Positions 1-38,580 of a stretch of 38,580 bases of DNA are shown here, in pieces. The notes under the pieces are model-generated. The model saw only the letters and a list, made by a program, of their open reading frames with translations. It ran no database searches and was not told the origin of the DNA. The position numbers and the translations under genes were made by a program. Source of the stretch: a virus; IMG/VR virus record IMGVR_UViG_3300024265_000129, positions 1 to 38,580 of that record, one strand, 5' to 3'. Each line of letters begins with the position of its first letter. Positions within the stretch are counted from its first letter, which is position 1.

Positions 1-3000
1 AAGCGGTTGGAAGATATTGACCATGCCCACTCTGATGGTCCCAACTGCCCATAAACATAATCAGCATTAGGTGTAACAATAAATTCATTTAATGCAGCAT
101 CAAAAAGGCCACGCACAGCTACGTTTACTGAGTTATTACTGTTCCAGTATGGCGGCAGAACGGCATCTGGAACATACCCATCCAGCGTGTCAGTAGCTTC
201 CATATTAACTGGAATGTAAGTGAACAAGATGGTTATTTGCCCAGCGATACCAGTTCCAGCGTCACCATTTGGTGCATCGTATCCAATTGGAACAATTCCA
301 GTTAGGATGTTTGTCCACATTGCCGCAAGCCACTTGCGTGTTAGAGTTGGGTCTAAATACTCCGCATCCCACCAAGTTGGTTTCGTTATATACCCTTGTA
401 ATACCCACGGCTCCAAATGCGGCAATGGTGTTCCATATACGTTGTTATATAGTGCTTCCCAATGGGCGATATCATTAGATGTTTCCAATCCCGTTACGGG
501 ATCAGTTGTGATATCAGTATACGCATAGTTCCATGTGAACGGATTGTTTTGCACGTATCCAGAATTGGTGAGGGGGGTTTGGATGTTTAACTCTCTCACA
601 TATCGGGAAAACTGCTCTTGTGATTTAAGATCATATGCAATATCATTTTGTGTAATGGAAAAATCAAATTTTGATGTAAAGTTAGGTGGTGTTGCCCCAC
701 TACCCAAAATTGAAAATAAGTCTTCTTCAACCCCCAACAATATGTTGGCATACAATAGTGTAATATCCAGCTCTTCCCAAACACTCAACGAGTTTAGGCG
801 ATACAGCGTTCTTGTTGACGCGGAAACATCTACTTCAATAACTAAATCTCCAGTTTCAACTGGATTATCGTCAATTAATGTTGGGAATGGATCTCCAACA
901 TTTATTGTTTCTAATGTGGTGTTTAGGGAAATTGTGTTAAATAAAATTGATAGTGCTGCTTGATTGAAATTAACATCCAGCCGGTGACCATCATGGTGTA
1001 CTAACTGCAAAATTTCTGTTGCTTCATCTATAAGTAGGTACGGTGTAAGTGATTGGGCAAGACCAAAGAAAGGAATGGTTGCTATCCAATTTTTTATACC
1101 TGCGCTGGTTGTTAAATCCCAAGTTGTACTATCGCCAAACCACTGGTCCAGCCTATCGTTTCTTTCAAATACAGTTTTAAGTTCTGCCTTAACGTATGTA
1201 GTCAGATCCTCAACATTATTAATGCCTGACTGGTTCAGATAATCCACTATATTGGCACTTAACATTTCACGTAAGCCATTCTGTAGTGAGTCATATTGTG
1301 CGTTGGCAAAAGATATAATATCAATCGGATTGGTGTTATTAACAAACATAGATGAAATAAGGGTATCCATTCCATCATTGTGTTCTTTGATGCTGCCCCC
1401 AAGTCCATAATTAACGGCTTGGTCTATATGATAAAAATTATTAAACCCACTATTAGATACGCCAATTGCTGTTTGTGCATCAATGATTGTACTAAAATGC
1501 CGGAAAATATCAGTCAGATTTACGTTTTTTCTGTTTTCGTGACTTACATTGAAATATAGTTGGTTTGGTATTTCCCAGAAACCATCAGCAACTACCGGAA
1601 TATATTGCTCCTTGCCAAGGCCGTGTTTCCATATGCTTTGATACTCGTTGTTTAGTTCTCTAGTATCATAATAGATGTATAACTCACCAGTTTCATCATC
1701 AACTAGCCCTTGTTCAAATTGATAATCTTGTGCGGGTTCATCAAAATCTATTTTCTGATCAATGGTGAGGAAGTACTCACCATCTTCTGCATCTCTGTAT
1801 CGGAACAGATTGCTTGCAAAAATAAATGGTTCATTATGTATATCGTATACATTGAACCACGGGTACTGGGCTCTTTCTGATTTAACTTGTTCTATCCTTC
1901 TGGTATCGACCAAGTTGAATAGTTCTACCCCAGATCCGGTGTTTACAATAACTGCTCTCTTGCCAATGTCCTCAATATCATATTCACCAAGTTCTATTCG
2001 TATAATGTCATCTTCTGTAATTTCAAACGTGGGTGCAAATATGATTCCCCCGGTGTAATCTGGGCTAAAATCAGATTGAACATCATTAAAATTACCATAC
2101 TGGCGAACATCATTAATGTATACCCTAATATCACCTTCTTGATAATCCTCAAACAAACACAAATCATGCAAAGAAGAATCAAGTATGAGCAACGCTCCAA
2201 AGATTGATGATCCGCCGGATAAAATTTTAAATTCTTGATATGCCAATCCCCAAAGGGTTGCTTTGGTTGCATCAGTACTACTTCCCACAAAATCACTTAG
2301 CATAGGGTTAGGTGTGGGTTCAACGCTTGACGCCAAAATGTTTTCAAGTCCTTGGAACTGCCAATGATAAGTTTCAACAGATATCCAATTATCACCCAAA
2401 GAGGTCGTTATTGGTGCTATATATGACCCTAAATCCACTGGATCACCCGGTGCTGGTATGGGTGTTTCTAAGAACATGCGGGTGACCCAACGAGAGTTTG
2501 GGGTTAGTTGAACAAACTCTGAGGATGCTACGTTTCTTTCACCAGTATTGAAACCAAAACTCCCAAATTTTATAGATACACCTTCAGTGAGGTCTGCTGT
2601 CAAATTTCCAAATTTATGATGAAACAGAATCGTTGTACCGTCTACGATAGTTATTTCGTCTCCATCAACTACCGTCGTGTCTATGATTTCGAAGAGTGTT
2701 GGTTCCTGTGTTGTGTCGGCATATGATACTTCGGTATTCCTACGATATTTCCATGTTTTATCAGCATATGAATGATGTGATAATTTAACAAATGGAAAGT
2801 ATTCTATTATTGGCTGTTGGGCTCTTAGTTTTCCTGTAAAGCTGTTTATCTCTGTGATATGAATCCATTTGTTTTCATCAACCCAATCATTATTTTGTGC
2901 TAAATCAATAAGATGAGCGTCATTGTTAATGTCTATTAAATATGAGTAACCATCTAGCATTACATCCCACGCGGAGAGGACACCCCATCTTTTCAGTTGA

Positions 3001-4493
3001 TCATTAGCGGTATCATACCAAAGTTGTCCAACCGAAAGAGCTGGTGGTTCCGTATCGCCTTCCATATCTGTTAACACTCGCTCACGAACGATGTCATATG
3101 ATATTGCAGTTTGATCGAAGAACACACGGTCCAAGCCAAGTTGATCTGATGTTAGCAAGTTTTCAATTATATAATCACCGGCAATACCCGTGTCATTAAT
3201 TCGTAGAATGTCCCCTACCCGATATGTGCCATCTAAAAAATCTTTAGCCCCATTCGTGTCGGTGAACACGTTAGAGCCTAACGTTGTTCCATCTAGTCCG
3301 TTGGTGGTTCTACTTAATAGGCTAATGTGTTTAACCCAAATGATATCGCCCATTTCATTATCGACACTGGCTTCCGCAAGGGATTGTGGAAACACTGAAA
3401 GTGAAAATGGGCCTCTACTATAAGGGGCATTGCAAATTTCGTTGTATTCAGATTCTACTGAGCGTATTAACGGCTTGGTGGATATTCGTGTCCAATCAAA
3501 CTCGGCGTCCGTGAAGTCTTCTGTTACTATGATTGAAGTAACGTTGTCCACTATATGAACTTCGCGTGTTTCAACACGCCAAAGCCTAATCGGTTGCGCA
3601 GTTGCGCTATCTTCGGTAGCAAACACATAATCTTTTGTAAACAAGTCAGTAAAGTCACCATCCACAAAGATCTTTCTACGATCTGCATCTATTCCTGTTA
3701 TTGGCAATTCAGTATTAGATACCTGCCCATAAATATCATTGACCCCCAGCACAATATCATAATCCCCTGTATCAAACACAAGATCAGTGGTGTTATCTAG
3801 AACGTTATATGACGAAGCGAGTACTTTTGCTGCTATAGGATTCACTAAAGCCCCAGACAAAATAGCAAGTTCTCCATCTCTAAATGTTGTAGTTAAGTTT
3901 TCTTCAACTTCGACAGTGTTAGTAAATTCGTCATAACTCACGATAGTGTGAATTGGCATTGATGTGGTAACTGCACGTAAAGTTTGTGTGTAACGCGCTT
4001 CTACCCAATTACAGTGATTTTTAATTGTAATATATTGTGGTGGATCATTGAGATCGGTTGATGCCCAAAAATAGTCTTGGTAATTGATTAATTTGTCTAT
4101 GTCTATAGGCGGAATCCAGTTGAATTGGAGACTGCTTCCCCATTCATTAAATCGGTCAAGATCCACGCCCAGTAAGGCTAACCTGTTCATAAAATCTTGG
4201 AACGATAGGAACCAGTCGAGGTTACCAACCTTATCATATACAATTGGCTGAAGCTGATTTGCTTGTCTATACTCGGTTGGTTCAATTATCTGACGTAATT
4301 CTGTGATAATTGATTCGTCTAGAGATCCTATAATACCTACGATTCGTTCCACTTCATCTTTAGTAAAGAACCGGTTAAACAGATTATGGTTTAGCCCTTC
4401 CAATAACTTAGCATTATCCAAGTTAATTGCTGGAAGCAGCTTATTTAAATCTGTTCCGGGTTTATTATAATCTGAAAGATTCTTGGCGCTCAC
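1..4493 (-). CDS. Giant baseplate-wedge-type structural protein (T4 gp7 position), partial
   Basis: One reading frame stays open from a GTG at 4493 to the window edge, at least 1497 codons, and its stop lies outside. I chose the GTG because it follows a late promoter box (GATAAATA, 4528-4535, minus) by about 35 bases and starts VSAKNLSDYNKPGTDLNKLL. The protein directly follows gp6, which is where T4 has gp7 (1032 aa), but it is already about half again as long. It has no transmembrane segment. It is rich in W, Y, D and N with short beta-like stretches, and the last visible part reads GPSEWAWSISSN. Very long structural proteins beside gp6 are known in marine T4-like phages. The role as wedge or tail-fibre-network protein is inferred from position; I do not recognise domains. 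Confidence 0.8.
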   Translation of the reverse strand, partial: MSAKNLSDYNKPGTDLNKLLPAINLDNAKLLEGLNHNLFNRFFTKDEVERIVGIIGSLDESIITELRQIIEPTEYRQANQLQPIVYDKVGNLDWFLSFQDFMNRLALLGVDLDRFNEWGSSLQFNWIPPIDIDKLINYQDYFWASTDLNDPPQYITIKNHCNWVEARYTQTLRAVTTSMPIHTIVSYDEFTNTVEVEENLTTTFRDGELAILSGALVNPIAAKVLASSYNVLDNTTDLVFDTGDYDIVLGVNDIYGQVSNTELPITGIDADRRKIFVDGDFTDLFTKDYVFATEDSATAQPIRLWRVETREVHIVDNVTSIIVTEDFTDAEFDWTRISTKPLIRSVESEYNEICNAPYSRGPFSLSVFPQSLAEASVDNEMGDIIWVKHISLLSRTTNGLDGTTLGSNVFTDTNGAKDFLDGTYRVGDILRINDTGIAGDYIIENLLTSDQLGLDRVFFDQTAISYDIVRERVLTDMEGDTEPPALSVGQLWYDTANDQLKRWGVLSAWDVMLDGYSYLIDINNDAHLIDLAQNNDWVDENKWIHITEINSFTGKLRAQQPIIEYFPFVKLSHHSYADKTWKYRRNTEVSYADTTQEPTLFEIIDTTVVDGDEITIVDGTTILFHHKFGNLTADLTEGVSIKFGSFGFNTGERNVASSEFVQLTPNSRWVTRMFLETPIPAPGDPVDLGSYIAPITTSLGDNWISVETYHWQFQGLENILASSVEPTPNPMLSDFVGSSTDATKATLWGLAYQEFKILSGGSSIFGALLILDSSLHDLCLFEDYQEGDIRVYINDVRQYGNFNDVQSDFSPDYTGGIIFAPTFEITEDDIIRIELGEYDIEDIGKRAVIVNTGSGVELFNLVDTRRIEQVKSERAQYPWFNVYDIHNEPFIFASNLFRYRDAEDGEYFLTIDQKIDFDEPAQDYQFEQGLVDDETGELYIYYDTRELNNEYQSIWKHGLGKEQYIPVVADGFWEIPNQLYFNVSHENRKNVNLTDIFRHFSTIIDAQTAIGVSNSGFNNFYHIDQAVNYGLGGSIKEHNDGMDTLISSMFVNNTNPIDIISFANAQYDSLQNGLREMLSANIVDYLNQSGINNVEDLTTYVKAELKTVFERNDRLDQWFGDSTTWDLTTSAGIKNWIATIPFFGLAQSLTPYLLIDEATEILQLVHHDGHRLDVNFNQAALSILFNTISLNTTLETINVGDPFPTLIDDNPVETGDLVIEVDVSASTRTLYRLNSLSVWEELDITLLYANILLGVEEDLFSILGSGATPPNFTSKFDFSITQNDIAYDLKSQEQFSRYVRELNIQTPLTNSGYVQNNPFTWNYAYTDITTDPVTGLETSNDIAHWEALYNNVYGTPLPHLEPWVLQGYITKPTWWDAEYLDPTLTRKWLAAMWTNILTGIVPIGYDAPNGDAGTGIAGQITILFTYIPVNMEATDTLDGYVPDAVLPPYWNSNNSVNVAVRGLFDAALNEFIVTPNADYVYGQLGPSEWAWSISSNR

Positions 4494-4527
4494 GAAAACC
4501 TCATACACAATATCAAGTGATTAGTAT

Positions 4528-4535
4528 TATTTATC
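4528..4535 (-). promoter_or_regulatory. Late promoter box GATAAATA
   Basis: On the minus strand this reads GATAAATA, matching the NATAAATA form of the T4/cyanophage late -10 box. It lies 35 bases upstream of the GTG start of the giant structural gene, in the 72-base gap after gp6. No -35 element is needed for gp55-dependent promoters. Confidence 0.5.
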
Positions 4536-4565
4536 TCACTTGCATGTGATGGAAAACCGTCATTT

Positions 4566-7472
4566 TTACTGGCGAAGAGTTTGGGGATCTAAAGACTCCA
4601 CTATTTCCACTTGGTCAACGGTGAAATCAACCTGAATTATTTCATCTTCTCGTGATAGTACTTGATATAAGTCACCAAATTCATTTGTGTTAAGTATCGG
4701 AACCAATACAACAGAATCCAGTGCTGTGGGTAAGGTAGAATGAATGAATGCTGACAGTTCTGAAAAATAGAAAGTTTCACCAAATTCCCATAATCTTATA
4801 TCAAAAAATTCAATTACTGCATCTACTATACTCGTCTTAATCTGATTATTACTGAGACTGCGGTCAGCAGAACGAATAACTTTGATTGTTGCTTGAACTT
4901 CTGTAGCAGCATTGGAACCAAACAATATCTTGATATTACCCGGATGTAATATCACAGTATCCGATATCATTTTATTTTCCAATAGCTCTTGATAATCCCC
5001 TCTAAGCTGGAATGGTGTTGGTGCTTCTGGTTCAGCAGATAGATTACCATTTAGCCATAATCTAAGATTTCTAGCGTACCCACGGGTTATAACATACATA
5101 TCTACAATATTAGAAGAGGCAGGATCTATTAAATGATACCTTGGTGTTCGGTGAAACCATGCAAAGTTGATTCCTTCCTTACCATTTTCTCTCTTCCATA
5201 ATTGGTCCACTTGGTTTGGATTGATTGCCTGATCTTCATTCCATTCCTCTTCCGGGTTGATACTTTGATATGCGGTTTGGAAAACCCACGGATCATTGAT
5301 TGTTTCCCTGTTAAAATAAACATAGTCTGTCGGGCCAAAGAGATAAGCTAGATCAACATCATCTGGGATGCCGTCACCATTGGCATCATCCGGCATGATA
5401 TATAATTTGTTAATATCGATCAATCCAGTATTTTCTCCGGTGTCTATTATTACTTGTCCCAATACATCAAAATCATAATTTTGTGTTAACAGGGCAGAAG
5501 CACCGGTATTAGCCATCAGTACAACCACTGTATCAAGATTGGTATTCAGAGTATCGGTGGTTATAACCGAGCCATCGCTAACATTCCAAAATTTTGTCTC
5601 TTGGCTATGAAAAATTATGCGTATTGATTCATAACATAGTTCCCAATCCGTACCAGCTAAAGAGGAAACACTGAACCAGTATTCGGTGCCAGTTAAGTCT
5701 TCCACCCATGCTGACCCGTTGAAATCAAAATATTTGGTGGACGGTTTATTATTAGTAGCGTCCACTAATCTACTTTCTATAAGAGTCCGTTCAGTTTCTG
5801 TGAACTCAGTTTTAATGGCCGTAGGTGCTATGCCCTCAATTATAAAGCGAGTAAAGAAAGCCCCAGAAGATAACAACGGTTCAATATGGTTGTCAATTAA
5901 TGAGGCAATCAATGCTTCGTGATTTGGTGGATCTTCATCAGGAAGCACACTTGAATAGATGGTTTCACATATTTCGTCAACGTCATCCTCAACGTTGAAG
6001 TATATCACCCCATCATCTCCAAATATCTTTACATTATCATAGCTTTCACTTGGGTCATGCCATGGAATGTACTTTGAGTCCCCAGCAAATGTTCGGTTAA
6101 CTGACCGCAATTTTAAAATGGTGTTATCTTGTAATAAGAATTCATTATAATCACGCCCATTAACCATACGGTCTTGTGTGTAATACACCGCTGGTGCTGT
6201 TTTTCGTATATGCTCTATATCCTCTGATGGAGCAGAATTTTGAATTGGGGTTAACAGTGACACGGTTAAATTAAAGGTTTGCTCTTTGGCCTCGGGGTCA
6301 TTGTATGTGAACGAACTTCCAACATCTTGTATAGCCGTTGTGGGAATTGGATTATCTGTGTTGGCCGATTCTCTTGACCATATTTCAAATGTTCCGTTTG
6401 GTATGTTTGCAAATTTTCCGTCACCAAATATCACACGGAACTGATCATCATCCAACGTCTCAATTTCATATCTGTTTCTGTTTGTTTCACTGGTGAACAC
6501 AATGTTTTGTCCACCAGCCGTATCAACCTCTATCCATTCTCCGAGACGAGTTTCAGCGTTGAAATCCTCACTATCCTCTAGAATTTCCCCGGTGTCTGGA
6601 TCAATATTATTAATGAAGATGTCAGTTTCGTTACTGTTTGAAAGAAGAACATCATATGTTTGGTTGGGGGTTATACCATCAAAAGATGTCTCAGTACGGG
6701 AAAGTGTACCTTGTTTCGTATACATGAAAAATCCGGTGTTCTCTGAAGAATCTCCCAATCCGTCATTCAAATATAAAACACCGAGGTTCAAATCTTTTTC
6801 TGGCCTTGTTTCTAATGGGCCAAATTCATTTAAATCAGAACCAACTAATTCCATTGGTAATGTTTCACTTGAAACTGTGATTGAGTATGGAAGGGTGTTA
6901 GTTGATAGGGAACTATTGATAAATTTATACTTCTCAAATAATACGTCTTGAACTTGTACCCGGTCAGATGGTGAGACAACCCCAAACTGTTGATCCAACA
7001 CCCTATTCATAATTAGGATAAACTGTTCTTTCCAATTATCATTGTTAGTGTCATTCCAGCGTATTGTGGAATTGGACAAATCATTGCCAGCCGAATCAAA
7101 CACGCGCTCAGTGGTGCTGACGCTGGTTAATTTAACTAATCCTCTGGCAGGTATGTTTCTATTAGAGTTGTAAGACAGTAACTTAGCTAAACGCAGGATG
7201 GATTCTTTTCTTTCAGCAGTAGAAATAAAATTCTCGTGGGCATTCATATCAAAACGATATGCATCCAATTCTGCCAAATATGCAAATAGTTCAAGAAGAG
7301 CAACTAGTTCAGAGCTTTCTATAAAGTCATTAAATTCTTCAGGATAGTATAATTTCAGATAATCAAGCATGGACTCCTTAATTGTCTGGAAATCCCATGC
7401 AGCAAAATTAACTTGTTGAAAAGCCTCATATGCTCTTTCCCAATTTTCTGCTCTGTTTATAACTCTAGTCAT
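4566..7472 (-). CDS. 6: Baseplate wedge protein gp6-like
   Basis: The protein has 968 aa and stops with TAA. The N terminus (TRVINRAENWERAYEAFQQVNFAAWDF, given here in part: VINRAENWERAYEAF) is followed by the helical segment YLKLYYPEEFNDFIESSE and LLELFAYLAELDAYRFDMNA. These are the hallmark opening of T4-like gp6 and related wedge proteins. T4 gp6 has 660 aa, so this one carries extra beta-rich insertions in the middle. gp6 dimers join neighbouring wedges and form the inner ring of the baseplate. It follows gp25 by 23 bases and precedes the giant gp7-position gene, which fits the wedge assembly set. The C-terminal part (IKTSIVDAVIEFFDIRLWEF and following) resembles the conserved end of the family. 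Confidence 0.88.
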   Translation of the reverse strand: MTRVINRAENWERAYEAFQQVNFAAWDFQTIKESMLDYLKLYYPEEFNDFIESSELVALLELFAYLAELDAYRFDMNAHENFISTAERKESILRLAKLLSYNSNRNIPARGLVKLTSVSTTERVFDSAGNDLSNSTIRWNDTNNDNWKEQFILIMNRVLDQQFGVVSPSDRVQVQDVLFEKYKFINSSLSTNTLPYSITVSSETLPMELVGSDLNEFGPLETRPEKDLNLGVLYLNDGLGDSSENTGFFMYTKQGTLSRTETSFDGITPNQTYDVLLSNSNETDIFINNIDPDTGEILEDSEDFNAETRLGEWIEVDTAGGQNIVFTSETNRNRYEIETLDDDQFRVIFGDGKFANIPNGTFEIWSRESANTDNPIPTTAIQDVGSSFTYNDPEAKEQTFNLTVSLLTPIQNSAPSEDIEHIRKTAPAVYYTQDRMVNGRDYNEFLLQDNTILKLRSVNRTFAGDSKYIPWHDPSESYDNVKIFGDDGVIYFNVEDDVDEICETIYSSVLPDEDPPNHEALIASLIDNHIEPLLSSGAFFTRFIIEGIAPTAIKTEFTETERTLIESRLVDATNNKPSTKYFDFNGSAWVEDLTGTEYWFSVSSLAGTDWELCYESIRIIFHSQETKFWNVSDGSVITTDTLNTNLDTVVVLMANTGASALLTQNYDFDVLGQVIIDTGENTGLIDINKLYIMPDDANGDGIPDDVDLAYLFGPTDYVYFNRETINDPWVFQTAYQSINPEEEWNEDQAINPNQVDQLWKRENGKEGINFAWFHRTPRYHLIDPASSNIVDMYVITRGYARNLRLWLNGNLSAEPEAPTPFQLRGDYQELLENKMISDTVILHPGNIKILFGSNAATEVQATIKVIRSADRSLSNNQIKTSIVDAVIEFFDIRLWEFGETFYFSELSAFIHSTLPTALDSVVLVPILNTNEFGDLYQVLSREDEIIQVDFTVDQVEIVESLDPQTLRQ

Positions 7473-7495
7473 GTTTCGGCCCGTTAATCATATAA

Positions 7496-7873
7496 TTAGT
7501 TTTCAAAGGTCAGATTGATGTGTAATGTATTGCGCAGATCCAACTCAACATAAAACAAACTGGCAGCAATTGCCATGATTCTATTTTCAAAGTCAGTAGC
7601 CATTACGTAATCATCTTCTGATAATAAAATAACTCTTGGGTCAAACCCAATTACCTCACGCACTTGGTCATTTATTAAAACGATAGTCGGGTCATCAAAT
7701 GGTTCAAACAATAAATCCTGTATATTAGTGCCATACCCACGGAAGCCAACACGTTCACCCTTTCTGGTGAAAATGTGGTTTAGTAAGTCCTGTTCAACCA
7801 TCTCAACATCAGTAAGTACAAACGACTTATCACGTTGCCAGCTCTTGAATGAAAACCCTCTATACACTGCCAT
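7496..7873 (-). CDS. 25: Baseplate wedge protein gp25-like
   Basis: The protein has 125 aa, close to T4 gp25 (132 aa), a member of the GPW/gp25 lysozyme-like fold family. The conserved core is visible: DVEMVEQDLLNHIFTRKGER, then GYGTNIQDLLFEPFDD. The EPR-like signature of the family appears here as the R-G-x-R-x-G-F run. gp25 caps the sheath-initiating end of the wedge next to gp6 and gp53. The gene starts at ATG 7873, sixteen bases after the expected start of transcription from a perfect late box on the same strand. It leads the gp25-gp6-giant protein group. Confidence 0.92.
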   Translation of the reverse strand: MAVYRGFSFKSWQRDKSFVLTDVEMVEQDLLNHIFTRKGERVGFRGYGTNIQDLLFEPFDDPTIVLINDQVREVIGFDPRVILLSEDDYVMATDFENRIMAIAASLFYVELDLRNTLHINLTFEN

Positions 7874-7895
7874 ATTTTTAACCTGATCTTTACTC

Positions 7896-7903
7896 TATTT
7901 ATA
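7896..7903 (-). promoter_or_regulatory. Late promoter box TATAAATA
   Basis: A perfect T4 late -10 box on the minus strand, 23 bases upstream of the gp25 ATG, inside the 34-base gap between gp5 and gp25. It probably drives gp25, gp6 and the giant gene late in infection. Confidence 0.75.
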
Positions 7904-7907
7904 TCTC

Positions 7908-9416
7908 TTACCGTCTCCAGAAAGGTCCACGTGTGATTGTATCAGTTCCTTCCACCTTTCCTATCGATTCTCTACCGTTTGTGCCGACATTATCGTATTG
8001 TTTAATCCAATCCACATTATTCAAATACCCAGAATTGAGGGAGTTAACTGTATCATTGGAATCCTGCATTAATACTCTTGGCCACGGCTCATGCTCTGGA
8101 ACTCTGTTTGTCCATGGGGATATTTGAGTTTCGTCTTCTTCCACCTCCGGGTTAGCTTCTAATGCTTCATCATTAATTTCTGTTGCATCATTAGCATCGT
8201 ATCCAGATCCTACAGCATTTACAGTTGTACCGGCTGAAGAACCAGTAGAGATAGTGTGCGCGTGACTATCAAAAACGGACACAAACGCATTAACTTCCCC
8301 AACAAATTCATCTAAGAAATCAATTTGGTCACGTACTGTAGTATCTTTCCCAGTTACTCGGAATCGTATATTTCCAGAATCAAAAATCACATCGTTTACT
8401 GCCGTGATATACGCGCTACTACCTACTTCTAAATTGTAATCTCCCCCCACACTTAAATCAACGTTACCGGTCTCAACACTTCCAAGAACGTCATTCTGAA
8501 TGTTGAAGCGTATATCGGCACCTACTGTTACGTTCAAGTCATCAGCAGCATGTAACCTAATTTCCCCGGTCCTAAGTTGGCTGGCAAGCGGTGTTTGTCC
8601 AGTTGCTTGTCCAGCATACATTGAAATATATGTCCCAGCCTTAAACCGTATTGATTCATCAGCAGAGAAATTTAAATCCTTACCGGAATGGATGGATAAT
8701 CTACGTTCAGCGAAGATGTCTATATTTCCAGAAGAATCCATTTCTAACCAGCTTTTACCACCACTGGCCGAAAAATACATACGTTCATTAGTATCATCCA
8801 ATATTATCTGATGACCACCAGTTGTTCTTATTCTAATGCGAGAGTTAAATGCACGGTCATCCATCTGAATGGAATGAAAGCCGGGAGTTGACCAAGAAAA
8901 CACACGAGATGCTAAGAATGATGCAATGTTCTTATATCCTGTCCAATCATATCCATGATCCCCGAGCTTTTGATCCACCCAACTATCAGGTTCGGCAGAT
9001 TTCATGGAAGCATTGTCACTATCAATGTATTCTTGTTTGTTGGTGGCTGGTGCTTCCTTTACAGAAGTGATTTGATAGTCTGCTGCTCTGGTTCTCCATT
9101 CAGCAGAACCCATTTGATACCCAAAGGCTTCTCGTAGTTGGGTGGCCGTTGGTTCAATGAAATCACCAGTTGATGACTGTGGACCTTGTACTTCATCATC
9201 AATGTGTTTAAATCTTCCATGCCCCAACGTATGAGTTTCTTGGTGACTGGGTAAACATCCAAGCCATATTCTACGTCGTGGATCACCGTTGATACATGCA
9301 ATAATAGCATGTGCCCCAATTTCTGGAATAGCCCAAAACCCATAATGTACTGGGCCAATAGTAGTTTCGCTTCCTTGTATATGTCCACGGGCATATGATT
9401 GGTTGTTAATTACCAA
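7908..9416 (-). CDS. 5: Baseplate hub/spike gp5-like, C-terminal part (after in-frame TGA)
   Basis: The frame has 502 aa and continues, in the same frame, the ORF that ends at 9417. The only separation is a TGA codon followed at once by TTG, which would have to serve as start; no Shine-Dalgarno sequence precedes it. The first 65 residues (YGFWAIPEIGAHAIIACING, then IWLGCLP) are the second half of the gp5 OB fold. Residues about 190-350 are repeated short strands (DIFAERRLSIHSGKDLNFS and similar) typical of the triple-stranded beta-helix needle. A lysozyme domain like that of T4 gp5 is absent, as in many marine relatives. The C terminus ends TITRGPFWRR. In the particle this would be the central membrane-piercing spike. 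It may be made by readthrough, by reinitiation, or be broken. Confidence 0.8.
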   Translation of the reverse strand: MVINNQSYARGHIQGSETTIGPVHYGFWAIPEIGAHAIIACINGDPRRRIWLGCLPSHQETHTLGHGRFKHIDDEVQGPQSSTGDFIEPTATQLREAFGYQMGSAEWRTRAADYQITSVKEAPATNKQEYIDSDNASMKSAEPDSWVDQKLGDHGYDWTGYKNIASFLASRVFSWSTPGFHSIQMDDRAFNSRIRIRTTGGHQIILDDTNERMYFSASGGKSWLEMDSSGNIDIFAERRLSIHSGKDLNFSADESIRFKAGTYISMYAGQATGQTPLASQLRTGEIRLHAADDLNVTVGADIRFNIQNDVLGSVETGNVDLSVGGDYNLEVGSSAYITAVNDVIFDSGNIRFRVTGKDTTVRDQIDFLDEFVGEVNAFVSVFDSHAHTISTGSSAGTTVNAVGSGYDANDATEINDEALEANPEVEEDETQISPWTNRVPEHEPWPRVLMQDSNDTVNSLNSGYLNNVDWIKQYDNVGTNGRESIGKVEGTDTITRGPFWRR

Positions 9417-9635
9417 TCATATCGGTGATACATACCCGGCCCACGGTAGGTGTAACAACTTTTTAGGGTCATCATTATATGATGGACAAAATATACGAAG
9501 TCTTCCTTGCTGTAAAGGATCATCGTTATCCACCACAACACCAACAGACATAACATCCGTTATGTCTGTTAGGTCCCCAGATTCTTTACTATTAGCAATA
9601 AAATCTTCAATTAGCCCATCAATCATTTCGTTCAT
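9417..9635 (-). CDS. gp5-like hub/spike, N-terminal OB-fold part
   Basis: This ORF has 72 aa. Residues about 29-47 (VGVVVDNDDPLQQGRLRI) match the first strands of the T4 gp5 OB fold (GVVEDRMDPLKLGRVRV in T4), and LPWAGYVSPI matches the LPW...P segment. The fold then breaks at TGA (9417-9419) and resumes in the next ORF without loss of frame. The ATG at 9635 overlaps the TAA of the tape-measure-like gene (TAATG), suggesting translational coupling. On its own this is half a domain, so it is best read as the N-terminal piece of one 575-residue gp5. Confidence 0.75.
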   Translation of the reverse strand: MNEMIDGLIEDFIANSKESGDLTDITDVMSVGVVVDNDDPLQQGRLRIFCPSYNDDPKKLLHLPWAGYVSPI

Positions 9636-12142
9636 TATCTGTCACCGGGTGTCCCCGCTACAAGCACTGCCTTGTCTGGTTCTTTCTTTTTCTCAATCCC
9701 TTGCAACGCCTTTGTTTGTGCGGTTCTTGTTATGTTTCCTTCTTTGGTTACTGCTAATATTTCTTTTTGTGTTTCTGATGTTTCTTCTGCGCTTAAATTG
9801 CCCTTTTCAGCATTGGCTTTATTTTGTTTTTCCACTTCTGCTTGGACTGTCGCTTCTCTCTTTATTTTGTTTTCCTCTACTTGACTAGCCGGGACAGCGA
9901 CAGGATTAATACCACCCATACCACCTATCGACAGGTATGCAGCGGCTTTGCCTTTAGCTCTACTTACATTAGGATCTTCTTTCACATATTCTTCGGTGGG
10001 AGTGTAAAGACCCAAAGCGGCAGCGGCACCAAGAGCAGCATCTCTAACAGCATACATGGCGTCACCAGCAATAGTAGTGGCCGTGGCAAGTTTTGGATAT
10101 TCAGCCATCATACCGTCGGAAAATGTACGAACGTCAGCCCCAAACTTTGCTTCAATATCCGCTATAATATCTGGCATAGCTAACAGAGCAGCAGCAGGGC
10201 CTATTGGTGATTTAATAACGCCTTCAATCGCCTCAAGTATCATCACGTTTGATACTAATGGAGCTTTTGTTTCTGCCGCTGCCGCGTCTAATCTGATTTG
10301 CTGTTGTTCCTTAACAGCCTCTGTTACCTTGGCTTGTTCCCTCATTTGTATGCTGGTTATTTCTTCAATGCCAGCTTGCTGCATCAATATTTGAAGACGT
10401 TGTGCCCGCTCTACACCTTCCGGTCCTTGAGCAAAAGCGGCAGTCAACTCAGTACCTAACTTCTTACGCAATTCCGTCATACGTACATCAAATGCCCCAC
10501 GGTCTGTTTCAGTTAATGATTCTCTGAATCCCCTTCCTCGCTGTAATAGTTCTGCATCAGCGCCACCCATTCCTAGTTCTTCGGCTAACTGACCAGTAAA
10601 CGCTGCTTGAACTACACGCTCCGCTCCCATACGACCGCGTTCTGCTGCCAATTGCTTTCTATACTTCATAAATTCGTCAGCATTCATCCCAACATTATGT
10701 TGTAATAGTGAGAAGGAATCAGTTAACATGGTGGTTGCGTTGGCACCTTGGCCTAAGCTCATCATCAACCCTTGAAAACTAGGATCACTCGCCATATCTT
10801 CAAATTCGCTGAAAAGTTCCCTCGCTGACTTGTTTGAAGTTTTCGCCATGTTTTCCACACCTTGGGTAAATGCGGAAAAGTTTCTCTGGGTGGCTTCCAT
10901 TCCCATATTGGATAGGGTTGTTATTCCCTGACTTACCATATCAAGTTGGGCTTGTCCAGTAGCACCGAAGGTGTCCCGTACTATGTTACCATAGCCCTCA
11001 ATTGCCTTTACTCCTTCTCCCGCAGATAACATTGCAGTTCCTGTGATTGAAGTCAACACATCCCTGTTTGTGGCAGCAAACCGTGAAGCTTCCTCTGGAG
11101 AAACACCCATAAGAAAAGAAGCGTCAATCAAATCTTTTATGTTTCCCCCACCACCAAGCTCAAATCCAGTGGCCAAAGTTTCTCGCATGGCGCTTGATGT
11201 TCTAGTTAAAAATACACCAACAGCTATTCCTATTGGACCGGTTAATTTTGATAATGAATTCGTAAAACTGTTTTGTGCTTTCTTCCTTTCCTTTTCGGCC
11301 AGTTTTGCTGCTTTAAGGGCTTCTTTGGCCGCTACCGTGGTCTCTCTGGATACTTTTAATCTAGATTTATCTTCAGTTGTTAATAGCTTTGATACAGATG
11401 CAAGTTTTCTATGTTCTTGGGAAAGAGCAGCATTACTACCTGATAAATTCTTTACTGACTCATCTATAGCATTCACCATGGAATTAAAGTCACCGTCAGC
11501 TTCTCCGAATGCTTTGGATAAAGAATCCACTTGCATTCCGTTTTCATGAAGGGCATTATTAATAATTTGAATTGAGCCAAGGTAAGAGTCGTGTACTGAT
11601 GATAGATCATCTCCCCTCTTTGCGGCATTCTCTGCTGCGTTCCTAAGGTGTTGCAACCCTGTTATTGCAGTTTCGTTTTTGTCATGATGCTCTTTTATTA
11701 CATCGGATAGAGTTTCTATACCCTTACCAAGATCTTCGTTCTTTTCAAAGATATCATCAGATTGTTTTATTTGGTCTTTTAGGCTTGCGGATATGTTTGA
11801 TATAGAGTCAGAAACCAGAGATGTGCTACTTTTTATGGCACCGCTTGAAGCAGATAATTCATCCTTTATGGTCTTGGATATTTTATCTAAATTTTTCCCA
11901 GATTCCTTTTTTAACTTATTCTGCTCTTTGGTTATCGCTTTTTCTTCTTTCTTCGCTTCTTTAAGGGATGTGTTGGCCTTCTCTAAATCACTAAAAGATT
12001 TAAGCAATGCTGAAGAAGAAAGGCCACCCCCAGTATCATCACTCATACCTGTTTTTCCGCCAGCAATAGCTTTCGCCGTCACACCAGTATGGCGTTCAAT
12101 AAGTTCTAGGTATCTTACTGCTTCTTTTGACAATTCAGCCAT
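9635..12142 (-). CDS. Tail tape-measure / hub gp29-like protein
   Basis: The protein has 835 aa. Residues 40-290 are strongly alpha-helical and coiled-coil-like, rich in K, E, S and A. A hydrophobic stretch at 301-314 (TGPIGIAVGVFLTR) is typical of tape-measure proteins. Further Ala/Gly-rich helical regions follow to about 720, and the tail is charged. It sits directly before gp5 in the late tail block and overlaps it by one base. Position and composition point to the tail length ruler that threads through the hub (T4 gp29, 590 aa); there is no clear sequence motif, so the assignment rests on architecture and context. If it is the ruler, the tail would be longer than that of T4. Confidence 0.65.
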   Translation of the reverse strand: MAELSKEAVRYLELIERHTGVTAKAIAGGKTGMSDDTGGGLSSSALLKSFSDLEKANTSLKEAKKEEKAITKEQNKLKKESGKNLDKISKTIKDELSASSGAIKSSTSLVSDSISNISASLKDQIKQSDDIFEKNEDLGKGIETLSDVIKEHHDKNETAITGLQHLRNAAENAAKRGDDLSSVHDSYLGSIQIINNALHENGMQVDSLSKAFGEADGDFNSMVNAIDESVKNLSGSNAALSQEHRKLASVSKLLTTEDKSRLKVSRETTVAAKEALKAAKLAEKERKKAQNSFTNSLSKLTGPIGIAVGVFLTRTSSAMRETLATGFELGGGGNIKDLIDASFLMGVSPEEASRFAATNRDVLTSITGTAMLSAGEGVKAIEGYGNIVRDTFGATGQAQLDMVSQGITTLSNMGMEATQRNFSAFTQGVENMAKTSNKSARELFSEFEDMASDPSFQGLMMSLGQGANATTMLTDSFSLLQHNVGMNADEFMKYRKQLAAERGRMGAERVVQAAFTGQLAEELGMGGADAELLQRGRGFRESLTETDRGAFDVRMTELRKKLGTELTAAFAQGPEGVERAQRLQILMQQAGIEEITSIQMREQAKVTEAVKEQQQIRLDAAAAETKAPLVSNVMILEAIEGVIKSPIGPAAALLAMPDIIADIEAKFGADVRTFSDGMMAEYPKLATATTIAGDAMYAVRDAALGAAAALGLYTPTEEYVKEDPNVSRAKGKAAAYLSIGGMGGINPVAVPASQVEENKIKREATVQAEVEKQNKANAEKGNLSAEETSETQKEILAVTKEGNITRTAQTKALQGIEKKKEPDKAVLVAGTPGDR

Positions 12143-12219
12143 GGTAATCCCAAATGTAAATTCTTATATCTATATTTAGTTTTTTACACAAAGACCGAAT
12201 TTCACGTCTTTGTATAAAA

Positions 12220-12227
12220 CATAAATA
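12220..12227 (+). promoter_or_regulatory. Late promoter box CATAAATA
   Basis: CATAAATA lies 25 bases before the ATG of the gp26-like gene, in the 109-base divergent gap between it and the tape-measure-like gene. It fits the NATAAATA late consensus. On the opposite strand only ACTAAATA (12173-12180) is seen near the tape-measure start. Confidence 0.5.
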
Positions 12228-12251
12228 GTTTCATAAACATGAGGATATACC

Positions 12252-13220
12252 ATGACAGATACAGAAAATCCACTATTAAAGAAAATAAGATTGCCGGGAA
12301 AAAGATTCAGACTCCCTTCCCGTGGGCTGTTTTACATGGATGGTGAACTAGATGAAGGCGTGATAGATGGCGAAGTTGAAGTATTTTCCATGACAACGGT
12401 TGATGAAATAACATTACGTTCTCCAGAATTTTTGTTCAACGGTGAGGCAATCGAACGTGTACTTAAACGGTGCGTTCCAGAAATCAAAAAACCGTTGAGG
12501 TTATTATCAAGGGACGTTGATTACATATTGACATGTTTACGTGTTGTGTCATATGGTGGTACGTACCAAATCAATACTCATTGCCCGGAATGTGAAGACC
12601 TCCAAGGACGAACAAATGAGCGTAGGGTAGATGAGTTCCTTACAGAAGTTAGGGCGAAGGCAAACGAACAGGATGTTGATTTTGATCTTGCCATGCTTGA
12701 CGATAAGGTGCAAAAGAGATTAGAAACTCTTAGGGCAAAACGATCTGACGAACAAACATATAACGTGAATTTGGAAGGGATATTGCTCAATAACACAACA
12801 GAGATATCTGATGAAGAACTTCTCAAGTATGATTTTATGCTATCTAATGAGCAAAAAATTCGCTTGACCCCAATGAAAATGGACAGTGCAGTAGCCACAC
12901 ACCAGTTTCAAAATGAAACAAACACACTAGATTTGAATGGAATTGAAGAGTTTGTATCCTTTATGATAGCATCCACTATTTTACAGGTGGATGACATCAC
13001 AGATTGGGACATGATATGTGAGTGGGCAAAAGTTTTACCTTTAGAACTTAAGAGAGAAATGGAAAAGACTGTGGAGAGGCTTAAGATGTGGGGTACCGAT
13101 TTTACTTACAATGTGGTATGTAAAAACGAGGAATGTGGCTACGAGCGAAACATCAATACCCTTCTGAATCCTATAACTTTTTTTATGACACCCTCAGGAT
13201 CGGAGGAGCCAAGCAATTAA
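12252..13220 (+). CDS. 26: Baseplate hub protein gp26-like, zinc-binding
   Basis: The protein has 322 aa. The N-terminal region (KKIRLPGKRFRLPSRGLFY) and the middle are typical of the T4 gp26-type baseplate family. Two cysteine pairs, C111/C114 (CPEC) and C290/C295 (CKNEEC), frame the central helical region and could bind zinc. The ATG is preceded by GAGGATATACC, a usable ribosome site. It stands first in a rightward set, divergent from the tape-measure gene, and overlaps the next small ORF. T4 gp26 (208 aa) takes part in hub assembly. The family call is made from the opening motif and the position among tail genes. Confidence 0.72.
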   Translation: MTDTENPLLKKIRLPGKRFRLPSRGLFYMDGELDEGVIDGEVEVFSMTTVDEITLRSPEFLFNGEAIERVLKRCVPEIKKPLRLLSRDVDYILTCLRVVSYGGTYQINTHCPECEDLQGRTNERRVDEFLTEVRAKANEQDVDFDLAMLDDKVQKRLETLRAKRSDEQTYNVNLEGILLNNTTEISDEELLKYDFMLSNEQKIRLTPMKMDSAVATHQFQNETNTLDLNGIEEFVSFMIASTILQVDDITDWDMICEWAKVLPLELKREMEKTVERLKMWGTDFTYNVVCKNEECGYERNINTLLNPITFFMTPSGSEEPSN

Positions 13221-13423
13221 CCGAATTGCTGACCAGTTTTGAGGGTCAAATTAGACATTTGGTCAAAGATTGTGTTATAATTTCCCATTACCATGAAGGT
13301 GTGGATTATCATTCTGCGTTCGAACTTACACCATACGAAAAGCAAATCATTGCTGAATTTGTGGAAAGTGAACAAGAACGTGAAATGAAACTACGCAGTG
13401 CGTTTCTTGGGAGAATGATTTGA
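13133..13423 (+). CDS. Small protein overlapping the gp26-like gene (possible hub-assembly factor)
   Basis: The frame gives up to 96 aa from ATG 13133, which lies deep inside the gp26-like gene. A strong GGAGGAG (13202-13208) just before the gp26 stop suggests that a later TTG (13226) or CTG (13229) is used, which would leave about 65 aa beginning near LTSFEGQIRHLVKD. The stop TGA overlaps the next start (TTGA). The visible part is helical and charged (EFVESEQEREMKLRSAFLGR). Its place behind gp26 corresponds to T4 gp51, the hub assembly factor, but the similarity is positional only. I do not recognise a domain. Confidence 0.6.
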   Translation: MWLRAKHQYPSESYNFFYDTLRIGGAKQLTELLTSFEGQIRHLVKDCVIISHYHEGVDYHSAFELTPYEKQIIAEFVESEQEREMKLRSAFLGRMI

Positions 13424-13887
13424 AACTAGTTGTGGCGGGCGGTCGTAAATTTAACGATAAGACCCGCGTTTTCCGCATCTTGAATAAAATTCATGCAGAA
13501 CACCCTGATCTTGAAATTGTTTCAGGTTTAGCTAAGGGTCCAGATACCTTTGGTAAAGAGTGGGCCGAAGCAAACGGTGTTAAGTGCTATGAGTTCCCTG
13601 CCAAGTGGAAAGTGAATGGTGTTTTTGATCGGAGTGCTGGCTATAAACGAAATCGTGAAATGGCTAAATTCTCAGATGCGGTTTTACTTTTTTGGGACGG
13701 TATTTCTAAGGGAACGATGCACATGCGGGATCTAGGGTATAAACACAATATACCAGTTGCTATTGCTTATTATGATCCAGATACCGGAAAACCCCCGACA
13801 GTAACACCTAAGGGCATATCCAAAGTCCTCCGTGAAGACGAACAAATAACTCTTCGTAGGCACCGGGACAACAGAGAACATACCTAA
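13420..13887 (+). CDS. SLOG-fold nucleotide-binding protein (YspA/cpYpsA type)
   Basis: The protein has 155 aa. A Rossmann-like start KLVVAGGRKF is followed at 34-42 by VSGLAKGPD, and later by NREMAKFSDAVLLFWDG. These are the three signature regions of SLOG proteins related to DprA/LOG and YspA, which bind nucleotides or nucleotide-derived ligands. The TTG start at 13420 is supported by GGGAG six bases upstream and by the four-base TTGA overlap with the preceding stop. It sits between tail genes and the RuvC-like resolvase, so it could be a DNA-metabolism accessory or a ligand-binding protein acting on host signalling. The exact ligand cannot be read from the sequence. Confidence 0.8.
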   Translation: MKLVVAGGRKFNDKTRVFRILNKIHAEHPDLEIVSGLAKGPDTFGKEWAEANGVKCYEFPAKWKVNGVFDRSAGYKRNREMAKFSDAVLLFWDGISKGTMHMRDLGYKHNIPVAIAYYDPDTGKPPTVTPKGISKVLREDEQITLRRHRDNREHT

Positions 13888-13902
13888 CTTCAATCACTAA
13901 AT

Positions 13903-14652
13903 ATGGTTATGATAAACATCGTGGCCATAGACCCCTCCCTAACCTCAACCGCTGTTGTAATCAATGGCAAAGCATACTCAATCGCCTCCGAAGATAAGGC
14001 CCTTACTAAGAAGAAAGACTTTACTAGATGGTTCGAACTGGCTAATACACATGCAGAAATAGTGGTTACATCAAAACGCTATAAAGAAGAAACTGTATAT
14101 GCTAAATCGGAATTAGCCAAATTGGGTGCCTTTAGAACCAATGTTAATGTAATATCCAAACTAATGAATATACACTGCGAAAACGGCAAAGCCACTATAG
14201 TTGTAGTTGAAGGTTATTCATATTCATCTGTTGCTGGACCTATTATTGATCTAGTCACCCTTGGTACGCTTTTACGGAACATGATATACACTAGACTTAA
14301 TACGCAGCTTGTGATATTATCTCCCAGCTCTGTTAAATCACAAGCAGCCAAACTTACATATCCAGCCATTAAGAAAGGCAAGAAGGTTATTAAGTTTGAA
14401 TACCGAAACAATGATGGTGTAATCGGTGGTAAGTTCAAAAAACATGAAATGTATCGAGCACTTACAGATAATATTAGTTTGCAAACACCGTGGGTTGATT
14501 TTTTACGAGATCACCAAGAAGAGATAATGTCACTGAAAAAAGTACCAACTCCTATAGATGATATCAACGACGCTATGTTAATGTTCCATATAACACAAAG
14601 TTTAAATGCTGCTGATTTTAATCAATTGGTAGATACGTTAAAATCAACATAA
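13903..14652 (+). CDS. RuvC-like Holliday junction resolvase / RNase H-fold nuclease
   Basis: The protein has 249 aa. Acidic residues stand in RuvC order: D10 in VAIDPSLTSTAVVI, E103 in IVVVEGYSY, and D220/D223 in PIDDINDAMLMF. A basic stretch (KKGKKVIKFEYR) lies between. The family cleaves four-way junctions as a dimer with two metal ions. T4 instead uses endonuclease VII (gp49), so this phage appears to have the alternative enzyme. It follows the SLOG gene by 15 bases. Two ATGs (13903 and 13909) are possible starts, and neither has a strong ribosome site. It would resolve replication and recombination branches before packaging, together with gp46/47. Confidence 0.8.
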   Translation: MVMINIVAIDPSLTSTAVVINGKAYSIASEDKALTKKKDFTRWFELANTHAEIVVTSKRYKEETVYAKSELAKLGAFRTNVNVISKLMNIHCENGKATIVVVEGYSYSSVAGPIIDLVTLGTLLRNMIYTRLNTQLVILSPSSVKSQAAKLTYPAIKKGKKVIKFEYRNNDGVIGGKFKKHEMYRALTDNISLQTPWVDFLRDHQEEIMSLKKVPTPIDDINDAMLMFHITQSLNAADFNQLVDTLKST

Positions 14653-14695
14653 ATTTGATCTATGTCAATTTATTATCAACTTGAAAATATTTCAC

Positions 14696-14723
14696 TTGAC
14701 AAATTTTTCATTACTGTTAAAAT
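14696..14723 (+). promoter_or_regulatory. Sigma70-type promoter of a putative small RNA
   Basis: TTGACA (14696-14701), 16-base spacer, TAAAAT (14718-14723). Transcription would begin near 14730 and meet a terminator about 125 bases on, with no convincing coding region between. Confidence 0.6.
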
Positions 14724-14729
14724 GCTTTT

Positions 14730-14857
14730 AACCGTAGGTAATCATCCAGCTTTTAACTTCCATACCTCTATCTCTCCAAATTTGGCCTTCGCTTCGCGTT
14801 GGCCAAATTCGGGCCTAACTTCGTTTGGCCCCATTTTTGATTTTTTTATTTTCATTT
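14730..14857 (+). ncRNA. Putative small RNA with two competing hairpins and terminator
   Basis: The 307-base gap between the RuvC-like and helicase genes contains this unit. Downstream of a sigma70-type promoter come about 45 unstructured bases. Hairpin 1 follows (14776-14787 with 14801-14812, 11 base pairs and one A.C mismatch, TTCG-rich loop). Hairpin 2 is a terminator (14811-14815 with 14827-14831, extended by two A-T pairs) ending in a run of T. The two hairpins share the GG at 14811-14812, so they cannot both be complete, which resembles an attenuator. The 73-codon frame at 14662 starts before the promoter and has no family features, so I regard this as a non-coding RNA or leader rather than a gene. 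Confidence 0.5.
14811..14857 (+). terminator. Rho-independent terminator
   Basis: GGGCC pairs with GGCCC around a CTTCG loop region, followed by TTTTTGATTTTTTTATTTT. It separates the RuvC-like transcript and the small RNA from the helicase promoter. Confidence 0.75.
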
Positions 14858-14905
14858 ATTTAGGTTATTTTATACAGTTTTAACAGTTATCTAAAATTTT
14901 TTCAT

Positions 14906-14934
14906 TTGACTAATTTCATAGTGTTTGGTATATT
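14906..14934 (+). promoter_or_regulatory. Sigma70-type promoter of the helicase gene
   Basis: TTGACT (14906-14911), 17-base spacer, TATATT (14929-14934). It shows that the helicase frame, although open from 14906, really starts at ATG 14960, which has GGAGA just upstream. Confidence 0.8.
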
Positions 14935-14959
14935 ATACAACACTATATCGGAGACAGTT

Positions 14960-16633
14960 ATGGACACATCCCCACAGATAATTACCACATTAACACCACC
15001 AACACCAAAAAATATTTGGGACCATTGGGCAATGCCGGGGTATGAACCCCGTGAATCACAGAAAATTGCTTTAGACTGGATGGCAGAACTACCAACTAAG
15101 AAAAGATTTATTCTTTGTCAGATCCCAGTTGGTGGAGGTAAATCACCAATTGCAATATCATATGCCAGTTTCTTAGGTCGTGGGTTTCTAGGAAGTTCTT
15201 ACATCCTTACACCTCAGCGTATTTTACAACGACAGTACGAAGAGTCATTTGGTGATCAAAATTTACAGTCTGTTTATGGTAAGGCCAATTATTTATGCCA
15301 TACCAAACCGGGGCTTGATTGTGACATAGGCAATGATATCAAACCCGCATGTGAAGACTGCCCATCCAAAATGGCATTTGAGGCAATCAAACGCACTCCG
15401 CATGTTGTATTAAATTATAAATTGGCCTTGTTGTATTCTGAATTATTTCCGGGTGAGGACACTGTGTTTCCAATTAAAGACTTGATGGTGTTTGACGAGT
15501 GTCACACATTAGAAAATAAGTTAGTCGATCATCGGGCAGTTGAAATCACGCGTAAGCGGTGTGACCAAATGAAATTGCGTTTCTTCAAGCCACGAGACTT
15601 GAAAGAAGCACATGAATGGATACTGGACGAATATCTTGAGGCGATTACTGAACTTTTCCTTGAATTAGAGAAGTCAGTCAAGGCCATTGATATTAAATAT
15701 GAATTTTCACATGGCGGTTTGTTACCATCGGAACTTAATGCTAAACGAAATTTCAAGAAGATTGCGCGACACCGTGATCTAGTCAAGAATCTAGTGAAAA
15801 AGGATCTTGAGACGGTGGAGCAAAGGTATGTATTGATGACGGATGATACCCGGTTCCAGTTTAAGGAAATATATGGTGCCAATTTGTTCCGGCATATATT
15901 GGAACCAAAAGCGAATCGGTTCCTGTTTATGTCTTCCACCATTTTGAATTTTCATGAGTTTGCAACCGATATGGGACTACCAGAGGACGAGGTGGCTGTT
16001 ATTTCTCTTCCGTCTGAATTTGCAGAAGACTCCCGGCCTGTTTATTTCCACCCAACATCCAAGATGGCATACGGTTGGAATAAACCTGAAAAACAGGCAC
16101 TACGTACTAAGATGTCAAATAAGGTCATTGACTTGCTAAATAATAAGCACGGCCCTGACTCTGGTATTATTCATACTGGAAGTTTTCAAATTGCCAAGTG
16201 GTTAATTTCACAACTGAAAGGAAACATAGACCACGAAATAATTTCCCATAGCGGCGACGATAATGCTAGTAGGGACGATTCTTTCAAAGAGTTCACAGAT
16301 AACAAGGGGGCACGACCAATGGTGCTAGTGTCACCCTCTGCTACTGAGGGGTTGGATTTGGTAGAAGACACCGCACGTTTTGCAATATTTGTTAAGGTGC
16401 CATATCCGAACCTAAGTGATGAATGGATTACTAGACGTAAAGATCTTTCTAGTGAATGGTATCAGCGTCAAGCAATGATAGCTATCATTCAAGGTGGTGG
16501 GCGTATTGTAAGAAGCAAGGAAGATTGGGGGGTGACTTATATATTAGATGAGTCATTCAACTATTTGTGGAGTCAGTTTAAAAGATTGACACCAGATTGG
16601 TGGAAGGAGGCGTTTTTTCTTCCACATAAGTAA
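14960..16633 (+). CDS. XPD/DinG-type superfamily 2 DNA helicase with Fe-S cluster cysteines
   Basis: The protein has 557 aa from ATG 14960, preceded by GGAGA; the upstream TTG is part of the promoter. Walker A is QIPVGGGKS (54-62), the DEAH-type box is DECH (179-182), and the arginine finger motif is QGGGRIVRS (from 511). Four cysteines (C113, C121, C131, C134) lie between the first two motifs, exactly where XPD/Rad3/DinG helicases hold a 4Fe-4S cluster. Such enzymes unwind DNA 5' to 3' and can clear R-loops or damaged forks. It has its own promoter, so it is probably an early gene for replication or repair rather than part of the tail operon. Confidence 0.87.
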   Translation: MDTSPQIITTLTPPTPKNIWDHWAMPGYEPRESQKIALDWMAELPTKKRFILCQIPVGGGKSPIAISYASFLGRGFLGSSYILTPQRILQRQYEESFGDQNLQSVYGKANYLCHTKPGLDCDIGNDIKPACEDCPSKMAFEAIKRTPHVVLNYKLALLYSELFPGEDTVFPIKDLMVFDECHTLENKLVDHRAVEITRKRCDQMKLRFFKPRDLKEAHEWILDEYLEAITELFLELEKSVKAIDIKYEFSHGGLLPSELNAKRNFKKIARHRDLVKNLVKKDLETVEQRYVLMTDDTRFQFKEIYGANLFRHILEPKANRFLFMSSTILNFHEFATDMGLPEDEVAVISLPSEFAEDSRPVYFHPTSKMAYGWNKPEKQALRTKMSNKVIDLLNNKHGPDSGIIHTGSFQIAKWLISQLKGNIDHEIISHSGDDNASRDDSFKEFTDNKGARPMVLVSPSATEGLDLVEDTARFAIFVKVPYPNLSDEWITRRKDLSSEWYQRQAMIAIIQGGGRIVRSKEDWGVTYILDESFNYLWSQFKRLTPDWWKEAFFLPHK

Positions 16634-16744
16634 ACTTACAGGAGGGACAAAGAGGGGGCGGTTCAGGCCGTCCCTTGATGGCTAAAGTGTCAGTAATGAC
16701 GCATTAACCCCCAATATTGGACTTAATGCGTAACCTTTGCAGCA
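16634..16744. promoter_or_regulatory. Convergent gap with two hairpins, possible terminator
   Basis: The gap between the converging helicase and gp46 genes contains a seven-pair hairpin (GGGGCGG with CCGTCCC, near 16656-16676). It also contains a perfect nine-pair one (ACGCATTAA with TTAATGCGT, about 16699-16731) whose loop carries the palindrome CCAATATTGG. Neither is followed by a clear T run. They may stop transcription from both sides or stabilise mRNA ends. Confidence 0.4.
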
Positions 16745-18985
16745 TTACACAGTTTCCACGATATTAGAAAACCCATCCTTAAGTTCAACAACCATTCTGC
16801 TTTCAAACATACTGGCTATTTCATCCCGGTGAGAAATGATAAACATTGACATGTTATCTTCTTCGGCTATTTCCTTAATCATTTTAGCAGCAAGCTGAAC
16901 GCCCACGTTGCCTAGTCCGGTGTCAAGGCACTCATCTAGCATACAGAAGGAGATCTTGCCGTGACGGGCCTGTAGAATGTCCCTGAAGGCGAAAGCGAGG
17001 GCTAGATTAACTCTAGCTGCCTGACCAGAGGAAAGGTTAGTGAAACCAAGCTCTGTTCCAAATTGGGATATTCTGGCACTCATGTCAGGTAGGAACTCAA
17101 CCCGGTGAGGCAAACCAAGCTTTTCAAGGTATACCATAAGCCGTTTGTTTAGGAAAGGTAAACTTCTGTCTAGTAGATTCTTTCTTACGAAAGAATCCTT
17201 TTTGGTTAACAACTTTAGCAGGAACTCTTGGTGTTTGATTGTATCATCAAGTTCGTTAAGCTGTTTTGACTTATCATTGTCAAACTCAACTTCTTTCAGT
17301 TCTTTAAGCGTGTCAGTATGTGGATTGGTTTCGGCTATTAGTTCTGCAAGTCTTTCTTTGATTAACTCTTCTTTAGTGGCCATCTTTTCAAGTTCAGCTA
17401 CTGAACTAAATAAGGCTTTGCTTTTGGTCTTTTTTATAAGCTTTTGTTGTTTGGCTATTTCTTTAACAAGGTCATCTATTCTTTCTTGGGCAGTTTCAAT
17501 CTTTTCTTCAATGTCATCATCCACTTTAATTTCTTGGTAGGAATTAAGTTGGATTTGAAATTGATCGTACTGTGATTGTAGCTTGATCAAGTCATTAGAT
17601 GAAAGTTGATCACCTGAAGTCAGTTCTTCATGAGTTTCATTCAAGTTTGTTAATTCTTTGTGTGTTTCGTTTCTGGATTTAGTCAGATCCCCAACAGTAG
17701 TATCAAGTTTCTTTTTGTCTTGTTTGGATGATTTAATCACCCCATTGTTTTTTCGTATAGCAGCTTTAACTTCTTTGGTTTTTGTTTCCACATCAACAAA
17801 GGGTTGCTTGCAATACGGGCAGGTTTCATCACCAAGCTGTTCAAGTTCCTGTTTTAGTTTTTCGTTGTCATCTTCAGCGTCTTTGATGGTGGTAGCTATG
17901 GTGTGTATTTTTTTCGAAAGGTCTTCTATTTCTTTCCGGTTTGCATCCAGTAGGGTTTTGGTGTCTTCCATTTCCCCTTCAATAGTTGCTATTTCATTTA
18001 AGCGTTTTTGTTCTTTGTCAAAGTCTACGCCCCTTTCAATAGCTTTTACTTTTTTACGGATGTTATCTATTCGTTCACGATGTGCTTGAGCTGTTTCAAG
18101 CTTGTCGTTCAGCTCACGAATGTCTCTTTCAAATTCCGCTTTGATGTTCTCATCAGTTTTGACGGCATCCTCAAACCCGACAATAGCGGTCAATCTGTCA
18201 CGTTCTTGTTCGAAGTCAACTTGTGACATAGCACCGATTTCGTCTCCAGCAGATATGATCCTAACCCGTTGTGCCTCTTCCCATTCGGCTAGTCTAACTT
18301 TTGTTGCCTCTACTTGTTTGTCGTGGCGATCCATTTCAAGGCTGATCTGTTCTTGTAGATTTTTCAGGTGAGTGAACTCTCCCTTGGTTCCCTTTATAGC
18401 CTCTTTGAGGTTCTCTGCTTTATCTGTAAGTTCAGTGTAACCAAATAACTCTTCCATGATACTGGTTTGATTGGTCTTGGTTGCATGTCGGCTTGGTAGA
18501 TCTAGGAACGGTTTGAATGTGGCGCTAAATACAATAATTCTAGAGAACACGTCAAATGGTAGTCCAATAATTCTTTCTATTTCTTTGTTTGTGTTTAGGA
18601 TACTATCACGGGTTTTGTCATCGTCCCCAACAAACCAACGAACATCTGCTTTAGTTTTGCTCTTTCTTATACGAACAATCTTGTAAGTTATTCCATCTTT
18701 TTCGAATACAACAGACACTTCAAGATTTTTCTTGTTGATGTTGTTGATAAGACTTCCCTTATCCACATTGGAAATGGTTCTATCATATAAGGCAAATGAC
18801 AAGGCATTCAATATAGCTGTCTTACCACTACCGTTGCTGTCAATTTGGCCATTCACAATAGCATCTAGGTTTTGACCAATGATAAGAACTGGCTCATTGA
18901 ATTCAAGATTTATGACGGTATCATTGTTACCATATGACATAAAGTTACGTATGGTGAGTGTTTTGAATTGTACGGGAGTTGGCAT
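16745..18985 (-). CDS. 46: Recombination endonuclease subunit gp46 (SbcC/Rad50-like ATPase)
   Basis: The protein has 746 aa. Walker A is NGSGKT (51-56). A long coiled coil runs about 180-600, interrupted by the zinc hook CPYC at about 389-392. The ABC signature LSSGQAARVNLAL (about 652) and Walker B FCMLDECLD (about 682) complete the ATPase. The size is larger than T4 gp46 (560 aa) because the coiled coil is longer. With gp47 it forms the nuclease that resects DNA ends for recombination-dependent replication and host DNA degradation. Its ATG at 18985 overlaps the last base of gp47. Confidence 0.95.
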   Translation of the reverse strand: MPTPVQFKTLTIRNFMSYGNNDTVINLEFNEPVLIIGQNLDAIVNGQIDSNGSGKTAILNALSFALYDRTISNVDKGSLINNINKKNLEVSVVFEKDGITYKIVRIRKSKTKADVRWFVGDDDKTRDSILNTNKEIERIIGLPFDVFSRIIVFSATFKPFLDLPSRHATKTNQTSIMEELFGYTELTDKAENLKEAIKGTKGEFTHLKNLQEQISLEMDRHDKQVEATKVRLAEWEEAQRVRIISAGDEIGAMSQVDFEQERDRLTAIVGFEDAVKTDENIKAEFERDIRELNDKLETAQAHRERIDNIRKKVKAIERGVDFDKEQKRLNEIATIEGEMEDTKTLLDANRKEIEDLSKKIHTIATTIKDAEDDNEKLKQELEQLGDETCPYCKQPFVDVETKTKEVKAAIRKNNGVIKSSKQDKKKLDTTVGDLTKSRNETHKELTNLNETHEELTSGDQLSSNDLIKLQSQYDQFQIQLNSYQEIKVDDDIEEKIETAQERIDDLVKEIAKQQKLIKKTKSKALFSSVAELEKMATKEELIKERLAELIAETNPHTDTLKELKEVEFDNDKSKQLNELDDTIKHQEFLLKLLTKKDSFVRKNLLDRSLPFLNKRLMVYLEKLGLPHRVEFLPDMSARISQFGTELGFTNLSSGQAARVNLALAFAFRDILQARHGKISFCMLDECLDTGLGNVGVQLAAKMIKEIAEEDNMSMFIISHRDEIASMFESRMVVELKDGFSNIVETV

Positions 18986-20022
18986 TATAATCCCTTGAAT
19001 ATGGTGATAAGTTTATCGTTGTTAATGGCGTCTGCTTCAATCTTGCTCAACATGTTTATAACTAGATCTACTGTTGTATCAAGATTTTCCAATTCTTCAT
19101 TGTTAATATTAGTATCTTCCAGAGCAACTAACTGGTCTGGATTTTCATGGAGGTTTATTTCCCTGAGTCCATATTTTTTAACCAATTGGGTTTTCAGTTT
19201 TATGCTTTGTTCGTAGGTTAGATCTATATCAACAACACAATTGACAATGGCATCTTTTCTTAAAATACTGTCAGGGGTTTTTACAATTTCTGATAATGTT
19301 GTTCTGGCATAACTTGGGCAATCCGGCCAGTCATAGAAGAACGCATCATCTAGCCCGTATTCATATACTAGCATACCACGTTTGGTATCGTTGGCATCAC
19401 TGAAGTCAGCGGGGAAGGCATTTCCAATATACGTAATGTTTCCGCCTGACTGCCTTTTGTGAAAGTGTCCAGAGAATATTCTGGTAGGTTTTCTGAAATC
19501 ATCTGGGTCTGGGCCGTGTTCTTTCATTCTGGTTTCACCAGTAAGTATGAATCCTTTGAATTCAAAGTGCCCAAACCATATTGGAGTGTTGAAGTATTTG
19601 GCTAGGCCAGCGTATTCGTTTTCAAATAAGAAGGGGCACATCAATGCTCCCCCACGCCCCAGATCATCAATGACTTGTGGGGTGTTGATTATGTTGAACC
19701 CAAGTGAATCAAAAAAATTTGTGGAGTATACGTCTCTGGTTGTACGGTAGTACAGGTCGTGGTTACCTACAATGAAATAAACTGGTAGGTTTAACTCCTG
19801 TATTAACAGGGCACCACGATAGGCATAATCCAAGGTTAGGCCGTTAATAGCAGCACGTTGTTCAAACCAATCACCCATAAAGATAATATGATCTATTTGA
19901 TCGTCTGACTTTACATTATCACAGAACCAGTTTATAAAGCGAAGGCAATCTTGGTTGTGCAACTCACTGTTGTTCTTTCGCCCCCAGTGTATATCAGTAA
20001 AACACGCGGCTTTTCCCTTCAT
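18985..20022 (-). CDS. 47: Recombination endonuclease subunit gp47 (SbcD/Mre11-like)
   Basis: The protein has 345 aa, almost the length of T4 gp47 (339 aa). The metallophosphoesterase motifs are in order: D10-I-H12 (FTDIHWG), GD51 (FMGDW), GN87H88D (IVGNHD), and GHFHKR near 192. It is the metal-dependent nuclease partner of gp46. It lies between gp55 and gp46 with no gaps, so all three should be co-transcribed from the promoter upstream of gp55. Confidence 0.95.
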   Translation of the reverse strand: MKGKAACFTDIHWGRKNNSELHNQDCLRFINWFCDNVKSDDQIDHIIFMGDWFEQRAAINGLTLDYAYRGALLIQELNLPVYFIVGNHDLYYRTTRDVYSTNFFDSLGFNIINTPQVIDDLGRGGALMCPFLFENEYAGLAKYFNTPIWFGHFEFKGFILTGETRMKEHGPDPDDFRKPTRIFSGHFHKRQSGGNITYIGNAFPADFSDANDTKRGMLVYEYGLDDAFFYDWPDCPSYARTTLSEIVKTPDSILRKDAIVNCVVDIDLTYEQSIKLKTQLVKKYGLREINLHENPDQLVALEDTNINNEELENLDTTVDLVINMLSKIEADAINNDKLITIFKGL

Positions 20023-20493
20023 TTACTTTTTCTCTTTTTTTTCTTTTTTAAGTTCTTCCCTTTCTTTACGATAATCTTCCATGTAAGCATCCGAGGGTAA
20101 TTCCCCCATAGAGATAAGTATAGCATCTCTGTTCAATCTATGCTTCTTTTCTTGCGAAACATATTGCCAAAATGTGTGTTTTATTGCTTGAGTGAAGTAA
20201 GCGAAGGGATTATCGTACTTTTCTAGATCAAAACTACGCCACGCCCTGACAACATTTGTCACTGCAACACTCTTCATATCCTCAATGTGGGGGCTGTAAT
20301 CAGAGTATTCATATCTACTTCCATACCGAGCAGCTAAAAGCATGATCATTTTGGCGAACTCATCCGTCATTTTATCTTGTTCGTGGCATTTTCTAAGTTC
20401 GGCCAGCATGTCTTTGTTATTTAAATAATTTTTTTTCTTTTTTATCTTTGGTTTTGGTTCTTCCGTGACTTTCTTTTTAGTTGATTTTGCCAT
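20023..20493 (-). CDS. 55: Late sigma factor gp55-like
   Basis: The protein has 156 aa from ATG 20493 (MAKSTKKKVTEE); an ATG at 20505 would add four residues. The frame extends further upstream, but that part lies over the promoter and is unlikely to be translated. The N terminus is lysine-rich. The centre (MKSVAVTNVVRAWRSFDLEK, then NPFAYFTQAIKHTFWQYV) is a sigma region-2 core and is the hallmark of T4-type gp55. The C terminus ends in a K/E-rich tail. gp55 replaces sigma70 on host RNA polymerase and recognises TATAAATA-type late boxes, of which several are present here. T4 gp55 has 185 aa, and cyanophage versions are shorter, like this one. Confidence 0.92.
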   Translation of the reverse strand: MAKSTKKKVTEEPKPKIKKKKNYLNNKDMLAELRKCHEQDKMTDEFAKMIMLLAARYGSRYEYSDYSPHIEDMKSVAVTNVVRAWRSFDLEKYDNPFAYFTQAIKHTFWQYVSQEKKHRLNRDAILISMGELPSDAYMEDYRKEREELKKEKKEKK

Positions 20494-20533
20494 GTTATTT
20501 ACCATATTATTGTTTTTAGTTATATAATCTTGA

Positions 20534-20562
20534 AGTATATCACATTTTGTAATAAAGATCAA
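20534..20562 (-). promoter_or_regulatory. Sigma70-type promoter for gp55-gp47-gp46
   Basis: On the minus strand: TTGATC (20557-20562), 17-base spacer, TATACT (20534-20539). It lies upstream of the gp55 ATG and back-to-back with the late box at 20596. Confidence 0.6.
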
Positions 20563-20595
20563 TAGAATTATATATTTACAACTATTGTATGTGTC

Positions 20596-20603
20596 TATAA
20601 ATA
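20596..20603 (+). promoter_or_regulatory. Late promoter box TATAAATA
   Basis: A perfect late box. Transcription should begin near 20610, followed by AGAGG (from 20615) and the GTG start at 20631. This is why the upstream TTG at 20604 is rejected as a start. Confidence 0.85.
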
Positions 20604-20630
20604 TTGTCATATGCCAGAGGTATTTCATCG

Positions 20631-21329
20631 GTGAGTGATTATTATCAAGTACGACTTAGCCAGTTTGCTAAAGACAAGGGGTCTGGAGCCAGTATCGCTG
20701 CTGGGCGTGTGTTAGCCCCCAATAATTTTGTGGGTCCTATGACTCCAGATCAAAGGAAGAATAATGAGAATGCCACGGAACGGCAAAAGGTGGTAGATGG
20801 TGGTGTGGTTATATTTGATGCTTCTCCAACTTTAGCGGAATCAAGAACAGCGGAATATGTTGATCAAGCGTTACCGGGTCCAGTTGGTATAGTTGTTTAT
20901 AAGATGACTGGTAATAGACGTTTCACTATTAGTGCTAAGTTTATATCTAGAACGATTGATGAGGCAGAACTGAATTATGGCTACGTTAATCTGTTACGAT
21001 CTTGGATGATTCCCCAATCCCAAAGCGGAGCTTCGGGTGAAGGCAAAACAGGCAGGCCACCAATACTTCGTTTAAATGGATATAAAAAACAATTTAACAG
21101 CATTCCGACGGTGTTGTCTGAGATGAGTGTTAATTATCCAGAGGATGTTGATTATATTGAAGTTCCAGATCTAGCCATGGTCCCCATTATACAGAGTGTT
21201 GATGTAACCTTAATTGAATCTCATAAGAGTACATCTACTCGTCTTAGTGATGATGATGCAAAATCTAACACGCAAAAGAATGAATTTAATTTGAAAGAAT
21301 TTAGAAAGGGGATATTAGTAGGATATTGA
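20631..21329 (+). CDS. Baseplate tail-tube cap/initiator gp48/gp54-like
   Basis: The protein has 232 aa from GTG 20631 (SDYYQVRLSQFAKDKG). The middle reads RRFTISAKFISRTIDEAELN, then YVNLLRSWMIPQ, PPILRLNGYKK and SIPTVLSEMSVNYPEDVDYI. This pattern of strands is shared by the T4-like tube cap and initiator proteins gp48 and gp54, which resemble the tail tube protein fold. It is shorter than both T4 proteins (364 and 320 aa). It is the first gene after a late promoter and is followed by gp53 with one base between. I cannot decide between gp48 and gp54. Confidence 0.7.
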   Translation: MSDYYQVRLSQFAKDKGSGASIAAGRVLAPNNFVGPMTPDQRKNNENATERQKVVDGGVVIFDASPTLAESRTAEYVDQALPGPVGIVVYKMTGNRRFTISAKFISRTIDEAELNYGYVNLLRSWMIPQSQSGASGEGKTGRPPILRLNGYKKQFNSIPTVLSEMSVNYPEDVDYIEVPDLAMVPIIQSVDVTLIESHKSTSTRLSDDDAKSNTQKNEFNLKEFRKGILVGY

Positions 21330-21330
21330 T

Positions 21331-21678
21331 ATGGTTTTTAAGCTATACACATCTAAGAGTTCGGTAAAAAAGAAAAACTCTCGTTATGTCCAAGGAGGAG
21401 TAGCCGAGGTTGGCGAACATTTTATTCGTTGGTGGGAACGAGATGTTTTACCAAGGGATGTTATATCTGACTTTTCCTTTAAGATCACCAACGTATATGC
21501 TGGTCATCCCGATTTAATTGCTTATGATTATTATGGTAGGAATGATCTTGGGTGGTTAGTTTTGCAATATAATAATGTGGTTGATATCAATGAAGAACTT
21601 GCAACGGGGGAAACAGTGATCCTTCCATCTAAAGATCGTGTGTTCTATGAGCTGTTATCACGTTCTGCATCAAGTTAA
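21331..21678 (+). CDS. 53: Baseplate wedge protein gp53-like
   Basis: The protein has 115 aa. SDFSFKITNVYAGHPDLIAY is followed by DYYGRNDLGWLVLQYNNVVD and ETVILPSKDRVFYEL, the LysM-like C-terminal module of gp53-type wedge proteins. T4 gp53 has 196 aa, so this is a compact form. gp53 binds the gp6/gp25 inner ring and locks wedges around the hub. A ribosome site is weak because the gene follows the previous stop directly (TGATATGG), suggesting coupled translation. Confidence 0.8.
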   Translation: MVFKLYTSKSSVKKKNSRYVQGGVAEVGEHFIRWWERDVLPRDVISDFSFKITNVYAGHPDLIAYDYYGRNDLGWLVLQYNNVVDINEELATGETVILPSKDRVFYELLSRSASS

Positions 21679-21693
21679 AGGATAAGCAATCAT

Positions 21694-23634
21694 ATGTCTA
21701 TCCCAGCAAACCCCTTAAATGAATCAGGAAGCACAACCTTCCGGCACATTCTTGTTGCATTTAAATATGCGGAAGATGCTTTTGATGTTAAAGAATTTAA
21801 TCCGCAGGGCGTTACTGTTGGGGGGTCTGTAGAAGGGGTAGGCCCGAACATGGTTGTTATTAATGAGTTTACTGACCAACGTTTTAGTATACCAGAGGCT
21901 ATTTGGGATTTTGATTTTACCCCGTGTATAGGGGTGAGTACTTCAACAAGTGTTGGTAAACTGGTAGTTGCCGATAGATTTGTGCCATACAATTTTATAG
22001 GGTATCTTCAGAGGGAGGTATTGTCCCATTTGAATAAGGATGCTAGTGGTGCAAAGAATTTAATGTCCTTATCCCATGCAACGTTTATGCTAAAAACAAT
22101 ATTTACTGTAGATGAATCGACGGTGGATTCTCTTGGGGATGATGTTAGATCCCCAGACACAGTTAGAATAAATCCGTTTTTCTTTAATATTGACAGTATC
22201 GAATCAGTGCCAGAGGTCGGATCAATAACGCCCCACACTCACATTTTGCATGTAATGGGGGCTTCTAATACAACTGGGTTGTTGCGTTCGTTCTCCAGCG
22301 TATTTCAGATGAATATAACACACAAAGAGGACACCATACACACAAAGATTCCACGGGGTACTGGTACTGGTAGCACGCTTAGATTTAGGGAACAAGAAGA
22401 TCAAGAGAACAACCAAAAGAGAAAGGACAGGATGGATTTGTCTAAACCAATGACAAGTCTTAAAGATATATTTGAGGGTTTTGAAGCTGATCTGAATCAA
22501 TTGAAATACACTCACCAAGGGCAATTACAAGAGTGGCTTGAGGAGATAAATGTTTCTCATTTACATAAAATTACCGGTTCCATAAAACAAACCAAAGAAC
22601 CATCCCCAGAACAGTTACCGATAAGTTATAAAATAGATCTTGACCCCCTTTATGATGATTACCAAATTGATAATCGTAATATGCCGTTTGAACAACCAAA
22701 TATACCACAGAATGAGAACGGAATACGGGTATTTCCAGTAAGACCCGGAGTCCACATTTTGGATTTGATATCAGACATAATGCTTTTATCCAAACAGATA
22801 GGCGTAGATGCTATAAAAATCACACCGAAGACATTCAAAGTGACTGTGACTGCCATAAGAAAAAGAACGAATGAGATTGGGTATGAGATAAACATCAAAA
22901 TACGAAGATATGATATCCCACGAAACGGTATTATACATGGGAAAACTATAGCGGATAATATTGTGGTGGATAAGGGACCGGGGGAAGCTGGTGATAATGC
23001 TCTCCATTTTTTCTTAAATGACCCACTGGAAGGGGATGTTGATGTTGTGGCGTTCAAGTCTCATATTAATTATGATTCTGGAGATAATATGTTGGAGGAA
23101 CAGGTTGAAGCTTCCGGTACCAACATTGTTTATGGGGATAGAGAACAAGCTACAGCAGAACGCAATCTAACCGTACCCTTCTTTCAATCAATCTATAGTG
23201 GCATAAGGCCGATGGTTGGTTCATATATTATTGATGGTCTTGAGAGTGCTCAACAGGCTGGTAATGTTGTTAATTTGATGGATAGATATACTTATACGCA
23301 GACGACTGATTATGAACTTGTCATTCTGGGTAATCCCTTTCTTTTATCTGATATAAACCGCAACCCAAAGGATGTGGTAAATGATGAGGATGGGGTTGTA
23401 CATTACTACCCAAAACCAGAAGTGAACCCCATGTATCTTAGACTTACAATATTTGAAAAGAGCCAGACTGATCCAGTTGAAGGTGCGGGTGAAGAAAATG
23501 AGGATATACCGGAAAGATTTTATTATGATGGGCATTACCACATAGCCAGAATAGTCAACAAGTTTGGTATAATTGGTGGAGGGAGATCTTTCTACCAGAA
23601 TTTAATATTGAAACGCGGAGATACCTTGGTGTGA
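21694..23634 (+). CDS. Structural protein, probably baseplate hub (gp27-like position)
   Basis: The protein has 646 aa, no signal peptide or membrane segment. It starts MSIPANPLNESGSTTF behind AAAGGATAAGC. It is beta-rich, with a central helical region (TSLKDIFEGFEADLNQLKY) and a C terminus FGIIGGGRSFYQNLILKRG. The latter resembles the closing strands of hub proteins that receive a gp5 spike. It stands between gp53 and the portal in a late operon. Hub gp27 of T4 has 391 aa, so size differs. Identity is inferred from neighbours and overall character; no decisive motif is visible. Confidence 0.55.
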   Translation: MSIPANPLNESGSTTFRHILVAFKYAEDAFDVKEFNPQGVTVGGSVEGVGPNMVVINEFTDQRFSIPEAIWDFDFTPCIGVSTSTSVGKLVVADRFVPYNFIGYLQREVLSHLNKDASGAKNLMSLSHATFMLKTIFTVDESTVDSLGDDVRSPDTVRINPFFFNIDSIESVPEVGSITPHTHILHVMGASNTTGLLRSFSSVFQMNITHKEDTIHTKIPRGTGTGSTLRFREQEDQENNQKRKDRMDLSKPMTSLKDIFEGFEADLNQLKYTHQGQLQEWLEEINVSHLHKITGSIKQTKEPSPEQLPISYKIDLDPLYDDYQIDNRNMPFEQPNIPQNENGIRVFPVRPGVHILDLISDIMLLSKQIGVDAIKITPKTFKVTVTAIRKRTNEIGYEINIKIRRYDIPRNGIIHGKTIADNIVVDKGPGEAGDNALHFFLNDPLEGDVDVVAFKSHINYDSGDNMLEEQVEASGTNIVYGDREQATAERNLTVPFFQSIYSGIRPMVGSYIIDGLESAQQAGNVVNLMDRYTYTQTTDYELVILGNPFLLSDINRNPKDVVNDEDGVVHYYPKPEVNPMYLRLTIFEKSQTDPVEGAGEENEDIPERFYYDGHYHIARIVNKFGIIGGGRSFYQNLILKRGDTLV

Positions 23635-23670
23635 TTAATTCACAAACTAGAATCAGTTGCACCCGGTCAG

Positions 23671-23678
23671 TATAAATA
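23671..23678 (+). promoter_or_regulatory. Late promoter box TATAAATA
   Basis: Perfect late box in the 70-base gap before the portal gene, 27 bases ahead of its GTG, with AGGA close to the start. Confidence 0.8.
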
Positions 23679-23704
23679 TAGCAAAGAACATATAGGATGT
23701 ACAC

Positions 23705-25414
23705 GTGAAAAGCAATAGTATACAGACATATTTTAAGATTGTTGACCCTAAGTCACCCAACGTGTCGATACAGGATAATCAGGACATTTCTGGTAGTCGT
23801 GGATTATATGGTAATCACGGTTGGTATCAGAGAATAGTTCAAGGATCAACCACCCGATTAGTACGTTATCGTGAGTTTGATGTCATGGATAATGACATTG
23901 ATGTTGCTCGTGCTCTTGATATTATGGCCGAGGAAATGACAGGTAATAATCCTAAGACTCGTATGCCGCTTAACATTATGATAGAGGCTGGATCAGAGGA
24001 AAATATCCCCGGTCACGTCTTTGCAACATTGCGTGCTGCTCTTAAAACATGGACCAGAGTACATAATTGGCAGGGTGGCCGGTTGTTTTACTTAGCGAGG
24101 AACATGATCAAGTATGGTGACTGTTTCTTTGAACGAAATAAGAACAAGAACAAGCGGTTTAAATTTATCCATCCGAAGCATGTTATAGGTGCTATTGTTA
24201 GTGAAGATGATATCACAGACATCCGTGGATGGCATGTGCAGCAAGAGTATAAGAAGCCAAACCAATATTGGCAATCAAGTGTGGCATTTCAGACTAGCGG
24301 TGATTTAGCTGACCATAATGTTCAGTCACTAGACAAAGATAAAGTGGTACGTTTCAGTATTTTGGATGATACCTCCGATGAGGCACCGTTCGGTATTTCC
24401 GTTTTACGCCCAGCATATAGGGTATTCAAACAGAAAGAATTATTGGAAGATTCCATTCTAATTTATAGAATTTCAAGAGCCCCGGAAAAGAGAGTATTTT
24501 ATATAGACGTTGGTAATAGGCCAGATCATCTAATTCCGGGTGTGTTAGAAAGATTCAGGAACCAGATCAAGCAGAAGAAAGTACCTACTCGTTATGGTGG
24601 AAAATGGCAGGTTGAATCTGTCTATAACCCGCAGAGCATGAACGAGGATTTCTATTTTGCAAAAAGACCAAATGATGGTGGTTCAAAAGTAGAGACTTTA
24701 CCGGGAGGTCAAGGTCTTGGTGAACTAACAGAACTAGATTATTTCTATCGTAAGATGTGGCGGGCGCTACGTATCCCATCATCTTATCTTGGAACATCAA
24801 CTGAAGATGGCCAAGCTGTAGAGAATGAAGCCCGTGTTGGTATTGCATACATTCAAGAAATTAAGTTTAGTCAATACATTCAACGTCTTCAGAGATATGT
24901 TGAAGATGTATTGGATGCAGAATTTAAACGCTGGATATATGATTCCGGCATTCACGTGGATTCTACCATCTACAGAATTACCTTACCTGAACCTTCTGAT
25001 TATCAAGCATCTCGTCAACAAGCTATGGATGCTGATCTACTTGGTAACTTTACAACTGCCGAAGGTATACCGTTTATTGCAAAACGTACTGCTTTGGAGA
25101 GATATGCTGGGTGGTCTAAGGATGAAATTAAACGTAATGAGGACATGATCCGCATTGAAAAGGGTCTACAGGCAACGGGTGATGATCGTGATTTACCAAT
25201 GATTTACCAGCCAGAAGATGCAGAAGCTGGTGGATTTGACGGTGGCACGGGCGGTGGAGGTGGAGCGGGCGCTCCTCCCTCAGAAGAAGGTGGCGATGAA
25301 TTAGAGGATTTGGAAGATGAAGGTGGAGAAACTAAAGGTGGGGAAGGTGGAGAAACTGGCGAAGAAACCACATTAGGCCAAGCATCTGAAACTCCAGCAC
25401 CGGAAGCTGCTTAA
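23705..25414 (+). CDS. 20: Portal vertex protein gp20-like
   Basis: The protein has 569 aa (T4 gp20 has 524 aa). The opening helix region (RYREFDVMDNDIDVARALDI, then MAEEMTGNN), the stem/clip part (RAPEKRVFYIDVGNRP) and MWRALRIPSSYLGTS are typical of the T4 portal family. It forms the dodecameric ring for DNA packaging and the initiator of prohead assembly. The GTG start follows AGGATGTACAC. The last 60 residues are a low-complexity acidic/glycine tail (GGTGGGGGAGAPP and E/G repeats) not found in T4. Prohead genes follow at once, as in T4. Confidence 0.93.
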   Translation: MKSNSIQTYFKIVDPKSPNVSIQDNQDISGSRGLYGNHGWYQRIVQGSTTRLVRYREFDVMDNDIDVARALDIMAEEMTGNNPKTRMPLNIMIEAGSEENIPGHVFATLRAALKTWTRVHNWQGGRLFYLARNMIKYGDCFFERNKNKNKRFKFIHPKHVIGAIVSEDDITDIRGWHVQQEYKKPNQYWQSSVAFQTSGDLADHNVQSLDKDKVVRFSILDDTSDEAPFGISVLRPAYRVFKQKELLEDSILIYRISRAPEKRVFYIDVGNRPDHLIPGVLERFRNQIKQKKVPTRYGGKWQVESVYNPQSMNEDFYFAKRPNDGGSKVETLPGGQGLGELTELDYFYRKMWRALRIPSSYLGTSTEDGQAVENEARVGIAYIQEIKFSQYIQRLQRYVEDVLDAEFKRWIYDSGIHVDSTIYRITLPEPSDYQASRQQAMDADLLGNFTTAEGIPFIAKRTALERYAGWSKDEIKRNEDMIRIEKGLQATGDDRDLPMIYQPEDAEAGGFDGGTGGGGGAGAPPSEEGGDELEDLEDEGGETKGGEGGETGEETTLGQASETPAPEAA

Positions 25415-25440
25415 ATTTTGTCCGTAAAAAGCCCAATTAC

Positions 25441-25448
25441 CATAAATA
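25441..25448 (+). promoter_or_regulatory. Late promoter box CATAAATA
   Basis: CATAAATA in the 64-base gap after the portal gene, 31 bases before the next ATG; it fits the NATAAATA pattern. Confidence 0.5.
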
Positions 25449-25478
25449 ATTAAGAGTATAGCGTTTTACAGAGGCGAA

Positions 25479-25901
25479 ATGAAACAATCGTTCCTAAATG
25501 AGATCATTATGGGAAGCACCGAACGGAGTGTTGACACCTCGTTCAGTAATTTTTTGCATGGTTCTATCAAATTAAAATCATTGAGGGAAAGTGGCACTGA
25601 TGATTCTATGATAGATGATCTTGTTGTCTTTATGGAGAGTGATTCCGAGTTACACACACAGATGTCTGATCTTCGGAACACTTTGGTTAAGCATTGGAAA
25701 AGGAATGAATATGACACCCTACTTGCTGAACAGGCTTGGTCCAGAATTGTTTCTGATGGTGTCAAGGCATATGCAGTTAAGATTCTTAAAGAAGAAAGGT
25801 TATGGGAAGAGTTTGTTACATCAGAGACCCGTCAGGCCGTAGTTAAAGGGCTTGAACATGGTCATCAGATATTACTAAAAGCAATTAAAAAAGAAGGATA
25901 A
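25479..25901 (+). CDS. Hypothetical protein in the prohead gene group
   Basis: The protein has 140 aa, mostly helical and charged (SMIDDLVVFMESDSELHTQM, ETRQAVVKGLEHGHQILLKA). It starts at ATG with GAGGCG just before it. It lies directly behind the portal gene and ahead of the duplicated prohead-core-type ORFs. I do not recognise a family. Its position suggests a scaffold or head-assembly role, but nothing in the sequence proves this. Confidence 0.75.
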   Translation: MKQSFLNEIIMGSTERSVDTSFSNFLHGSIKLKSLRESGTDDSMIDDLVVFMESDSELHTQMSDLRNTLVKHWKRNEYDTLLAEQAWSRIVSDGVKAYAVKILKEERLWEEFVTSETRQAVVKGLEHGHQILLKAIKKEG

Positions 25902-25906
25902 TTATT

Positions 25907-25998
25907 ATGAGTGATAAAGACAGAATTAGAGATATGGTAATGGCTCTTTCTCGTGGAGACCACGAGGAAGCACAAGCTGCTGCTAATGATGTTATGGC
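25907..25998 (+). repeat. Direct repeat, copy 1 (92 bp exact)
   Basis: Identical to 26079-26170, with a repeat period of 172 bases. It begins at the ATG and covers the first 30 codons. The sequences before and after differ. Confidence 0.95.
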
Positions 25999-26086
25999 TG
26001 CTAAGACAACTAGGATTACCAACGAAAGCGAAGCAGACGATGTTGACATTAAGGATGTTGATGCTAAGGAAAACAAGGATGAGTGA
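25907..26086 (+). CDS. Small prohead-core-type protein, copy 1 of a duplicated N terminus
   Basis: The ORF has 59 aa (MSDKDRIRDMVMALSRGDHE, then EAQAAANDVMAAKTTR, then an acidic end DDVDIKDVDAKENKDE). The opening pattern (short helix, D-x-V, A, G-D, then a helix ending VMAAK) resembles the small T4-like prohead core proteins gp67/gp68. Its first 92 bases are identical to the start of the next gene. It overlaps that gene by eight bases (ATGAGTGA). The short acidic tail suggests either a complete gp67-like protein or the remnant of a duplication. Confidence 0.65.
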   Translation: MSDKDRIRDMVMALSRGDHEEAQAAANDVMAAKTTRITNESEADDVDIKDVDAKENKDE

Positions 26087-26170
26087 TAAAGACAGAATTA
26101 GAGATATGGTAATGGCTCTTTCTCGTGGAGACCACGAGGAAGCACAAGCTGCTGCTAATGATGTTATGGC
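26079..26170 (+). repeat. Direct repeat, copy 2 (92 bp exact)
   Basis: Second copy of the 25907-25998 repeat. After it the next codons still encode AAKTTR but with different third bases (GCC/GCT, AAA/AAG), so the homologous region is a little longer at the protein level. Confidence 0.95.
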
Positions 26171-26624
26171 CGCTAAAACTACGCGTCTTAGCGCCGATGA
26201 AGATTTGACGGAAAGAATGAACCCGATGCATCAACGGCTAAATGCCATGGGGAATAGGGGCAGAGCGGCTAGGAATATGGCTCGTGGTGAACGTGGTATG
26301 CGTGGACGTGACAGAATGAATGAAGAGGATGATTATATTCCTAACTGGGACGAGGAGAATCCACAAACATGGGATGTTCAACCAAGTGACGCTGACGATA
26401 CTTTAGATCCAGAGTATGTAGCACACGTTAAAGAATTGGGCAAGGTGCTTAGAAAAGATCCACGAAATAGTAAAGAGTGGGAATCCAGATCTTGGGGATT
26501 GGCCAAATTACTTGCAAAGAAGTACAATATACCAGCGGATCATGCTTGGAGAAATTTAGATAATGCCTATTATGGAAGACCACTATGGTCTACCTATACG
26601 GGCAGGCAGAAAGGCGAAGAATGA
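26079..26624 (+). CDS. Prohead-core-type protein with duplicated N terminus and long C terminus
   Basis: The protein has 181 aa from ATG 26079; the frame is open further upstream, but that part overlaps copy 1 out of frame. Residues 1-30 equal copy 1. Residues about 50-80 are rich in R, G and M (GNRGRAARNMARGERGMRGR). Then comes an acidic piece and a folded-looking C terminus (EYVAHVKELGKVLRKDPRNS, then WGLAKLLAKKYNIPADHAW). The stop TGA overlaps the next ATG (ATGA). Function is probably in the prohead core, inferred from the N-terminal pattern and place between portal and protease. Confidence 0.75.
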   Translation: MSDKDRIRDMVMALSRGDHEEAQAAANDVMAAKTTRLSADEDLTERMNPMHQRLNAMGNRGRAARNMARGERGMRGRDRMNEEDDYIPNWDEENPQTWDVQPSDADDTLDPEYVAHVKELGKVLRKDPRNSKEWESRSWGLAKLLAKKYNIPADHAWRNLDNAYYGRPLWSTYTGRQKGEE

Positions 26625-26962
26625 AACTGCACGAAATTACTAACATAAAATCATCTGGGGATGCTACCAGTTTAAGTGGTGGTAAGTTACCTAACATATT
26701 CAGGGATAATGTTGACAGTGTTAGTAAATTGCCTCGTACCAAAAAGAAGGATATGTACGGTAGTACTGGAATGAAAACTAGCGTGGATAATTCCGGCGAT
26801 GGAGATGTTGGAGATGCAGGCGCTCCTGCTGCTTCACCCTCTGGTGGTGCTGCCCCTGCTGGTGGTGCTGCCCCTGCGGGTAGTGGAGCTGGTAGTGGTA
26901 GTGGTAGTGGAGCTGGAGGTGGTGGAGCCGGTGGTGGAGCCGGTGGTGGAGCTGGGTCATGA
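26621..26962 (+). CDS. Hypothetical protein with Gly/Ala/Ser-rich tail
   Basis: The protein has 113 aa from ATG 26621, which overlaps the preceding TGA. The first 60 residues (MKLHEITNIKSSGDATSLSG, then KLPNIFRDNVDSVSKLPRTK) look like a short head-protein module. The remaining half is a low-complexity tail of G, A, S and P, encoded by GGTGGTGCTGCC-like repeats. The tail resembles the glycine-rich end of the portal protein. I do not recognise the family. Repeat expansion or contraction could change its length between isolates. Confidence 0.7.
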   Translation: MKLHEITNIKSSGDATSLSGGKLPNIFRDNVDSVSKLPRTKKKDMYGSTGMKTSVDNSGDGDVGDAGAPAASPSGGAAPAGGAAPAGSGAGSGSGSGAGGGGAGGGAGGGAGS

Positions 26963-27046
26963 GATTAACCGCTTCGCATACGAGATTGAAGTTAAACCCT
27001 CCCATTTGGGAAGTTTTTTCCAAAAACAGCGGGGGATTGGATAAAT

Positions 27047-27316
27047 ATGTTTAAACAGTCATTTAAAGAATATTTGAAAGAATATTATAAATACTTTAAT
27101 TCGTTTTCCGACGTTGTTGATCATCATGATACTGATGATGATTCAGAGAAAGATCACGAATCGGAGAGAAAAAAAGATGATGATTTCGCCAGTGATGGTG
27201 AAAGGATCGAAACTAAAAAGCGTGGTATTAAAAAGAGACATCATCGTCGGGATAAAGAGGATTTGAACCCTCGTAGATTCCGACAATGGATGGAAATTTC
27301 AATAGCAGGCGATTAA
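27047..27316 (+). CDS. Small highly charged hypothetical protein
   Basis: The protein has 89 aa. MFKQSFKEYLKEYYKYF is followed by an acidic/histidine segment (VVDHHDTDDDSEKDHESER) and a basic C terminus (KKRGIKKRHHRRDKEDLNPR). A GATAAATA box overlaps its ATG, so its transcription comes from upstream. The polyampholyte composition is common in prohead core scaffolds, which are later digested by the gp21 protease. No family recognised. Confidence 0.65.
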   Translation: MFKQSFKEYLKEYYKYFNSFSDVVDHHDTDDDSEKDHESERKKDDDFASDGERIETKKRGIKKRHHRRDKEDLNPRRFRQWMEISIAGD

Positions 27317-27330
27317 ATTAGGATATTACA

Positions 27331-28083
27331 ATGAACACAAAAGCAAAAACGAAATTATATGAATCCCTAGAAGCCTTTGTTGACGCGGTTGCTAACAATG
27401 ATACAGAAGCAGAACGCGATTCTATGAAGTCTTACATTACTGCAAAGACTAAAATTACTTTGGAATCAGGTAAGGAAAACAACATTAAGCTTGACGGCAA
27501 CGATGTATTGGTTGCTGGAAAGAAAGTTGGTACCTTTTCCCATGACGTAGAAGACTCGAAAACTTCCATCCAGTTTGAAGCTGCCGACGGCGAGAAAGCA
27601 GAATTTGCTTCCTTGGAAGAGTTGTATGGCCATATAGCTGAGAAATTCAGTGTGAAAGAAGATGCCATCAATGAAGATGACGTGGCTGAAGGCGCGGCTG
27701 ATGTACAACCGGCTGTTACCAAGCAGAAAGCCGGTGCTGATAAGAGAACCAAGCGTATGGCTGACTCCAAGAAAACAAAACAGGGTGATAGTAAGGAAGG
27801 CAGCTATGATGGAGGCACTGATGTGAATATGAGTGACGCTCCTGCACATTCTGGCCATGAAGTTGATCCTCGTCATAAGACTGGGTATTATGATCAACAT
27901 GACCCACGTTCTGGCCATAAGGATAAGATTAAGGGCGGTTCTGACGCGGCACATCCGGGTGCAGCATCTGACATTGAGACAGACGGTAACTACGATAAGC
28001 ACGATGTACGAAAGTCTCATAAAAAGGGTGATCACAAGACTGGTGGTTCTGCCACCACGAAGGGTAAGCACGACAGTAAGTAA
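27331..28083 (+). CDS. Prohead core/scaffold-type protein with H/D/K-rich C terminus
   Basis: The protein has 250 aa. Residues 1-38 (LYESLEAFVDAVANNDTEAE, then RDSMKSYITAKTK) follow the short prohead-core pattern seen in the other small genes here. Residues 50-105 look folded. From about 125 the protein is low complexity, with repeated H-D-x-R/K units (YYDQHDPRSGHKDK, NYDKHDVRKSHKKG) and many K, G and S. It sits immediately before gp21, the place of core proteins in T4 (67-68-21). It is probably an internal scaffold component cut during maturation. The start ATG follows AGGATATTACA. Confidence 0.65.
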   Translation: MNTKAKTKLYESLEAFVDAVANNDTEAERDSMKSYITAKTKITLESGKENNIKLDGNDVLVAGKKVGTFSHDVEDSKTSIQFEAADGEKAEFASLEELYGHIAEKFSVKEDAINEDDVAEGAADVQPAVTKQKAGADKRTKRMADSKKTKQGDSKEGSYDGGTDVNMSDAPAHSGHEVDPRHKTGYYDQHDPRSGHKDKIKGGSDAAHPGAASDIETDGNYDKHDVRKSHKKGDHKTGGSATTKGKHDSK

Positions 28084-28094
28084 CGGGGTATATT

Positions 28095-28730
28095 ATGGAA
28101 ACGGGTCTATTAATTGAAACGTTGCAGCCTCACGAGGGTAATATCATTACCGAGGGCGTGACAGGTAAAGATGGTAAGAAGAAGTTTTACCTGAAAGGTA
28201 TTTTTATGCAAGCAGATGTTAAGAATAGGAATGGGCGTAATTATCCTCTTTCCGAAATTAGCAATGTTGTATCTACCGCTGCCAATAACATTAAAACACA
28301 TGGTGGTATTTTTGGTGAGCTTGATCATCCACAGACTTTGACTATTAATATGGATAGGATTTCTCATGTTATTAAAGAACTGTACATGGATGGTGCCAAT
28401 GCTATTGGTAGAGCGGAACTTCTTGATACCCCAATGGGGCAAATAGCCCAGACACTCGCAGAGAGTGGTGCCCGTTATGGCGTATCTAGCCGTGGTACTG
28501 GTGATGTTGGTGATGACGGTGATGTTGGTGGTTACAACTTTGTTACGTGTGATTTGGTTGTTACACCATCTGCCGAGGGAGCTATGCCAGATCCGATCTA
28601 CGAGTCGTTGCAGCAAGATGTTAAGGGCCGACGTATTTTGACATTAGCTGAAGCCGTGCAAAATGACCCGAAAGCACAAGAATTCCTTAAGAAAGAAATC
28701 TTGAAGATGTTTGCAAGTATTTTACCGTAA
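28095..28730 (+). CDS. 21: Prohead core protease gp21-like
   Basis: The protein has 211 aa, equal in size to T4 gp21 (212 aa). GIFGELDHP puts the catalytic histidine at H78. GVSSRGTG holds the likely nucleophile serine at 131/132, and FVTCDLVVTPSAEGAMPDP is the conserved C-terminal motif of this prohead protease family. It activates by self-cleavage and trims scaffold and capsid proteins before packaging. It is the last gene of the rightward head operon in the window, followed by a strong terminator instead of gp22/gp23, so the head module is split compared with T4. Confidence 0.93.
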   Translation: METGLLIETLQPHEGNIITEGVTGKDGKKKFYLKGIFMQADVKNRNGRNYPLSEISNVVSTAANNIKTHGGIFGELDHPQTLTINMDRISHVIKELYMDGANAIGRAELLDTPMGQIAQTLAESGARYGVSSRGTGDVGDDGDVGGYNFVTCDLVVTPSAEGAMPDPIYESLQQDVKGRRILTLAEAVQNDPKAQEFLKKEILKMFASILP

Positions 28731-28752
28731 AAAAGATTGTAAGAAAGATTGT

Positions 28753-28776
28753 AAAAGGGGCGAAAGCCCCTTTTTT
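28753..28776. terminator. Strong terminator, probably bidirectional
   Basis: AAAAGGGGC pairs perfectly with GCCCCTTTT around a GAAA loop, followed by more T on the plus strand and TTTT on the minus strand. It ends the gp21 transcript and lies at the stop codon of the opposing gene at 28775. Confidence 0.9.
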
Positions 28777-29197
28777 ATACATGTGGGTTGAAAGTCCCAG
28801 TTCTGTTCATCTGCATAACGGAATCATCATCACCTAATTTGAAGTTACTGTCATACTCGTCATCGTATACATCAGTATTAGGGAGTAATTCACTATCAAT
28901 TTCTTTGGAGTTTTTCATATTAGCGGCTCTTCGCCTGTCCCTGCTACCACCAAGGCTGTGGCTTAGCTCAATTGCCTGTTGCCCATTTTTTGTTAGTTCA
29001 CTGTTGTTATCAACTAGCCCATACTCTTGTAATTCGTACACTATATCCATCATTCGGTCTGAAGCATTATCAAAATCCAAGCGGCCATCATAAATCGCTT
29101 TAAGTGCTCCGACATGAAGGGGGGATAATTCGTTAAAATTTAATCCACTTTCCATCAATACGTCTTGCACATCATGGCATATATCGGTAACTTTCAT
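28775..29197 (-). CDS. Hypothetical protein opposing gp21
   Basis: The protein has 140 aa. The first 85 residues look like a small helical, winged-helix-like domain (MMDIVYELQEYGLVDNNSEL, then TKNGQQAIELS), a pattern seen in DNA-binding or assembly proteins. The end is acidic and ends DDDSVMQMNRTGTFNPHV. It has a consensus sigma70-type promoter, overlapped by a late-type box, and its stop lies within the terminator stem. I do not recognise the family; a winged-helix regulator is only a suggestion. Confidence 0.75.
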   Translation of the reverse strand: MKVTDICHDVQDVLMESGLNFNELSPLHVGALKAIYDGRLDFDNASDRMMDIVYELQEYGLVDNNSELTKNGQQAIELSHSLGGSRDRRRAANMKNSKEIDSELLPNTDVYDDEYDSNFKLGDDDSVMQMNRTGTFNPHV

Positions 29198-29229
29198 TAT
29201 TATTATTATTCTCCAATTTCTTGCTTCGT

Positions 29230-29280
29230 ATTATATTTATTCATTTCGTGCTTGTCAAGGAGTGTTTTATAGTTTATAAT
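29230..29280. promoter_or_regulatory. Divergent sigma70-type promoters sharing the -35 region
   Basis: Plus strand: TTGTCA (29252-29257), 17 bases, TATAAT (29275-29280). Minus strand: TTGACA (29253-29258), 17 bases, TATAAT (29230-29235). The two -35 boxes occupy the same bases, so one polymerase at a time can bind. A minus-strand AATAAATA (29234-29241) overlaps the minus -10 box and could add late expression. Confidence 0.85.
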
Positions 29281-29311
29281 CACATTTTACATCTTATTGT
29301 CGGGGAAGATA

Positions 29312-29689
29312 ATGATGGAATATGAAAACGACGCATTGTATGCTACTATTAAATTATCTAGAAAACTGCAACCTGTTGCCGAGGCTAATGACTGGAGCAT
29401 ATCTGATGTGCTATCTAAGGCAATAGAGGAGTTGGGTGAATTTTCGGAGGCAGTACAGATTGAACGAGGTAAAATGAAAAACAAGATGAAAAAGCTAGAT
29501 GCCCCGTTCTATGAGGCTGCTGATGTAATGCAATGTATTCTGGACACCCTTTCTAGATTACATCCCAATAAGTCTCCGGCGCAGATATGTACTCTATTAT
29601 ACCATGCTCTACGTAGTAAAGACAAGAAATGGGAAAATGTCGTACTTGCGGAGGCGACAGTGCTTGTGACGCAAGATCATGCCCTTTAA
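29312..29689 (+). CDS. MazG-like nucleotide pyrophosphohydrolase
   Basis: The protein has 125 aa from ATG 29312 (29315 is also possible), behind GGGGAAG; the upstream TTG start is not needed. The all-alpha NTP pyrophosphatase metal motif is present: E39-E40-x-x-E43 (IEELGEFSEA) and E68-x-x-D71 (EAADVMQCI). MazG-type enzymes hydrolyse NTPs, dNTPs or alarmones and are common in marine T4-like phages, where they may tune host metabolism. It follows the perfect sigma70 promoter at 29252 and overlaps peptide deformylase by 11 bases, so both are probably early. Confidence 0.75.
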   Translation: MMEYENDALYATIKLSRKLQPVAEANDWSISDVLSKAIEELGEFSEAVQIERGKMKNKMKKLDAPFYEAADVMQCILDTLSRLHPNKSPAQICTLLYHALRSKDKKWENVVLAEATVLVTQDHAL

Positions 29690-30197
29690 AATTCTCAAGC
29701 TTGGTAGTGAGGAACTCACAGCACCAAACCTTATAGTGAAAGACCACTGGTTTAAAACCGACCAGCTTAAGCTATTTGCTAATGAGATGTTGGCGTGTAT
29801 GGCATTATCTGATGGGATTGGGCTTGCCGCCCCACAGGTCGGCAAGAACATACGGCTGTTTGTAATGAACAATTCTCCAGAAGTTTTGGTGTGCATCAAT
29901 CCTGTTATAATTGAGACTTCCGAGTTTAGCAGTGTTTCTTTGGAGGGCTGTTTATCCTTCCCCGGTTTGTACCTTGATATCATACGTCCAATAACTGTGA
30001 AGGTTGCTTATTTTGATGTGGAAGGAGACTTGGTTGAGAGGGATTTGGATGGTATATTGGCTAGATGTTTTCAACATGAACTTGATCATTTGAACGGAAT
30101 TCTCTTTACTTCTCACGTAAAAAAGATTAAACTAGATCAAGCGAGAAGGAAAGCAAAGATAACGGAAAGAAAGAAGATAAGACGAAAACGAAGGTAA
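29679..30197 (+). CDS. def: Peptide deformylase
   Basis: The protein has 172 aa. All three metal-site motifs are intact: GIGLAAPQVG (46-55), EGCLSFPG with C91, and QHELDHLNG with H133, E134 and H137. The enzyme removes the formyl group from new proteins in the cytoplasm using Fe(II) or another metal. Phage versions usually lack the C-terminal extension; this one instead has a basic tail (RRKAKITERKKIRRKRR). It is translated with the MazG-like gene and is followed by a tRNA gene two bases after its stop, forming a small translation-related unit. Confidence 0.94.
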   Translation: MPFKILKLGSEELTAPNLIVKDHWFKTDQLKLFANEMLACMALSDGIGLAAPQVGKNIRLFVMNNSPEVLVCINPVIIETSEFSSVSLEGCLSFPGLYLDIIRPITVKVAYFDVEGDLVERDLDGILARCFQHELDHLNGILFTSHVKKIKLDQARRKAKITERKKIRRKRR

Positions 30198-30198
30198 T

Positions 30199-30275
30199 GG
30201 CTAGGTAGCTCAGTCTGGCAGAGCGGGGGTCTCTAAAACCCTGAGTCGAGGGTTCGAACCCCTCCCTAGCCGCCA
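30199..30275 (+). tRNA. tRNA with CTA anticodon (amber-decoding)
   Basis: A full cloverleaf: acceptor GGCTAGG with CCTAGCC, D stem GCTC with GAGC, anticodon stem GGGGT with ACCCT, loop CTCTAAA giving anticodon CTA at 30233-30235, T arm GAGGG/TTCGAAC/CCCTC, discriminator G and encoded CCA. It would read the UAG stop codon. The anticodon arm is close to bacterial tRNA-Trp (loop CTCCAAA), differing at the middle base, like the E. coli su7 suppressor. G73 and U35 would also favour glutaminyl-tRNA synthetase. It sits directly behind peptide deformylase, apart from the main tRNA cluster. Confidence 0.9.
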
Positions 30276-30336
30276 AATATTTGAAACATTACTTCCTGAG
30301 TAGACTTTTTAAAAAAGATGTGCTATCATGTTCCTC

Positions 30337-30693
30337 ATGAATAACACAGACACCAAGCGTACCCCAGTAAACAGCTCTAGTATGTGGGAAATCCTTGTGC
30401 CTACGGCAAACAATGAGGGCAAGCCATTTCGTACTAGATACCACAGGGTATGGGATGTAAAAGTTCGTAGGCTTTCCCATGGGTTAACTATACTTAGTCC
30501 TGTTAGAGGGCAGTTTGTGGCCCCGGATGGGGAATTATTTACAGAACGTATGATTCCTGTAAGGATCATGTGTCCGAGAGAAGATATAAATAAGATTATT
30601 GACTTTACTATGAGATATTATGATCAGGATGCAGTTTTGGCCTACATGATATCCTCAGATTGCATTTTAAAATATCGGGAGACAAGGCAATAA
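30337..30693 (+). CDS. Hypothetical protein, probably from a leaderless transcript
   Basis: The protein has 118 aa from ATG 30337 (MNNTDTKRTPVNSSSMWEIL). An ATG at 30328 lies within the -10 box TATCAT (30324-30329) and is not used if that promoter is real. The -35 candidate TAGACT is weak. From this promoter the transcript would begin at or next to the ATG. The middle is beta-rich (FRTRYHRVWDVKVRRLSHGL) and the C terminus is helical. No family recognised; it lies between the amber tRNA and a phosphoesterase. Confidence 0.7.
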   Translation: MNNTDTKRTPVNSSSMWEILVPTANNEGKPFRTRYHRVWDVKVRRLSHGLTILSPVRGQFVAPDGELFTERMIPVRIMCPREDINKIIDFTMRYYDQDAVLAYMISSDCILKYRETRQ

Positions 30694-30739
30694 TGCCAAC
30701 CACAGGGGTAAAAAATGTATATAACGAAAGGAGAAATTC

Positions 30740-31297
30740 ATGAATACATTTTTTACAGGCGACCAACACTTTGGTCATAAAAACATTTGCAGGTTTGTAA
30801 ATCGCCCTTTCGCTTCCATTGAGGAAATGAATGAGGCACTTATCAAGAATCATAATGACACGGTTAACCCCGGTGATGTAGTTTGGTTTTTGGGTGATTT
30901 TGGCTTTATGAGTCAAACTGGTATCAGAGCCATTCTAAGACGATTGAATGGTCAGAAGAATCTTATCTTGGGAAATCATGATAAGCCTTTTATGAAACGC
31001 GGAAGGGAATTTATAGGCAAAGGATTGCTTAATGCCATTTTTCATTATAGAGAAATCAATATTGAAAAACAGCATATAGTTCTTCTTCACTACGGTATGA
31101 GGGTGTGGAACAGGGCACATCACAGTTCATGGCATCTATACGGTCATTCTCATGGGTCACTCCCCCCATATCATAAATCACTTGATGTAGGAGTAGACTC
31201 TAAGGAGATAACCCCTGAATACAGACCTTATGCCTTTGAAGAGGTAAAGAGGTTTATGCAATCGAGAACGGCAGAATCGGTAGATCACCACAACTAA
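30740..31297 (+). CDS. Calcineurin-like metallophosphoesterase
   Basis: The protein has 185 aa. The five motifs are visible: GD8xH10, GD53 (WFLGDF), GN79H80D, H117 (LLHYGM) and GH136SH138G. The small size and single domain match phage and bacterial stand-alone phosphoesterases that act on phosphoesters of nucleotides or nucleic acids. The ATG has a good ribosome site (AGGAG, 30730-30734). It is distinct from the gp47 nuclease in this window. Its substrate cannot be inferred. Confidence 0.88.
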   Translation: MNTFFTGDQHFGHKNICRFVNRPFASIEEMNEALIKNHNDTVNPGDVVWFLGDFGFMSQTGIRAILRRLNGQKNLILGNHDKPFMKRGREFIGKGLLNAIFHYREINIEKQHIVLLHYGMRVWNRAHHSSWHLYGHSHGSLPPYHKSLDVGVDSKEITPEYRPYAFEEVKRFMQSRTAESVDHHN

Positions 31298-31317
31298 TTT
31301 ATTTTGTTTGGTGTGAA

Positions 31318-32034
31318 TTAACCGAACTTAAGGTCGTCTAGGTTATCATCCCCATCATCCCCACCGATAGCAGCTAAGTCGTCTATTGCACTAGGGCGTT
31401 GTAGTGGTGCAGCCTTGCCACGTTTTTCTCTATGGGCTTCTAATGCTTCCTTCCCCTCTGGAGTAATGGCACCATCTGCGGTTACAAACTCATCTTTTTT
31501 AAGCATGTCGAAGGTTTCGGAATACTTATCATTCTGTATAATATCGGTGCTAAGCTTGCCCTGACTTGCCATATTCAATATGAAGGGAGCGAATTTGCCA
31601 TAAACTGTGATATCAGCCTCCGGTGCAAAACCGTCATCTGGCTGTTCTCCTTTAACCTTTCCTGTAGTGGCTTTTTTGATTTCCGCTTTGGCTGTTTTCT
31701 TGATCTTATCCATGTTTTTCATGGTACGCTTTAAGGCGGCAGTCAAGGATTTACTGTTATTGGTTATTGCCTTCCTGTGTTTAGCAGACTCCTTTTTGTC
31801 GAAGCCACCACTTTTCTGAAGTCTAGCTACAATAGTTCTGGCCCTTGCTACAGCTTCTATTCTGCTCTGTAGCTCAGCAACCTTTTGGACAAGATCATCA
31901 CTTAGATCATCTAAAACGCCTTCATTTAACTGGGTGAAGGCCACCAGATGCTTGTATTCATTGAGTACAGCATCCATCTGTTTTGCAAGTTCCGTAAGTT
32001 CCCAGTCACTTACCATTTCATTTAGCAAATTCAT
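31318..32034 (-). CDS. Hypothetical coiled-coil protein with acidic C-terminal tail
   Basis: The protein has 238 aa. Residues 1-120 are helical with heptad-like pattern (LAKQMDAVLNEYKHLVAFTQ, LVQKVAELQSRIEAVARART), then a lysine-rich stretch. Residues 135-205 look like a small domain with a helix-turn-helix-like piece (MLKKDEFVTADGAITPEGKE). It ends in an acidic tail DDGDDNLDDLKFG. Acidic tails with a final hydrophobic residue recruit partner proteins in single-strand-binding proteins, but no OB fold is evident here. A late box (32062-32069) lies 28 bases before the ATG. Confidence 0.7.
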   Translation of the reverse strand: MNLLNEMVSDWELTELAKQMDAVLNEYKHLVAFTQLNEGVLDDLSDDLVQKVAELQSRIEAVARARTIVARLQKSGGFDKKESAKHRKAITNNSKSLTAALKRTMKNMDKIKKTAKAEIKKATTGKVKGEQPDDGFAPEADITVYGKFAPFILNMASQGKLSTDIIQNDKYSETFDMLKKDEFVTADGAITPEGKEALEAHREKRGKAAPLQRPSAIDDLAAIGGDDGDDNLDDLKFG

Positions 32035-32046
32035 AACAATTCCTCA

Positions 32047-32076
32047 TTGACAATATAGAAGTATTTATTGTAATAT
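32047..32076 (+). promoter_or_regulatory. Sigma70-type promoter of the glycan gene pair
   Basis: TTGACA (32047-32052), 18-base spacer, TAATAT (32071-32076), before the ATG at 32117. The same stretch holds the minus-strand late box AATAAATA at 32062-32069, so the two directions may compete. Confidence 0.5.
32062..32069 (-). promoter_or_regulatory. Late promoter box AATAAATA
   Basis: Minus-strand AATAAATA, 28 bases upstream of the ATG of the coiled-coil protein gene at 32034. It fits the NATAAATA pattern. Confidence 0.45.
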
Positions 32077-32116
32077 ACGGTTTTTCCATATAATTCATCC
32101 GAGACTAAATAAAAAT

Positions 32117-32884
32117 ATGAAAACTGTTAATACTTGGTGGTCAAAAGGCCCGTCGCCCGGTAATTTTGGGGATATACTAACTCCATTGTTAGTAGAACAC
32201 TTTAGTGATCATGTTTGTGTGTTCGTCAATATGCCATTTACGTCCCCAACCTTATTTGGGACGGGGAGCATCCTTTCTCGTGCTGAAAACAATACTATTA
32301 TCTGGGGTAGTGGGATGATGCGTGCCAGTGATCAGGTAAAGCGTGATGCCATATATCTATGTGTTCGTGGACCCAGAACGTATGAAATCCTTCAACAAAG
32401 ACATGTTAAGTGTCCACCAATATTTGGTGACCCGGCATTACTTATGCCAAAGGTATATAACAGGACAGATCTTCCTAAGAGATTTGAATATGGGGTGTTT
32501 GCTCATTATGTTGATACCGAAACTGTTTCGAAATGGTATAGATACGATCAAACTGTCAAGATAATAAACCCATTGAATGCCAACCCGTTGCAGGTAATAG
32601 CTCAAACACTACAATGTGAAAGAATTATTAGCAGTTCATTGCATGGGGTGATTATAGCCCACGCTTATGGTATCCCGGCTATCTGGGTCAAGCATTCAGA
32701 TAAATTGAACGGGGACGGTATTAAGTTTCACGATCATTTTGAGTCTGTGAAACTAGTAGCTGAATGTATTGATTTTCAAGAACGTATTCCCGTAGAGGAT
32801 TTGGGAAAATTTAATTATCAGGCTGGTATCAGTATTGATACTACTAAAATATCAAGAGCACTACAGAGCTATTTGAATGAGTAA
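32117..32884 (+). CDS. Polysaccharide pyruvyl transferase family protein
   Basis: The protein has 255 aa. The family pattern is clear: GNFGD (15-19) near the N terminus, a GSG (IIWGSGM), VRGPRT (84-89), FGDPALLMP, and SSSLHGVIIAHAYGIPAIWV. Such enzymes add ketal pyruvate to sugars of capsules or lipopolysaccharides, using phosphoenolpyruvate. It overlaps the following glycosyltransferase-like gene by eight bases, so both are made together. In a phage this pair could remodel the host surface or decorate virion glycans. Confidence 0.85.
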   Translation: MKTVNTWWSKGPSPGNFGDILTPLLVEHFSDHVCVFVNMPFTSPTLFGTGSILSRAENNTIIWGSGMMRASDQVKRDAIYLCVRGPRTYEILQQRHVKCPPIFGDPALLMPKVYNRTDLPKRFEYGVFAHYVDTETVSKWYRYDQTVKIINPLNANPLQVIAQTLQCERIISSSLHGVIIAHAYGIPAIWVKHSDKLNGDGIKFHDHFESVKLVAECIDFQERIPVEDLGKFNYQAGISIDTTKISRALQSYLNE

Positions 32885-33506
32885 TCCGTACCCAACAATA
32901 ATTAGTTTTTACACACGGGCGTGGCTATATCCAAATTATGCTATTAAGATGCGGGTTGCATGTAAAGTTTTGGGGCTGGAGCATCATATTGTATCTAGAG
33001 AAGATGCCGGGGGGTGGGTGGCGAACACCAGAATGAAGCCACAGTTTATCTATGAGGCCATACAGGAGTTACAGCGGCCAGTGTTGTGGATTGACGTGGA
33101 TGGTACTATATTACATATTCCAGAACTTCTCAGAGAAGGTTATCCTTTTGATTTTGCTGCAAGAAAGATGGGTAAGCATAGGGATAGAACGTGGCAAGTA
33201 GGTACGCTGTATTTCAATTATACCCCGGAATCCTTGGCGTTTTTGAAAGAATGGAATAGAAAGATAGTCGATGATACTTGGTCAGATGAATTATCTTTGG
33301 ATGAATTGTGGTTGGAACAGGGTGAAGAGATAAGAAATTTGAGAGTTGGTGAACTCCCCAAGGAATATTTTCAGATGTTACGGGGTGATAATTCGACACC
33401 ATCTCCTAGTTCCGTTATATGTCATCGGGCATCTAAGGGTGATGATAAGATGCGGGTTATGAAAGGGATACGGGCTAAAAGGGCTGATCTTGGAACAGGC
33501 ACATGA
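32877..33506 (+). CDS. Glycosyltransferase-like protein (GT-A fold)
   Basis: The protein has 209 aa. The segment RPVLWIDVDGTILHIPELL has the D73-x-D75 metal/nucleotide-sugar motif at the end of a beta strand. The next part (FDFAARKMGKHRDRTWQVGT, then LYFNYTPESLAFLKEW) matches nucleotide-diphospho-sugar transferases of the GT-A fold. It follows the pyruvyl transferase with an overlap. Donor and acceptor are unknown. It ends in a short basic tail. Confidence 0.75.
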   Translation: MSNPYPTIISFYTRAWLYPNYAIKMRVACKVLGLEHHIVSREDAGGWVANTRMKPQFIYEAIQELQRPVLWIDVDGTILHIPELLREGYPFDFAARKMGKHRDRTWQVGTLYFNYTPESLAFLKEWNRKIVDDTWSDELSLDELWLEQGEEIRNLRVGELPKEYFQMLRGDNSTPSPSSVICHRASKGDDKMRVMKGIRAKRADLGTGT

Positions 33507-33536
33507 TGTTTGATTCAAAAAAGATGATAAAAAGGG

Positions 33537-33565
33537 TTGACAAGGATTTTTTTGACATATATACT
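33537..33565 (+). promoter_or_regulatory. Consensus sigma70-type promoter of the RHH gene
   Basis: TTGACA (33537-33542), 17 bases, TATACT (33560-33565). The ATG at 33572 begins seven bases after the -10 box, so the transcript should start at or within a base of the ATG. Confidence 0.85.
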
Positions 33566-33571
33566 TAGAGC

Positions 33572-33802
33572 ATGAACACACGAAAAGTAACAATGAGGAT
33601 GACGGATAGGGATATCCATAATACAGAATATCTCAAAGCTTTATTAGAGTCGCCAAACAAGGCAACTGCTATAAGTTCAGCATTAGAATATACAGCAGAG
33701 CTATATAGAATGTTGAAGGCTACGGGTGATGTTTTGAAGATTCACCACCAAGATGGAAGTACTGAAATTATTACTTTTGAAAAAAGGAAGAAAAAGGGTT
33801 GA
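33572..33802 (+). CDS. Small ribbon-helix-helix DNA-binding protein
   Basis: The protein has 76 aa. KVTMRMTDRD forms a beta strand, then helix NTEYLKALLES, a turn NKAT and helix AISSALEYTAELYRML. This is the size and order of a ribbon-helix-helix domain. The C-terminal third (GDVLKIHHQDGSTEIITFEK) is a possible extra hairpin, ending in KRKKKG. It has a very strong promoter but no room for a ribosome site. Its stop TGA is inside the -35 box (TTGACA) of the next promoter, so it may regulate the RNA region that follows. The fold is inferred from pattern. Confidence 0.7.
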   Translation: MNTRKVTMRMTDRDIHNTEYLKALLESPNKATAISSALEYTAELYRMLKATGDVLKIHHQDGSTEIITFEKRKKKG

Positions 33803-33836
33803 CAGGATAAAAATTTTTGTGTAAGATGCATAAATA
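33799..33836 (+). promoter_or_regulatory. Overlapping sigma70-type and late promoters ahead of the RNA region
   Basis: TTGACA (33799-33804), 17 bases, TAAGAT (33822-33827), with CATAAATA (33829-33836) one base further on. This gives one position both an early and a late promoter. Confidence 0.75.
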
Positions 33837-33898
33837 CTTTTAACAATACAGGTTTACCCCTGTGGGCAATTAAGCCCCTTAACATTGAAAACGGAACT

Positions 33899-34036
33899 AT
33901 GAAAACTTTACTAGCGAAACAATTTATACAGCAATTACCCGCGATTCTCGCGTGTGTTCCATTGCGTGTGGAAATTGCCCGCGAGAATTATGATAGAACC
34001 TCCGCTTTCTCAGGAGTAGGTGATAAAGAAATGTAG
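33899..34036 (+). CDS. Putative 45-codon ORF ending in TAG, inside a structured leader RNA
   Basis: The frame MKTLLAKQFIQQLPAILACV continues to SGVGDKEM and ends with TAG. It is the only plausible ORF in the window with an amber stop. GGA lies just before the ATG. The same bases form a nine-pair stem (ATTCTCGCG with CGCGAGAAT) enclosing a smaller hairpin (TTCCA with TGGAA), so it may be an RNA rather than a protein gene. Beyond the TAG the frame stays open for 86 codons to a TGA at 34295, but a terminator follows the TAG within 50 bases. Confidence 0.35.
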   Translation: MKTLLAKQFIQQLPAILACVPLRVEIARENYDRTSAFSGVGDKEM

Positions 34037-34059
34037 ATCACCAAAAAGAACTTCAAGAG

Positions 34060-34087
34060 AAAGCGGGCAGAAAGGCCCGCTTTTTTT
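34060..34087 (+). terminator. Strong rho-independent terminator
   Basis: AAGCGGGC pairs with GCCCGCTT around AGAAAG, followed by a run of T. It ends a transcript of about 250 bases that begins at the 33799-33836 promoter, before the tRNA cluster. Confidence 0.85.
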
Positions 34088-34103
34088 GCTTTAAAATTAG
34101 GGT

Positions 34104-34178
34104 TATGTAGAGAGAGACTTATAGTCTCCCGGTTAGACCAAGTACCGGCGCAAGAGTTGAAATGCCCCGATCTACATA
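34104..34178 (+). ncRNA. tRNA-sized structured element, not a recognisable tRNA
   Basis: A seven-pair closing stem (TATGTAG with CTACATA) encloses hairpins GAGACT-TAT-AGTCTC and CCGGT...ACCGG. The length is 75 bases, like a tRNA, but there is no TTCRANY T loop and no readable anticodon arm. It may be a stable phage RNA, comparable in place to the small RNAs next to the T4 tRNAs, or a decayed tRNA. The remaining bases to 34315 hold further short hairpins (for example ACCTGAT...ATCAGGT) and no gene. Confidence 0.4.
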
Positions 34179-34315
34179 GCGGAACTCGACCTGATGTGGT
34201 AATCAGGTTGCCAGCCACGCGGATCACATTGGACATTCGTCCTTCGCCGCCGAAAAGAAATCCCATCACCATTTGGGTATCTGTCTCCGTCCGGTGAAAC
34301 AATAGACGGCTTTAT

Positions 34316-34393
34316 GGAACTCTGGCAGAGGTGGTCCTATTGCGCCTGTTTGAAGAACAGGATATCTCCGTTCGATTCGGGGGGGTTCTACCA
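34316..34393 (+). tRNA. tRNA-Phe (GAA)
   Basis: Acceptor GGAACTC with GGGTTCT (two G.T pairs), anticodon stem CCTGT with ACAGG, loop TTGAAGA with anticodon GAA, T arm CTCCG/TTCGATT/CGGGG, discriminator A and encoded CCA. Confidence 0.85.
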
Positions 34394-34399
34394 AATCAC

Positions 34400-34434
34400 T
34401 TGCATAAAGTATCACTTTCCGATACTATATGCAA
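34400..34434 (+). ncRNA. Long hairpin after tRNA-Phe
   Basis: TTGCATA pairs with TATGCAA and, after one A.A mismatch, AGTATC pairs with GATACT, around a seven-base loop. Possibly a processing signal or stable end. Confidence 0.5.
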
Positions 34435-34446
34435 CCAATTACTGCG

Positions 34447-34525
34447 GTGCTGTGACCGCCTCACTGTCTGTTATTATGATGGTGAGTGACCACCAAGACT
34501 CGGTGGCCTGATAAATGCACAGCAC
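34447..34525 (+). ncRNA. tRNA-sized structured element, not a recognisable tRNA
   Basis: An eight-pair closing stem (GTGCTGTG with CACAGCAC) encloses two hairpins (CTCAC...GTGAG and CCACC...GGTGG). The length is 79 bases. No T loop consensus or anticodon loop can be seen. Confidence 0.4.
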
Positions 34526-34531
34526 GAATTT

Positions 34532-34645
34532 AGACATGTGGCTGAGTGGATAAGTGCTAGTGGGTCTGGTAATCTAAGGGTCTTACAAACTAATAACTTA
34601 GATTGGCTGCTAGATTAGAACAGCGGTTCGAATCCGTTCATGTCT
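34532..34645 (+). tRNA. tRNA-like gene with an inserted hairpin in the anticodon region
   Basis: The acceptor AGACATG pairs perfectly with CATGTCT. The D region GCTGAGTGGATAAG is Ser-like, and the T arm AGCGG/TTCGAAT/CCGTT is normal. The middle is too long: a stem CTAGTGG/CTGCTAG (34557-34563 with 34607-34613) holds a 34-base insert, the perfect eight-pair hairpin AATCTAAG...CTTAGATT (34571-34604). No standard seven-base anticodon loop can be formed and no CCA is encoded. It is either interrupted, has an unusual variable arm, or is a pseudo-tRNA. Confidence 0.45.
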
Positions 34646-34660
34646 TCTAACAAACACAAT

Positions 34661-34747
34661 GCCCCTGTGGTGGAATTGGTATACACGCTAGTTTTAGAAA
34701 CTAGTGGCCGAAAGGTCGTGGAGGTTCGATGCCTCTCAGGGGTACCA
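34661..34747 (+). tRNA. tRNA-Leu (TAG)
   Basis: Class II tRNA: acceptor GCCCCTG with CAGGGGT, anticodon stem CTAGT with ACTAG, loop TTTAGAA giving TAG, a long variable arm, T arm with GGTTCGATGCC and encoded CCA. Apart from the anticodon arm it is almost identical to the tRNA-Leu at 35349. Confidence 0.92.
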
Positions 34748-34750
34748 AAT

Positions 34751-34835
34751 TAGTAGGTTCGAAAACGCCTTCCGGCACCAACCCAAGTGGTGTAAGGGGT
34801 ACATACGACACGATTAGTACTTTCCGGCACTACTA
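34751..34835 (+). ncRNA. Structured spacer between tRNA-Leu and tRNA-Glu
   Basis: TAGTAG pairs with CTACTA at the ends of 85 bases, with an inner hairpin CACCA...TGGTG and the short repeat TTCCGGCAC present twice. No coding potential and no tRNA fold is seen. Confidence 0.3.
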
Positions 34836-34853
34836 CATTTTTAAAGTAACAAT

Positions 34854-34930
34854 GCGCTATTCCTCTAGTGGCCCAAGAGTCTGGACTTTCAATTCAGGGA
34901 ACGTCGGTTCGAATCCGACATAGCGTACCA
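34854..34930 (+). tRNA. tRNA-Glu (TTC)
   Basis: Acceptor GCGCTAT with ATAGCGT, D stem CTCT with AGAG, anticodon stem CTGGA with TTCAG, loop CTTTCAA giving TTC, T arm GTCGG/TTCGAAT/CCGAC, encoded CCA. Confidence 0.92.
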
Positions 34931-34939
34931 AAAAGCAAT

Positions 34940-35026
34940 GCCGCTGTGGTGGAATTGGTATACACGCATGTTTCAAACGCATGTGCTCGAAAGGGCATGG
35001 AGGTTCAAGTCCTCTCGGCGGTACCA
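34940..35026 (+). tRNA. tRNA-Leu (CAA)
   Basis: Class II tRNA: acceptor GCCGCTG with CGGCGGT, anticodon stem CATGT with GCATG, loop TTCAAAC giving CAA, long variable arm, T loop TTCAAGT, encoded CCA. Confidence 0.9.
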
Positions 35027-35041
35027 CTTTATAGATTATTG

Positions 35042-35050
35042 TGATATAAT
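35042..35050 (+). promoter_or_regulatory. Extended -10 promoter
   Basis: TGATATAAT, a TGN-extended -10 box without a clear -35, sits 31 bases before the ATG of the small Cys-rich ORF. Confidence 0.4.
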
Positions 35051-35080
35051 ATCAGCTTTACATGTATATAAGAGGCACTC

Positions 35081-35344
35081 ATGGCAGAGTTATATTCTGA
35101 TACTCCGGTAAAAAGAGTTGTAATACCGTGGCGCACGCGGGCTATAGGGTGGTTTACTGGATTGCCGCACAGCTATCCACATTCTTCAAGAGAGTGGATT
35201 AGTTCCTCATTAGATGAGGCGAAAGAGTTGATTGCTACATTTTCTCTAGCAATGCATTCGCCCTTTTATACAATGCCATGTAGTACCACGTGTAAGATAT
35301 GTAATATGTGCCCAGCCTTATATCGTAAAGCTGCAAGCGAATAA
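35081..35344 (+). CDS. Small cysteine-rich protein within the tRNA cluster
   Basis: The protein has 87 aa, with AGAGGC six bases before the ATG and a TAA four bases ahead of the next tRNA gene. It lies precisely between tRNA-Leu (CAA) and tRNA-Leu (TAA). The C terminus holds four closely spaced cysteines (PCSTTCKICNMCPALY) that could bind zinc or a Fe-S cluster. The middle (SREWISSSLDEAKELIATFS) is helical. No family recognised. Confidence 0.7.
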   Translation: MAELYSDTPVKRVVIPWRTRAIGWFTGLPHSYPHSSREWISSSLDEAKELIATFSLAMHSPFYTMPCSTTCKICNMCPALYRKAASE

Positions 35345-35348
35345 CAAT

Positions 35349-35435
35349 GCCCCTGTGGTGGAACTGGTATACACGCTGGACTTAAAACTCAGTGGCCGAA
35401 AGGTCGTGGAGGTTCGATGCCTCTCAGGGGTACCA
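35349..35435 (+). tRNA. tRNA-Leu (TAA)
   Basis: Class II tRNA with the same body as the tRNA-Leu at 34661. Its loop CTTAAAA gives TAA. The anticodon stem CTGGA/CTCAG has an A.C mismatch next to the loop. Encoded CCA. Confidence 0.88.
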
Positions 35436-35501
35436 AATGTATCATATATGATACATTAGACGGTTTAATGCTCTATATATAGCACATTTGATAGAAATTA
35501 T

Positions 35502-35586
35502 GCATGAGTTGGACAGCGTGGTGGGTCCATCAGACTGTAAATCTGAAGCTTCGGCCTTGTAGGTTCGATTCCTACCTCATGCACCA
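35502..35586 (+). tRNA. tRNA-Tyr (GTA), class II
   Basis: Acceptor GCATGAG with CTCATGC, anticodon stem TCAGA with TCTGA, loop CTGTAAA giving GTA, long variable arm (AGCTTCGGCCTT) as normal for bacterial tRNA-Tyr, T arm GTAGG/TTCGATT/CCTAC, encoded CCA. Confidence 0.9.
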
Positions 35587-35658
35587 AACGTTGGGTAATA
35601 TGAAAAGGAACCATCCACTCCCTCCGGGGACTGGTTGGCCCTTGAATTATTATCAAGT

Positions 35659-35769
35659 CACAAGATGAGAAGTAATACTATCATCTAAGGCCAAGACCTT
35701 GCCTTTGCAGCGGGGAATGTGGGTTTCAAATTCCCACTAGTATTATGGGTAGGCCACCCTAGTCTTGTG
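35659..35769 (+). ncRNA. Nested structure around a tRNA-like core
   Basis: CACAAGA pairs with TCTTGTG at the ends of 111 bases that enclose the tRNA-like gene at 35674-35745 and a hairpin GGGT...ACCC. Upstream, 35641-35657 forms CTTGA...TCAAG. This may be a processing helix. Confidence 0.35.
35674..35745 (+). tRNA. Irregular tRNA-like gene, possible tRNA-Gln (TTG)
   Basis: Acceptor AATACTA pairs with TAGTATT. The anticodon stem CTTGC with GCGGG and loop CTTTGCA would give TTG. However the T stem GTGGG/CCCAC leaves a nine-base loop, position 37 is C, and no CCA follows. It is either a degenerate tRNA or a structured RNA resembling one. tRNA-Gln (CTG) at 36606 is a normal gene. Confidence 0.45.
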
Positions 35770-35783
35770 GCGGATCTAATTTT

Positions 35784-35859
35784 GGGGCGGAAGCTAAAGT
35801 GGATAAGCGTTAGTCTGTAAAACTAACTATAGTTGGTTCGAGTCCAACCCACCTCACCA
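35784..35859 (+). tRNA. tRNA with GTA anticodon and short variable arm
   Basis: Acceptor GGGGCGG with CCACCTC (one C.A mismatch), D stem GCT with AGC, anticodon stem TTAGT with ACTAA, loop CTGTAAA giving GTA, five-base variable region, T arm GTTGG/TTCGAGT/CCAAC, encoded CCA. The anticodon means Tyr, but bacterial tRNA-Tyr has a long variable arm, as the gene at 35502 does. Confidence 0.7.
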
Positions 35860-35862
35860 ATT

Positions 35863-36011
35863 TGATAGTGTACTAACACGTAAAGGTGTGTAAGAAAACA
35901 GCCAAGAGTGGCCTAAGACGAGTGCATACTACCTTGTAATGATGGGTATGCAACGTGAACTACGCATGACATAAGCAAAAGGTTCCTAAGTGTAAATCTT
36001 GTCAGCTATCA
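35863..36011 (+). ncRNA. Hairpin-rich spacer in the tRNA cluster
   Basis: TGATAG pairs with CTATCA at the ends. Inside are hairpins ACAC...GTGT, GCCA-AGAG-TGGC and GCATAC...GTATGC. No tRNA fold or coding region is seen. The rest of the gap to the next tRNA holds the late box at 36053. Confidence 0.3.
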
Positions 36012-36052
36012 TTTTTATTTTAAAATATACTGTGGTAAATTGTGGAAGAGTG

Positions 36053-36060
36053 CATAAATA
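36053..36060 (+). promoter_or_regulatory. Late-type promoter box CATAAATA inside the tRNA cluster
   Basis: CATAAATA within the palindrome TGCATAAATATGCA, 85 bases ahead of tRNA-Pro (TGG). It could give late expression of the distal tRNAs. Confidence 0.4.
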
Positions 36061-36144
36061 TGCATTATAGGGCAACCAATCCTATCTGTAGGGTATTTCC
36101 ATTCCTATATATGAAAGGGAAAAACGTACAGAAGTATATTTTAT

Positions 36145-36222
36145 CGGGGATTAGCTCAGTCTGGTCAGAGCACTGCGTTTGGGGCGCAGGGGCCGAAGGT
36201 TCAAATCCTTCATTCCCGACCA
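36145..36222 (+). tRNA. tRNA-Pro (TGG)
   Basis: Acceptor CGGGGAT with ATTCCCG, anticodon stem CTGCG with CGCAG, loop TTTGGGG giving TGG, T arm GAAGG/TTCAAAT/CCTTC, encoded CCA. Confidence 0.92.
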
Positions 36223-36232
36223 ATAAAAGAGT

Positions 36233-36307
36233 TTGCAGGTAGCCGTGGAGAGTTAGTCGTCACCACTATGATGTCAAGACTAGGCATAATAGCATACGGC
36301 CCTGCAA
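36233..36307 (+). ncRNA. tRNA-sized long hairpin between the two tRNA-Pro genes
   Basis: TTGCAGG pairs with CCTGCAA and, after a two-base bulge, GCCGT pairs with ACGGC, giving 12 pairs. The 75-base length is that of a tRNA, but there is no T loop or anticodon arm. Confidence 0.45.
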
Positions 36308-36320
36308 TTGAATTATCTCT

Positions 36321-36355
36321 ACGCAGTTTAGTCTGGTAGAGCACTTGTTTCGGGG
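36321..36355 (+). pseudogene. 5' half of a tRNA-Pro-like gene
   Basis: GTTTAGTCTGGTAGAGCAC is a normal D arm. It is followed by TTGTTTCGGGG, the 5' side of an anticodon arm with CGG, and then merges directly into the acceptor of the next tRNA-Pro. It is a truncated tRNA whose 3' half is missing. Confidence 0.65.
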
Positions 36356-36428
36356 ATTAGCTCAGTCTGGTCAGAGCACTGCGTTCGGGGCGCAGGGGCC
36401 GAAAGTTCGAATCTTTCATTCCCGACCA
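36351..36428 (+). tRNA. tRNA-Pro (CGG)
   Basis: Near-copy of tRNA-Pro (TGG) with loop TTCGGGG giving CGG. The T stem has changed on both sides (GAAAG with CTTTC instead of GAAGG with CCTTC), keeping the pairing. Encoded CCA. Confidence 0.92.
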
Positions 36429-36435
36429 ATTAGTG

Positions 36436-36604
36436 TTGTAATGTGGCTTTCATCGCAGAGACTGAAAGTCATTGGAAGTGATATTAATTCATGTTAACCT
36501 ATTCTCTGGGGGGCATGATAGGAGCGGGTCTATGCCCAATGGGAATAAAATAGGCCGGTACTGGGGTCATGCCCGGTACACTTCCCACAATATTAATTTT
36601 ACAA
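36436..36604 (+). ncRNA. Hairpin-rich spacer before tRNA-Gln
   Basis: TTGTAATGTGG pairs in two steps with CCACA and TTACAA at the ends of 169 bases. Inside are CTTTCA...TGAAAG, GGGCAT...ATGCCC and the perfect eight-pair GTACTGGG...CCCGGTAC (one T.G). No ORF or tRNA is seen. Confidence 0.35.
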
Positions 36605-36605
36605 T

Positions 36606-36680
36606 TGGCCTATAGTATAATTGGCAGTGCATGAGCCTCTGACGCTCTCGGTCTAGGTTCGAATCCTAGTGGGCCAGCCA
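36606..36680 (+). tRNA. tRNA-Gln (CTG)
   Basis: Acceptor TGGCCTA with TGGGCCA, anticodon loop CTCTGAC giving CTG, T arm CTAGG/TTCGAAT/CCTAG, discriminator G and encoded CCA. U1-A72 and G73 are the usual glutamine identity elements. Confidence 0.9.
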
Positions 36681-36682
36681 AG

Positions 36683-36895
36683 TTTCACCAAGGATATGGC
36701 GGTGCCAAACGTAGGCACTGTATAAGATGATGACGGTTCGAGTACGTAACATGGCAACCATCACCATAACCGTTTGTAAGCGCACATGAAGGTGAATTTG
36801 AACTGTGGTGTTCTGTGGACAGGCTGATACCGGCACAGTGTAAAGGGAAACATGGTGGAGATAACCCAAGACACCCCCACACCATAATTAATAAT
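36683..36895 (+). other. Non-coding spacer with several hairpins
   Basis: Contains GTGCC...GGCAC, ACGGTT...AACCGT, ACTGTG...CACAGT and ATGGTG...CACCAT. No convincing ORF or tRNA on either strand. A lone GGTTCGAGT resembles a T loop but lacks a stem. Confidence 0.35.
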
Positions 36896-36973
36896 GCACC
36901 CGTAGCTCAGTCTGGACAGAGCGTTCGCCTACGAAGCGAAGGGCCGAGGGTTCAAATCCTTCCGGGTGTGCCA
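36896..36973 (+). tRNA. tRNA-Arg (ACG)
   Basis: Acceptor GCACCCG with CGGGTGT, anticodon stem TTCGC with GCGAA, loop CTACGAA giving ACG, T arm GAGGG/TTCAAAT/CCTTC, discriminator G, encoded CCA. Confidence 0.92.
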
Positions 36974-37011
36974 AAGTTGTGGTAAATAGTATAAACGTCG
37001 GAGAAAATATT

Positions 37012-37266
37012 ATGGATTTATATCAAAAAGCATTAAATGCTAAAAGATATAAACGTGAAGAAGAAAGATTGAAAAAACGAACAACAAAATCTATTGAAGA
37101 AGAATTAGAAGTTGTTAAACGTAAGGATGATGAATTAAAAGAACGTATAGGAACGCGGAGTAAAGAGATAAACTCATCTCTATTGAATGAACGTTTTAGA
37201 ACACTAGTTAGAGCATATCGTTTAATGAGTCATTTACAGAAACGACCTAAAGTATATCTAGTTTAA
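37012..37266 (+). CDS. Small lysine/glutamate-rich hypothetical protein between tRNA-Arg genes
   Basis: The protein has 84 aa from ATG 37012, with GGAG nine bases upstream; the longer frame from the tRNA side is not needed. It is almost wholly helical and charged (KRYKREEERLKKRTTKSIEE, VVKRKDDELKERIGTR), a likely coiled coil with basic C terminus. It uses more A-rich codons than its neighbours. Like the 35081 ORF it sits exactly between two tRNAs. No family recognised. Confidence 0.7.
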   Translation: MDLYQKALNAKRYKREEERLKKRTTKSIEEELEVVKRKDDELKERIGTRSKEINSSLLNERFRTLVRAYRLMSHLQKRPKVYLV

Positions 37267-37269
37267 AAT

Positions 37270-37346
37270 GCCCCGGTAGCTCAGTAGGACAGAGCAGCTT
37301 CCTTCTAAGGAGACCGTCGAGGGTTCGAATCCTTCTCGGGGTGCCA
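37270..37346 (+). tRNA. tRNA-Arg (TCT)
   Basis: Acceptor GCCCCGG with TCGGGGT, D stem GCTC with GAGC, loop CTTCTAA giving TCT, T arm GAGGG/TTCGAAT/CCTTC, discriminator G, encoded CCA. The first pair of the anticodon stem is a G.A mismatch. Confidence 0.9.
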
Positions 37347-37354
37347 AATATTTA

Positions 37355-37404
37355 TTGACAGTGATTAGGTGATGTGTTATCCTTTAATCTTACGCTATTA
37401 AAGG
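37355..37404 (+). promoter_or_regulatory. tnpB promoter and inverted repeat
   Basis: TTGACA (37355-37360), 17 bases, TATCCT (37378-37383). The perfect inverted repeat CCTTTAAT (37381-37388) / ATTAAAGG (37397-37404) overlaps the -10 box and the AAGG ribosome site, so it could be an operator or the left end of the element. Confidence 0.6.
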
Positions 37405-37413
37405 TTATTAAAG

Positions 37414-38562
37414 TTGATATTACGAGCATATAAATTTCCTTGTTATCCTGATGAAAGGCAGAAAGCGCAGCTAGAGATTGAGTTTGCCGCAGCCCGTGCT
37501 ATATTCAATTGGGGTTTAGCTACTCGTAAAGGTGAATATGAAAAGGATAAGACACGTGTTAGTAGGGTAGATTGTAATAAGCGTTTGACTCAATTAAAAA
37601 AACATCCAGATGAATATTGGCCAGAACATATGGGTGGCACGGAATGGTTAAAAAATGCCAGTGTTACTGTATTACAATATTCGTTAATTAATCTTGATAC
37701 AGCTTATAAGAATTTTTTTGAAGGTACTGCAAAGTATCCACAATTTAAAGTAAAGGGTAAAGCGCGAAATTCAGTAACTTACCCAATTTCTGCTTGTGTA
37801 TATTTACATGAGGAAGAAAAGTTATGGTTAACAAACCAATATTATAGAAAAATGTCTTCGTTGAAAATTAAACGAGACCGTAAATTACCAACGGAACCAA
37901 TAAAGGTAACAGTTAGTAAAGACAGGGTTGGTAATTATTTTATAAGTTTTCTTGTTAAGGAAGATATCGATCCATTACCGAAGACTGGAAAGGTGGTTGG
38001 GGTTGATGTTGGGATCACGGATGTTGTCATTACTGATGATGGTTATAAGAGTGGTAACCCGAAAAGTACTGCAAAATATGCAAAGAAGTTAAAAAAATTA
38101 CAAAGGCAAAAACGCTTAAAGGAAAAGGGAAGTAATAATCAGGAGAAACTTAGGATAAAGATTGCAAAGGTTCATAAGAAAATTGCTGACACTCGTTTAA
38201 CATTTTTACATAGGGAAAGCAAAAGGTTAGTAGATGAAGCAGATATTATTTCTGTTGAATCGTTGAATGTTCAGGGGATGATGAAAAACCGTAAGTTATC
38301 AAAAGCAATTGCCGATGCTTCGATGTCTGAATTTCACCGGCAGTTAGAATATAAATCACAATTTTATGGAAGAAATTTTGTTAGTATTGATAAATGGTTT
38401 CCTAGCACAAAAACATGCAGTAGTTGTCATCATGTTGTTGATAGTATACCATTATCAGATAGAAGTTGGGAATGCCCTGAATGTGGTGTCAAACATGACA
38501 GGGATATTAATGCAGCCATTAATATTAAAGAAGAGGGTCTCAGGATTTTAAATAATGCTTAA
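37414..38562 (+). CDS. tnpB: TnpB, RNA-guided nuclease of IS200/IS605-type elements
   Basis: The protein has 382 aa. The TTG start gives MILRAYKFPCYPDE, the usual TnpB opening, with AAGG upstream. The RuvC-like catalytic residues are all present: D198 (VGVDVGITD), E282 (ISVESLNVQG) and D364 (HDRDINAAIN), spaced as in ISDra2 TnpB. A zinc ribbon is formed by C335/C338 (TCSSC) and C354/C357 (CPEC). TnpB uses an RNA from the element's 3' end (omega RNA) to cut matching DNA next to a short motif. No TnpA transposase is in the window. The guide region would lie past the stop, where only 18 bases remain. The neighbouring tRNA cluster is a usual landing place for such elements. Confidence 0.93.
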   Translation: MILRAYKFPCYPDERQKAQLEIEFAAARAIFNWGLATRKGEYEKDKTRVSRVDCNKRLTQLKKHPDEYWPEHMGGTEWLKNASVTVLQYSLINLDTAYKNFFEGTAKYPQFKVKGKARNSVTYPISACVYLHEEEKLWLTNQYYRKMSSLKIKRDRKLPTEPIKVTVSKDRVGNYFISFLVKEDIDPLPKTGKVVGVDVGITDVVITDDGYKSGNPKSTAKYAKKLKKLQRQKRLKEKGSNNQEKLRIKIAKVHKKIADTRLTFLHRESKRLVDEADIISVESLNVQGMMKNRKLSKAIADASMSEFHRQLEYKSQFYGRNFVSIDKWFPSTKTCSSCHHVVDSIPLSDRSWECPECGVKHDRDINAAINIKEEGLRILNNA

Positions 38563-38580
38563 AAGTTTTAAAAATAGGGG
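37414..38580 (+). mobile_element. IS200/IS605-like element carrying only tnpB (right end outside window)
   Basis: Based on the intact tnpB. The left end is probably in 37347-37413, where an inverted repeat precedes the gene; the right end and the omega RNA guide are beyond 38580. Without tnpA it would be immobile by itself, or a domesticated homing-type nuclease. Confidence 0.55.

Follow-up and report, generated by a model that had tools for sequence, protein, structure and literature searches.

Two tRNAs with a CUA anticodon have been reported in Xanthomonas phage XacN1, whose authors read 18 amber stops through in silico and found no target (PMC5852040). Sinorhizobium phage AP-J-162 and Erwinia jumbo phages each carry a CUA tRNA as well (PMC11242549, PMC7760394). 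Among the Zeta crAss-like phages, Lera, ct1yV3 and ctE7s22 have an unused tRNA-Sup(CTA) for which an anti-host-defence action was proposed (PMC12386605), and both a pre-emergence and an anti-defence role of suppressor tRNAs were discussed by Yutin et al. (PMC7886860). For stop-reading tRNAs in standard-code phages, the literature offers two proposals, a code change in the making and an action against the host. A CUA suppressor tRNA without recoding or a found target is already known from cultured XacN1. What is new here is that a further locus, found in the window (the whole 38,580-nucleotide stretch of viral DNA that was analysed), is linked to the XacN1 group, and that the tRNA shows long conservation with compensated stems, a conserved neighbourhood in six lineages, and a fixed decoding end against a drifting acceptor end.

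Portal and prohead protease searches placed the window within the XacN1/PA5oct group of T4-like jumbo phages, whose members Xanthomonas phage XacN1, Stenotrophomonas phage CM1 and Pseudomonas phage PA5oct have genomes of 287-385 kb. The gp21 prohead protease is 54% identical to that of XacN1, the closest cultured relative by this protein, 49% to that of CM1 and 47% to that of PA5oct; the gp20 portal gene adjoins gp21 in XacN1 and PA5oct, and the window qualifies as a member of the group. The window is a fragment, as are the related sequences G001 (a longer contig of 56.8 kb from the same species), G004 and G010; XacN1 and CM1 are complete.

The window resembles XacN1 in its standard code and in the CUCUAAA loop of the tRNA. 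It differs in that the XacN1 CUA tRNAs sit in the terminal-repeat tRNA array, whereas that of the window lies by a phosphoesterase gene, and in that XacN1 has two such tRNAs with differing acceptor stems and an anticodon stem mismatched at both ends. The two are adjacent and present in both terminal repeats of XacN1 (36047-36205 and 354842-355000). The Zeta crAss-like phages likewise keep an amber suppressor without amber recoding in diverged relatives and have rare TAG, but their phage order is not related, TGA is recoded in Lera and ct1yV3 (PMC12386605), and their TAG stops are closely trailed by another stop, a feature that is inconsistent in the window group. Sinorhizobium phages AP-J-162 and Phosso are, like the source of the window, jumbo phages with a CUA tRNA, annotated as tRNA-Pyl(CTA) (PMC11242549; PV764938). 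The Phosso CUA tRNA is 86% identical to ours over 57 bases; its neighbours are annotated as hypothetical, with no phosphoesterase or def named, and its 27-43 pair is Watson-Crick. Code-15 phages, in which TAG encodes glutamine, are large phages with a CUA suppressor too (PMC7886860, PMC13037316), but they have TAG within many genes and the window has none.

A sequence-only reading of this DNA had proposed a canonical tRNA with anticodon CTA, and both ARAGORN and Rfam returned it at identical coordinates (Table 1), with the highest Rfam score among the 13 tRNA matches in the window. Inspection by eye gave a fully paired acceptor stem (GGCTAGG/CCTAGCC), a D stem GCTC/GAGC, an anticodon arm GGGGT-CTCTAAA-ACCCT with G27.U43 at the top of its stem, and a T arm GAGGG-TTCGAAC-CCCTC with a perfect stem, followed by G73 and an encoded CCA. 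With its complete cloverleaf and CUA at positions 34-36, the gene is classed by sequence as an amber suppressor tRNA. The proposed one-base distance of the anticodon arm from tRNA-Trp is borne out in the loop (CUCUAAA vs CUCCAAA) but fails in the stem. The ARAGORN label for the gene is tRNA-Pyl. Typical tRNA-Pyl has a 6-bp anticodon stem, a 3-nt variable loop, a D loop without GG and a single base between the acceptor and D stems. The tRNA of the window has a 5-bp anticodon stem, a 5-nt variable loop, GG in the D loop and two bases between the acceptor and D stems, and tRNA-Pyl identity was discarded. A plasmid origin was also rejected, as matches reached only 75-81%.

Table 1. Features around the CUA tRNA of the window and the evidence for each
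Feature	Position	Strand	Evidence
Candidate sigma-70-type promoter, TTGTCA-17-TATAAT	29252..29280	+	Consensus scan, 11/12 positions
Conserved ORF, MazG-like by eye	29297..29689	+	50-61% identity in lineages with the tRNA
Peptide deformylase gene (def)	29679..30197	+	Pfam PF01327, E 2e-41
Amber suppressor-type tRNA, anticodon CUA	30199..30275	+	ARAGORN (CTA call); Rfam RF00005, 65.4 bits
Conserved ORF, function not assigned	30328..30693	+	Directly 3' of the tRNA; 72% identical in G002/G003
Phosphoesterase-like gene	30740..31297	+	Near the CUA tRNA in six lineages
Array of ordinary tRNA genes	34316..37346	+	ARAGORN, Rfam; last is tRNA-Arg(UCU), 37270-37346

The stop codon of def lies one base upstream of the tRNA. 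The MazG-like ORF, which matched no Pfam family, is the first gene of a unit leading into def and then the tRNA, and the candidate promoter, identified by consensus match alone, is directed into this unit; the sigma-70 consensus scan found 13 promoter-like sites in the region versus 5.0 in shuffles. The def gene is also found upstream of the CUA tRNA in G004 and G010 and is gone in G002/G003, where the tRNA is retained. No Pfam match at 0.001 was obtained for the phosphoesterase-like gene; the gene in the corresponding XacN1 position carries the annotation 'phosphoesterase'.

The CUA tRNA is separated from the ordinary tRNA array by 4 kb. ARAGORN called a second CTA anticodon for the last gene of that array, but the Rfam alignment centres its loop, CUUCUAA, on UCU and identifies it as tRNA-Arg, a miscall that calls for caution with automatic counts of suppressor tRNAs. 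A further Rfam tRNA match in the array (34532-34646, 36.8 bits), missed by ARAGORN, has an insert of ~49 bases in the anticodon arm and is either intron-bearing or decayed. Between 34750 and 36900, long inter-tRNA spacers contain tRNA-like fragments, for example at 36320-36350 before tRNA-Pro, which may be remnants of tRNA genes or else small RNAs of another kind. A TnpB/IS605 OrfB-type gene (37414-38562; PF07282, PF01385) is immediately 3' of the array, and at 32117-33506 lie genes for a polysaccharide pyruvyl transferase (PF04230) and, next in line, a product that matches a nucleotide-sugar transferase below threshold.

Ten of the lineages examined carry CUA tRNAs (window/G001, G002/G003, G004-G006, G010, G017, G018, G019, G022, XacN1 and CM1), and 11 sequences were compared, since XacN1 carries two. 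The tRNA lies near the same phosphoesterase gene in six of the ten lineages and is retained down to ~50-60% prohead protease identity. In G008 the entire gene block including the tRNA is missing; the PA5oct genome record has no CUA tRNA, and none was called in G014, G015, G016, G020 and G023, some of which are incomplete. CM1 has, besides its CUA tRNA, an ARAGORN-predicted tRNA with anticodon TTA (176611-176685), which would read UAA. Pairwise identity of the CUA tRNAs between lineages is mostly 66-82%. Across the 11 sequences, standard pairs occupy 77/77 acceptor and 55/55 T-stem positions with many two-sided changes, and each of the seven acceptor positions shows two to four pair types, all of them standard. 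C34-U35-A36-A37 is invariant in all 11, A38 is present in all except G004, and A39 is nearly conserved. Acceptor stems rewritten with their pairs kept, around a fixed C34-U35-A36-A37, argue that selection maintains UAG decoding, and by this comparison of sequences the UAG-reading anticodon is maintained across the ten lineages. The earlier reading of a genuine UAG-reading tRNA is supported, and the tRNA is selectively maintained in standard-code phages.

Watson-Crick pairing at 27-43, the outermost pair of the anticodon stem, is absent from 9 of the 10 lineages, which have G.U or a mismatch there, compared with 78/333 other tRNAs of the same phages (nominal P ~2e-5, for related lineages and a post hoc comparison). 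C31 stands opposite A39 or C39 in five lineages. In Escherichia coli, an opened 27-43 pair raises UAG readthrough, and with a CUA anticodon even UAA is read (PMC13092985). We treat the opening of this pair in CUA tRNAs as a lead.

Charging by GlnRS, which had been suggested on the grounds of U35 and G73, is not supported as a general rule. The features of tRNA-Gln-like charging by GlnRS are U35, G73 and a weak 1-72 pair. The tRNA of the window has the first two, but its 1-72 pair is G1-C72, and this pair is G-C in 8/11 CUA tRNAs. Base 73 is G in the window, G002/G003, G022 and one XacN1 tRNA, A in G004, G010, G017, G018, CM1 and the other XacN1 tRNA, and U in G019. The tRNA-Gln genes of the same phages are unlike the CUA tRNAs; given this and the variation in base 73 and acceptor stem, the inserted amino acid is probably not the same in every lineage. 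Even the two CUA tRNAs of XacN1, which share a body but differ in acceptor stem and in base 73 (A in one, G in the other), probably receive different amino acids.

Of 37 plausible genes in the window, 29 have a TAA stop and 8 a TGA stop, and TAG terminates none of them, a recount that matches the earlier tally of about 27, 9 and none among roughly 36. The view that the segment avoids TAG holds to the extent that 0/37 genes end in it; the signal is weaker than this suggests, as the chance of this outcome at the 7.7% TAG-stop rate seen in comparable phages with no CUA tRNA detected is ~0.05, and one conserved gene among the 43 genes of G001 ends in TAG. The triplet itself is not scarce, with 495 occurrences on the + strand and 377 off-frame occurrences inside genes. 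Genes were called with a simple custom codon-usage script, which gave 6 amber stops for XacN1 versus the 18 of its authors.

In the relatives, TAG ends 1/40 conserved genes in G001, 2/27 in G002, 4/75 in G004, 5/79 in G010, 0/44 in G017, 2/18 in G018, 3/74 in G019, 22/145 in G022, 0/235 in XacN1 and 2/190 in CM1, so that its share in CUA-bearing relatives ranges from 0 (G017 and XacN1) to 15% (G022). Phages without a detected CUA tRNA have 50/647 TAG stops in sum, with 6/96 in PA5oct. XacN1 and CM1 together contrast with PA5oct and G020 (2/425 vs 14/215, P 1e-5). Comparison of all phages with and without the tRNA gave a pooled P of 0.008 and a per-genome rank test P of 0.26, which is not significant; with G022 a clear exception, TAG depletion was dropped as a general correlate of the tRNA. 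TAG occurs at largely ordinary frequency in G004, G010, G019 and above all G022, and is depleted in XacN1 and CM1; active suppression in some lineages would fit this depletion, which does not hold generally. Backup stops immediately after TAG were inconsistent (G004 4/12, G010 2/14, G022 3/55) and were set aside as a sign of suppression, being suggestive in G004 alone (4/12 vs 7/109) and absent as such a sign from G010, G019, G022 and XacN1. The 76.8-kb contig G017 strongly avoids TGA (55 TAA, 1 TAG, 0 TGA stops); TGA recoding was rejected there, as in-frame TGA is absent too.

The proposed reassignment of UAG was not borne out, since TAG continues to terminate conserved genes in most relatives that have the tRNA. 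Reading TAG as sense brought no gene-model improvement in the window, G001, G004, G010 or G019, no conserved window gene acquires an internal TAG, and no in-frame TAG flanked on both sides by homology to one protein was found in the CUA lineages examined. TAG-interrupted frames in G010, G019 and G022 proved to be neighbouring genes sharing a frame rather than readthrough sites, and one such junction spans TATAAATA, a T4-type late promoter motif. UAG recoding is refuted for the sequence at hand, which follows the standard code, and the sequence evidence gives good support to a standard-code phage with a functional amber suppressor tRNA.

The explanation that we favor, at about an even chance, is a jumbo-phage suppressor under the standard code that is made early, charged by a host synthetase, and beneficial mainly through readthrough of host UAG codons. 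The tRNA would be transcribed early within the gene unit containing def and then processed; once charged by a host synthetase, it would compete with RF1 at UAG. The likeliest benefit would be readthrough of UAG-ended host messages, for example with less output of host or defence proteins, and the phage's own exposure may be limited by its few TAG stops or by tolerance of short extensions. Host messages are the likeliest target because no phage gene was seen to need the tRNA. Disturbance of host termination, already named as a target in the sequence-only reading, is reasonable and would be the most likely purpose. The rarity of TAG in the complete CUA-bearing genomes XacN1 and CM1, as against PA5oct without the tRNA, speaks for suppression; G022, where 15% of conserved genes stop at TAG despite the tRNA, speaks against it.

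A role of the tRNA in extending particular phage proteins, by readthrough at one or a few specific UAG codons, is unlikely, although a target could lie outside the available fragments (the window, G001, G004 and G010 are incomplete) and although G022 has four consecutive same-frame TAG-ended genes directly upstream of its CUA tRNA (139714-140931). In XacN1 and CM1 the homologues of those four genes are distinct genes with TAA or TGA stops, TAG-ended genes are not the same between lineages, and no TAG splits one homologous protein in the CUA lineages examined; in the complete XacN1, the authors' search of 18 amber stops was without success (PMC5852040). Two further explanations are less probable still, and equally so. 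One is a role in RNA biology without decoding of host messages, such as that of a decoy or substitute in a tRNA-targeted defence: it would suit the unconserved identity elements (acceptor stem and base 73), whereby the inserted amino acid may not matter, but conservation falls on the bases that decode, C34-U35-A36-A37 and, almost as strictly, A38 and A39, and a decoy for a sense tRNA would retain the anticodon of that tRNA. The other is a code change, just beginning or surviving as a relic, or else a suppressor captured by chance and carried neutrally. Suppressor tRNAs in non-recoded genomes have been termed pre-emergence (Yutin et al. 2021, PMC7886860), but retention in ten lineages with pairwise changes in the stems has lasted too long, under too much constraint, for a passenger and argues against a brief incipient stage, and in-frame TAG has not begun to accumulate in any lineage tested. 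Reassignment of UAG to an amino acid (code 15) or pyrrolysine, in phage or host, can be dismissed as very improbable: the CUA anticodon, the lack of TAG stops in the window and the tRNA-Pyl label would fit it, but conserved window genes have gained no internal TAG, TAG closes conserved genes in most relatives, and the peculiarities of tRNA-Pyl are all missing.

With readthrough of host messages thus preferred, we tentatively suggest, with rather more doubt, that the group keeps a suppressor with an anticodon arm shaped to outcompete RF1 (A36-A37-A38 and an open 27-43 pair) and with a freely drifting acceptor end. If so, the phage would need UAG readthrough itself, whatever amino acid is inserted, and readthrough would be directed at termination or defence genes of the host as a weapon, not as a change of code. 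The link to the cultured phages XacN1 and CM1 makes the purpose of a stop-reading tRNA experimentally accessible.
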